From Elusimicrobiota bacterium (GTDB lineage Bacteria > Elusimicrobiota > UBA8919), in the NCBI GenBank assembly GCA_016218625.1, contig JACRDL010000011.1:1-37080 (forward strand): 37,080 nt of DNA, written 5' to 3'. Each line of letters opens with the position of its first letter. Position 1 is the first letter of the stretch. A program made the position numbers and the translations under genes. This document shows, piece by piece, positions 1-37,080 of this stretch. The notes under the pieces were generated by a model. It was not told where the DNA came from and ran no database searches. It worked only from the letters and a program-made list of their open reading frames with translations.

Positions 1-114
1 AAGCGCGTGATATTCGAATACGTTGAGATGTATTATAACCGGAAAAGGGCGCATTCGTCTCTGGGTTATATGAGTCCTTTTGAATTCGAACAAAGGTTCT
101 TTTTAACTAAATAA
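1..114 (+). CDS. IS3-family transposase (OrfB), C-terminal fragment
   Basis: Frame 1 is open from the first base to TAA at 112-114 and encodes 37 residues. They include [20 protein letters not shown], the characteristic end of the IS3/IS150 OrfB integrase (rve) domain, where (Y/F)N..R.H..LgY.sP..fe follows the last catalytic glutamate. The catalytic DDE residues lie upstream of the window. The enzyme cuts and joins the ends of its own element. Only the C-terminus is visible, so whether the copy is intact cannot be judged. Confidence 0.85.
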
Positions 115-140
115 AGAGTCCACTAAACAGGGGAAGGTCA
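1..140 (+). mobile_element. IS3-family insertion sequence, right end
   Basis: The window opens inside an insertion sequence. The last codons of the transposase end at 112-114, and a short terminal region follows that finishes in CA at 139-140, the end expected for IS3 elements (TG...CA). A reading frame continuous with the downstream HNH nuclease begins at 141, so the element boundary is placed at 140/141 and the insertion appears to lie within that gene. The left end and the target duplication are outside the window. Confidence 0.8.
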
Positions 141-218
141 AACCGTGCTCATTCTGATTTAAGAATTGGTAATGGTTTTTCAAACTTCCTTGTTGAAAAG
201 AGGGGAGAACATAAAGTA

Positions 219-653
219 ATGTATGTAAAAATAGATGTTGAAAAATTATTCAAATATTATGGACATATTAAATCCGACGAGTTTATTTCATTATCGTTGC
301 CACAATATAGGGACTCTTTAACCGAACAACAAAAAAGCAATATCTATAATAAATTTGGCGGGAAATGTAATATAACTGGTATTAAATTATGTCAGAAATT
401 AAAAGATATTCACTTTTTTTGTAAATCGCTTGTGCAACCCACATATGACCATCGCAGACCCGTATCAAAAGGCGGTACGGACGAATTAGAAAATTGGCAA
501 TTATTATCTATTTATGTAAATGCAGAAAAAAATAAAATTTGTAATATCTGCAATAAAAATGCCTGTGAAAAATGTGCTTTGGCATATCCAGAAAAATTTG
601 ATATAATACAGGCAAATAATCAGGATATCAGCAACTTAAAAATATGGAAATAA
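219..653 (+). CDS. HNH endonuclease of a type II restriction-modification system, 5' end removed by the IS
   Basis: This encodes a probable restriction nuclease. From ATG 219 it has 144 residues. The HNH/beta-beta-alpha-metal core is YDHRRPVSKGGTDELENWQ (D77-H78, N92), followed by N101. A zinc knuckle is formed by C108, C111, C116 and C119. The same frame is open upstream to 141, directly at the IS end, and those 26 codons (including LRIGNGFSNFLVEKRGEHKV) read like protein, so the native gene was longer and the IS removed its start. ATG 219 has a purine-rich GGGGAG about 11 bases upstream and could serve as an internal restart. The gene overlaps the methyltransferase by 10 bases, the usual restriction-modification layout. 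Whether the shortened protein is active is unknown. Confidence 0.75.
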   Translation: MYVKIDVEKLFKYYGHIKSDEFISLSLPQYRDSLTEQQKSNIYNKFGGKCNITGIKLCQKLKDIHFFCKSLVQPTYDHRRPVSKGGTDELENWQLLSIYVNAEKNKICNICNKNACEKCALAYPEKFDIIQANNQDISNLKIWK

Positions 654-1654
654 TGTATTCCGACGATAAAATAAAATTATTTGCAGGAGATGTTTTTGAA
701 TGTTTAAAACATTTGCCTAAAAATACTATTCAAGCAGTTATAACAAGTCCTACTTATTGGGGAAAGCGGAACTTTACAGGCGATAAAAAAGAATTCGGAA
801 GTGAAAAATTTGAGGATTATATAGACAGAAATGTTAATTTATTTTCTTCGCTATTACGGATAATGAAAGATGACGGCTCTATTTTTATTATTATACAAGA
901 TAGTTATATGGGTAGCGGGGTATCTCGTTCACATCATAATCATTGGGAACATAACAAAGATATATCGTATCGCAGATATGGATTAGATTCTAACGGGCAG
1001 GGGAATACAAGTTCTGTAACGGCTAAACATAATATAATTAAAAATAAATCGTTATGCGGAATACCTTATAGAATAGCAATAAAATTAGTTGATATGGGGT
1101 TTATTTGGAGACAACACATCATTTGGGAAAAACCCAATCCTATGCCTGAAAATGTAAAGGATAGAGTGAGGCAAAGTGCCGAGTATATTTTGCATTTTAC
1201 AAAAAAAGGGAACTATAAGTTTAATCCAGAACATATTATGGTAATGGGACAAAGTGGAAAATATAGGTTAGATAATCAGGTATGGATAGCCTCACCGGAG
1301 CCGAAATCTGGACATACTGCGACTTTTCCAAGTAAGATAGTTAAAAAATTATTATTATCGGTTACAGATGAAGATGATACCGTTTTTGAGCCGTTTTTGG
1401 GCTCAGGCACTATGTTGGATTTATGCATTGCATATGGCAGGAAATTTATCGGTTGTGATATAAATAAAAATTTTGTAAGGGAAACTGTTGAAAAAATTAA
1501 TACTTACAATAGTTTAATCCCGTCTCAAAATGAAATAAATAAAAAAACCAATAATAAAACAGAATATAGAAGAATTTCAACTCAACTTGCTTTATTAGAA
1601 GAACGGCAAAAATACTTGGTTAACAAAAATCACTTGAAAGGAATTCATAAATAA
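644..1654 (+). CDS. DNA methyltransferase of the HNH-linked restriction-modification system (beta class)
   Basis: This 336-residue S-adenosylmethionine-dependent DNA methyltransferase should modify the site cut by the neighbouring HNH nuclease. The catalytic motif IV, TSPTYWG, is at residues 34-40. The SAM-binding motif I, FEPFLGSGT, is near residue 248, followed by FIGCDIN. Motif IV before motif I defines the beta class (N4-cytosine or N6-adenine; the SP.YWG form is frequent in N4-cytosine enzymes, but the base cannot be settled here). The start at 644 lies within the end of the nuclease gene, giving translational coupling. The gene is AT-rich, consistent with transfer as a unit. With the nuclease damaged by the IS, it may persist as an orphan methylase. 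Confidence 0.85.
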   Translation: MEIMYSDDKIKLFAGDVFECLKHLPKNTIQAVITSPTYWGKRNFTGDKKEFGSEKFEDYIDRNVNLFSSLLRIMKDDGSIFIIIQDSYMGSGVSRSHHNHWEHNKDISYRRYGLDSNGQGNTSSVTAKHNIIKNKSLCGIPYRIAIKLVDMGFIWRQHIIWEKPNPMPENVKDRVRQSAEYILHFTKKGNYKFNPEHIMVMGQSGKYRLDNQVWIASPEPKSGHTATFPSKIVKKLLLSVTDEDDTVFEPFLGSGTMLDLCIAYGRKFIGCDINKNFVRETVEKINTYNSLIPSQNEINKKTNNKTEYRRISTQLALLEERQKYLVNKNHLKGIHK

Positions 1655-1657
1655 TGT

Positions 1658-1726
1658 GAACCCAGCCCCTCATAAAAAGGGACTGGGCAATAGTTGTTTT
1701 AATGGTAATGACGGAGGGGCTGGGTG
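1658..1726 (+). promoter_or_regulatory. three-strand leader that can hide the ribosome-binding site of the ABC ATPase gene
   Basis: Strand 1 (1661-1671, CCCAGCCCCTC) is perfectly complementary over 11 bases to strand 3 (1714-1724), which holds the Shine-Dalgarno GGAGGGG and the G of the GTG start. Strand 1 can instead pair with strand 2 (1679-1687, GGGACTGGG; 8 pairs with one bulged A). Pairing 1-2 would free the ribosome-binding site and pairing 1-3 would hide it. The same layout precedes the GTG start at 15232. No ligand-binding domain is recognised. The complementarity is seen directly; the switch function is inferred. Confidence 0.6.
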
Positions 1727-2458
1727 AACGCAATTGAGATAAAAAATCTTACAAAAGTTTATATTAAAAAACGGCTTATCAGAAATAAAAAATTTCTTGC
1801 GGTGGATAATTTAAGTTTTGATGTAGCCGAAGGAGAGATTTTCGGTTTTCTGGGACCTAACGGTTCAGGAAAAACTACGACTATAAAAACACTTCTGGGG
1901 CTTCTATATCCTTCGGCGGGCGATTGTTTTATATTGGGAGAAAAAGTCCCGTCACTTTCTGCTTTGTCAAAAATCGGCTATCTTCCGGAGATACCATATC
2001 TTTACGAGTATCTTACGGCAAAAGAGATTCTGTCGCTTTATGGTTCCGTTTCCGGAATCTCCAAAAACATTCTTATCAATCGCATTGATGAAGTTCTTGA
2101 AATCGTCAAATTGAAGACGGAAAAAGATACCCGTCTCGGCGAGTTCTCAAAAGGAATGCTTCAGAGGGTAGGCGTAGCACAGGCGATTATCCATCAACCG
2201 CAACTTTTAATTCTTGATGAGCCGTTTACCGGTCTTGACCCGCTCGGACTAAAAGATATGAGGGACATTATCCTATCTCTTAAAAAAGAGGGTAAAACGG
2301 TGTTTTTCTCCTCGCATATAATTTCCGAGGCGGAAAAAATCTGCAGTCGCGTTGCTATAATTTATAAAGGAAAACTTTTGAGGATAGTTAAAATAAAAGA
2401 AATCAAGCCGAATACGCTTGAAGATATTTTTATATCAGAAATAAATAGTCGCTCGTGA
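1724..2458 (+). CDS. ABC transporter ATP-binding protein
   Basis: This is the nucleotide-binding subunit of an ABC-2-type exporter, 244 residues, acting at the inner face of the cytoplasmic membrane. Walker A is GPNGSGKTT (residues 44-52), the signature region is EFSKGMLQR (about 140-148), and Walker B is LLILDEP (161-167) followed by the D-loop GLDP; the switch histidine is in FFSSHI. The start is GTG 1724, with GGAGGGG just upstream, inside a potential hairpin. Its partner permease begins at 2581. The substrate is unknown. The highly charged loop KKRLIRNKK before the beta strand leading to Walker A is typical of exporter ATPases of the CcmA/NatA kind. Confidence 0.88.
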
Positions 2459-2461
2459 ACA

Positions 2462-2575
2462 GATTTTTTTGAGATGCTCGTCAGAACTCGCTCTGCGATT
2501 TGCTCCTGGAACGAATAAGTCGCAAATCGAGGCTCTTCAAAAATCTTTCACTCGCTCCGCGGTCAAAAGGTGGGA
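2462..2575 (+). repeat. palindromic intergenic spacer (CTCGCT-word family)
   Basis: The 122-base gap between the ATPase and permease genes is an imperfect palindrome. Its clearest stem pairs GCGATTTGC (about 2496-2504) with GCAAATCG (about 2522-2529). It shares words such as TTTCACTCGCTC with the repeat copies at 12048-12130 and 24478-24559. No gene is seen in it. Confidence 0.55.
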
Positions 2576-2580
2576 AATTG

Positions 2581-3336
2581 ATGAAAAATATATTGCCGAT
2601 TGTAAAATACACCGTTAAAGAAAACATAAGACACAAGATTTTTTATGTGCTTGTCCTTTTTGCATTCGCCATCATCGGTGCGGATATGCTTTTCGGCGTT
2701 CTCGCCGGCGACGAACAGGTCCGACTGCTTCTTGATATGGGAATGGTTGCCATTGAACTTTTCGGATTGCTTGTTGCTATCTTTGTTTCTGTCTCTCTTA
2801 TAATAGAAGAGATTGAGGCAAAGACAATCTATCTTTTATTATCCCGTCCGATAAAAAGAACCGAATACATTTTGGGCAGATATTTCGGTATGATTTTGAC
2901 CGTCGGCATAGGTCTTTTTATTATGGTTGCTGTGCATCTCGGGTTTTTATTAACTCTCGGCTGGGAAAGCGAACTTGCCTATTTTTATTCCATTTTCGGA
3001 ATTCTTTTGAAAATCATACTGATATCTACCGTCGCACTTTTTTTCTCGCTTTTTTCCACATCCGCCGTTGCCTCAATTGTTTTTACGATATTTTTCTGGA
3101 TACTTGGTTATCTCGGCACCGAACTTAAATTTTTATCTTCTAAAATGGGCAACATTTTCTTGAAAACAGTTGTAAAGTTTTTCTTTTATGTAATTCCCAA
3201 TTTCCAGTATCTCAATTTCAGAGACCGATATGAAAATATTGACTATCTTATGGCTGTTCCGGTAATATACACTTTTGTTTATTCAATAGCGTGTCTTATT
3301 TTGTGTTCAATACTTTTTTCCAAGAAAGAATTCTGA
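2581..3336 (+). CDS. ABC-2-type transporter permease
   Basis: This integral membrane protein of 251 residues has about six hydrophobic segments: the first is FYVLVLFAFAIIGADMLFGVL near the N-terminus, followed by one each around VAIFVSVSLII, LTVGIGLFIMVAVHLGFLL, LKIILISTVALFF, a segment in VFTIFFWILGYLG, and a last at VIYTFVYSIACLILCSILF. It matches the membrane subunit of ABC-2 exporters (EIEAKTIYLLLSRPIKRTEYILGRY is a typical cytoplasmic loop). Its partner is the ATPase at 1724. ATG 2581 is chosen because the upstream part of the frame is palindromic spacer; GGTGGGA is a moderate ribosome-binding site. The transported substrate cannot be inferred. Confidence 0.82.
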   Translation: MKNILPIVKYTVKENIRHKIFYVLVLFAFAIIGADMLFGVLAGDEQVRLLLDMGMVAIELFGLLVAIFVSVSLIIEEIEAKTIYLLLSRPIKRTEYILGRYFGMILTVGIGLFIMVAVHLGFLLTLGWESELAYFYSIFGILLKIILISTVALFFSLFSTSAVASIVFTIFFWILGYLGTELKFLSSKMGNIFLKTVVKFFFYVIPNFQYLNFRDRYENIDYLMAVPVIYTFVYSIACLILCSILFSKKEF

Positions 3337-3342
3337 TAAAAG

Positions 3343-3446
3343 CAGGATTAAGTGATAAGTAGTAGCGGTCGCATTGCTATGCGACGAATATAGCGGGATA
3401 GCAATCCCGCCGCTACATAATCCTTAAAGCGAAGCGACTTAATCCT
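3343..3446 (+). repeat. double-hairpin palindromic element with complementary loops
   Basis: A closing stem GTAGCG/CGCTAC (3362-3367 with 3411-3416) encloses two hairpins. Hairpin A is GTCGCAT-TGCT-ATGCGAC (3368-3385) and hairpin B is GCGGGAT-AGCA-ATCCCGC (3393-3410). The loops TGCT and AGCA are exact complements. An outer pair, GATTAAGT near 3346 and ACTTAATC near 3431, brackets the element. A second copy of this architecture lies at 35673-35724 and degenerate copies at 9980-10062 and 35538-35560. Confidence 0.7.
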
Positions 3447-3474
3447 TAATTCTAAAACAAAGGGGGTGATAAAA

Positions 3475-3657
3475 GTGGCTGAAACAGTTGTTGTTGTTTC
3501 AAAGATTAAGAAGATGGGTAAGGAAGCGGGTTTAAGAACCGGCAAGGACTATATTGAGGCGTTATCCGCAAAAGTGAACGGTATCGTTAAGGCATCTATT
3601 GAGAAAGCAAAGTTAGACGGTAAAAAGAAAACGATGGGCGCAGAAGATTTGATATAA
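3475..3657 (+). CDS. short bacterial histone-fold protein
   Basis: This 60-residue basic protein resembles one histone fold: a short first helix (V5-A18), the loop GLRTG (19-23), a long central helix (about 24-48) and the terminal KKKTMGAEDLI (50-60). That last piece matches the (R/K)KT....D(L/I/V) of the L2 loop and third helix, with only a stub of helix 3. The pattern fits the short bacterial histones typified by Bdellovibrio Bd0055, which bind DNA as dimers, and related NF-Y/HAP-type annotations. GTG 3475 is preferred over GTG 3466 because AAAGGGGGTGAT then sits at ribosome-binding distance. It stands alone between two palindromic spacers. The likely role is nucleoid packaging; I have not aligned it. 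Confidence 0.7.
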   Translation: MAETVVVVSKIKKMGKEAGLRTGKDYIEALSAKVNGIVKASIEKAKLDGKKKTMGAEDLI

Positions 3658-3660
3658 TAC

Positions 3661-3733
3661 TGGAAAGTAGGGAGTGGGGAGTGGGAAGTGGTTTTGGTTT
3701 AACTACTCCCTACTTACTACTGCCTACTTCCTG
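3661..3733 (+). repeat. palindromic spacer of GTAGGGAGT words
   Basis: Starting 3 bases after the histone stop codon, GGAAAGTAGGGAGT-type words on the left arm are mirrored by ACTCCCTACTTACTAC-type words on the right arm, giving a long imperfect hairpin around a TTTTGGTTTA loop. It ends 7 bases before ATG 3741, and no Shine-Dalgarno sequence is visible between them. Confidence 0.6.
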
Positions 3734-3740
3734 TTTTTCT

Positions 3741-4793
3741 ATGATTTGCACTCTCTTATTCCCGTTTGATATGGGGCTGGATTTGGATTTTTCCGACGAC
3801 GAGTTGCGTGCCGTCGCCAAAACGCTTTATCGCCAGAAATTGTCCTCGTTAACTTTTTTTGATGCCGTTTACGAAAATGCGGAAGTTGAAGCCCGTATCT
3901 ATAAATTCGGCAGCGGTTTAATTTCCGTTTCGTTTTTGGTTGACAAAAATCTTAAAACATGCACGCAGATATCCTGTATGTCGTCGCAAATAAAAATAAA
4001 CGGAACGGAAATAATTGCCTATTGCCGAAAACTTTCAGAAGATGTTATTGTTAAGGCGCAGCAGTTTGCCACTCACAAATATGATCGTCGGCTTATGGAG
4101 ACGGAAATTTTTCCTGTTTTTACTATGGACAAATTAACCTCAACGGCCGATATATTTATCACAAAAAATCTAAAAACTCTCTACGGAATTGTTTCGGCCG
4201 AGAGTAACTATGAAAAACTTTCCGGGTTTGTGTTAGACCAATCGCCGCTTGCAAATTACGGCTACTACGAGGATGAAATAATTATTGTTAAAAGATTCGG
4301 TGCGTTTATATCGTCGGACGAATCGGATGCAATCAAAGATATAATAAAACTGGCCCTTGTTCAGTGGTGGGTCTTAAAATCATATGATTATATTCTGCAA
4401 AAAGAACTTGACGATGCGCAGAGACATCTCGCCGAGATTCCGTCGGGCATAAAGATACTTAAAACATTTGCACAATACAATAAATTCAGCAAGGACTCAC
4501 TGGATTTTGACAGGGATAAACTTGAAATTATATCCAGCATTCACACCGGCATTCCCGAGATAGAAAATGACTGGCATTTGAAAATGCTTCACACGAATAT
4601 AAATAAAATTTTTAACACCGACGACATAGAAAAGTGGGTGGAGACAAAGATCACAAGGATAGAAGATTCTTATGAAAATGCCCGTGATTTTTTGTCGACA
4701 AATTTTTTCATACTTCTGGACATTATATTTTTTCTGTCGTTAGCGTGGAGCATTTTTGACACATATTTGCTGTGGAAAATGTCCGTGAAATAG
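3741..4793 (+). CDS. uncharacterised protein with a C-terminal membrane anchor
   Basis: I do not recognise this 350-residue protein. It is mostly soluble, with a mixed alpha/beta first half and a helical second half rich in charged residues. It ends in one strong hydrophobic segment (FFILLDIIFFLSLAWSIFDTYLLW), leaving a very short tail. The general plan (soluble domain, long helices, terminal membrane hairpin) loosely recalls the RMND1/DUF155 family, but I cannot confirm that. It lies 9 bases upstream of exbB and is probably co-transcribed with exbB/exbD. ATG 3741 follows the palindromic spacer with no Shine-Dalgarno sequence; longer starts would be encoded by the repeat itself and were rejected. 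Confidence 0.6.
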   Translation: MICTLLFPFDMGLDLDFSDDELRAVAKTLYRQKLSSLTFFDAVYENAEVEARIYKFGSGLISVSFLVDKNLKTCTQISCMSSQIKINGTEIIAYCRKLSEDVIVKAQQFATHKYDRRLMETEIFPVFTMDKLTSTADIFITKNLKTLYGIVSAESNYEKLSGFVLDQSPLANYGYYEDEIIIVKRFGAFISSDESDAIKDIIKLALVQWWVLKSYDYILQKELDDAQRHLAEIPSGIKILKTFAQYNKFSKDSLDFDRDKLEIISSIHTGIPEIENDWHLKMLHTNINKIFNTDDIEKWVETKITRIEDSYENARDFLSTNFFILLDIIFFLSLAWSIFDTYLLWKMSVK

Positions 4794-4802
4794 GAGGATA
4801 AT

Positions 4803-5441
4803 GTGTTTGAAAGTTTAGATTTTTTTCAACTTGTAAGTAAGGGCGGATATACGATTGTCGTTCTGATGATCTGTTCCGTGATTTCCGTAGCGGTTGCCGT
4901 TGAAAAGTTTATTGTTCTGTCAAAAATGAAAAACATGTCAAAAAAAGAAATTGATGCAATTCAATCCGCAGTCGCTTCATCCGATATAAAAGCCGCTTCG
5001 GAAATTTCCCAAAAAAGCAGAACTTTTTTAGGGGATGTCTTGGCGGAAGGGCTTAAAAATAAAAACGGTGTCGCCGTTAAAGAATCCGTTTTAAGAAAAA
5101 TCTCGCAAAAAGTTTTTTCTCTTGAAAAATATCTTTCCGCCGTCGGAACAATCGGTGCCATTACGCCTTTTATCGGGCTTTTGGGGACCGTTGTGGGCAT
5201 TATGCGCGCTTTTCATGATTTGGGGAAATACGGAGTTGGAAATCCTTCAATCGTCTCCTCCGGAATTGCCGAGGCGCTTATCGCTACTGCCGCCGGACTT
5301 CTGGTTGCGATTCCATCCGTTATACTTTACAATTATTTTTCAAAAAGAATAAACCGTATAGCGGCTGATGTGGAAAATACGGCTTTTGAAATTTTAAATC
5401 CTTTAATTTATGGTATAGGAAATTATAAACCACAAGATTAA
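4803..5441 (+). CDS. exbB: MotA/TolQ/ExbB proton channel family protein
   Basis: The 212-residue inner-membrane channel subunit forms a proton-conducting complex with the ExbD/TolR-type protein at 5524 and powers an envelope process. It has an N-terminal membrane segment (GGYTIVVLMICSVISVAVAVEKFIVL), a cytoplasmic helical region, and the conserved pair of segments beginning LSAVGTIGAITPFIGLLGTVVGIMRAF and ending IAEALIATAAGLLVAIPSVILYNYF. GTG 4803 has TAGGAGGA at good spacing; the ATG two bases upstream is out of frame. Whether it serves TonB or the Tol-Pal system is unclear, as no TonB, TolA or TolB is in the window. Confidence 0.88.
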   Translation: MFESLDFFQLVSKGGYTIVVLMICSVISVAVAVEKFIVLSKMKNMSKKEIDAIQSAVASSDIKAASEISQKSRTFLGDVLAEGLKNKNGVAVKESVLRKISQKVFSLEKYLSAVGTIGAITPFIGLLGTVVGIMRAFHDLGKYGVGNPSIVSSGIAEALIATAAGLLVAIPSVILYNYFSKRINRIAADVENTAFEILNPLIYGIGNYKPQD

Positions 5442-5518
5442 CACAAGATTTTCACAAGATTTTTCTTTTTCTTTCTGTGCCAATCTGTGTCCATCTGTGG
5501 CTACGAAGTTTTTTTGAT
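5431..5518 (+). repeat. palindromic spacer with CACAAGATT / AATCTGTG words
   Basis: The left arm (CCACAAGATTAACACAAGATT) begins inside the last codons of exbB, so the repeat supplies the TAA stop. The right arm (CAATCTGTGTCCATCTGTGG) is its imperfect reverse complement. It ends just before ATG 5524, where no Shine-Dalgarno sequence is visible. In wording it is related to the copies at 22139 and 31344. Confidence 0.55.
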
Positions 5519-5523
5519 GTTAT

Positions 5524-5949
5524 ATGGCAATATCGGATAATAATTCAAGAAGAATAATGTCGGAGATAAATATCACGCCTTTTACCGATGTGGTGCTCGT
5601 GCTTTTAATTATTTTTATGGTGACGACTCCTTTGATTATGCAGGCGGGAATTCCGGTAAAACTTCCCAAAACTCAGACGGTAAGCGACGTATCCGAAGCG
5701 GGACTTACCATTACGCTCACAAAAGATGACAAAATATATTTCAACGATGTTGAGATAAATAAAAATCATCTTGAAAACTCGCTGAAAAACCGACTTCTGA
5801 ACGACCCGAATTTGCTTGTGATAATAAAAGCGGATACGCACACTTTTCATGGTAATGTCGTTGAAATTCTTGATATGGCAAAAACATTAGGAGTGAAGCG
5901 TCTGGCAATTGCTACCGAAGCCAAAAGCACGGAACGGACGCGGAAGTAG
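5524..5949 (+). CDS. exbD: ExbD/TolR family biopolymer transport protein
   Basis: The 141-residue partner of the ExbB-type channel has a short cytoplasmic N-terminus, a single membrane segment with the key aspartate (EINITPFTDVVLVLLIIFMVTTPL), and a periplasmic domain with the typical phrases IPVKLPKT and VVIIKAD (here LLVIIKADTHTFHGNVVEILDMAKTLGVKRLAIAT). The aspartate in the membrane segment carries the proton. The last residues (STERTRK) and the stop lie in the palindromic repeat that starts at about 5926, so the repeat has replaced or extended the C-terminus. No Shine-Dalgarno sequence precedes ATG 5524. Confidence 0.87.
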   Translation: MAISDNNSRRIMSEINITPFTDVVLVLLIIFMVTTPLIMQAGIPVKLPKTQTVSDVSEAGLTITLTKDDKIYFNDVEINKNHLENSLKNRLLNDPNLLVIIKADTHTFHGNVVEILDMAKTLGVKRLAIATEAKSTERTRK

Positions 5950-6014
5950 GGAACACGGAACAGGCACGGAAAGTTCCGTGTCAGTTCTGTGTACAAGTTC
6001 TGTGTCGGTTCAGT
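5926..6014 (+). repeat. palindromic spacer of CACGGAAC / GTTCCGTG words
   Basis: AACACGGAACAGGCACGGAA is mirrored by TTCCGTGTCAGTTCTGTGT, with further degenerate copies of the same words on each side. The repeat starts in the last codons of exbD and provides its TAG stop. It ends shortly before the GAGGAGCG ribosome-binding site of the response-regulator gene. Confidence 0.55.
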
Positions 6015-6032
6015 GTGAGGAGCGAAGCGACT

Positions 6033-6398
6033 ATGAAAATTCTTGTCGTTGATGATGATGCCGAGATAAGAGAATTATTGAAAATTTTTTTAGAGTCCAA
6101 CGGACACACCGTTGTTTTAATTGACAAAGGTGAGCCGGTGATTAAGACGGTTCTCAACGAAACATTCGCGCTGGTTATGCTGGATGTAAATCTGCCGGAT
6201 ATAAACGGTATTGAACTGCTAAAAAAAATTCGTAAGGTTGATGCGGAACTTCCGGTTGTGATGATAACAGGTTTCAAGGATGCCGAAAAAGTTATTACCG
6301 CTTTCCGGGAGGGTGCGGTTGACTGCATATTAAAACCGCTCAATTTTGAATATCTGAAAACAAGCGTACTTAACCGTGCAAGAGGAAAAACGATTTAG
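6033..6398 (+). CDS. stand-alone response regulator receiver domain
   Basis: This 121-residue CheY-like protein has the acidic pocket D7-D8-D9, the phosphorylated aspartate D51 (MLDVNLPD), the conserved threonine in VMITG and the lysine in CILKP. It has no output domain, so it must act by protein contact or as a phosphate shuttle. No histidine kinase is nearby. ATG 6033 is chosen, with GAGGAGCG upstream; the GTG at 6015 would put the ribosome-binding site inside the gene. The TAG stop coincides with the first bases of the following repeat. Confidence 0.85.
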   Translation: MKILVVDDDAEIRELLKIFLESNGHTVVLIDKGEPVIKTVLNETFALVMLDVNLPDINGIELLKKIRKVDAELPVVMITGFKDAEKVITAFREGAVDCILKPLNFEYLKTSVLNRARGKTI

Positions 6399-6512
6399 AC
6401 AGATAAGAAACACGGATGAAAACGGATGGAGTCACGGATTCAGACAGATATAAATCCGTTTGCATCCGAAATAATCCGTCTGAATCTGCGTTTTTATCCG
6501 TTTGAATCGTCT
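6396..6512 (+). repeat. CGGAT-word palindrome, copy 1
   Basis: AGACAGATAAGAAACACGGAT-type words on the left arm are matched by inverted AATCCG...ATCCGTTTGAATC words on the right arm. Close copies fill the gaps at 7195-7289 and 13661-13738. Here the repeat starts at the TAG stop of the receiver gene and runs to about 6512, into the apparent N-terminus of the DUF2344 gene. Confidence 0.8.
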
Positions 6513-7194
6513 TTATAATATCACGAGAGCGATATCCAAGATAAGAGTTAAATATACTAAGGGAAAACCGCTGAGATTTCTAACACATCTTGAAGTAGTG
6601 TCGGCAATTCGTCAGGCGGTTCGGCGTGCTTCTTTGCCGGTGTGCATGTCTTCCGGGTTCAGTCCTCAGCCGAAGGTCTCGTTCGGTCCCCCTCTTGCCG
6701 TCGGATATACTTCAAACTGTGAAATTTTTGATATGGAAATGTTCCGCAGAATTGGAGCAGACGAAGTTGAAAAATCCTTATCTTTAAGTATGCCGTCCGC
6801 CCTCGGTATTATATCTGCGTCGTCTGTTCTGATTATTTCCAAATCTGTTGACTTGATAGTAAATGCGGCAAAGTATTCGGTTGAGATGTCTTTACAAAAT
6901 GAGGTCGCACAGATAAAGATAAAAGATTTTTTTTCAGCGAAAGAATTTTTAATAGAAAGAATTACGGATAAAAGCAGAAGAACTATTGATGTCAGACCGC
7001 TGATGGTTTATATGAAATATGCTGACGGTAAAATTGAAATACTTTTGAGGTTCGGTCCCAAAAAAACCGCCAAACCGGATATAATAATTCAGAAAGTTTT
7101 TAATTTATCCGACGATGAAAAATCCGAGTTAATAATAAACAGGGACCAGTTTTTTTACGAGACGGCAAACGGAGAATTAAGGGAGACAATGTAA
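6502..7194 (+). CDS. DUF2344 (TIGR03936) radical SAM-associated protein
   Basis: About 230 residues. Residues from about 13 on (IRVKYTKGKPLRFLTHLEVV, then AVRRASLPVCMSSGFSPQPKVSFGPPLAVGYTS) match DUF2344, a domain usually encoded next to, or fused with, a B12-binding radical SAM protein and often just upstream of RNase G. RNase G does follow here, but no radical SAM partner is upstream. The start is uncertain: the only standard candidate is TTG 6502, which lies inside the repeat. At the place where the sister repeats end in ATG, this copy reads ATC. The function is not established; a role in RNA modification or processing is suggested only by the context. Confidence 0.72.
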   Translation: MNRLYNITRAISKIRVKYTKGKPLRFLTHLEVVSAIRQAVRRASLPVCMSSGFSPQPKVSFGPPLAVGYTSNCEIFDMEMFRRIGADEVEKSLSLSMPSALGIISASSVLIISKSVDLIVNAAKYSVEMSLQNEVAQIKIKDFFSAKEFLIERITDKSRRTIDVRPLMVYMKYADGKIEILLRFGPKKTAKPDIIIQKVFNLSDDEKSELIINRDQFFYETANGELRETM

Positions 7195-7289
7195 ACAGAT
7201 GAGAAACACGGATAAAAACGGATGGAGTCACGGATTCAGACAGATATAAATCCGTTTGCATCCGAAATAATCTGTTTGAATCGTTGTTA
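7195..7289 (+). repeat. CGGAT-word palindrome, copy 2
   Basis: It begins on the base after the TAA stop of the DUF2344 gene and ends 2 bases before ATG 7292 of the RNase G gene. The sequence is nearly identical to copy 1 and can fold back over most of its length. No Shine-Dalgarno sequence lies between it and the start codon. Confidence 0.82.
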
Positions 7290-7291
7290 AT

Positions 7292-8701
7292 ATGAAAGAA
7301 ATTTTAGCGAATTGTACTGAGGATGAAATAAGGGTTGCTATTGTAGAAGACGGACATCTTACCGATTTTTTTATAGAGCGTCTCGGCGAGGAAAATGTAG
7401 TCGGCAATATCTATAAAAGTAAGGTTGTATCGGTTCTTGACGGTATTCAGGCGGCTTTTGTTAATATCGGCGTTTCTAAAAACGGGTATCTTCCGTTCTC
7501 GGAATTAACCACGGACAAATCCGAATTGAATAAAACAAAGTTTGTGCTTGTGCAGGTAACGAAAGGTCCGATGGGAACAAAGGGCTCAAAACTTACTCAG
7601 CAGATTTCGCTTCCGGGGCATTACCTTGTCTATATTCCGAGTTCTCTCCACATCGGCGTTTCTAAAAATATCACCGACGAGAAAGAACGGTTCCGGCTTA
7701 AATCAATAATTGAGGAAATTAAACCATCAACCGGCGGGTTCATAATAAGAAGCGAAGGTGCGGGAAAAGAAAAAGATGTTTTCAAAAGGGAGATAAAATA
7801 TCTGGCTCGTCTTTGGGAAATAATAAATAAAAAATTTGAGACAGCCGCCGGTGTTGCACTTTTGCACAGGGATTTGGGGCTGGTTTTTAAGACGGTGCGG
7901 GATTATCTCAACGAAGATGTTTCTGCATTTTTTATTGATTCAAAAGACGAACACGAGGACACGCTGAATTTTGTGGAGATGGTTTCGCCGAAGTTCAAAG
8001 AAAAAATTCATCTCTATAAAGGCAAGGTCCCGATTTTTGAAATAAACAATATAGAACAGCAAATCACAAATATACAAAAACAGAAAATCAAATTACCGTC
8101 GGGCGGCTACATAATAATTCAGGAAGCGGAAACGCTCTGCGCTATTGATGTCAACAGCGGAAAATTTACAAAAGCCGGCTCGTTGGATGAAATAATTCTA
8201 AGAACCAATTTAGAGGCGCTTTATGAAATAGCTGCCCAGTTGCGTTTAAGAAATATAGGCGGCATTATCGTTATAGATTTGATCGATATGCACCGCTCTT
8301 CCGACAGAAAAAAAGTGTTCAAACTTCTGCTTGAACTAGTAAGAAAAGACAAAGCAAAAACTGAGGTTCTTCCCGTCACCAAACTCGGGCTTATTGAAAT
8401 GACCCGGCAGCGTAAAACGGAGAGTATGGTTAATTTTCTCTCGGAAACCTGTCCTTACTGCGAGGGTAGCGGGCAAGTATTATCAAGGGAGACGATGGCT
8501 ATAAAAATCAAAAGAGAGATATTAAAACTTGTTACCCGCGGCGGAGAACAGCCGGTCCGCCTGATAGTTCATCCGGATATCGCTGAAGTTTTTGACGAGG
8601 AGTATACAAAAAAAATAGAAAACAAGATAAACAGAAAAATAGTTGTTGAGGCAAACTCGCAAATTCATCGCGAGGATTACAGGATTATATTAGGGAATTA
8701 A
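7292..8701 (+). CDS. rng: ribonuclease G/E family endoribonuclease
   Basis: This 469-residue single-strand-specific endoribonuclease acts in rRNA maturation and mRNA decay. The N-terminal S1-type RNA-binding region begins GNIYKSKVVSVLDGIQAAFVNIG. The catalytic part contains AIDVNSGKF (aspartate near residue 286), RTNLEALYEIAAQLRLRNIG and IVIDLIDM (aspartate near 329), corresponding to the two metal-binding aspartates of RNase E. The zinc-link CPYCEGSGQV follows. The length is that of RNase G, without the long scaffold of RNase E. ATG 7292 directly follows a palindromic spacer without a Shine-Dalgarno sequence. The DUF2344-rng order is a common bacterial pairing. Confidence 0.93.
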   Translation: MKEILANCTEDEIRVAIVEDGHLTDFFIERLGEENVVGNIYKSKVVSVLDGIQAAFVNIGVSKNGYLPFSELTTDKSELNKTKFVLVQVTKGPMGTKGSKLTQQISLPGHYLVYIPSSLHIGVSKNITDEKERFRLKSIIEEIKPSTGGFIIRSEGAGKEKDVFKREIKYLARLWEIINKKFETAAGVALLHRDLGLVFKTVRDYLNEDVSAFFIDSKDEHEDTLNFVEMVSPKFKEKIHLYKGKVPIFEINNIEQQITNIQKQKIKLPSGGYIIIQEAETLCAIDVNSGKFTKAGSLDEIILRTNLEALYEIAAQLRLRNIGGIIVIDLIDMHRSSDRKKVFKLLLELVRKDKAKTEVLPVTKLGLIEMTRQRKTESMVNFLSETCPYCEGSGQVLSRETMAIKIKREILKLVTRGGEQPVRLIVHPDIAEVFDEEYTKKIENKINRKIVVEANSQIHREDYRIILGN

Positions 8702-9274
8702 ATGACAGCAGAAATGAAACGAAAAATATCACATTGGTTTATACTTTTGGTTCCGTTTTTTTATATTTTTTTTCTCTCCAGAGAAATGATACTTTTACTT
8801 TTGGCGATTGCAATGTCGGTAGTTATAATTTTTGAATTACTCCGTCTTAAAAATGAAAAATTGAACCAAAAATTACTGAAAATTTTTGATGGAATCTATC
8901 GCGAAACCGAAGCAAAAAATGTCTCAACGCTTATTTTTACTTTATCCGGAATGTTTTTTACCATTCTTTTTTTTGAAAAAGAAATTGCTCTGCTTGCTAT
9001 ATTTTTTCTCACATTCGGCGACGGTTTTGCCGCCCTTGCCGGTGAAAAATACGGAAAACATAAAGTTTTCGGAAAAAAAAGTTGGGTGGGGGTTGCAACA
9101 AATCTGTTAACATGTTTAGTCGTTGGTCTGATATTTTCGCATTTTTATCCAATAAAAATAAAATTTTCACAGATTTTTTTCGGCTCACTCGCCGCAACAG
9201 TTATAGAAATCCTTCCCGTAAAAGACAATTTGTTAATCCCGATTATTTCCGCATATGTGATGACAATTAGTTAA
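8702..9274 (+). CDS. diacylglycerol/polyprenol kinase family protein (SEC59/VTE5-like)
   Basis: This 190-residue integral membrane protein has about six hydrophobic segments. The signature TFGDGFAALAGEKYGKHKVFGKKSWVG, followed near the C-terminus by DNLLIPI, is that of the CTP-dependent lipid kinase family that includes dolichol kinase, phytol kinase and bacterial homologues. The likely reaction is phosphorylation of a polyprenol or diacylglycerol in the cytoplasmic membrane. ATG 8702 follows the rng stop codon immediately, with AGGGA upstream. Its final codons (…IISAYVMTIS) are duplicated 708 bases downstream, beyond the toxin gene. Confidence 0.78.
   Translation: MTAEMKRKISHWFILLVPFFYIFFLSREMILLLLAIAMSVVIIFELLRLKNEKLNQKLLKIFDGIYRETEAKNVSTLIFTLSGMFFTILFFEKEIALLAIFFLTFGDGFAALAGEKYGKHKVFGKKSWVGVATNLLTCLVVGLIFSHFYPIKIKFSQIFFGSLAATVIEILPVKDNLLIPIISAYVMTIS
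9235..9269 (+). repeat. left copy of duplicated gene end flanking the toxin-antitoxin module
   Basis: These 35 bases, in the last codons of the lipid kinase gene, match 9943-9977 at 30 of 35 positions with no gaps. Both copies read in the same frame as I(P/S)IISA(Y/F)VMTI. Confidence 0.75.
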
Positions 9275-9321
9275 TATAAATCCAGCAAAAAAAATAAAAA
9301 AATTATTTTGGCGAAAACCCC

Positions 9322-9350
9322 TTGACAAAATAAAAGAAATACGCTATACT
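9322..9350 (+). promoter_or_regulatory. sigma-70 type promoter of the toxin-antitoxin operon
   Basis: TTGACA (9322-9327) and TATACT (9345-9350) are separated by 17 bases, close to the consensus. Transcription should begin near 9357, about 26 bases before ATG 9383, with the ribosome-binding site GGGAGG between. Confidence 0.8.
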
Positions 9351-9382
9351 TAAAATAAGCAGTTGGGGAATCGGGAGGCACA

Positions 9383-9670
9383 ATGAGAACAATAGATGTC
9401 AGACCTATAGGACCGAGGCACCAAGTTACACTACCGGCAGAGATAATGAGAGAACTTAACTTGCATTCAGGAGATATGGTAAGATTTACAGTAGAAAATA
9501 AAGCACTGATAATGGCACCGGTAGAAGTAATTGAAAAAGAAGAAGTTTTGAGTAAAGAAGACATAAGGGGGATTGAAAAACTGGTATCCAAACAAATAAA
9601 AGACGGACAGTATGTGACAGTTCCCGGTAAAGAAGCAGTGGGTTATCTCCGTAAAAGGATGAAAAAATGA
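9383..9670 (+). CDS. AbrB/SpoVT-domain antitoxin
   Basis: This 95-residue protein has an N-terminal swapped-hairpin AbrB domain: VRPIGPRHQVTLPAEIMREL, then NLHSGDMVRFTVENKALIMAPV. That is the DNA-binding fold of MazE/VapB/AbrB-type antitoxins. The C-terminal half (about 50-95) is charged and helical, probably the toxin-binding part. The gene has its own near-consensus promoter and GGGAGG. It overlaps the toxin gene by 4 bases (ATGA), typical of coupled toxin-antitoxin pairs. It probably neutralises the toxin and represses its own promoter; the operator was not identified. Confidence 0.85.
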   Translation: MRTIDVRPIGPRHQVTLPAEIMRELNLHSGDMVRFTVENKALIMAPVEVIEKEEVLSKEDIRGIEKLVSKQIKDGQYVTVPGKEAVGYLRKRMKK

Positions 9671-9942
9671 AAGTCACATATCTAACTTCTTTTTTAAAAT
9701 TGTTTGACGAACTCACAAAAGAGCGACAGGCAGAAGTAAGTAATATAGTTTCAGATTTAATAAATTTGTTTGTCAAAAGAGAAACGCCGGTAAAAGGACT
9801 GGGGTTGAAAAAACTGAGAAAAAATTTTTGGGAAGTTAGGTTAGGATTAAAGCGGATGATATTGTTTAAACTTGAGGCGGCTCATCTGATTTTTATAATA
9901 CTCGGTAATCACGAGGACATTAGAAGATTTTTACGGAAATAA
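9667..9942 (+). CDS. RelE/ParE-superfamily toxin
   Basis: This 91-residue basic protein ends with LKKLRKNFWEVRLGLKRMILFKLEAAHLIFIILGNHEDIRRFLRK. This is the terminal beta-sheet pattern of RelE/ParE toxins (…WELR…YR…F….…L…GNHDE…). It may be a ribosome-dependent mRNA nuclease like RelE; catalytic residues vary in this family and I cannot assign them. It is translationally coupled to the AbrB-type antitoxin, an AbrB-RelE pairing. The second copy of the duplicated gene end starts on the base after its stop codon. Confidence 0.82.
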   Translation: MKVTYLTSFLKLFDELTKERQAEVSNIVSDLINLFVKRETPVKGLGLKKLRKNFWEVRLGLKRMILFKLEAAHLIFIILGNHEDIRRFLRK

Positions 9943-9977
9943 AATCTCAATAATTTCCGCATTTGTAATGACAATTA
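9943..9977 (+). repeat. right copy of duplicated gene end flanking the toxin-antitoxin module
   Basis: This copy begins immediately after the toxin stop codon. It matches 9235-9269 at 30 of 35 bases and could encode the end of a lipid-kinase protein (…ISIISAFVMTIIVVA, stop at 9990-9992). Confidence 0.75.
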
Positions 9978-10070
9978 TTGTAGTGGCTTGATTATTGTAG
10001 TGGCTTGATTTATCAAGCCCGATGTAATTTCTCCGATTTATGTAGTTGCTGATTTATCAGCATTGTATCG
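9978..10070 (+). repeat. degenerate copies of the double-hairpin element
   Basis: Two units beginning GTAGT(G/T)GC are present, each with a hairpin whose loop is TTTA: GGCTTGA-TTTA-TCAAGCC (10002-10019) and TGCTGA-TTTA-TCAGCA (10047-10062). A partial duplicate of the first unit (TTGTAGTGGCTTGATT) lies just before it. They are related to the elements at 3362 and 35673 but lack the closing partner stem. Confidence 0.6.
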
Positions 10071-10093
10071 GCAGAGCAAATCTCTGCTTTTTT
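10071..10093 (+). terminator. Rho-independent terminator after the toxin-antitoxin module
   Basis: The stem GCAGAG/CTCTGC (10071-10076 with 10082-10087) has a 5-base loop and is followed by a run of six T. It would stop transcription coming from the toxin-antitoxin promoter. Confidence 0.7.
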
Positions 10094-10286
10094 ATTTTTT
10101 CTTTAAGATTTGTTTAATAACAGTAGTAATGATTTGTTTTTCGGAGGGGCTTGCATCTTTCAAAAGCCAAATAAATTTATCAGTTTTAGAATCTATTTTG
10201 TAAGAAATAGATTTATGCTTTCCAAATAGGTCTGGAAGTGAAATCTCAAGAGGGAAAAAGGGGACAGGTACTTTTTTCTGCCGCAT
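10092..10286 (-). CDS. possible small protein, doubtful
   Basis: This 64-residue frame lies between the toxin-antitoxin terminator and the second ABC exporter. Its first residues (MRQKKVPVPFFP) come from a word resembling the 'AAAGTACCTGTCCCC' sequences found around REP-type transposase genes. The remainder (PDLFGKHKSISYKIDSKTDKFIWLLKDASPSEKQIITTVIKQILKKK) is protein-like and basic, but I recognise no family. It could be a remnant of a larger gene. No ribosome-binding site is evident. The rest of the 500-base gap from 9943 to 10443 holds repeats, a terminator and a promoter. Confidence 0.3.
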   Translation of the reverse strand: MRQKKVPVPFFPLEISLPDLFGKHKSISYKIDSKTDKFIWLLKDASPSEKQIITTVIKQILKKK

Positions 10287-10301
10287 ATTTTTAAAACCGA
10301 G

Positions 10302-10365
10302 ATTGTTTCCCCCGTATCAAGTACGGGGTCACAATGACAAATATGCGGGACTCTCGCAATGACAA
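10302..10365 (+). repeat. intergenic palindromic word repeat (CCCCGTATCAAGTACGGGG type)
   Basis: CCCCGTATCAAGTACGGGG (about 10310-10328) is a hairpin, with CCCGTA and TACGGG around a TCAAG loop. It is followed by ACAATGACAAATATGCGGGA and CAATGACAAC, words of the common dispersed 'GTCACAATGAC' kind. Similar words sit at 13880-13955 and 33351-33375. Confidence 0.45.
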
Positions 10366-10408
10366 CAAAACGGCTGGGTTGATGACGGTCGCTTTTTTAT
10401 TTGAAAGT

Positions 10409-10437
10409 TTGACAATTTCCTGCCGATTTGATATAAT
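10409..10437 (+). promoter_or_regulatory. near-perfect sigma-70 promoter directly abutting the GTG start
   Basis: TTGACA (10409-10414) and TATAAT (10432-10437) match consensus with a 17-base spacer. Transcription should begin at about 10443-10445, on the GTG start codon at 10444, so the mRNA is predicted to be leaderless. Confidence 0.82.
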
Positions 10438-10443
10438 TTTGTC

Positions 10444-11154
10444 GTGATAAAACTTACCAATCTTACGAAAAAATTCAAAGATAAAATTGCCGTGAACAAC
10501 ATAAATCTGGAAATTCCGTCGGGTGAGATTTTTGGTATTTTGGGACCTAACGGCGCCGGGAAAACCACGACTATAAAAATGATTTCCGGGCTTCTGAAAC
10601 CGACGACGGGAAACATAAATGTCTGCGGTTTTGATATTCAGAAAAATGCAATTTCCGCAAAAAAAATCATCGGACTTTTGCCCGACACTCCGTTCGTTTA
10701 TCAGAAACTTACAGGGCGGGAATTTCTGGAATTTATCTGCGGAATTTACGAAGTCGGTTGCCAAAAAATAGACGAATATCTGGAATTGTTTGAACTTAAA
10801 ATTGTTGCCGACGAACTTGTTGAATCATATTCCCACGGTATGCAGCAGAAACTGGTGCTCGCCGGCATTTTAATAAGAGACCCGAAAGTAATTTTGCTGG
10901 ACGAGCCGCTTGCAGGGCTTGACCCGAAATCCGCCCGCCTCGTAAAAAATATCTACAACGAGCAATCAAAAAAAGGAACGACCATTTTTCTGTCAACCCA
11001 TATTCTTGAACTTGCCGAAAAATTGTGCTCCCGTATTGCGATAATAGATAAGGGAAAAATAATAGCACTCGGCACCCTTGATGAATTAAAAAAACAGGCA
11101 TCTATGGAAAAGGACTTGGAGAGCGTTTTTTTTAAGTTAACCGAAAATGTTTAA
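10444..11154 (+). CDS. ABC transporter ATP-binding protein (probably leaderless mRNA)
   Basis: This 236-residue ABC ATPase has Walker A GPNGAGKTT (34-42), signature YSHGMQQK (129-136), Walker B VILLDEP (149-155), D-loop GLDP, and the switch histidine in FLSTHI. It partners the 573-residue permease that starts inside its last codons (8-base overlap). GTG 10444 has no Shine-Dalgarno sequence and sits 7 bases after a consensus -10 box, so translation probably starts from the 5' end of the transcript. The family (ABC-2-type exporters with a large permease) is clear; the substrate is not. Confidence 0.88.
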   Translation: MIKLTNLTKKFKDKIAVNNINLEIPSGEIFGILGPNGAGKTTTIKMISGLLKPTTGNINVCGFDIQKNAISAKKIIGLLPDTPFVYQKLTGREFLEFICGIYEVGCQKIDEYLELFELKIVADELVESYSHGMQQKLVLAGILIRDPKVILLDEPLAGLDPKSARLVKNIYNEQSKKGTTIFLSTHILELAEKLCSRIAIIDKGKIIALGTLDELKKQASMEKDLESVFFKLTENV

Positions 11155-12868
11155 GAATTTTTTGCGGCTTGAAATAAGAAGTTTCGTTAATATAGTAAAA
11201 TTTGTTTCATGGCCGGATTCTTTCAAGTCATCTTTTTTGCTTATTGTCGGTTTTATTTTTTTATGGCTTCTTTATCAGGGGTTTTTCAGAATTCTCGTTT
11301 ATCTTAATACTGTTGAATTTATCGGCGGGCTTCTCATAATAAAACTGTTCGCTATGATTATGCTTACATTTTTCGTGATGTTGATTTTTTCAAACATGAT
11401 AATTTCGTTCTCAACCGTATATTTCTCAAACGACCTTGATTTTCTCATATCTATGCCGCTATCCGTAAAAAACATTTTTATATATAAATTTATTAAAACA
11501 ACTTTTTTCTCGTCGTGGATGGTGCTTCTTGTCTTTTTGCCGTTTTTATTCGCTTACGGCAGAATAAAATTTACCGGTGCCGGTTTTTATGCATCGGTTC
11601 TGTTGCTTCTAATTCCTTTTTTTCTAATTGCTTCGTCAATAGGCACTCTAACAAGTACCGTTTTTATGCGGCTTTTCCCGTCGCAAAAAATGAGGGATAT
11701 TTTTATAATTTTAGGTGTTGTTGCGGTCGGTGCGGCATATCTTTTTGCGAGATTTATCCAGCCGGAGGATTTCTTAAAAGCGGATAAACTGGACGAGGTC
11801 GTTCAGTATATTTCCGTCATCCAGATGCCTACTGCAAAATATTTACCGTCGTGGTGGTTCACATCCGCTATATTTCTGTATGCCTCCAAACAGTGGAGTA
11901 ATTTTTTTGCTTTCTCATCTTTGCTGATTGTTGTTTCAATCATTACTGCAATTATTGTTATTTATATTTCCGATAAATTATATTATGAATTATTGGCTTC
12001 TTCCCGTGAGTCAACCGGTTATAAATTTCTTTCGAAGTTAGATATAAAGGGTAAACCCTGTGTTATCGGCGCTCGCTCGGAAATTCAAAAAACTTCATTT
12101 TTGATTTCACTCGCTCGCTTGATAATAAAAAGCAGAGGAATTTTTTCCGTATTCGTAAAGGATGTAAAAATATTTTTCCGTGATACAGGGCAGTGGTCTC
12201 AATTACTTCTGCTTCTGGCACTGGTCGTTGTCTATCTTTTTAATATCTACAAACTTCCACTGGATACATTTTTTTTGAAGTCCCTTATTTCATTTTTAAA
12301 TATAGGTCTCGCGGGATTTGTTCTCGCGGCGGTTTCACTGCGTTTCATTTATCCGTTGGTTTCTCTGGAGGGGAAAAGTTTCTGGCTGATTAAGGCGGCA
12401 CCGGTAACAGTTAAAAATTTTTTATGGGAAAAATTTTTTATGGCAGTAATTCCGCTTGTTTTTTTCGGAGGGTTGCTTGTCGGTATCTCTAATTATCTGC
12501 TTAATGTTGAGAAATTTTTATGGTTCTTGTCTCTTTTAACGATATTGTCCATTTCAATAACATTAACGGCCATGGCTGTCGGTTTTGGCGCTCTTTTCCC
12601 GAAATTCAAGGTTGAAAATATCTCGCAGATAGAAAGTTCCATCGGCGGGATGATTTATATGATTTTCTCTATGTTCTATGTTTTTTTGACTATTTCTTTA
12701 CTTGCGATTCCCATGCGGTTATGGTTTTTGTCGCGGTTTTACAATAAAAATGTTATGCACCCTGGAATTATTGCGACGGTTATTATATCGTTGATTGCTA
12801 TTAATTCGGTCGCTGTTTTTTTGTCTATGTATCTCGGCAAAAAAAATCTGGAGGTATTGGATGTTTGA
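11147..12868 (+). CDS. large ABC-2-type exporter permease with an in-frame repeat insertion
   Basis: This 573-residue membrane protein has roughly a dozen hydrophobic segments in two halves, as in fused ABC-2 permeases: about residues 20-300 and 350-573. It pairs with the ATPase at 10444. Residues about 301-328 (KGKPCVIGARSEIQKTSFLISLARLIIKS), between the two halves, are encoded by an 83-base repeat whose second copy lies in a non-coding gap at 24478-24559. The insertion keeps the reading frame and falls in a soluble linker, so the protein is probably still functional. The gene overlaps the next gene by 8 bases. The substrate is unknown. Confidence 0.8.
   Translation: MFKNFLRLEIRSFVNIVKFVSWPDSFKSSFLLIVGFIFLWLLYQGFFRILVYLNTVEFIGGLLIIKLFAMIMLTFFVMLIFSNMIISFSTVYFSNDLDFLISMPLSVKNIFIYKFIKTTFFSSWMVLLVFLPFLFAYGRIKFTGAGFYASVLLLLIPFFLIASSIGTLTSTVFMRLFPSQKMRDIFIILGVVAVGAAYLFARFIQPEDFLKADKLDEVVQYISVIQMPTAKYLPSWWFTSAIFLYASKQWSNFFAFSSLLIVVSIITAIIVIYISDKLYYELLASSRESTGYKFLSKLDIKGKPCVIGARSEIQKTSFLISLARLIIKSRGIFSVFVKDVKIFFRDTGQWSQLLLLLALVVVYLFNIYKLPLDTFFLKSLISFLNIGLAGFVLAAVSLRFIYPLVSLEGKSFWLIKAAPVTVKNFLWEKFFMAVIPLVFFGGLLVGISNYLLNVEKFLWFLSLLTILSISITLTAMAVGFGALFPKFKVENISQIESSIGGMIYMIFSMFYVFLTISLLAIPMRLWFLSRFYNKNVMHPGIIATVIISLIAINSVAVFLSMYLGKKNLEVLDV
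12048..12130 (+). repeat. CTCGCTCG palindromic repeat inside the permease gene, copy 1
   Basis: It aligns almost end to end with 24478-24559: AGGGTAAACCCTGTGTTATC, CGCTCGCTCGGAAAT, then ATTTCACTCGCTCGCTTGAT followed by AATAAAAA. It starts with a small AGGGT..ACCCT hairpin, and the outer TTATC and GATAA words pair. It is carried in frame in the coding sequence. Confidence 0.85.
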
Positions 12869-13670
12869 TAAAAAACGCGGAACTGATGCGGAACCCCAAA
12901 GCAATCCCTTCGGGATGCTACGGGGCAGGCGCCACGCGGAACTGGCGTTGAACATAAAAATTTGTGTAGTATTTCTTGCTTCTTGTTTCTTGCTTCTTGC
13001 TTTTTCTAGTTGCAGAACAAAAACTGAAGACAAAACACCGTATGGTACATTTTATACCGACGGTCTACCGTCAAAAAAATGGATTGCTTTGACTTTTGAC
13101 GACGGTCCGAAACCCGAAGTGCTTGACAAAATTTTTGAAACACTCAAAAAGGAAAATGTAAAGGCAACATTTTTTTTAGTCGGTGTAAATGTGAAAACCT
13201 ATCCGCAATATGTAAGCAAATACTTACAATTGGGACACGAAATAGGCAATCATACCTATTCGCACAGGAATTATTATCAGTTGAAAGAAAAAAAGAGTAT
13301 TGAAGATATAGAAAAAATATTGTCACAGGAACTGGACGATTGCGAGTCCGCCATAAAAAATGCCGCCGGCATTAAAACGTTTTTTATGAGAATGCCTAAC
13401 GGATTTAATTCGCCGACGGTAAAAAAAGTAGCAAAAGAAAAAAAATATGTTGTTGTCAACTGGACATTCGGCTGCGATTGGCACGGTTATACGAAAAATG
13501 AACTTGTAAAAAAATATTTAAGAAGTGTTGAACCCGGCGCAATTTTTCTGCTTCACGAAAAAAAGGTTACTGCGGAGGCACTTCCTGAAATAATAAGAGG
13601 GATTAAAAAAAAAGGTTATGAGATAGTAACACTGAGAAAGATTTTGGGAATAGACGATGCAGACAGATAA
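12861..13670 (+). CDS. polysaccharide deacetylase (NodB domain) lipoprotein
   Basis: About 269 residues from ATG 12861, overlapping the permease stop. The NodB domain begins near KKWIALTFDDGPKPEVLDKIF, whose two aspartates are the catalytic and metal-binding pair. The metal-binding HTYSH (in EIGNHTYSH) follows, and the C-terminal motif is PGAIFLLHE. These enzymes remove N-acetyl groups from peptidoglycan or exopolysaccharide outside the cytoplasm. The hydrophobic stretch ICVVFLASCFLLLAFSSC ends in a lipobox-like FSSC, suggesting a lipoprotein. The DNA for the first 55 residues is repeat: a palindrome with CGGAACTG words at about 12876-12950, then CTTGCTTCTTGTTTCTTG-type simple repeats coding the signal segment. 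Confidence 0.85.
   Translation: MFDKKRGTDAEPQSNPFGMLRGRRHAELALNIKICVVFLASCFLLLAFSSCRTKTEDKTPYGTFYTDGLPSKKWIALTFDDGPKPEVLDKIFETLKKENVKATFFLVGVNVKTYPQYVSKYLQLGHEIGNHTYSHRNYYQLKEKKSIEDIEKILSQELDDCESAIKNAAGIKTFFMRMPNGFNSPTVKKVAKEKKYVVVNWTFGCDWHGYTKNELVKKYLRSVEPGAIFLLHEKKVTAEALPEIIRGIKKKGYEIVTLRKILGIDDADR
12872..12950 (+). repeat. palindromic repeat inside the 5' end of the deacetylase gene
   Basis: CGCGGAACTG words occur at both ends of the segment, around the central hairpin AGCAATCCCTTCGGGATGCT. The segment lies between the start codon and the hydrophobic signal segment and is translated. Confidence 0.5.
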
Positions 13671-13738
13671 GAAACACGGATGAAAACAGGTGGAGTCGCG
13701 GATTCAGACAGATATAAATCCGTTTGAATCGTTGTTAT
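13661..13738 (+). repeat. CGGAT-word palindrome, copy 3
   Basis: This copy shares AGACAGATAAGAAACACGGA and the GATTCAGACAGATATAAATC core with copies 1 and 2, and is shorter on the right arm. It begins inside the last codons of the deacetylase gene (GAC AGA TAA) and so supplies the stop codon. It ends 2 bases before the 3' end of the tRNA gene. Confidence 0.8.
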
Positions 13739-13739
13739 A

Positions 13740-13826
13740 TGCCGGAGGAGGGAATTGAACCCACACGACTCCATAAGAGCCGGCAGATTTTGAGTCTGCT
13801 GCGTCTGCCAGTTTCGCCACTCCGGC
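13740..13826 (-). tRNA. tRNA-Leu (anticodon CAA)
   Basis: Read on the minus strand, 87 bases fold as a class II tRNA. The acceptor stem is GCCGGAG/CTCCGGC with discriminator A, the anticodon stem is GCAGA/TCTGC around the loop CTCAAAA (anticodon CAA), there is a long variable arm, and the T-loop is TTCAATT. The T stem has one U-U mismatch. CCA is not encoded. It is the only gene on the minus strand in this part of the window. Confidence 0.93.
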
Positions 13827-13837
13827 GGTAAAGTCAA

Positions 13838-13992
13838 TGAAAAATTAAAAATTAGCAATTAAAAATTGACAGTGAAACTGTCATTCCCGCAAAAGCGGGA
13901 ATCCTGAATCAAGTTCGGGATAGATTCCGTGTCAAACACGGAATGACACTTTGTGTCATTTTTCATTTTTAATTTTACATTTTTAATTGCCT
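13838..13992 (+). repeat. nested palindromic spacer (AATTAAAAATT and GTCATTCCCGC words)
   Basis: Outer arms TGAAAAATTAAAAATT (about 13840-13855) and AATTTTACATTTTTAATTG pair imperfectly. Inside are GACAGTGAAACTGTC, ATTCCCGCAAAAGCGGGAAT and ATTCCGTGTCAAACACGGAAT, each a hairpin. The last is followed by GACACTTTGTGTC. No gene is seen. It runs nearly to the start of the endonuclease IV gene, which has no Shine-Dalgarno sequence. Confidence 0.65.
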
Positions 13993-14001
13993 CTTGTCAA
14001 T

Positions 14002-14838
14002 ATGCGTTTGGGATTTCATTGTTCGGTAGGAAAAGGGTTAAAAAATACGATAGAGGAAGCAGTTGCTCTTAAATGCGAGACAATACAGATTTTTTCCCGT
14101 TCTCCCCGCGCGTGGTATCGCCGGGAATTTGACGAAAAGGAACTCGCCGAATTTAAGAAATCCCTCAAAGAAAAAGACATATATCCTTTGGTCGTCCATA
14201 TGCTTTATCTACCGAATCTTGCCTCTTGCGATAAAAAACTTTACAAAAAATCTGTTGATGTCTTGATTGACGAGTTAAAAAGATGTAAAATGTTAAATGC
14301 TCAATATCTTGTAATTCATCCGGGAAGATATTCAGCCGGCGATTTTGAAACCGGAATAAAAAATATAATTTCTGCCATAAACTTTGCGTTTACGAAGGTT
14401 AAAAATAAAACAATGCTTCTTCTGGAAAATCTTGCCGGCGGGAAAACCGACATTGGCTGGCAGTTTGAAGAACTCCGACGGATTATTGATAATGTAAAAG
14501 AAAAAAATCGGCTGGGTGTCTGTCTTGATACCTGCCATTTATTTGCTGCCGGTTATGAAATTTCTAAAAATAGCTTTGATAAAACGGTAAACGAATTTGA
14601 TACGGTAGTCGGACTTAAATATCTTAAATTTTTACATCTTAATGATTCAAAAAATATTCTTGGTTCAAAAATTGACAGGCATACCCATATAGGCGAGGGT
14701 GAAATCGGGCTTGAAGGTTTCAGGGCGGTTGTCCGTCATCCTAAAATTAAAAATCTTCCGGGGATTCTTGAAACACCACGAACCAATTTATCAGATGACT
14801 TAAAAAATATAAAAAAACTTGGGGATTTAGCGAAGTAA
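14002..14838 (+). CDS. nfo: deoxyribonuclease IV (AP endonuclease family 2)
   Basis: This 278-residue TIM-barrel DNA-repair enzyme cuts at abasic sites and some oxidised bases. Recognisable elements are LGFHCSVGKG at the N-terminus, ETIQIFSRSPRAW, LVVHMLYLPNLAS, LLENLAGG, GVCLDTCHLFAAGY, FLHLNDSKNILGSKIDRHTHIGEGEIG and GILETP, covering the zinc-binding His, Glu and Asp residues of the family. ATG 14002 is chosen because MRLGFHCSVGKG matches the usual beginning; TTG 13987 would add five residues. The spacer before it is palindromic and lacks a Shine-Dalgarno sequence. Confidence 0.92.
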   Translation: MRLGFHCSVGKGLKNTIEEAVALKCETIQIFSRSPRAWYRREFDEKELAEFKKSLKEKDIYPLVVHMLYLPNLASCDKKLYKKSVDVLIDELKRCKMLNAQYLVIHPGRYSAGDFETGIKNIISAINFAFTKVKNKTMLLLENLAGGKTDIGWQFEELRRIIDNVKEKNRLGVCLDTCHLFAAGYEISKNSFDKTVNEFDTVVGLKYLKFLHLNDSKNILGSKIDRHTHIGEGEIGLEGFRAVVRHPKIKNLPGILETPRTNLSDDLKNIKKLGDLAK

Positions 14839-14855
14839 AAAAAGGAGGGCGGGCT

Positions 14856-15155
14856 ATGGTTGATTTTAAGAAGGTTTTGAAGAGTGCGGAAAGGGGCGTG
14901 ATGAATTTGCTGGAGATATTGAAAGAGGATCCTATCTACGGCGGCCGTCTGAGAAATTTGAAATCAAAAGAGATGGGATATGAAAGAAGAAAATTCCATC
15001 ATATAATTGAACTCGGAAGAAAAACATACCGCCTATACTATCAAAATAAAATTACGGACCCGGAACTTTTGTATCTGTGCAAAAAATTGAGAGTGATTGA
15101 TCATCAATCAAAAATCCATCACGGCACCGAAAGAAGAACTAAAAAAAGGGAATAA
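14856..15155 (+). CDS. conserved-looking small basic protein, function unknown
   Basis: This 99-residue soluble protein is rich in Lys/Arg and His (for example RRKFHHIIELGRKTYRLYYQNK and SKIHHGTERRTKKRE at the end). It has no membrane segment and no motif I recognise. A strong AAAGGAGGG ribosome-binding site precedes ATG 14856, 17 bases after the endonuclease IV stop codon, so it is probably translated and co-transcribed with nfo. The basic composition would suit nucleic-acid binding, which is only a guess. Confidence 0.65.
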   Translation: MVDFKKVLKSAERGVMNLLEILKEDPIYGGRLRNLKSKEMGYERRKFHHIIELGRKTYRLYYQNKITDPELLYLCKKLRVIDHQSKIHHGTERRTKKRE

Positions 15156-15161
15156 AAAATG

Positions 15162-15234
15162 AACCCCGCCTCTCCTAATCAGACGAGGGGATTGGGGTAA
15201 TGGAATAGAGTTGATAAAAAGGAGGGGCGGGGTG
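15162..15234 (+). promoter_or_regulatory. three-strand leader that can hide the ribosome-binding site of cstA
   Basis: Strand 1 (15163-15175, ACCCCGCCTCTCC) can pair with strand 3 (15221-15233) over 13 bases including one G-U. Strand 3 holds the AGGAGGGG ribosome-binding site and the first two bases of the GTG start. Strand 1 can instead pair with strand 2 (15185-15197, GAGGGGATTGGGG): six pairs plus a CCCC/GGGG block. This is the same layout as at 1658-1726, and both genes begin GTGAAC. Confidence 0.6.
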
Positions 15235-16869
15235 AACTCTTTAGTTGTCGCGATATGCGGGATTGTTTTACTAATTATAGGTTATAGATTTTACGGTACT
15301 GTAATTGAAAAATTATGGGGAATTGATAGAACGAGAAAAGTGCCATCAGAAACACTTTATGACGGTGTTGATTATGTGCCGGCAAAACACTGGACGATTC
15401 TTTTCGGTCATCATTTTTCCTCAATTGCCGGTGCGGGTCCGATAATAGGTCCTGTCCTTGCCTGCGCATATTTCGGTTGGATGCCGTCACTTTTATGGAT
15501 TGTATTAGGAACTATTTTTATCGGAGGTGTTCATGATTTTTCCTCTTTGATTATTTCTATAAGGAATGAGGGTAAATCAATCGCAGACATTGCACAGTCA
15601 GTGATGGGCAAAAAAACTAAAATAATCTTTTCAATTTTTCTTTTCCTTGCTTTAATTCTGGTAATTGCCGTTTTTACCGCTACCACCGCACAGACGCTTA
15701 TATCAGAGCCCAAAATTGTCGTTCCGACCTTCGGACTTATTTTTGTCGCTGTTCTAATCGGATTTATGATTTATGTATGGAAAAAAAATTATATCCTGTC
15801 AACCGTTATCGGGTTAGTACTGCTTGTTTTACTTTTATTTTCCGGAAATTATTTTCCGATAAATGTCGGCAATATCAAAATTTGGATGATAATACTTTTA
15901 GCATATTCTTTTATTGCATCGGTTTTACCGGTTAATCTTCTTCTGCAACCGCGTGATTATCTTTCAGCGTTCCTGCTTTTTTTTGGGATGGTTTTCGGTT
16001 ATCTTGGTTTGATTTTAACCCATCCGAACATAAACGCGCCTGCATTTACGGGTTTCGGAAGTTCTATCGGAAATCTCTGGCCGATGATGTTTGTTTTTAT
16101 TGCCTGTGGTGCAGTCAGCGGATTTCATGCCTTGATTTCTTCCGGAACAACTTCAAAACAAATCTCAAATGAAATTGACGCAAAAAAAATCGGCTATGGT
16201 GCTATGGTGACGGAAGGGGCGCTCGCTATTCTGGCTTTATTATCGGTAAGTGCGGGGCTTTACTGGACCGGCGGTGAATGTTCCGCACAGTTTATTTATC
16301 CGGAATTGATTAAATCCGGCGATTACATAGGAACATTTGCGCTCGGCTACGGCGAAATCACAAAAATCCTTTTCGGCTCTTCATTTGGAAAACTTATCGC
16401 AATGCTGGTTCTCAATGCATTCGTTATGACTACTCTTGACACTGCCGCAAGAATTACAAGATACATTGCAGCGGAACTTTTCGGCGATGGTTTCAGAATG
16501 AAAATTTTTAAGAACAAGTATTTTTCCACTTTTATCGTGATAATTTTATCGGGACTTTTGGCTTTCGGCGATTGGAAAAAAATCTGGCCTATTTTCGGCG
16601 CCGCCAACCAGTTGATAGCCGCAATAGTTTTGATTGTTATTTCACTACTCCTTTTAACACTCAAAAAACTGACCCGGTATACTTTTTATCCCGCTATTTT
16701 TATGCTTGTCACAACCGTTTCTGCGATTATTTACCAGACGGTTCAGTTTTTTTCAAAAGGAAATTATTTACTGGTGTTTGTCGGAGTTGTCCTTATAATA
16801 CTTACGGTAATAATAGTTATTGAAGCGATAACAGTTTTTAGAAAAAATAAAAATGCGGTTAAAATTTAG
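15232..16869 (+). CDS. cstA: carbon starvation protein CstA family transporter
   Basis: This 545-residue inner-membrane protein has many hydrophobic segments. Family landmarks are the N-terminal RTRKVPSETLYDGVDYVPAKHWTILFGHHFSSIAGAGPIIGPVLA, GGVHDFSSL, LLQPRDYLSAFLL, VSGFHALISSGTTSKQI and VMTTLDTAARITRYIAAEL. CstA proteins import peptides or pyruvate under nutrient limitation; the substrate here is not determined. GTG 15232 is chosen because AGGAGGGG precedes it and upstream codons overlap the leader hairpin. It overlaps the following radical SAM gene by 17 bases. Regulation at the level of translation is suggested by the leader. Confidence 0.93.
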   Translation: MNSLVVAICGIVLLIIGYRFYGTVIEKLWGIDRTRKVPSETLYDGVDYVPAKHWTILFGHHFSSIAGAGPIIGPVLACAYFGWMPSLLWIVLGTIFIGGVHDFSSLIISIRNEGKSIADIAQSVMGKKTKIIFSIFLFLALILVIAVFTATTAQTLISEPKIVVPTFGLIFVAVLIGFMIYVWKKNYILSTVIGLVLLVLLLFSGNYFPINVGNIKIWMIILLAYSFIASVLPVNLLLQPRDYLSAFLLFFGMVFGYLGLILTHPNINAPAFTGFGSSIGNLWPMMFVFIACGAVSGFHALISSGTTSKQISNEIDAKKIGYGAMVTEGALAILALLSVSAGLYWTGGECSAQFIYPELIKSGDYIGTFALGYGEITKILFGSSFGKLIAMLVLNAFVMTTLDTAARITRYIAAELFGDGFRMKIFKNKYFSTFIVIILSGLLAFGDWKKIWPIFGAANQLIAAIVLIVISLLLLTLKKLTRYTFYPAIFMLVTTVSAIIYQTVQFFSKGNYLLVFVGVVLIILTVIIVIEAITVFRKNKNAVKI

Positions 16870-17962
16870 TATTATTTTTGTTGTTTTTTTTGTTGGGAAT
16901 TTGCTTTTTGCTGCCGATATATTCCCCAAATATAAAGATGCAAAAGTTCAGCTGAAAGAAGCGCAATTTTGGGAAAAACTTCCGAATGATTATGTAAAGT
17001 GTGGGCTCTGTCCGTGGAGATGTACAATTGCTCCGAAGCAGAGAGGGTTATGCAGAACCAGAGAAAATATAAACGGCAAACTTTATACGCTTAATTATGC
17101 CCGTGCTACAACAATCAATATTGACCCTATAGAAAAAAAACCGTTTTTCCATTTTTTACCGGCGGCGGAGGCATTTTCAATTGCGACCGCCGGCTGTAAT
17201 GTCGGATGTAAGTTCTGTCAGAACTGGCAGTTGTCAAAAATTACTCCCGAAGAAAGCGAATCCTTGTACATCCCGCCGGTTGACATCATAAAACTTGCCA
17301 AGAAATCAAAATCTAAAATCATTGCCTATACTTATAACGAGCCGACAGTTTTTTACGAGTATATGATAGAAATTTCATCACTTGCTAAACGAGAGGGATT
17401 GAAAAATGTTGTGGTGTCCTGCGGTTATATAAATCCCGAGCCGCTGAAAAAATTATTAAAATATGTTGATGCTTACAAAGTGGATTTGAAGTCGTTTAAT
17501 GAAAAATACTACGAAGATGTCGTCGGTGCAAAACTTGAACCCGTTTTGGAAACGATAAAAATTGTAAAAAAATCAGGGGTGCATCTTGAAATCGTATATC
17601 TTGTTGTGCCTACCCTTAATGATAATCCTGATGAAGTAAGACAAATGTGCAAATGGCTTGTCAAAAATATTGGAACAAATGTTCCACTTCATTTCACGAG
17701 ATTTCACCCGGATTACAAAATGCTCAATTATCCGTCAACCCCGGTTTCCACCGTTGAGAATTTAAGAAAAATTGCAATAAGCGAGGGCTTGAAATATGTT
17801 TTCGTCGGCAATGTCCCGCCAGGAAATGCCGGCGAAAACACATATTGTCCTAAGTGCAAAAAAATTCTGATAAATCGGCTTGGCTTTGGTGTTGTAGAAA
17901 ACAATGTTAGCGACGGCAAATGCAAGTTCTGCGGCCAAAAAATATACGGGGTATGGAAATAG
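16853..17962 (+). CDS. AmmeMemoRadiSam-type radical SAM protein with an N-terminal signal-like segment
   Basis: 369 residues. The first 20 (MRLKFSIIFVVFFVGNLLFA, followed by ADIFP) look like a signal peptide. A cysteine motif CGLCPWRCTIAPKQRGLC then precedes the radical SAM cluster motif CNVGCKFCQNW (C...C..C). The TIM barrel contains IIAYTYNEPTVFYEYM and VDLKSFNEKYY, and HFTRFHPDYKM is typical of the AmmeMemoRadiSam family. Two C-terminal cysteine pairs (CPKCK, CKFCGQ) follow. These enzymes resemble pyruvate formate-lyase activases; the substrate is unknown and the usual AMMECR1 and MEMO partners are not nearby. An export signal on an iron-sulfur radical enzyme is unusual. It overlaps cstA and the next gene, so translation is coupled. 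Confidence 0.85.
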   Translation: MRLKFSIIFVVFFVGNLLFAADIFPKYKDAKVQLKEAQFWEKLPNDYVKCGLCPWRCTIAPKQRGLCRTRENINGKLYTLNYARATTINIDPIEKKPFFHFLPAAEAFSIATAGCNVGCKFCQNWQLSKITPEESESLYIPPVDIIKLAKKSKSKIIAYTYNEPTVFYEYMIEISSLAKREGLKNVVVSCGYINPEPLKKLLKYVDAYKVDLKSFNEKYYEDVVGAKLEPVLETIKIVKKSGVHLEIVYLVVPTLNDNPDEVRQMCKWLVKNIGTNVPLHFTRFHPDYKMLNYPSTPVSTVENLRKIAISEGLKYVFVGNVPPGNAGENTYCPKCKKILINRLGFGVVENNVSDGKCKFCGQKIYGVWK

Positions 17963-18582
17963 AGATAAAAGTTTTTATAGAATTATTTATTGCAGGGATA
18001 ACGCTCGGGTTTGGTCCCTGTTTTTTATTTTGCGGCCCAATAATTTCTTCGTATATTTTTGCGAAAGGACTTAATCATAAAAAGGGTTTATTATTTACAG
18101 TAATTTTTTCTTTAGGACGAATAATCGCCTACAGTATTCTCGGACTGATTGCTGTTGCTTTTGTCAGTACTCTCGGAATTCAAAAAAATATTTTTAAACA
18201 GATTGCCGGAGTAATAATACTCATTATGCTGCCGATTTATGATTTGGCAAAAGATAATAAACTTTGTAATTTTTTTCAGCGCTCTTTCGGCAAAAACACA
18301 AAAACAAACTCTTTTCTGCTCGGTTTCTTTATCGGGCTTACACCCTGCGCACCGCTTATCGGAATCCTTACCTATATCGCCTGCAAGTCGGAGAATGTTT
18401 TCTACGGATTTTTCAACGGGTTTGTATTCGGATTGGGAACATTTTTTTCGCCCTTGATTCTTATCGGATTATTCAGCGGAATTTTTACTTCATATATTTC
18501 AAAAACTGAAAAGATTTCTTTGATATTTAAGATAATTGCCAACATTGTCCTTATTTATTTCGGTCTAAAATTACTCTTATGA
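17953..18582 (+). CDS. CcdA/DsbD-like or SafE-type membrane protein
   Basis: This 209-residue protein has about six membrane segments. Two cysteine-bearing helices begin with proline motifs: LGFGPCFLFCGPII near the N-terminus and GLTPCAPLIGIL in the middle. Paired PC motifs of this type occur in CcdA/DsbD, which carry reducing power across the membrane, and in related UreH/SafE-type proteins. ATG 17953 lies within the end of the radical SAM gene, and the gene overlaps the next one by 4 bases (ATGA). Placement beside a possibly exported cysteine-rich protein fits a redox role, which is an inference. Confidence 0.72.
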   Translation: MEIEIKVFIELFIAGITLGFGPCFLFCGPIISSYIFAKGLNHKKGLLFTVIFSLGRIIAYSILGLIAVAFVSTLGIQKNIFKQIAGVIILIMLPIYDLAKDNKLCNFFQRSFGKNTKTNSFLLGFFIGLTPCAPLIGILTYIACKSENVFYGFFNGFVFGLGTFFSPLILIGLFSGIFTSYISKTEKISLIFKIIANIVLIYFGLKLLL

Positions 18583-20723
18583 TTTTTGCATTTCTATTTT
18601 TATTGGGTTTTGTTTCACTTGGTTTCCAGACATTGCTTTTGAGGGAATTTTTGGTTATATTTTCCGACAATGAACTGATAATAGGCATATTTCTTTTTAA
18701 CTGGCTTCTTACGGTCGGCGTTGCTTCTTATATCGGTGAACTTTTCGTGAGGTGCATCAAAAACATAAAAAAAATTTTTAAACACTTGGTTTTTTTTACC
18801 GCATTTATTATTCCTGCAGACATATTTTTAGTCGGATTGATGAGAAGATTGTTTCAGAAAACCCCTACCGAAATACTCGGATTGGTCTGGGCATTTTCGT
18901 TTTCATTTTTTGCTGTTTTTTTGGTTTGTCTGATTTTCGGATTATGGTTTGTATATTGCGCAAACATGCTAAATCTTTCCGAAAAGGATGTCGCTTTGCC
19001 GTCGGGTAAATTATACGCTGTTGAAGTAGCGGGATGCGTTTTCGGCGGGTTTTTGACGAGCATTTTGTTGGTTAAGTATTTTAGCCTGTTTCAAATAGGT
19101 CTGATTTTTTCTGTTTTGGTTTTTATTTTACTTTCAGTTTATTTCTCAAAAAGATATTTAATATTTTTGATTTTTTTTGTGCCGCTATTTTATAAATCAG
19201 ACAGGTTGGAAAAATTTTTAATATCATATCAATGGAAGCCGTTTAATGTCATTGAAACAAAGGACTCTATCTATGGCAAAGTCACTGTTTTGAAAAATGA
19301 GGATGCAATTGATTTTTACGAAAATTCAAACAAAGTTTATTCAACCGTTTTATCCGCTAAAAATGAAGAAATAATTCACCTGCCGCTTTTATTATTTTAT
19401 AAATGTAAAAATATCTTATTATTAGGCGGGGGTTTGAATGATGTAAAAGAAATATTGAAATATCCCGTTCAAAAAATTGTTTATGTAGAGCAGAATCCCG
19501 TTTTTGTTGAATTGTTGGAAAAATATGCCGATGACCGGACGAGAGGTTTATTAGATAATCCAAAACTTAATGTTATCTCAACAGACGGCAGATTTTTTAT
19601 AAAAAGAACCGCAGATATATATGATTGTATTATTTTGGATGTTTCGCCGCCTTTAACAGGAATTGCCAACAGGTATTTCACAAAAGAGTTTTTCTCGGAA
19701 GTAAAAAATATTTTATCGGAAAAAGGGCTTTTCATTTTTCCGCTTTTATCATCTGAAAATTATATGTCGGATGAACAGAAAAATCTAACCGCTTCTGTTT
19801 TTAAGACGGCAAAAAGTGTTTTTAGTTATTGTGAAGTTATTCCCGCATCAAATAATTATTTTATCTGTTCCTCAAAAAAATATAACATAAGTTCCGAGGC
19901 GGTAAAAAGAAAAATCATAGAAAAAAACATTGAGTTAAAATATCTGACCCCTTTTTATGTTGATTATATTTTAAGATGCGACAGGTTAGAGAAACTTGAG
20001 AAATGGGCGAATGAAAAACAAAAAGAGGTCCCGTATAATACAGATTTCCATCCCGTAAGTTATTTATATGGGTTGAAATTGTGGCTTTCTATTTTCGGTG
20101 AAAAATTATTTTTAAAAACGGATATATATTTCGTCGCAAACATTATGTTTGTTTCCATGATTTCTTTATATCTTTTGACAGTTTTATTATTTGTAAGGAT
20201 AAAAAAAAGGACTTGCGAGTCGGTTGTTGTCGTAGTCAGCTTTGCTTCTATGGTATTGGCGCTGGCAATAATTTTTGCTTTTCAGTCGGTATACGGATAT
20301 ATATATCAGAAAATCGGAATTCTATTATCGGTTAATCTTTTAGGAATAAGTGCCGGGAGTTTTTTGTCGGAAAAGTTTTTCAGGGGAAAATATAATAATA
20401 TAGTTGCAATTAAATTAGTGATAATTTTCATGGCGATTTTTTCTTTGATTTTGATTTTTATATCTGAAAACGGATTGTTTATAACCGCGTATCTTTTTTA
20501 TATATTTGTTTCCATATCAGGTTTTTTTATAGGATTTATTTTTCCGCTTGCGGTAACTGAAAATAGAATCGGGAAATTTTATGCTCTGGATTTGTTGGGG
20601 GCGATTATCGGTTCAGTTTTGGTAAGTTTAATTTTCATTCCTTTGTTCGGTATTACCACTACATATTTTTTTGTGTCGTTATGCTTAGTTTTATTGATAT
20701 TTTTAATTTTTTTTGTAAAATAG
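18579..20723 (+). CDS. membrane-embedded spermidine-synthase-like protein
   Basis: 714 residues in three parts: an N-terminal block of about six membrane segments starting FAFLFLLGFVSLGFQTLLLREFLVIFSDNELIIG, a central Rossmann methyltransferase-like domain (about 220-440), and a C-terminal membrane block (about 505-714). The central domain has ILLLGGGLNDVKEILKYPVQKIVYVEQNP, VISTDGRFF and YDCIILDVSPPLTGIANRYFTKEFF, which are spermidine-synthase landmarks. Such fused proteins are common in bacteria, but their substrate is unsettled; aminopropyl transfer is not proven. The start overlaps the CcdA-like gene by 4 bases, so it ends a coupled series that starts at cstA. Confidence 0.82.
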   Translation: MIFAFLFLLGFVSLGFQTLLLREFLVIFSDNELIIGIFLFNWLLTVGVASYIGELFVRCIKNIKKIFKHLVFFTAFIIPADIFLVGLMRRLFQKTPTEILGLVWAFSFSFFAVFLVCLIFGLWFVYCANMLNLSEKDVALPSGKLYAVEVAGCVFGGFLTSILLVKYFSLFQIGLIFSVLVFILLSVYFSKRYLIFLIFFVPLFYKSDRLEKFLISYQWKPFNVIETKDSIYGKVTVLKNEDAIDFYENSNKVYSTVLSAKNEEIIHLPLLLFYKCKNILLLGGGLNDVKEILKYPVQKIVYVEQNPVFVELLEKYADDRTRGLLDNPKLNVISTDGRFFIKRTADIYDCIILDVSPPLTGIANRYFTKEFFSEVKNILSEKGLFIFPLLSSENYMSDEQKNLTASVFKTAKSVFSYCEVIPASNNYFICSSKKYNISSEAVKRKIIEKNIELKYLTPFYVDYILRCDRLEKLEKWANEKQKEVPYNTDFHPVSYLYGLKLWLSIFGEKLFLKTDIYFVANIMFVSMISLYLLTVLLFVRIKKRTCESVVVVVSFASMVLALAIIFAFQSVYGYIYQKIGILLSVNLLGISAGSFLSEKFFRGKYNNIVAIKLVIIFMAIFSLILIFISENGLFITAYLFYIFVSISGFFIGFIFPLAVTENRIGKFYALDLLGAIIGSVLVSLIFIPLFGITTTYFFVSLCLVLLIFLIFFVK

Positions 20724-20742
20724 TCCCTGAAAGGAGATGAAA

Positions 20743-22131
20743 ATGAATAAAGAATATCTGAATGTAAAAAGTATAGCGGGACCTTTGCTCTTGGTTGAAG
20801 GAACGGAAAACATAAAGTACGGAGAACTTGCCGAGATTATCACAAAAGACGGAATTAGACGCGGTCAGGTTTTGGAAGTTCACAACGACAAAGTGCTTCT
20901 GCAGTTGTTTGAAGGACCAATCGGGTTAAATACGACTCAAACTCGCGTAAAATTCAGAGGAAGAGGAATGGAACTTGCTGTTTCAACGGATATGTTGGGG
21001 AGAATTTTCAACGGCTTGGGAAATCCGCTGGATAAATCCGCACAGATAATTCCGGAAAAACGACTTGACATAAACGGAAGTGCGATAAATCCGTACAGCC
21101 GTGATTTTCCGATGGAGTTTATACAGACGGGTATTTCTGCGATTGACGGAATGAATACGCTTGTCAGAGGCCAGAAACTTCCGATTTTTTCCGCGACCGG
21201 TCTTCCGCATAATCAACTTGCCGCACAGATTGCAAGGCAGTCAAAGGTTTTGGGCAAGGAAGAAAAGTTCGCGGTTGTTTTCGGGGCAATGGGCATAACT
21301 TTTGAAGAAGCAAATTTTTTTATATCCGACTTCAATAAATCTGGTGCGATTGACAAAGCGGTGCTTTTTATTAATCTTGCCGACGACCCCACAATTGAAA
21401 GAATAGCAACGCCGCGGATGGCTTTGAGTTGCGCCGAGTATCTCGCATATGAAAAGGATATGCATGTTCTCGTTATTTTGACCAATATGACCAATTACTG
21501 CGATGCGCTGCGCGAAATTTCGGCTGCAAGAAAAGAAATTCCTGGTCGTCGCGGATATCCCGGCTATATGTATACCGATCTTTCAACTATTTACGAGCGT
21601 GCGGGAAGAATTAAGGGCCGGGTCGGTTCTATTACCCAGATACCTATTTTGACAATGCCTGACGATGACAAAACGCATCCGATTCCTGATTTGACCGGGT
21701 ACATCACCGAGGGGCAGATTATTTTATCCCGCGATTTACACCGTTCAGGAATTTACCCGCCGATTGATGTCTTGCCTTCCCTATCGCGTCTTAAACAAAA
21801 AGGAATCGGCGAAGAGCATACCCGCGAAGAGCATGCCGGTGTTTCCAACCAGTTGTTTGCCTCATATGCTCGCGGAAAAGAGGCAAAAGAACTTGCCATA
21901 ATTTTGGGTGATGCGGCATTGACGCCTACCGACAAACTTTTTGTAAAATTTGCCGACAGATTTGAAAAAGAATTTGTCAATCAGGATAGTAATGAAGACA
22001 GGACCGTTTTTGAAACGCTTGATTTGGGATGGAAACATCTTTCGGAGATACCGAAGAGCGAACTAAAACGGGTAAAATTGGAAGAGATAGAAAAATATAT
22101 GCCGAAGGAAATTGAAACGGCTGAGTTATAA
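20743..22131 (+). CDS. atpB: V-type ATP synthase subunit B
   Basis: 462 residues of the non-catalytic B subunit of the V/A-type rotary ATPase. Landmarks are the N-terminal beta-barrel ([22 protein letters not shown]), [83 protein letters not shown] and [11 protein letters not shown]. As expected for [10 protein letters not shown]-like SATGLPHN replaces the catalytic P-loop. ATG 20743 has AAAGGAG 7 bases upstream; ATG 20737 is too close to it. Subunit A is not upstream, which is unusual, and D follows at 22257. Atp/Ntp gene naming varies in this family. Confidence 0.93.
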
Positions 22132-22138
22132 AAATGCG

Positions 22139-22246
22139 ACAAGATAAGCCACAGAATGTCACAGAATTTCACCGAAAATATTTCTGTGTTGTTTCGGCGA
22201 CTGTCCCGCTTGCGGGATGATTCTGTGGCGCCTTTCAAATTCCGAT
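22139..22246 (+). repeat. CCACAGAAT palindrome, copy 1 (with a nested hairpin)
   Basis: ACAAGATAAGCCACAGAAT on the left and ATTCTGTGGCGCCTTTCAAA on the right pair around TTCTGTG/CACAGAA words. A second copy is at 31344-31435. This copy has an extra inserted hairpin, TCCCGCTTGCGGGA. It fills the gap between the subunit B stop codon and ATG 22257 of subunit D. Confidence 0.85.
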
Positions 22247-22256
22247 ATTATAAAAA

Positions 22257-22877
22257 ATGCGATTAAATATAAATCCCAACAGGATGGAGTTGCTTAAAGT
22301 CAGACGCCGTCTTATTCTTGCGCGCCGCGGTCACAAACTGTTAAAAGACAAGCAGGACGAACTGGTAAGGCAGTTTATTTTATTGATAAAAAAGACATCC
22401 GATTTACGGGACGAAGTTGAAAAAAAACTTTCGGTGCTTTATAAAAACTATATTATGACAAAAGCAGTCCAATCAAAGGTCATAACGGACTATCTGATTT
22501 CATCGTCGGCACAAAAGGTTGAAATCAAACGACATCAGAAAATTTTTATGAATATCCCGCTTGTTGAATTTTCCTTAAATTTTTCGCAACCTGATGAACA
22601 GTATAATTTTTTTAATGCGTCTTCAAAGATGGATTTTGTAATATCTGGCGCAAAAGAGTTGTTGCCTCAAATCATAAACTTGTCACAGTCGGAATTTCAA
22701 TTGCAGCTTCTGGCTCTGGAAATAGAAAGGACCCGCCGTAGGGTTAACGCGCTGGAATATATTTTTATACCCTCCCTGATTGAAACGACAAAATACATAA
22801 CGATGAAAATGTCGGAACTGGAAAGGGATTCAATTACCCGACTGATGCGGGTAAAAGAAATAGTTCGTTCTCATTAA
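22257..22877 (+). CDS. atpD: V-type ATP synthase subunit D
   Basis: This 206-residue protein is the central-stalk D subunit of the V/A-type ATPase. It begins with NPNRMELLKVRRRLILARRGHKLLKDKQDELVRQF and ends with RRVNALEYIFIPSLIETTKYITMKMSELERDSITRLMRVKEI, the two long coiled helices typical of the family. The start ATG 22257 follows the palindromic spacer with no Shine-Dalgarno sequence, so translation may depend on coupling with subunit B. No other V-ATPase genes are seen downstream. Confidence 0.92.
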   Translation: MRLNINPNRMELLKVRRRLILARRGHKLLKDKQDELVRQFILLIKKTSDLRDEVEKKLSVLYKNYIMTKAVQSKVITDYLISSSAQKVEIKRHQKIFMNIPLVEFSLNFSQPDEQYNFFNASSKMDFVISGAKELLPQIINLSQSEFQLQLLALEIERTRRRVNALEYIFIPSLIETTKYITMKMSELERDSITRLMRVKEIVRSH

Positions 22878-23076
22878 AGGTTGCCCCTAAAGGGACTTCC
22901 TTCGGGCGCTCGCAAGCAAATTTCTTTGGTCGCTCATCCGTAAAAGAATAACGGCGGTGATATGTTGATATGCTGATATGTAAAATCGTATTACCGTATC
23001 ACCGTATAAGCATATAAGCAAAAGTAATTTCTTGCTTCGCTCCACGATTAAAGGGATAGATAGATAGATAAAACGA
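22878..23076 (+). repeat. repeat-filled gap upstream of dapB
   Basis: No gene is seen. In order: TTGCCCCTAAAGGGACTTCC (about 22881-22900), whose reverse complement recurs at about 35583-35602; a palindrome of GTGATATGTTGATATG and ATAAGCATATAAGC words; TTGCTTCGCTCCACGATTAA; and an ATAGATAGATAGATA microsatellite. Confidence 0.6.
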
Positions 23077-23089
23077 ATGGGGGAAAATT

Positions 23090-23848
23090 ATGATTAAAAT
23101 AGTTGTGTGCGGCGCCGCTGGAAAAATGGGAAATATGGTAATTTCAAGGATTCTTTCTGATAAAGAACTTATTTTATCAGGTGCTATTGAATGGCGAGAA
23201 CACCATGCTGTCGGTCAGCAGATTGATGAGATAGAGATTACGGACAATTTTTCGGAAGCGTTGGAATTATCCGATGTGGCTATTGATTTTACGAACATGG
23301 ATGCGACATTATACCATCTGGATATTGCAAAAAAACAGAGAAAACCGATAATTATTGGCACGACCGGCATTACAGATGAAGGAATTGAAAGAATAAAAAA
23401 TGCTTCCAAGGAAATCCCAATTATATTTACTGCTAATATGTCCGTCGGAGTTAATCTTTTATTCAAACTCGTTGAAGAGGTTGCTGTTGCAATACCTACA
23501 TATGATGTTGAAATAATTGAGGCGCATCACAACCAGAAAAAAGACGCTCCGTCCGGCACGGCGCTGAAGATTGCCGAAATAATTTCAAGCAAACTGAAAT
23601 TGGAACAAGTTTTCGGCAGGCACGGTAATGTTGGAGCAAGAAAAAAAGAGATAGGGATTCACGCTGTCCGCGCGGGCGATATTGTCGGCGAACACACAGT
23701 AATTTTTGCCGGCGAGGGCGAACAGATTCAACTTATTCATCGTGCGCACACGCGCGATACATTTGCCGCAGGCGCAGTAAAAGCCGCAAAATGGATTTTC
23801 GGCAAAAAACCCGGACTTTACACAATGCGCGATGTTTTAGGGTTATGA
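23090..23848 (+). CDS. dapB: 4-hydroxy-tetrahydrodipicolinate reductase
   Basis: This 252-residue enzyme reduces hydroxy-tetrahydrodipicolinate to tetrahydrodipicolinate with NAD(P)H, in the lysine and meso-diaminopimelate route. The nucleotide-binding GAAGKMG is at residues 8-14, GTTG and FTANMSVGVN follow in the middle, and the catalytic motif EAHHNQKKDAPSGTA carries the key histidine and lysine. GEGEQIQLIHRAHTRDTFAAGAV is the typical C-terminal region. It shares this region with dapL at 25699, which uses its product directly. GGGGGAAA precedes ATG 23090. Its stop codon overlaps the next start (ATGA). Confidence 0.95.
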   Translation: MIKIVVCGAAGKMGNMVISRILSDKELILSGAIEWREHHAVGQQIDEIEITDNFSEALELSDVAIDFTNMDATLYHLDIAKKQRKPIIIGTTGITDEGIERIKNASKEIPIIFTANMSVGVNLLFKLVEEVAVAIPTYDVEIIEAHHNQKKDAPSGTALKIAEIISSKLKLEQVFGRHGNVGARKKEIGIHAVRAGDIVGEHTVIFAGEGEQIQLIHRAHTRDTFAAGAVKAAKWIFGKKPGLYTMRDVLGL

Positions 23849-24477
23849 AGATTTTAAAATTCAATAAAAAGCCGTCAAAAATTGTTGCAGTCGGACTGAA
23901 TTATATTGACCATGCGAAGGAACTCAATATGAGAATTCCAGATGAGCCGGTAATTTTTCTGAAGCCGCCGTCGTCGGTGATTTTCAACAATGAAAAAATA
24001 AAATATCCCAAAATGTCAAAACAGGTTGATTACGAAGCTGAACTTGCAGTTGTCATCGGCAAAAAATGCAAAAATGTCTCCGAAGAAAACTCAAAAAAAT
24101 ATATTTTGGGCTACGCCTGTCTCAACGATGTCACGGCGAGGGATTTACAGAAAAAAGACAGACAGTGGACAAGGGCAAAATCCTTTGATACATTCTGTCC
24201 GGTAGGACCGCACATCGTTTCGGGAATAAACCCGGACCAGCTCAAAATAGAACTTTTCTTAAATGGCAAACTGAAACAATCATCCAATACAAAAAACCTT
24301 ATTTTTAAAATTGGTAAACTGGTTTCGTTCATCTCAAAAATAATGACGCTTGAAAAGTATGATGTCATAGCAACCGGCACGCCCGTCGGCGTAGGACCAG
24401 TAAAAATCGGCGACAAAATAGAAGTAAAAATAGAAAAAATCGGAACATTGAAAAACTATGTAGTTTCTGAAAAATAA
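23845..24477 (+). CDS. fumarylacetoacetate hydrolase family protein
   Basis: 210 residues with the FAH fold: KIVAVGLNYIDHAKEL, DEPVIFLKPPSSVI, VDYEAELAVVIGKKCKNV (metal-binding glutamates), GYACLNDVTARDLQKKDRQWTRAKSFDTFCPVGP and VIATGTPVGVGP. Members hydrolyse or decarboxylate acyl-pyruvates, including fumarylpyruvate and oxaloacetate. The exact substrate is uncertain. ATG 23845 overlaps the dapB stop codon, so the two genes are coupled; a link to the lysine route is possible but unproven. The palindromic CTCGCTCG repeat starts at its stop codon. Confidence 0.88.
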   Translation: MKILKFNKKPSKIVAVGLNYIDHAKELNMRIPDEPVIFLKPPSSVIFNNEKIKYPKMSKQVDYEAELAVVIGKKCKNVSEENSKKYILGYACLNDVTARDLQKKDRQWTRAKSFDTFCPVGPHIVSGINPDQLKIELFLNGKLKQSSNTKNLIFKIGKLVSFISKIMTLEKYDVIATGTPVGVGPVKIGDKIEVKIEKIGTLKNYVVSEK

Positions 24478-24559
24478 AGGGTATTAAACCCTGTGTTATC
24501 ATCGCTCGCTCGGAAATGAAAACAACTTTTCATTTCACTCGCTCGCTTGATAATAAAAA
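24478..24559 (+). repeat. CTCGCTCG palindromic repeat, copy 2 (intergenic)
   Basis: It aligns with 12048-12130. It contains the hairpin GAAATGAAAA/TTTTCATTTC (about 24513-24536) and the outer TTATC/GATAA words. It begins on the base after the TAA of the FAH gene. This copy is not translated. Confidence 0.85.
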
Positions 24560-24622
24560 ATTTATTGTCGGTGAGTATTTACCAATTGGTAAATACTACC
24601 GTCTGATAAAGTGAGGGCAAAA

Positions 24623-24985
24623 ATGCAGAAAATTATTAAAAGCACATGGTTGTGGATTCAGGACATTTTTTCGGATGAGGAAGACCCGAATGAGCCGATT
24701 TATGACCCCGTTCATATCGCATCAATGATTGTTTTAACGCTTTTCGGAATTTCAATTTTGTTCTGGCTTTTCTGGTCGCTGCTCGTCTATAAAGGCGGTC
24801 TTATCAGCAAAATAATCCCTTTTTTAAGCGTAATTTTTACTTCAAAAACGCTTGCCGATTTCGGTTACGAGGGTTATCCTTATGAAATGGGTATATTTGA
24901 CGGCTGGATAACAAATGTTATCGCACTTCTATTTTTATGTTTTTTAGTTTGGCGTATTGTAAGAATTTTAAAAAGACAAAAATAA
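24623..24985 (+). CDS. small membrane protein of unknown function
   Basis: 120 residues. The N-terminus is short and amphipathic (MQKIIKSTWLWIQDIFSDEEDPNEPIYDP), followed by a membrane segment (ASMIVLTLFGISILFWLFWSLLVY), a middle region with FGYEGYPYEMG, and a second membrane segment (WITNVIALLFLCFLVWRIV) with a basic tail. I recognise no family. GAGGGC precedes ATG 24623; GTG 24611 would include the ribosome-binding site. It probably belongs to the dapB-dapL stretch. Confidence 0.65.
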   Translation: MQKIIKSTWLWIQDIFSDEEDPNEPIYDPVHIASMIVLTLFGISILFWLFWSLLVYKGGLISKIIPFLSVIFTSKTLADFGYEGYPYEMGIFDGWITNVIALLFLCFLVWRIVRILKRQK

Positions 24986-25008
24986 ACTCTTAAAAGGAAA
25001 TTTAACAA

Positions 25009-25692
25009 ATGAAAAAACTTATTGTAAATGCAGATGATTTTGGTTATTCAGAAGAAATCAATAAAGGTGTGATATATGCACATACCAAGGGAATAGTTAC
25101 GAGTGCAAGTTTATTCGTTAATAAAGAGTTCACAGAAGATGCTGTAAGGCAAGCGAAAGAAAATCCCGGTTTAGGTCTTGGCATTCATTTAGATTTAGAT
25201 GCTTTTTTTGAAATTGATAATAAAAAAGGAGTAATTGTAAAATTAAAAAAGCCACAGCAAGAAATTAATGAGATTAAAACTGAAATTAAAAACCAGATTG
25301 AAAAATATCTTTCATTCTCGTTACAATGTGACCATTTGGATAGCCATCATCATTCGCACCTTCATCCATCAGTTTTCTCATCTGTATGCGAGATTGCGAG
25401 TCAATATAAAATTCAGAAAATAAGATTTTTCAGAAAGATTTATTCTTCCACAGAAGAATTTGAGAAACTGAAACAGGTTTTACAGGGTTACAACCTGAAA
25501 TTTATTCCACATTTTATTGAGGGCTGGTATTGGGGTAATATTGACGAAAACTATGAGGTTGCAGAACTTATGACACATCCCGGATATGGTGAATTATGGC
25601 GTGAGTTAGAGATCGCACGTTGTTGCCAGTTTGATTTAAAGTCCTATTTATCTAATAACGATATTTATCTAATAAAATTCACAGATATTTAG
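25009..25692 (+). CDS. ChbG/HpnK (YdjC-like) carbohydrate deacetylase
   Basis: 227 residues of the YdjC fold. KKLIVNADDFGYSEEINKGV carries the metal-binding aspartate, GLGIHLDLD a histidine, and DHLDSHHHSHLHP further metal ligands. The late motif is ELMTHPGYGELWRELEI. Family members deacetylate chito-oligosaccharides or, in HpnK, hopanoid or sugar intermediates. The protein is cytoplasmic, with no signal peptide. AAAGGAAATT precedes ATG 25009. The function within this lysine-gene neighbourhood is not clear. Confidence 0.88.
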   Translation: MKKLIVNADDFGYSEEINKGVIYAHTKGIVTSASLFVNKEFTEDAVRQAKENPGLGLGIHLDLDAFFEIDNKKGVIVKLKKPQQEINEIKTEIKNQIEKYLSFSLQCDHLDSHHHSHLHPSVFSSVCEIASQYKIQKIRFFRKIYSSTEEFEKLKQVLQGYNLKFIPHFIEGWYWGNIDENYEVAELMTHPGYGELWRELEIARCCQFDLKSYLSNNDIYLIKFTDI

Positions 25693-25698
25693 GAGATA

Positions 25699-26871
25699 AT
25701 GAAAATGGAAATTGAATTTTCAAGACGGTTAAAAAAACTGCCACCGTATCTATTTGTTGAAATTGACAAAAAGAAAAAATCAGCAATTGAAAAAGGGATT
25801 GATATAATTTCTCTTGGTGTGGGCGACCCGGATTTGCCAACTCCGAAACATATTATCGATGCGATGAAAATTGCAGTTGAAAAACCAAAACATCATCAAT
25901 ATCCATTTGGCGCAGGACTTATTGAGTTTAGAAAAGCAGTTGCAGATTGGTACAGAAACAGGTTTAATATGAACTTAAATCCTCAAAATGAGATTCATTC
26001 TTTAATCGGTTCAAAAGAAGGTATCGGGCATATTCATCTCGCTTATGTAAATCCGGGCGATATTGTTTTAGTTCCTGAACCGGGCTATCCGGTATATAAC
26101 TGCGGAACAATTTTTTCAGACGGAACGCCGCATTTTTTACCTTTAACCGAAAAAAATAATTTTCTGCCTGATTTGGAAAAAATTCCAGAAAAAGTTGCGA
26201 AAAAATCCAAAATTTTATTTATAAATTATCCCAATAACCCGACTTCGGCAACAGCAACTTTGGAATTTTATGAAAGAGTTGTAAAATTTGCCCAAAAGTA
26301 TAATGTGATTGTTTGCAGCGATTTGGCATATTCGGAGATTTATTTTGACGGTAAAAAACCGCCGAGTTTTCTTCAGGTTAAAGGCGCAAAAGATGTCGGT
26401 GTTGAGTTTCATTCTCTTTCTAAGACCTACAATATGACCGGCTGGCGTCTGGGTTGGGCTTGCGGAAATAAAGATATAATTGCCGGGTTGTCAAAAGTTA
26501 AGGACAATTACGATTCAGGCGTTTTTGGCGCTGTCCAGGAAGCGGGAGTTGTTGCTCTTACATCGTCTCAAAATTGCGTTGAAAAAATGCGAAAAATCTA
26601 TCAAAATAGAAGAGATATTTTTACCGATGAACTGAATAAAATCGGCTGGTCTGTGAAAAAACCGGAAGCAACATTTTATGTCTGGACAAAAGTGCCCAAG
26701 GGCTATACATCCGCTGATACTGTCGGAAAACTTCTTGATGAGGCGGGAATTATCTGCACGCCCGGAAATGGGTTGGGTCCATCCGGCGAGGGATATGTCA
26801 GGTTTGCTTTAACAGTTTCGGAAACCCGTCTCAAACAAGCAGTTGAAAAAATTTCCAAAATAAAGTGGTGA
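25699..26871 (+). CDS. dapL: LL-diaminopimelate aminotransferase
   Basis: 390 residues of a class I/II PLP aminotransferase. Landmarks are KLPPYLFVEIDKKKK, DIISLGVGDPDLPTP, HHQYPFGAGL, IHSLIGSKEGIGHI, INYPNNPTSA, SDLAYSEIYFDG, SLSKTYNMTGWRLGW (PLP lysine near 242) and EGYVRFALTVSE. These strongly suggest DapL, which converts tetrahydrodipicolinate straight to LL-diaminopimelate, bypassing the acylated steps. DapB, upstream at 23090, supplies the substrate. AGGAG precedes two in-frame ATGs (25699 and 25705); either is possible. Confidence 0.9.
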   Translation: MKMEIEFSRRLKKLPPYLFVEIDKKKKSAIEKGIDIISLGVGDPDLPTPKHIIDAMKIAVEKPKHHQYPFGAGLIEFRKAVADWYRNRFNMNLNPQNEIHSLIGSKEGIGHIHLAYVNPGDIVLVPEPGYPVYNCGTIFSDGTPHFLPLTEKNNFLPDLEKIPEKVAKKSKILFINYPNNPTSATATLEFYERVVKFAQKYNVIVCSDLAYSEIYFDGKKPPSFLQVKGAKDVGVEFHSLSKTYNMTGWRLGWACGNKDIIAGLSKVKDNYDSGVFGAVQEAGVVALTSSQNCVEKMRKIYQNRRDIFTDELNKIGWSVKKPEATFYVWTKVPKGYTSADTVGKLLDEAGIICTPGNGLGPSGEGYVRFALTVSETRLKQAVEKISKIKW

Positions 26872-27056
26872 AAAAATATATTAAAGGCTCACTCAAAAAT
26901 ACGAAAGATTACTTTGAAAAAATGGCAGGAGTTTTAAAAATCAAAGGAAAAAATTTCACCCAAACATTATTAAAGGAAAGAGAAAAAGATAGAGAATTGG
27001 AAGAAAAGAAATTGTCAAAGTTTAAAAAACGAAATAAAAATTCTTACAAGTTCTAA
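26865..27056 (+). CDS. small basic protein of unknown function
   Basis: This 63-residue, very lysine-rich protein is probably a single long helix or coiled coil (LLKEREKDRELEEKKLSKFKKRNKNS). It starts at GTG 26865 or 26868, overlapping the dapL stop codon, and ends 27 bases before the methyltransferase gene. I recognise no family. It might be a small controller of the restriction-modification genes that follow, but it shows no helix-turn-helix motif, so that is a guess. Confidence 0.45.
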   Translation: MVKKYIKGSLKNTKDYFEKMAGVLKIKGKNFTQTLLKEREKDRELEEKKLSKFKKRNKNSYKF

Positions 27057-27083
27057 ATTAGATAAGAATAACAAATCTTAAAG

Positions 27084-28532
27084 ATGAAAACAATGGACAC
27101 TAAAACACAAATACTTGAAAAAGAATCAAATCATAAAAGACGAACTTTCGGCGAACATTTTACATCTACGAATATTTTTAATAAGTATATTTTGCCTTAT
27201 ATCAAAGATAATTTGTATAAATATATCTGGATTGATTTATATGCCGGTGAAGGAAATTTAATTTTGCCGATGTTAGATTTAATTCCCAAAAATAAGAGAT
27301 GCGAATTTTTTAAAGAAAAGATTTATTTATTTGACATACAATATAACAATGTTAATAAAGCAGTTGAAAAAGCAGTTTCATATGGCATTCCAAAAAAAAT
27401 TGCTGAGAAAAATATAATTCAACAAGACACTCTTATAAACTTTCCCAAACGATTATTAAATCTCAAATATCCTATATTTCACATTACCAATCCACCTTAT
27501 CTTTATATCGGGTATATTGTAAAACACGGCGGTAGAAATTTATTATATTTTCGTGGTGAAAACGAGGGTTATCAAGACCTTTATCAGATTGCCCTTATGA
27601 ATGACACAAGAAATTATTTAGATAAAATGATTTACATAATTCCGTCAAATTTTTTGTTTAGCGATTCAGGTTCAAATAAAATTCGAAAAGATTTCTTTAA
27701 GTTTTACAATATAAAAAAAGCATTTCTTTTTGAGGATAAAATTTTTGAACACACTGGCACCAACGTAGGTATTTTCTTTTTTGAAAAGAAAAAAATATTC
27801 GGCGATAGTGAAATTAGTTTTTCAGGTGTGAAAATAAAAAATGGGGATAAAAAACAAAAAAAGTATATTTTGAGATCGGAAAATAATTATCGGATAGAAA
27901 GCGAATTTGAAGAATTTATAAGAAATTATAAATCAAATAAACCATTAGAAATTAAATTTTATATTACGAATGATGACATAGCACAAAATAGAGGACAGGA
28001 AATTGTGAAAGTAACAAATGCCAATAATTATAACGGCAAAATTTATGAAGAAGAAGAAATCCAAGTTTCAAATAGATTTAAAAAAGAGATTTTGTCAAAT
28101 AATTTATTTACAAGAACTGTTGATACAGGAAGTTCAGAAGGCAGGGCGGGATTATACAGCATAAAAGATGTTTTTAGGACTGACGGTATATTTGCCGCCA
28201 CTCCTTTTAGAACTCATCCGATACAGATTTTTTTTACACCAAGTTTAAAGTATAACGAGCAGAAATTACTCTTAGAATATTTTAATATTTTATTGGAATA
28301 TTTTAGGAAAATCGATGACAGCGAATTTTTAACAACATTTAAGTATTCGGAAGCCGAATATACAAGAAAATATTTAGGGTTGACAAAAGTAAAACAGCTC
28401 ATTCAAACTTTTCCTATTTTAGAATTAACAGAAAGCCAAAAAGAAGAATTTGCCAAAATAATTAAAAGTAAAAATGCCGAAAATTTAACAGAATTTGTGA
28501 AGCAAAATCACAAAGATTTATCTTTGTTCTAG
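27084..28532 (+). CDS. N6-adenine DNA methyltransferase of a type II restriction-modification system
   Basis: 482 residues. The SAM-binding motif I is WIDLYAGEGNLILPML (about 47-63) and the catalytic motif IV is HITNPPYLYIG (NPPY). The order I then IV fits gamma-class N6-adenine methylases. An N-terminal RRTFGEHFTS matches the X-motif region (K.LGqfFT…) of this class. The long C-terminal half probably carries the target recognition region. The gene is AT-rich and lacks an obvious ribosome-binding site, and is followed after 9 bases by a nuclease-like gene. It is the second restriction-modification locus in the window. Confidence 0.82.
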   Translation: MKTMDTKTQILEKESNHKRRTFGEHFTSTNIFNKYILPYIKDNLYKYIWIDLYAGEGNLILPMLDLIPKNKRCEFFKEKIYLFDIQYNNVNKAVEKAVSYGIPKKIAEKNIIQQDTLINFPKRLLNLKYPIFHITNPPYLYIGYIVKHGGRNLLYFRGENEGYQDLYQIALMNDTRNYLDKMIYIIPSNFLFSDSGSNKIRKDFFKFYNIKKAFLFEDKIFEHTGTNVGIFFFEKKKIFGDSEISFSGVKIKNGDKKQKKYILRSENNYRIESEFEEFIRNYKSNKPLEIKFYITNDDIAQNRGQEIVKVTNANNYNGKIYEEEEIQVSNRFKKEILSNNLFTRTVDTGSSEGRAGLYSIKDVFRTDGIFAATPFRTHPIQIFFTPSLKYNEQKLLLEYFNILLEYFRKIDDSEFLTTFKYSEAEYTRKYLGLTKVKQLIQTFPILELTESQKEEFAKIIKSKNAENLTEFVKQNHKDLSLF

Positions 28533-28541
28533 AGAAGCATT

Positions 28542-29345
28542 ATGAACGAGTGGATTAAAAAAAGTATTGAATTGGCTTTTGGCGAATTTTATCTCGATAA
28601 TCTTTTGGAAATTTACCCACCATATGAAATAAGCAGAGGATTGTCTGTTGATGAAGAAACCAAAAAATTAAAAGAATTTTATAACTCTCATACAGCAGAT
28701 GAGTTCTTGAAAGAACTAATTCGCTTAAAAAAGAAAGGTTTTAAATTTCCCGTTGACCATCCGTATATTAGTTTTCTTTCCTATTCTGATGGTGCCATCA
28801 AAAATAATCCGAAAACAGTTGAAGAAATCTGCAAGGTTTTGTTTAAGATAAAGTACGACGACTTAAAACAAAAGTTAGAAGCACCAAAAAAAGCAAGCCG
28901 AAAAATGGGACCAATGTTTAAGGATTGGCTGGTAAAAAATTTTCATTTTGCCAATTTAGAAGATATTAAAAAAAGTAGTAACATTACATTTCTCAAAGGT
29001 AGTGATGCCGTCCTAAAAGAATTTGCTGAACAGGAATTAAAATGTAAATTTGGGAAATTAAGCAAGGGGTTGGATTTCATAGCGAAAGTCAAAAATGATT
29101 ATTTGGTTGGTGCTGCAAAATTCATAACAGATTTTGGCGGAACACAGTATAATCAATTTTATGAGGCGGTAAGATTAATCAGAGAAAGTTCAGTGCCTGA
29201 AAATATTAAAAAAGTAGCAATTATTGACGGTGTCGCTTGGCTTGGTAAAAATAACAGAATGGCAAAAGAGATTCAAAAAATTAAAGATGACGAATTTTGT
29301 TTCAGTGCTTTATTGTTAAAAGATTTTTTGATAAAATATTTCTAA
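28542..29345 (+). CDS. putative type II restriction endonuclease
   Basis: This 267-residue protein directly downstream of the NPPY methylase is expected to cut unmethylated sites. The region GLDFIAKVKNDYLVGAAKFITDFGGTQ (about 184-210) resembles a PD-(D/E)XK core: D in LDF, then an (x)AK pair on the next strand, with an alanine where the acidic residue of (D/E)XK normally stands. RKMGPMFKDWL earlier is typical of such enzymes. The family is not identified. An alanine at the catalytic acidic position would matter if my alignment is right. Confidence 0.65.
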   Translation: MNEWIKKSIELAFGEFYLDNLLEIYPPYEISRGLSVDEETKKLKEFYNSHTADEFLKELIRLKKKGFKFPVDHPYISFLSYSDGAIKNNPKTVEEICKVLFKIKYDDLKQKLEAPKKASRKMGPMFKDWLVKNFHFANLEDIKKSSNITFLKGSDAVLKEFAEQELKCKFGKLSKGLDFIAKVKNDYLVGAAKFITDFGGTQYNQFYEAVRLIRESSVPENIKKVAIIDGVAWLGKNNRMAKEIQKIKDDEFCFSALLLKDFLIKYF

Positions 29346-29376
29346 TAGAAAAAAAGATAAAGGAGAGTTATCAATT

Positions 29377-29958
29377 ATGAGTACGCTTATTCTAAACAGG
29401 GTAATTATTCGTGATGAAAAAATTGAGAAAGTAATTTTGGTTTCATTTTTTGTATTGGCGACGGCTTTCGGCGCATATGCGAGAATCCCGCTTCCTTTTA
29501 CGCCAGTACCAATTACACTTCAAACATTTTTTGTTCTGTTGAGCGGTGCTTATCTCGGTAAAAAACTTGGCGGGTTATCGCAATTTTTGTATTTTTTGCT
29601 CGGCGGGCTTGGACTTCCACTCTTTACAAGTATCGGAGCTTTGTGGGGACCGACAGGCGGTTATATCATCGGGTTTATTTTTGCAAGTTGGCTTGTGGGG
29701 TTTCTGATTGAAAAAAACTGGAAAGTTTTTTATGCTTTGATGCTCGGTGATTTTCTTTTGTTATTCTGCGGAGCGATAAATCTTTCCTTTTTTGTAGGTG
29801 GTTTTAAGAATGCGATAATTTTAGGTGTGTTCCCGTTTATCGTCGGCGATTTATTAAAAATTTTCGCTGTGAACTCCATTTTGAGATTGCTTCGTTTCAC
29901 TCGCAACGACATGACAAAATGCCGTTATCTGTGTAATCGCTTTTCAAAATCTGCGTAA
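29377..29958 (+). CDS. bioY: BioY-family biotin transporter substrate-binding component
   Basis: 193 residues, six membrane segments, with RIPLPFTPVPITLQTFFVLLSGAYLGKKLGGLSQFLYFLLGGLGLPLF, the BioY signature, and a cytoplasmic C-terminus. BioY is the biotin-binding S component of ECF transporters and can work alone or with EcfA/T, which are not in the window. AAAGGAGAG precedes ATG 29377. The last 20 or so residues (RFTRNDMTKCRYLCNRFSKSA) are encoded by repeat words (TTGCTTCGTTTCACTCGCAACGACATGACA type), so the C-terminal tail is probably not native. Confidence 0.88.
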   Translation: MSTLILNRVIIRDEKIEKVILVSFFVLATAFGAYARIPLPFTPVPITLQTFFVLLSGAYLGKKLGGLSQFLYFLLGGLGLPLFTSIGALWGPTGGYIIGFIFASWLVGFLIEKNWKVFYALMLGDFLLLFCGAINLSFFVGGFKNAIILGVFPFIVGDLLKIFAVNSILRLLRFTRNDMTKCRYLCNRFSKSA

Positions 29959-29970
29959 TCTGCGTTCTAA
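29880..29970 (+). repeat. dispersed repeat words at the bioY 3' end
   Basis: GAGATTGCTTCGTTTCACTCGCAACGACATGACA-type and TCTGCGTAATCTGCG words, related to the GCAATGACAAC and CTGTGTAATC words in other gaps, make up the last codons of bioY and the following 12 bases. Confidence 0.45.
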
Positions 29971-31343
29971 TATTTATACGAACTCCCGCCGATAAACTCT
30001 CTGACCAGCGAATTTGCCGGCACCAGCGCCTCGTCAAATTCAACGAACTCGCTTAAAAGTTTCTGAACCCTCTTCGCCCTCATATATGCGTCAATTTTTT
30101 TCGGGTCGCCTTCATATACTTTAAGAATTTCCGGGAATTGATTTAACATTTTTTTTCTGTGAAGAGGGAGTTCGTAAGGCATCGCGCCGTTGAAGACATA
30201 ATCAACTTTATTGATAAAAGGCACGATGTATTTCATTTCAGCCCGTCTTACATAATGCCAATGCCCGACAGTGCGGAGTGGATTGTAAGCCCGGTGCCAA
30301 CTGTCCCTGACCATCCGCCGAAGCATTCTTAAGTCCGACCATCGGACAAACTCGCCGTCTTTATCCCTTATCTGACATATTGCCTCAATGTAAAATTTGA
30401 ACTTCATATTGTGCGGTATGCTTTTGGTCATTTCGTCGTAAAGTCCGTGCAGCGAATCAATGAGGAGAATCTGATTTTTTTCAAGTTTGAATTCGGTCCT
30501 GTCCAAAAATCTTTTACCCGTCTTAAAATCGTAATAAGGCATTTTAACAGTTTTACCTTTCAGTAAATCAAACAAGTGCTGGTTAATTAGAGGTAAATCC
30601 AGCGCCTGGGGTGTTTCAAAATCGTAATCGCCGTATTCGTCTTTCGGATGCTCTTCAATGTCCTTAAAATAATTGTCAAGATTGAGAAGCACAAAACTGA
30701 TATTTTCTTTTGAAAGAACCTCGCTGATTTTTGTGGTCGTCGTTGTCTTTCCGCTTGAAGAAGGACCGGCGACTATTACCAGACGGATTCTATCCCTATT
30801 TTCAATTATCCGTTTTGCCACTTTGTTGATTTCTTCGTCATAAAGTGCTTCCGCATCCGCTATCAGTTTTCCTATTGTGCCGTTTTTAATCCGCTCGTTC
30901 AATTTTTCGGCGGTGTCGCAGTTGTGGTCAACATTCCATGCGAAGTATTTCCAGAGAATTTTATACGGGATATTATCCTGAACAATTATTTTTTCATTTT
31001 TTCCTTCGCGAAGCCGTTTGTGTTCATCTCTATATAAAATATATGCCTTTGCGGTTATAAAATGCCCGTTTTCACTAAGCACCCTTTCGGTTAAATCCTG
31101 AATTTCTTCAACGGAGGGAATTACATCCGGCGTGTAGACCTGGTTCATCATGGCAACGACTTTATTCGCAAGTGTATCTGCCATTTCTCTGTCGCTTCCG
31201 CCCACTTCAACGGCCGCCCGGAAAATAGCGTCGGTGATTTTGTCCTTGTTAAAAGCGACAATCCGTCCGTCTCTTTTGATGACTTTGTTCAATTTGAAAC
31301 TTATTATTTCTTTTTCCGGAAACAATCCGTTTATTTCTTCCAT
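29967..31343 (-). CDS. ATP-cone plus uridine kinase/phosphoribulokinase-like protein
   Basis: 458 residues. The N-terminal ATP-cone (about 16-105: VIKRDGRIVAFNKDKITDAIFRAAVE...) is the allosteric nucleotide-binding domain of NrdD/NrdR proteins. A P-loop kinase domain follows: VIVAGPSSSGKTTTTTKI, LLNLDNYFKDIEEHPKDEYGDYDFETPQALDLPLI, LLIDSLHGLYDEM and RMLRRMVRDSWHRA, as in the uridine kinase-like family. It probably phosphorylates a nucleoside or sugar under control of ATP or dATP binding. The longer frame to 31427 is repeat-encoded (MKGATES…) and is rejected; ATG 31343 precedes EEINGLFPEKE. It is the only sizeable minus-strand protein gene here. No Shine-Dalgarno sequence is visible. Confidence 0.82.
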   Translation of the reverse strand: MEEINGLFPEKEIISFKLNKVIKRDGRIVAFNKDKITDAIFRAAVEVGGSDREMADTLANKVVAMMNQVYTPDVIPSVEEIQDLTERVLSENGHFITAKAYILYRDEHKRLREGKNEKIIVQDNIPYKILWKYFAWNVDHNCDTAEKLNERIKNGTIGKLIADAEALYDEEINKVAKRIIENRDRIRLVIVAGPSSSGKTTTTTKISEVLSKENISFVLLNLDNYFKDIEEHPKDEYGDYDFETPQALDLPLINQHLFDLLKGKTVKMPYYDFKTGKRFLDRTEFKLEKNQILLIDSLHGLYDEMTKSIPHNMKFKFYIEAICQIRDKDGEFVRWSDLRMLRRMVRDSWHRAYNPLRTVGHWHYVRRAEMKYIVPFINKVDYVFNGAMPYELPLHRKKMLNQFPEILKVYEGDPKKIDAYMRAKRVQKLLSEFVEFDEALVPANSLVREFIGGSSYKY

Positions 31344-31435
31344 ACAAGATAAGCCACAGAATTTCACAGAATTACACCGAAGTTTTTTCTGTGTTCTTTT
31401 TCTGTGTGATTCTGTGGCGCCTTTCAAATTCCGAT
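31344..31435 (+). repeat. CCACAGAAT palindrome, copy 2
   Basis: It aligns with 22139-22246 without the nested hairpin: ACAAGATAAGCCACAGAAT, then TTCTGTGTT..., then GATTCTGTGGCGCCTTTCAA and ATTCCGAT. It abuts the start codon of the minus-strand kinase gene, so it would form a 5' leader hairpin there. Copy 1 abuts a plus-strand start at its other end. Confidence 0.85.
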
Positions 31436-31506
31436 TTTAAGCAATTATATAATTTTTTTTTATGTTGTCAATAAAAATCTTGCTTTTTTCTATTTATTGT
31501 GTAAAA

Positions 31507-31512
31507 TATAAT
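31507..31512 (+). promoter_or_regulatory. -10 box almost touching the 5'-nucleotidase start codon
   Basis: TATAAT at 31507-31512 lies 4 bases before ATG 31517. No good -35 box is at 17 bases (TTGCTT at 31480 is 21 away). Initiation would fall on or just past the start codon, so either the mRNA is leaderless or a different promoter is used. Confidence 0.4.
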
Positions 31513-31516
31513 TATT

Positions 31517-32995
31517 ATGAAAAACTTAAAAAGGTTGTTGATTGTTTTATCAGTCGGGATTGGGATCGCCGGGTATTTTTTCTATGCTGAATTAACGACA
31601 ACAAGTATAACGGTTTATCATACAAACGATGTTCACGGGCATATAGAAACAAGCGCAGTGCTGTCAAATTTTTTGAAGTTGCAGAAAAAACCGTTTGTTC
31701 TTTTGGATGCCGGCGATATTTTTCAGGGAACTCCCGAGGGTGATTTAACCAACGGAGAGGTTGTCGTAAAAATTATGAATGAACTCGGGTATGACGCTAT
31801 GGTTGTGGGCAATCACGAGTTGGACAAGGGACAAAAGCAGTTAAAAAAACTTATAGAGATGGCGAATTTTTCAGTGCTTGGCGCTAATGTTGTTGATAAA
31901 AGGACCAGGCAGAAAGTTATCTGGCTTGAACCCTATTACATAAAAGAAATTTACGGCGTAAAAATCGGCGTTTTGGGACTTACAACCTCTGCGATGCCGT
32001 ATCTTACGATGCCGGAAGTCCGTCGGGGATTAGAGTTTCAGCGAGAAGTTGATGCCGCAAAAAAATATATTCCGGAGTTGAAACAAAAAGCGGATCTGAT
32101 TATCGCACTTACCCATACCGGTCTTTCAAAAGATTCGGAAGACGATGTTTTTCTCGCAGAAAATACCGACGGGTTAGATATTATTATCGGAGCACATACT
32201 CACAGTTTTTTGGAGAAACCGATAAATGTTAAAAATAGTATGATTGTTCAGGCGGGCTGTTACGGAAAATGCGTCGGAAAATTGGACTTAAAAATAAGGA
32301 ACAAAAAAATCGTGAGTAAAAAATATGAACTGATTTCGCTGAATAAGAAAAAATTCGGCGAGGATGAAGAACTCAAGAAAATTATAGAAAAACTGACATC
32401 GGCCATTTCGGCGAAAATGGACAGTATCGTTGGCTCGTCGTCGCAGAACCTGTCGCGTTCGGCAACGGATGGAAGCGGAGAAATACCTTTGGGAAACTGG
32501 CAGACCGATGTATTCAGAAAAATCACAAATTCCGATATTGCTTTCCAGAATGCCGGAGGTATCCGCGCCGACCTGCCGGAAGGCAAATTAACCATGAGGC
32601 ATATTTACGAACTCGCACCTTTCGGTAATACTATTTTTACCATGAAACTCACGGGCGGGCAGTTAAAAGAAATTTTAGAAAAATCCGTTTCGGGAAAATT
32701 CGGGATGTTGCAGGTTTCGGGATTAAAATTCAAATATGACAAAAGTAGAAAAGAAGGCGACAGGGTTGTTGAAATTGCCGTCGGTAATAAACCGCTCAAT
32801 CTAAAAAAATATTATAAAATTGCAACCAACTCGTTTGTAGCAAAAGGCGGCGACGATTTCAACATATTCAAACAGGGAAAGGAAATCCGCGATACGGGAA
32901 TCATAGACAGAGACGCCCAGCTTTTATTCGTAAAAAAATACTCGCCGCTCAAAGCGCAGTTAGAAGGCAGAATGGTAAATATCACAAAGGAATGA
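31517..32995 (+). CDS. 5'-nucleotidase / 2',3'-cyclic phosphodiesterase family (UshA-like), membrane-anchored
   Basis: 492 residues. An N-terminal hydrophobic anchor or signal (LLIVLSVGIGIAGYFFYA) is followed by a calcineurin-like metallophosphatase domain: ITVYHTNDVHGHIE, LLDAGDIFQGTP, VVGNHELDKG, LIIALTHTGLSKDSE and IIIGAHTHSFLE supply the metal ligands. The substrate-binding C-terminal domain (about 300-492) has QNAGGIRADLPEGKLTMRHIYELAPFGNTI and FVAKGGDDF. It acts in the periplasm, releasing phosphate from nucleotides. No Shine-Dalgarno sequence lies before ATG 31517. Confidence 0.9.
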   Translation: MKNLKRLLIVLSVGIGIAGYFFYAELTTTSITVYHTNDVHGHIETSAVLSNFLKLQKKPFVLLDAGDIFQGTPEGDLTNGEVVVKIMNELGYDAMVVGNHELDKGQKQLKKLIEMANFSVLGANVVDKRTRQKVIWLEPYYIKEIYGVKIGVLGLTTSAMPYLTMPEVRRGLEFQREVDAAKKYIPELKQKADLIIALTHTGLSKDSEDDVFLAENTDGLDIIIGAHTHSFLEKPINVKNSMIVQAGCYGKCVGKLDLKIRNKKIVSKKYELISLNKKKFGEDEELKKIIEKLTSAISAKMDSIVGSSSQNLSRSATDGSGEIPLGNWQTDVFRKITNSDIAFQNAGGIRADLPEGKLTMRHIYELAPFGNTIFTMKLTGGQLKEILEKSVSGKFGMLQVSGLKFKYDKSRKEGDRVVEIAVGNKPLNLKKYYKIATNSFVAKGGDDFNIFKQGKEIRDTGIIDRDAQLLFVKKYSPLKAQLEGRMVNITKE

Positions 32996-33020
32996 TATTT
33001 TTCACAAATAAAAAAAGCAC

Positions 33021-33049
33021 TTGACAAGATTTAGGTAATTTGTTACAAT
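33021..33049 (+). promoter_or_regulatory. sigma-70 type promoter of the CCDC90-like gene
   Basis: TTGACA (33021-33026) and TACAAT (33044-33049) have a 17-base spacer. CGGAGGT at about 33055 and ATG 33069 follow. Confidence 0.78.
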
Positions 33050-33068
33050 CAAATCGGAGGTAATAGTT

Positions 33069-33326
33069 ATGTCTGTGATTGCGATACCCAGAATTTTGAG
33101 AGAAAAACTTTCCGACGAAGGTGCAGATGCATTAGTTGAAATTATCAATAAGGCGGATGGGAAGAATAAAGAAGATGTTATAACCATAGTTGAAGAAAAA
33201 TTTGAAAGACGTCTTGCTGAAGAAATTGGTAAAGTTAGAGCAGAAATTATCAAGTGGATGTTCATCTTTATATTCGGTCAGTTCTGGGCGATAGTCGGCG
33301 TATTGTTTGTTTTTTTCAGAAAATAA
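33069..33326 (+). CDS. CCDC90/LA_3696-like small coiled-coil membrane protein
   Basis: 85 residues. MSVIAIPRILREKLSDEGADALVEIINKA opens the protein, a charged coiled coil follows (about 35-60, VEEKFERRLAEEIGKVRAEI), and a single C-terminal membrane segment ends it (WMFIFIFGQFWAIVGVLFVFF). This is the plan of the bacterial CCDC90/DUF1640-type small proteins, whose role is unknown. It has a strong promoter and CGGAGG, suggesting a separate and active transcript. Confidence 0.78.
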   Translation: MSVIAIPRILREKLSDEGADALVEIINKADGKNKEDVITIVEEKFERRLAEEIGKVRAEIIKWMFIFIFGQFWAIVGVLFVFFRK

Positions 33327-33344
33327 AAATGAAAAAGATATTTT

Positions 33345-33475
33345 TTTCTGATGTCATTCTGAACGAAGTGAAGAATCCCGTCTTTCTCTCTGTTAATAAT
33401 TCAAAAATTTTCGGGGAGGGGGCAAGATTTAAAAATTTTTCCGACGGTAAATTCCGTCCGTGCAGAGAAAAATCA
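33345..33475 (+). repeat. intergenic repeat words upstream of the terminator
   Basis: TGTCATTCTGAACGAAGTGAAGAATCCCGTC is a widely dispersed type of word; when translated it gives the familiar spurious VILNEVKNP. GACGGTAAATTCCGTC follows as a hairpin. No gene is seen. Confidence 0.5.
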
Positions 33476-33493
33476 GAATAAAAATTTTTTTGT

Positions 33494-33521
33494 AAAAGCA
33501 GACATTATGTCTGCTTTTTTG
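33494..33521 (+). terminator. Rho-independent terminator
   Basis: AAAAGCAGACA (33494-33504) pairs with TGTCTGCTTTT (33508-33518) around a 3-base loop, and T residues follow. It ends the transcript of the CCDC90-like gene. Confidence 0.85.
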
Positions 33522-33559
33522 TTTTTATAGGATAAATGTTCTACAAGTGGAGGTTTTTT

Positions 33560-34975
33560 ATGCGTAAAATTAGTTGGCGGTTAGTTGTTAGCAGTTGGAG
33601 GTTGGTCTTCCTTTTTTATCTTTTCACCTTTTCACTTTCTCACTTTCTTTTCTCTGCCATACCGTCAGCGGTCAAGTATCAGGGTGTGCTGAAAGAGAAA
33701 GGGGTATTGGTCAACGGGACGAAGACGATAAAGTTCAGGATAACGAATTCTAACGGTGACACAGAATACTGGACCAGCGGGAATGTTTCGGTGACTTTTA
33801 CTCAAGGTGCGTTTTTTTGTAGACTTGAGCCGACAGGAATTAACTGGGGAACAGGCGATTATTATTTGGAAGTGGCAATCGACGGGCAAATACTTTTACC
33901 GAGAGAAGAAATCGTATCAACCGTGTATGCTTTACGGGCGAGCAAAGTTGACATTATTCCATGGAGTGATATTACAGGTATGCCTGCGTGTTTTGCGGAT
34001 GGCACGGATGACGGCGCCGGCGCCTCTCTGGATACAATCGGTTCCTATCATATAATTGATTCAACAATAACTAATGCCGATATTTCACCTACTGCGGCAA
34101 TCGCATATTCAAAACTTAATCTTGCTAACCAGATTTTAACGGGTGATATAAAGGATAATGAGATAACCGCAAGCGACTTAAATCAGTCAAATGTAGCGAC
34201 CGTTTTTCTTATAACATCATCTGCGACAGCGACATATGTTTTTAAGAGCGGCGATACGATGACGGGTGATTTGAACTCTAACTATAAAATTATCGGCTCA
34301 ACGATGGGTGATACGAATACAAAACTTTACGGCGATGGCTCGTCTTTAATAGGGACAAGCCAGGTAGATAGTGCTTGCCGGAGTTCCACCGGGACAATCC
34401 AAACGCAGTTAAACAATGTAGCGTTATCAACGGGGACGTTAAGGAACGAGGTGATAACATCTACCGCAAGTTTGGTTGCTATGGATAACACCATAAAGAC
34501 ATCAACTGGTACGCTTGTTATGAAATCAGGCGATACGATGACAGGCGATTTGAACTCCGCATATAAAATTATCGGCTCAACGATGGGTGATACGAATACA
34601 AAACTTTACGGCGATGGCTCGTCTTTGACAAAATTGCCTGTGAGACAATTCTATAATTTAGCAGTCTCAACATCGGTTAATGGATGGATTGGAAAAGCAA
34701 CAACTAGTTCAGGAGTAGCGACTTTTTACCCTACAAGTGATGGACTGGTCAGCGGAACAGCGCTTTTTACAGATGTTACTTCGGTTCAGGCAACAGCAGA
34801 AATGGATACAGCAACAGTGATAGCCGTTCCTCTTGCCTCTGTAAAATCCATTTCTGCGAATAAAAAAACGATTACGGTTAATGTAATAACCGGTAAGAAT
34901 TTAGCAGCATTAGGTGATACAGTGGCTTTCGCACCTGATGGAACGGTTGTATATTTAACAGTATTTGGGAATTGA
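33560..34975 (+). CDS. exported surface protein with tail-fibre-like repeats
   Basis: 471 residues. A hydrophobic signal segment (LVFLFYLFTFSLSHFLFSA) is followed by AIPSAVKYQGVLKEKGVLVNGTKTIKFRI, a start common in secreted 'YQG.L….G..vnGt..i.fri' proteins. The middle holds two copies of GDTMTGDLN(S/N).YKIIGSTMGDTNTKLYGDGSS, resembling phage tail-fibre or surface-fibre units, with Ser/Thr-rich linkers. The C-terminus is a beta-rich domain. ATG 33560 is chosen (GTGGAGG upstream). The function is probably surface attachment or a secreted filament. The signal-peptide DNA is low-complexity repeat (TTAGTTGTTAGCAGTTGG, then CTTTTCACCTTTTCACTTTC). Confidence 0.65.
   Translation: MRKISWRLVVSSWRLVFLFYLFTFSLSHFLFSAIPSAVKYQGVLKEKGVLVNGTKTIKFRITNSNGDTEYWTSGNVSVTFTQGAFFCRLEPTGINWGTGDYYLEVAIDGQILLPREEIVSTVYALRASKVDIIPWSDITGMPACFADGTDDGAGASLDTIGSYHIIDSTITNADISPTAAIAYSKLNLANQILTGDIKDNEITASDLNQSNVATVFLITSSATATYVFKSGDTMTGDLNSNYKIIGSTMGDTNTKLYGDGSSLIGTSQVDSACRSSTGTIQTQLNNVALSTGTLRNEVITSTASLVAMDNTIKTSTGTLVMKSGDTMTGDLNSAYKIIGSTMGDTNTKLYGDGSSLTKLPVRQFYNLAVSTSVNGWIGKATTSSGVATFYPTSDGLVSGTALFTDVTSVQATAEMDTATVIAVPLASVKSISANKKTITVNVITGKNLAALGDTVAFAPDGTVVYLTVFGN
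34243..34347 (+). repeat. 105-base coding repeat, unit 1
   Basis: Nearly identical at DNA level to 34523-34627, including GGCTCAACGATGGGTGATAC. It encodes one fibre unit. Confidence 0.85.
34523..34627 (+). repeat. 105-base coding repeat, unit 2
   Basis: The second unit lies 280 bases downstream of the first and differs from it at only a few positions, mostly near the start. Confidence 0.85.
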
Positions 34976-34998
34976 AAATAATAAAAGTTGAGGGAATT

Positions 34999-35523
34999 AT
35001 GCTGAATAAAAAAATCATTTTAATTATCGGGTTGATATTTCTTGCGGGAATTACCGTTGCGGTGATTTCAAACCATAACTATCTCATTTTACTTGGTGAA
35101 ATTGTAGGCATTACATCAAAAACAGCCGTCGGTGATTATACTCTACAGCAATCAATCAAAAGTGACCTTGGTGCAACAAAAATGTCCGGCGGCGATTATG
35201 AGATGACCGGCGATTTATCCGTAGCGATGGAATCTAAACTTGAAAATGACTTAACAAAAGTTCATTGTTATCCGAATCCTTACAAGCCGTCTAAAGGACA
35301 TACAAAAATAACATTCTCACGGCTGACAACTCACACGAAATTAAAAGTGTTCAACATCGCAGGCGAATTTGTGTATGATAAAGAGGAAGATACACCACAA
35401 GGCGAACTCTCATATGATGTTGTAAATAAGGATGGCGATAAACTTGAGTCAGGTGTGTATATCTATCTGCTCACGGATAATTCAGGCAACAAAGCAAAAG
35501 GCAAATTTATGGTAATAAAATAG
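34999..35523 (+). CDS. small exported protein with a type IX-like C-terminal sorting domain
   Basis: 174 residues. A signal-like hydrophobic segment (IILIIGLIFLAGITVAVI) is followed by a short region with two similar stretches (VGDYTLQQSIKSD and GDYEMTGDLSVAM). A C-terminal beta domain then has CYPNPYKPSKGHTKITFSRL, LKVFNIAGEFVYD and GDKLESGVYIYLLTDNSGNKAKGKFMVIK, the pattern of the type A sorting/FlgD-like domain (.yPNPf.p…l.i.n..Ge.v……sG.Y.y.l…….gkf.vik). Such domains direct proteins to type IX secretion in Bacteroidota. GAGGGAA precedes ATG 34999. It sits between the fibre-like protein and a PorV-like protein, which supports a shared secretion role. Confidence 0.75.
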   Translation: MLNKKIILIIGLIFLAGITVAVISNHNYLILLGEIVGITSKTAVGDYTLQQSIKSDLGATKMSGGDYEMTGDLSVAMESKLENDLTKVHCYPNPYKPSKGHTKITFSRLTTHTKLKVFNIAGEFVYDKEEDTPQGELSYDVVNKDGDKLESGVYIYLLTDNSGNKAKGKFMVIK

Positions 35524-35640
35524 CGAGTGAGCGAGCAGTAGTTGCCAACCTTGGTTGGCTTATTTTCAGCCGAGCGACCGAAGGAAGTCCCTTTAGGGGC
35601 AAGATCGGCAATTACAAACTATTTTCTACTCGCTATAAAT
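35524..35640 (+). repeat. composite repeat gap upstream of the PorV-like gene
   Basis: GTAGT and the hairpin GCCAAC-CTTG-GTTGGC (35544-35559) form half of a double-hairpin element. CGAGCGACCGAAGGAAGTCC followed by CTTTAGGGGCAA is the reverse complement of the repeat at about 22881. GCGAGTGAGCGAGCAG at the left and CTACTCGCT at the right match imperfectly. No gene is seen. Confidence 0.55.
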
Positions 35641-35649
35641 CGTGGGATT

Positions 35650-37080
35650 ATGAAAAAAACATTCAGATTGATTGTAGTCGCCCAATTTATTGGGCTTATA
35701 TGCTTGATAAATCAAGCAACTACATATGCCTCAGGACCAGGGACTACCGCGGCTTCATTTCTCAAAATAGCAGTTGGCGCAAAAAATATCGCTATGGGCG
35801 AAACCGGTGCGACATCTGATGATGCCAATGCGGTATATTGGAACCCTGCCGGTTTAAACGAGGTTTATTTAAAACAGGTTTCTCTGATGCATGCAATCTG
35901 GTTTCAGGATATAAGTTACGAACATCTTGGGTATGCACATCCTACGAAAATAGGCACGTTCGGGCTTGGGCTGAATTATCTTAGTATGAAGGCAATTGAG
36001 GGATATGACGAGAATGACAATCCGCTTAATGAAACATACAAGCCATCCGATATGGCGGTAACTATTTCATATGCAAGGAAAGTAAAGGACATCCCGGCTG
36101 GTGTGAACATAAAATACATCTCGTCAAAATTGGAGGATGAGTCAGCAACTGCTTTTGCAGCCGATATCGGCGGAATTTACGACAAATTAAAAATTAAAAA
36201 TGAAAAATTAAAAATTGGGTTGGCTGTGCAAAACATCGGAACAAAAATGAAATTTATTGACGAGGGCGGCCCGCTGCCTCTCAATATAAAACTCGGCTGT
36301 TCTTACAATATTTTGCGCAGAAAAAACCCTGCGATTATATTAGCGTTAGATATAAATAAAACAATAGATAGTGATATTCGCGCAAATTTTGGGAGCGAAT
36401 ACTCCCGCAAGTTCGGCAAAAACATTATCTGTTCAGGAATGGTCGGGTACAAAACAAACACAGAGGGCTACGAAGCAATAAACGGACTTTCTGCGGGTTT
36501 CGGATTTTCATTTAAAGAATATTCGCTTGATTATGCGTTTGTTTCTTTTGGTGAGTTAGGCGACACACACAGAATATCACTGCTTGCAAAGTTTGGCGGC
36601 ACTGGTGAAATGAAAACTGTTCCTGTAAAAAAGATGGAAAATTATGTTACGGGTGAAATTACGGGAGAGGACAACAAACCAGTGCAGGGTGCAACTATAA
36701 AAATTATACAAAATAATAAAGGGATAGCCGAGGTTTATACCGATGACAACGGAAAATATCAGACCGAACTTTTGCCTGCGAGTAAATATACCGTTAATGT
36801 CCGGAAAGACGGCTATATTACCGACGAGGCGGAAGTTGAAGTAAAAGAAGCCCAGCCGGTAAAAGCCGACTTCCAACTGAAAAAAGTCGCCGAGAAACCT
36901 GCCGAGCCGTCAAAAATCATTATTGTTAAAGAGGAAAACAGGGGGCTGGTCGTTAACCTTGCATCCTCGGTACTTTTTGATTCAGGTAAGTCAAAATTAA
37001 AGCCCGCCTCTTATTCGGTTATGAACGAAGTGGTAAAACTTATGCAGGATTACCCGGAAAACAAAATTTTGATTGAAGGA
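35650..37080 (+). CDS. PorV/PorQ-family outer-membrane protein with carboxypeptidase-regulatory and OmpA domains (runs off the window)
   Basis: 477 codons to the window edge, with no stop. After a signal peptide (LIVVAQFIGLICLINQATTYA), the PorV/PorQ beta-barrel begins with AASFLKIAVGAKNIAMGETGATSDDANAVYWNPAGLNE. Near residue 335 a CarboxypepD-regulatory domain follows (VTGEITGEDNKPVQGATIKI... YTDDNGKYQTELLPA..YTV), and then an OmpA peptidoglycan-binding domain (LASSVLFDSGKSKLKPASYSVMNEVV) truncated by the edge. PorV proteins act as shuttles or barrel parts of type IX secretion; the OmpA domain should anchor to peptidoglycan. ATG 35650 is preceded only by a weak GGGA. The signal-peptide codons lie in a palindromic element. 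Confidence 0.85.
   Translation, partial: MKKTFRLIVVAQFIGLICLINQATTYASGPGTTAASFLKIAVGAKNIAMGETGATSDDANAVYWNPAGLNEVYLKQVSLMHAIWFQDISYEHLGYAHPTKIGTFGLGLNYLSMKAIEGYDENDNPLNETYKPSDMAVTISYARKVKDIPAGVNIKYISSKLEDESATAFAADIGGIYDKLKIKNEKLKIGLAVQNIGTKMKFIDEGGPLPLNIKLGCSYNILRRKNPAIILALDINKTIDSDIRANFGSEYSRKFGKNIICSGMVGYKTNTEGYEAINGLSAGFGFSFKEYSLDYAFVSFGELGDTHRISLLAKFGGTGEMKTVPVKKMENYVTGEITGEDNKPVQGATIKIIQNNKGIAEVYTDDNGKYQTELLPASKYTVNVRKDGYITDEAEVEVKEAQPVKADFQLKKVAEKPAEPSKIIIVKEENRGLVVNLASSVLFDSGKSKLKPASYSVMNEVVKLMQDYPENKILIEG
35673..35724 (+). repeat. double-hairpin element inside the PorV-like signal peptide
   Basis: A closing stem TGTAGT/ACTACA (35673-35678 with 35719-35724) encloses hairpins GCCCAA-TTTA-TTGGGC (35680-35695) and GCTTGA-TAAA-TCAAGC (35702-35717). 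The loops TTTA and TAAA are complementary. It has the same architecture as 3362-3416 with different stem sequences, and is translated in frame. Confidence 0.75.

Follow-up and report, generated by a model that had tools for sequence, protein, structure and literature searches.

The window, that is, the whole 37,080-nucleotide stretch of DNA analysed here, contains two leaders of the same three-strand plan, one at the start of an ABC transporter ATPase gene and the other at the start of the gene for the carbon starvation protein CstA. Their features, all on the forward strand, are as follows.

1656..1660 (+): left target-site copy with the old start codon, GTGAA (GTG + AA); starts a 23-codon leader ORF
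1656..1727 (+): leader ORF of copy 1; its stop TGA (1725-1727) overlaps the new GTG in a -4 arrangement (GTGA)
1661..1724 (+): element core, copy 1 (CCCAGCCCCTC...GAGGGGCTGGG, 64 bases); covariance model R1, 62.4 bits, E 1.3e-11
1661..1671 (+): C-rich strand 1, copy 1 (CCCAGCCCCTC), from sequence and fold
1678..1687 (+): inner G-rich strand 2, copy 1 (AGGGACTGGG), able to pair with strand 1 in place of strand 3
1713..1724 (+): outer G-rich strand 3, copy 1, with GGAGG (1713-1717) and, at 1724, the first base of the new GTG, from sequence and fold
1724..2458 (+): gene for the ABC transporter ATPase, starting at the new GTG (Pfam ABC_tran, 2.4e-26)
1725..1728 (+): right target-site copy TGAA, copy 1, from sequence and orthologue comparison
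15159..15163 (+): left target-site copy ATGAA, which includes the old start codon and opens a leader ORF of 13 codons (MNPASPNQTRGLG; stop TAA at 15198-15200)
15164..15232 (+): element core, copy 2, 69 bases; covariance model, 62.8 bits
15164..15176 (+): C-rich strand 1, copy 2, from sequence and fold
about 15185..15197 (+): inner G-rich strand 2, copy 2 (GAGGGGATTGGGG), from the fold; alone not significant, p 0.155
15220..15232 (+): outer strand 3, copy 2, with the Shine-Dalgarno sequence AGGAGG and the first base of the new GTG, from sequence and fold
15232..16869 (+): gene for the carbon starvation protein CstA, starting at the new GTG (Pfam CstA, 9.8e-143)
15233..15236 (+): right target-site copy TGAA, copy 2, from the empty site in G001 (same genus)

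Both leaders open with a second start codon (GTG at 1656, ATG at 15159) and have TGAA direct repeats on either side, the order being GTGAA, CCCAGCCCCTC...AGGGACTGGG...GGAGGGGCTGGG, TGAA at 1656-1728 and ATGAA, CCCCGCCTCTCCT...GAGGGGATTGGGG...AGGAGGGGCGGGG, TGAA at 15159-15236. The GGAGG of the element lies six bases upstream of the new GTG, and we place the start of the CstA gene at GTG 15232, as against TTG 15211 in the mechanical ORF list. In agreement with an earlier note on this DNA, which had described a three-strand leader over the ATPase start and its recurrence before a second gene, the strands are present at 1661-1724 and the plan is repeated at 15164-15232. The C-strand at 1661-1671 is, as had been claimed, an 11-base perfect complement of 1714-1724 (12 bases counting A1660:T1725), a segment that holds most of the GGAGG and the G of the GTG start, and the nearer G-strand at 1678-1687 also complements the C-strand, with one mismatch. 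Exact matches to GGAGGGGCNGGGTGAAC in the window were confined to the two outer strands (chance expectation 0.06 at up to three mismatches). Directly upstream of copy 1, a weak HNH endonuclease match (219-653) adjoins an N6/N4 DNA methylase (644-1654); these two genes are possibly part of a restriction-modification system.

Both folds beat 200 of 200 dinucleotide shuffles (z = -4.9 at site 1 and -3.1 at site 2). The alternative pairings had been likened to a translational switch, and the computed energies of the two forms go against this, with the closed form favoured by 13-15 kcal/mol: -37.0 versus -22.0 kcal/mol for the closed and open folds at site 1 and -35.0 versus -21.4 kcal/mol at site 2, so that opening strand 3 is calculated to cost 15.0 and 13.6 kcal/mol, respectively. 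In equilibrium folding the unpaired probability of strand 3 was near 0 throughout, strand 1 burying the Shine-Dalgarno sequence and the start, and the closed form was predicted to be stable to 60-70 C, with no melting at physiological temperature. Such a distance between the folds argues against both a balanced thermodynamic switch and a thermometer. As equilibrium favours the closed form, opening would require either that the RNA fold while it is being transcribed or that a ribosome translate the leader ORF. As long as strand 3 has yet to be transcribed, strands 1 and 2 are predicted to form a hairpin by themselves, and occupation of strand 1 is predicted to leave much of the Shine-Dalgarno region single-stranded.

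Comparison with relatives brought out what the flanking repeats are. At cstA, the empty site of G001, which belongs to the same genus and has the same upstream sequence, reads ...aaaaATGAATTCG, the flanks found in the window being joined there at one ATGAA; this site was read directly from the sequences, MAFFT gap placement being poor at this point. CstA of G005, G006 and G008 also has a plain ATGAA start without the element. The four element-free ABC ATPase orthologues start with ATGAA or ATGAG, those of G005, G006 and G007 beginning ATGAATGC and that of G003 beginning ATGAGTGC, and the N terminus read from the new GTG aligns exactly with the ATG start of the orthologues. At the argC/argJ junction, a single insertion inside the ATGA overlap left argC with its stop and argJ with a start. 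Read at the level of sequence, these comparisons show that the target is A^TGNN, inside the start codon, and that the four bases TGNN are duplicated. Where the right end GGAGGGGCGGGG meets the duplicated TGAA, a new GTG arises exactly at the position of the native start, and a Shine-Dalgarno sequence stands at a suitable distance before it; the left copy retains the old ATG or GTG plus any overlapping upstream stop. Because the start codon is rebuilt at its old position the host gene survives, and a gene carrying the insertion is left intact and is probably still translatable.

Within its own genome, the element also lies upstream of the ArgJ (L003) and PurD (L013) genes, identified in Pfam runs, and each of these proteins begins at a GTG formed by the last G of the element and TGAA. 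A covariance model (R1) built from 32 copies, in which the outer helix comprises 13 pairs (terminal inverted repeats), gave, with E no higher than 1, 14 matches in this genome and 39 in G004, some of the palindromes being matched on both strands. The element measures about 35-110 bases; its C-rich left end and G-rich right end form a terminal palindrome of about 11-14 pairs, and its interior varies freely, with no aptamer-like conserved core. The TGAA-flanked repeat stands before unrelated genes (ABC ATPase, CstA, ArgJ, PurD, AroK and many more), and in the window's family and in Omnitrophota the element precedes dozens of them. In G004, G005 and other relatives, the element-led genes include what we take, from their N termini, to be a shikimate kinase, a FAD-type oxidase and a response regulator, together with presumed TsaD-, FolE-, PyrB-, LpxB-, PlsX- and IspH-like genes. 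In one genome (G348), start-codon copies at different genes are near-identical including the interior (L216/L228, L281/L283 and L284/L288), which suggests recent spread of the complete unit. In another (G342), the start-codon copies at panC-like and glycosyltransferase-like genes (L327, on the reverse strand, and L329) each hold a nested repeat of about 150 bases, in opposite orientations, and the GTG start and downstream frame look intact.

Both window leaders are thus copies of one mobile palindromic repeat; neither is a riboswitch or RNA thermometer specific to its gene. An inherited RNA of the riboswitch, attenuator or thermometer type, through which a signal would toggle ABC ATPase translation in cis between two folds, would account for the mutually exclusive pairings with the start region and for the fit of strand 2 to its own C-strand, and the G004 ABC ATPase, which has the element at the same place and is the single orthologous filled site found, keeps the strands. 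We nevertheless consider this reading very improbable, since the structure is missing from four orthologues (G003, G005, G006 and G007), the same element with its target duplications precedes dozens of functionally unrelated genes, the interior lacks a conserved core and the folds are far from balanced; in Rfam, moreover, there was no match near any gathering score. On the orthologues without the structure, the fold energies and Rfam, we rejected an ancestral regulator of this kind. What stands of the switch proposal is that the alternative pairings are real, recur in many copies and are retained in G004; the assignment to a riboswitch, attenuator or thermometer of the ATPase gene did not find support.

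To survey the insertions without regard to their flanks, we searched eight Omnitrophota genomes with a pattern that fixed the element ends only. This yielded 84 distinct copies, 68 of them with identical 4-bp flanks (TGAA 39, TAAA 11, TGAG 5, TGCG 1, and others). Of the 47 copies flanked by TGNN, 40 stand after an A and have, from the new GTG onwards, an open frame of 50 codons or more, compared with 7.7% of 1331 TGAA/TGAG/TGCG sites in the same DNA. The TGAG and TGCG duplications occur at ATGAG and ATGCG starts, which indicates that the sites share the start codon rather than the letters TGAA. A second class, mostly 46-50 or 62-64 bases long, has TAAA-type duplications away from starts, and several such copies are also present in the window's own genome. 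That start codons are hit may reflect either the choice of target or selection against harmful insertions elsewhere, but TGNN copies are rare in other non-coding sites, which speaks for a degree of targeting.

A backward control pattern gave no matches in the eight Omnitrophota genomes. The idea that a GC-rich patch is self-complementary by chance, for which the small strand size speaks and nothing else, was rejected on this control, on the shuffle tests and on the recurrence with target duplications, and we give it virtually no credence.

A scan of GTDB representatives for TGAACCCCGC...GCGGGGTGAA returned at least 118 stretches. Among the matches listed, 43 of 80 records were titled Omnitrophota or Omnitrophica, others including Nitrospirota-type records, and at loci below 50% GC an A or G preceded 83/85 copies and a frame of at least 100 codons was opened by 65/85. 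The eight genomes reached via mostly Omnitrophota records had about 7 to 24 sites each, and in the 341 members of the window's phylum that were searched no genome had more than three such sites; on this contrast, the phylum of the window is probably not Omnitrophota. The matches in high-GC genomes (Tabrizicola, Rhodobacter) are of another kind, namely GCGGGGTGAACCCCGC repeated in tandem; L064, L068, L077, L083, L099, L103, L128, L133 and similar loci are high-GC Rhodobacter/Tabrizicola tandem arrays built on GCGGGGTGAACCCCGCCCTAC, which have letters in common with the element and an unrelated layout. We also discarded a phage-borne element: none of six viral-contig matches stood before a gene start, and four were one repeated sequence of 60-61% GC.

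We regard it as highly probable that the structure is a small non-autonomous mobile element that inserts between the A and the TG of start codons, duplicates TGNN and installs a new GTG, and we infer two escapes from its own block. The element would be moved by a transposase acting on its palindromic ends, and once inserted the palindrome would also hide the new Shine-Dalgarno sequence. In the first escape, the inner G-strand, being transcribed first, would capture the C-strand; in the second, ribosomes starting at the old start codon would translate the leader ORF and strip off the C-strand. Where the leader stop overlaps the new start, ribosomes might reinitiate on GTGA, a MIRU-like coupling. 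In the examined loci we looked between paired tips as much as 4 kb apart and at unpaired tips; this turned up nested small repeats but neither a transposase nor a complete parent element.

Several observations bear on the first escape. Strand 2 of site 1 differs from shuffled interiors (p about 0.005), and strand 2 was better than chance in 50/107 pooled copies, being significant in 23/44 start-codon copies versus 10/80 readings of other copies. Its pairing with its own C-strand scored 18.9 on average versus 17.4 for permuted partners (sd 0.21, 0/2000), a statistic inflated by the relatedness of copies within subfamilies; for own-family copies alone, the preference was matched by 13/2000 permutations. 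Strand 2 was also more often present when the leader stop lies within the element (32/54 versus 18/53, p 0.012). A competing account accepts the mobile start-codon element and holds that strand 2 has no RNA function and is an internal remnant, such as a degenerate older right end, expression depending solely on leader translation or on opening of the Shine-Dalgarno strand by the ribosome. In several copies (L013, L155, L158), strand 2 is followed by TGAATA-like letters, as after the true right end, about half of the copies are without a significant strand 2, and the leader frame bias described below points to coupling. The enrichment in start-codon copies, the association with early leader stops and the fit to the own C-strand argue against it, and we see in this account a serious possibility that falls short of being probable. 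An extension of the mobile-element reading, in which a palindrome family aimed at start codons evolved its internal third strand to undo its own block of the ribosome site, and so became a transposable translation-initiation module for any gene with a possibly tunable output, is one we put forward tentatively and think rather unlikely.

As for the second escape, the core length leaves a remainder of 1 on division by 3 in 51 of 88 distinct genes (p 6e-6), the frame that puts the leader TGA over the new GTG, and leaders are open to the overlapping TGA in 28 of the 88 genes, compared with 13 expected and a maximum of 22 for shuffled interiors. Site 1 has the overlapping leader stop and site 2 does not. 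No such frame bias is seen when 20 more copies from the window's own family are counted (8/7/5), and the old start codon is gone from six own-family copies, so the leader ORF is dispensable in some places. Together, these results make leader coupling likely in Omnitrophota copies, yet not universal. The element might alternatively be read as coding, translation from the old start codon adding an N-terminal extension to the host protein. This would suit the 15/107 pooled copies that are in frame without a stop, but a stop or frame shift precedes the gene in both window copies, for which the sequence refutes such an extension, and in most others; we find this reading scarcely credible.

The closest known system is that of the mycobacterial MIRUs, which are mobile, lie at start codons and have a coupled internal ORF (PMC12548453). 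In both cases, short mobile repeats insert at the start codons of many genes, and the -4 overlap of the internal ORF stop with the downstream start is also seen at site 1 here. Going by descriptions, from which the likeness is drawn, the element described here stands apart by the strong palindrome formed by its C/G-rich ends, its 4-bp TGNN duplication, a start rebuilt as GTG with the element's own Shine-Dalgarno sequence, the inner alternative strand that it often carries, and its hosts, which are uncultivated phyla. MIRUs, in the original description by Supply et al. in 1997, reportedly have no dyad symmetry.

Bacterial MITE-like repeats (RUP, Correia, YPAL/RU-2, BOX) are shorter than 200 bp, have inverted terminal repeats and target duplications and encode no protein; they are mostly A+T-rich, many have TA targets, and they are intergenic or intragenic (PMC2229807, PMC3049150). 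The present element resembles them in its small size, terminal inverted repeats and target-site duplication, and we saw no start-codon targeting described for them in these two sources. The REP palindromes, GTAG- and CGTC-tagged, are small repeated bacterial palindromes (PMC3733652); the present element has 4-bp flanking duplications and forms a translation start, and by inspection its ends are not GTAG/CGTC tags. With translational riboswitches, attenuators and RNA thermometers it shares two competing helices over the ribosome-binding site, and it differs from them in having no conserved sensor domain, no single gene or pathway and folds far from balance. We found no published description of the element in the openly searchable literature, subscription papers being outside that scope.

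The element would be a second case, far from mycobacteria, of mobile DNA landing exactly in start codons without destroying the gene. Genes such as murG, dxr, purD and tsaD are usually regarded as essential, and the insertion spares even these. It would also account for a large number of GTG starts and seeming leader peptides, both in Omnitrophota and in the window's family, where mechanical start annotation can be expected to err often (old ATG or upstream TTG), and it offers a natural set of more than 100 matched before/after translation starts for the study of hairpin-buried ribosome sites.

The window holds other repeats as well. A 108-nt repeat is present in three copies (6390-6497, 7186-7293 and 13654-13761; 70-89% alike), the third of which overlaps a tRNA-Leu gene at 13740-13826 (-). 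Two more dispersed families (12052-12131/24485-24559 and 22139-22250/31344-31439) are about 89-97% alike, one of them rich in CACTCGCTCGCT. Finally, a 41-nt repeat with GCCCCTAAAGGGACTTCCTTCGG forms an inverted pair (22881-22921 and 35562-35602), and a stretch very similar to it (CCCCTAAAGGGACTTCCTTATGG) lies inside a probable decayed copy of the element before mnmE (L006), so that this second repeat family seems to be nested in the first.
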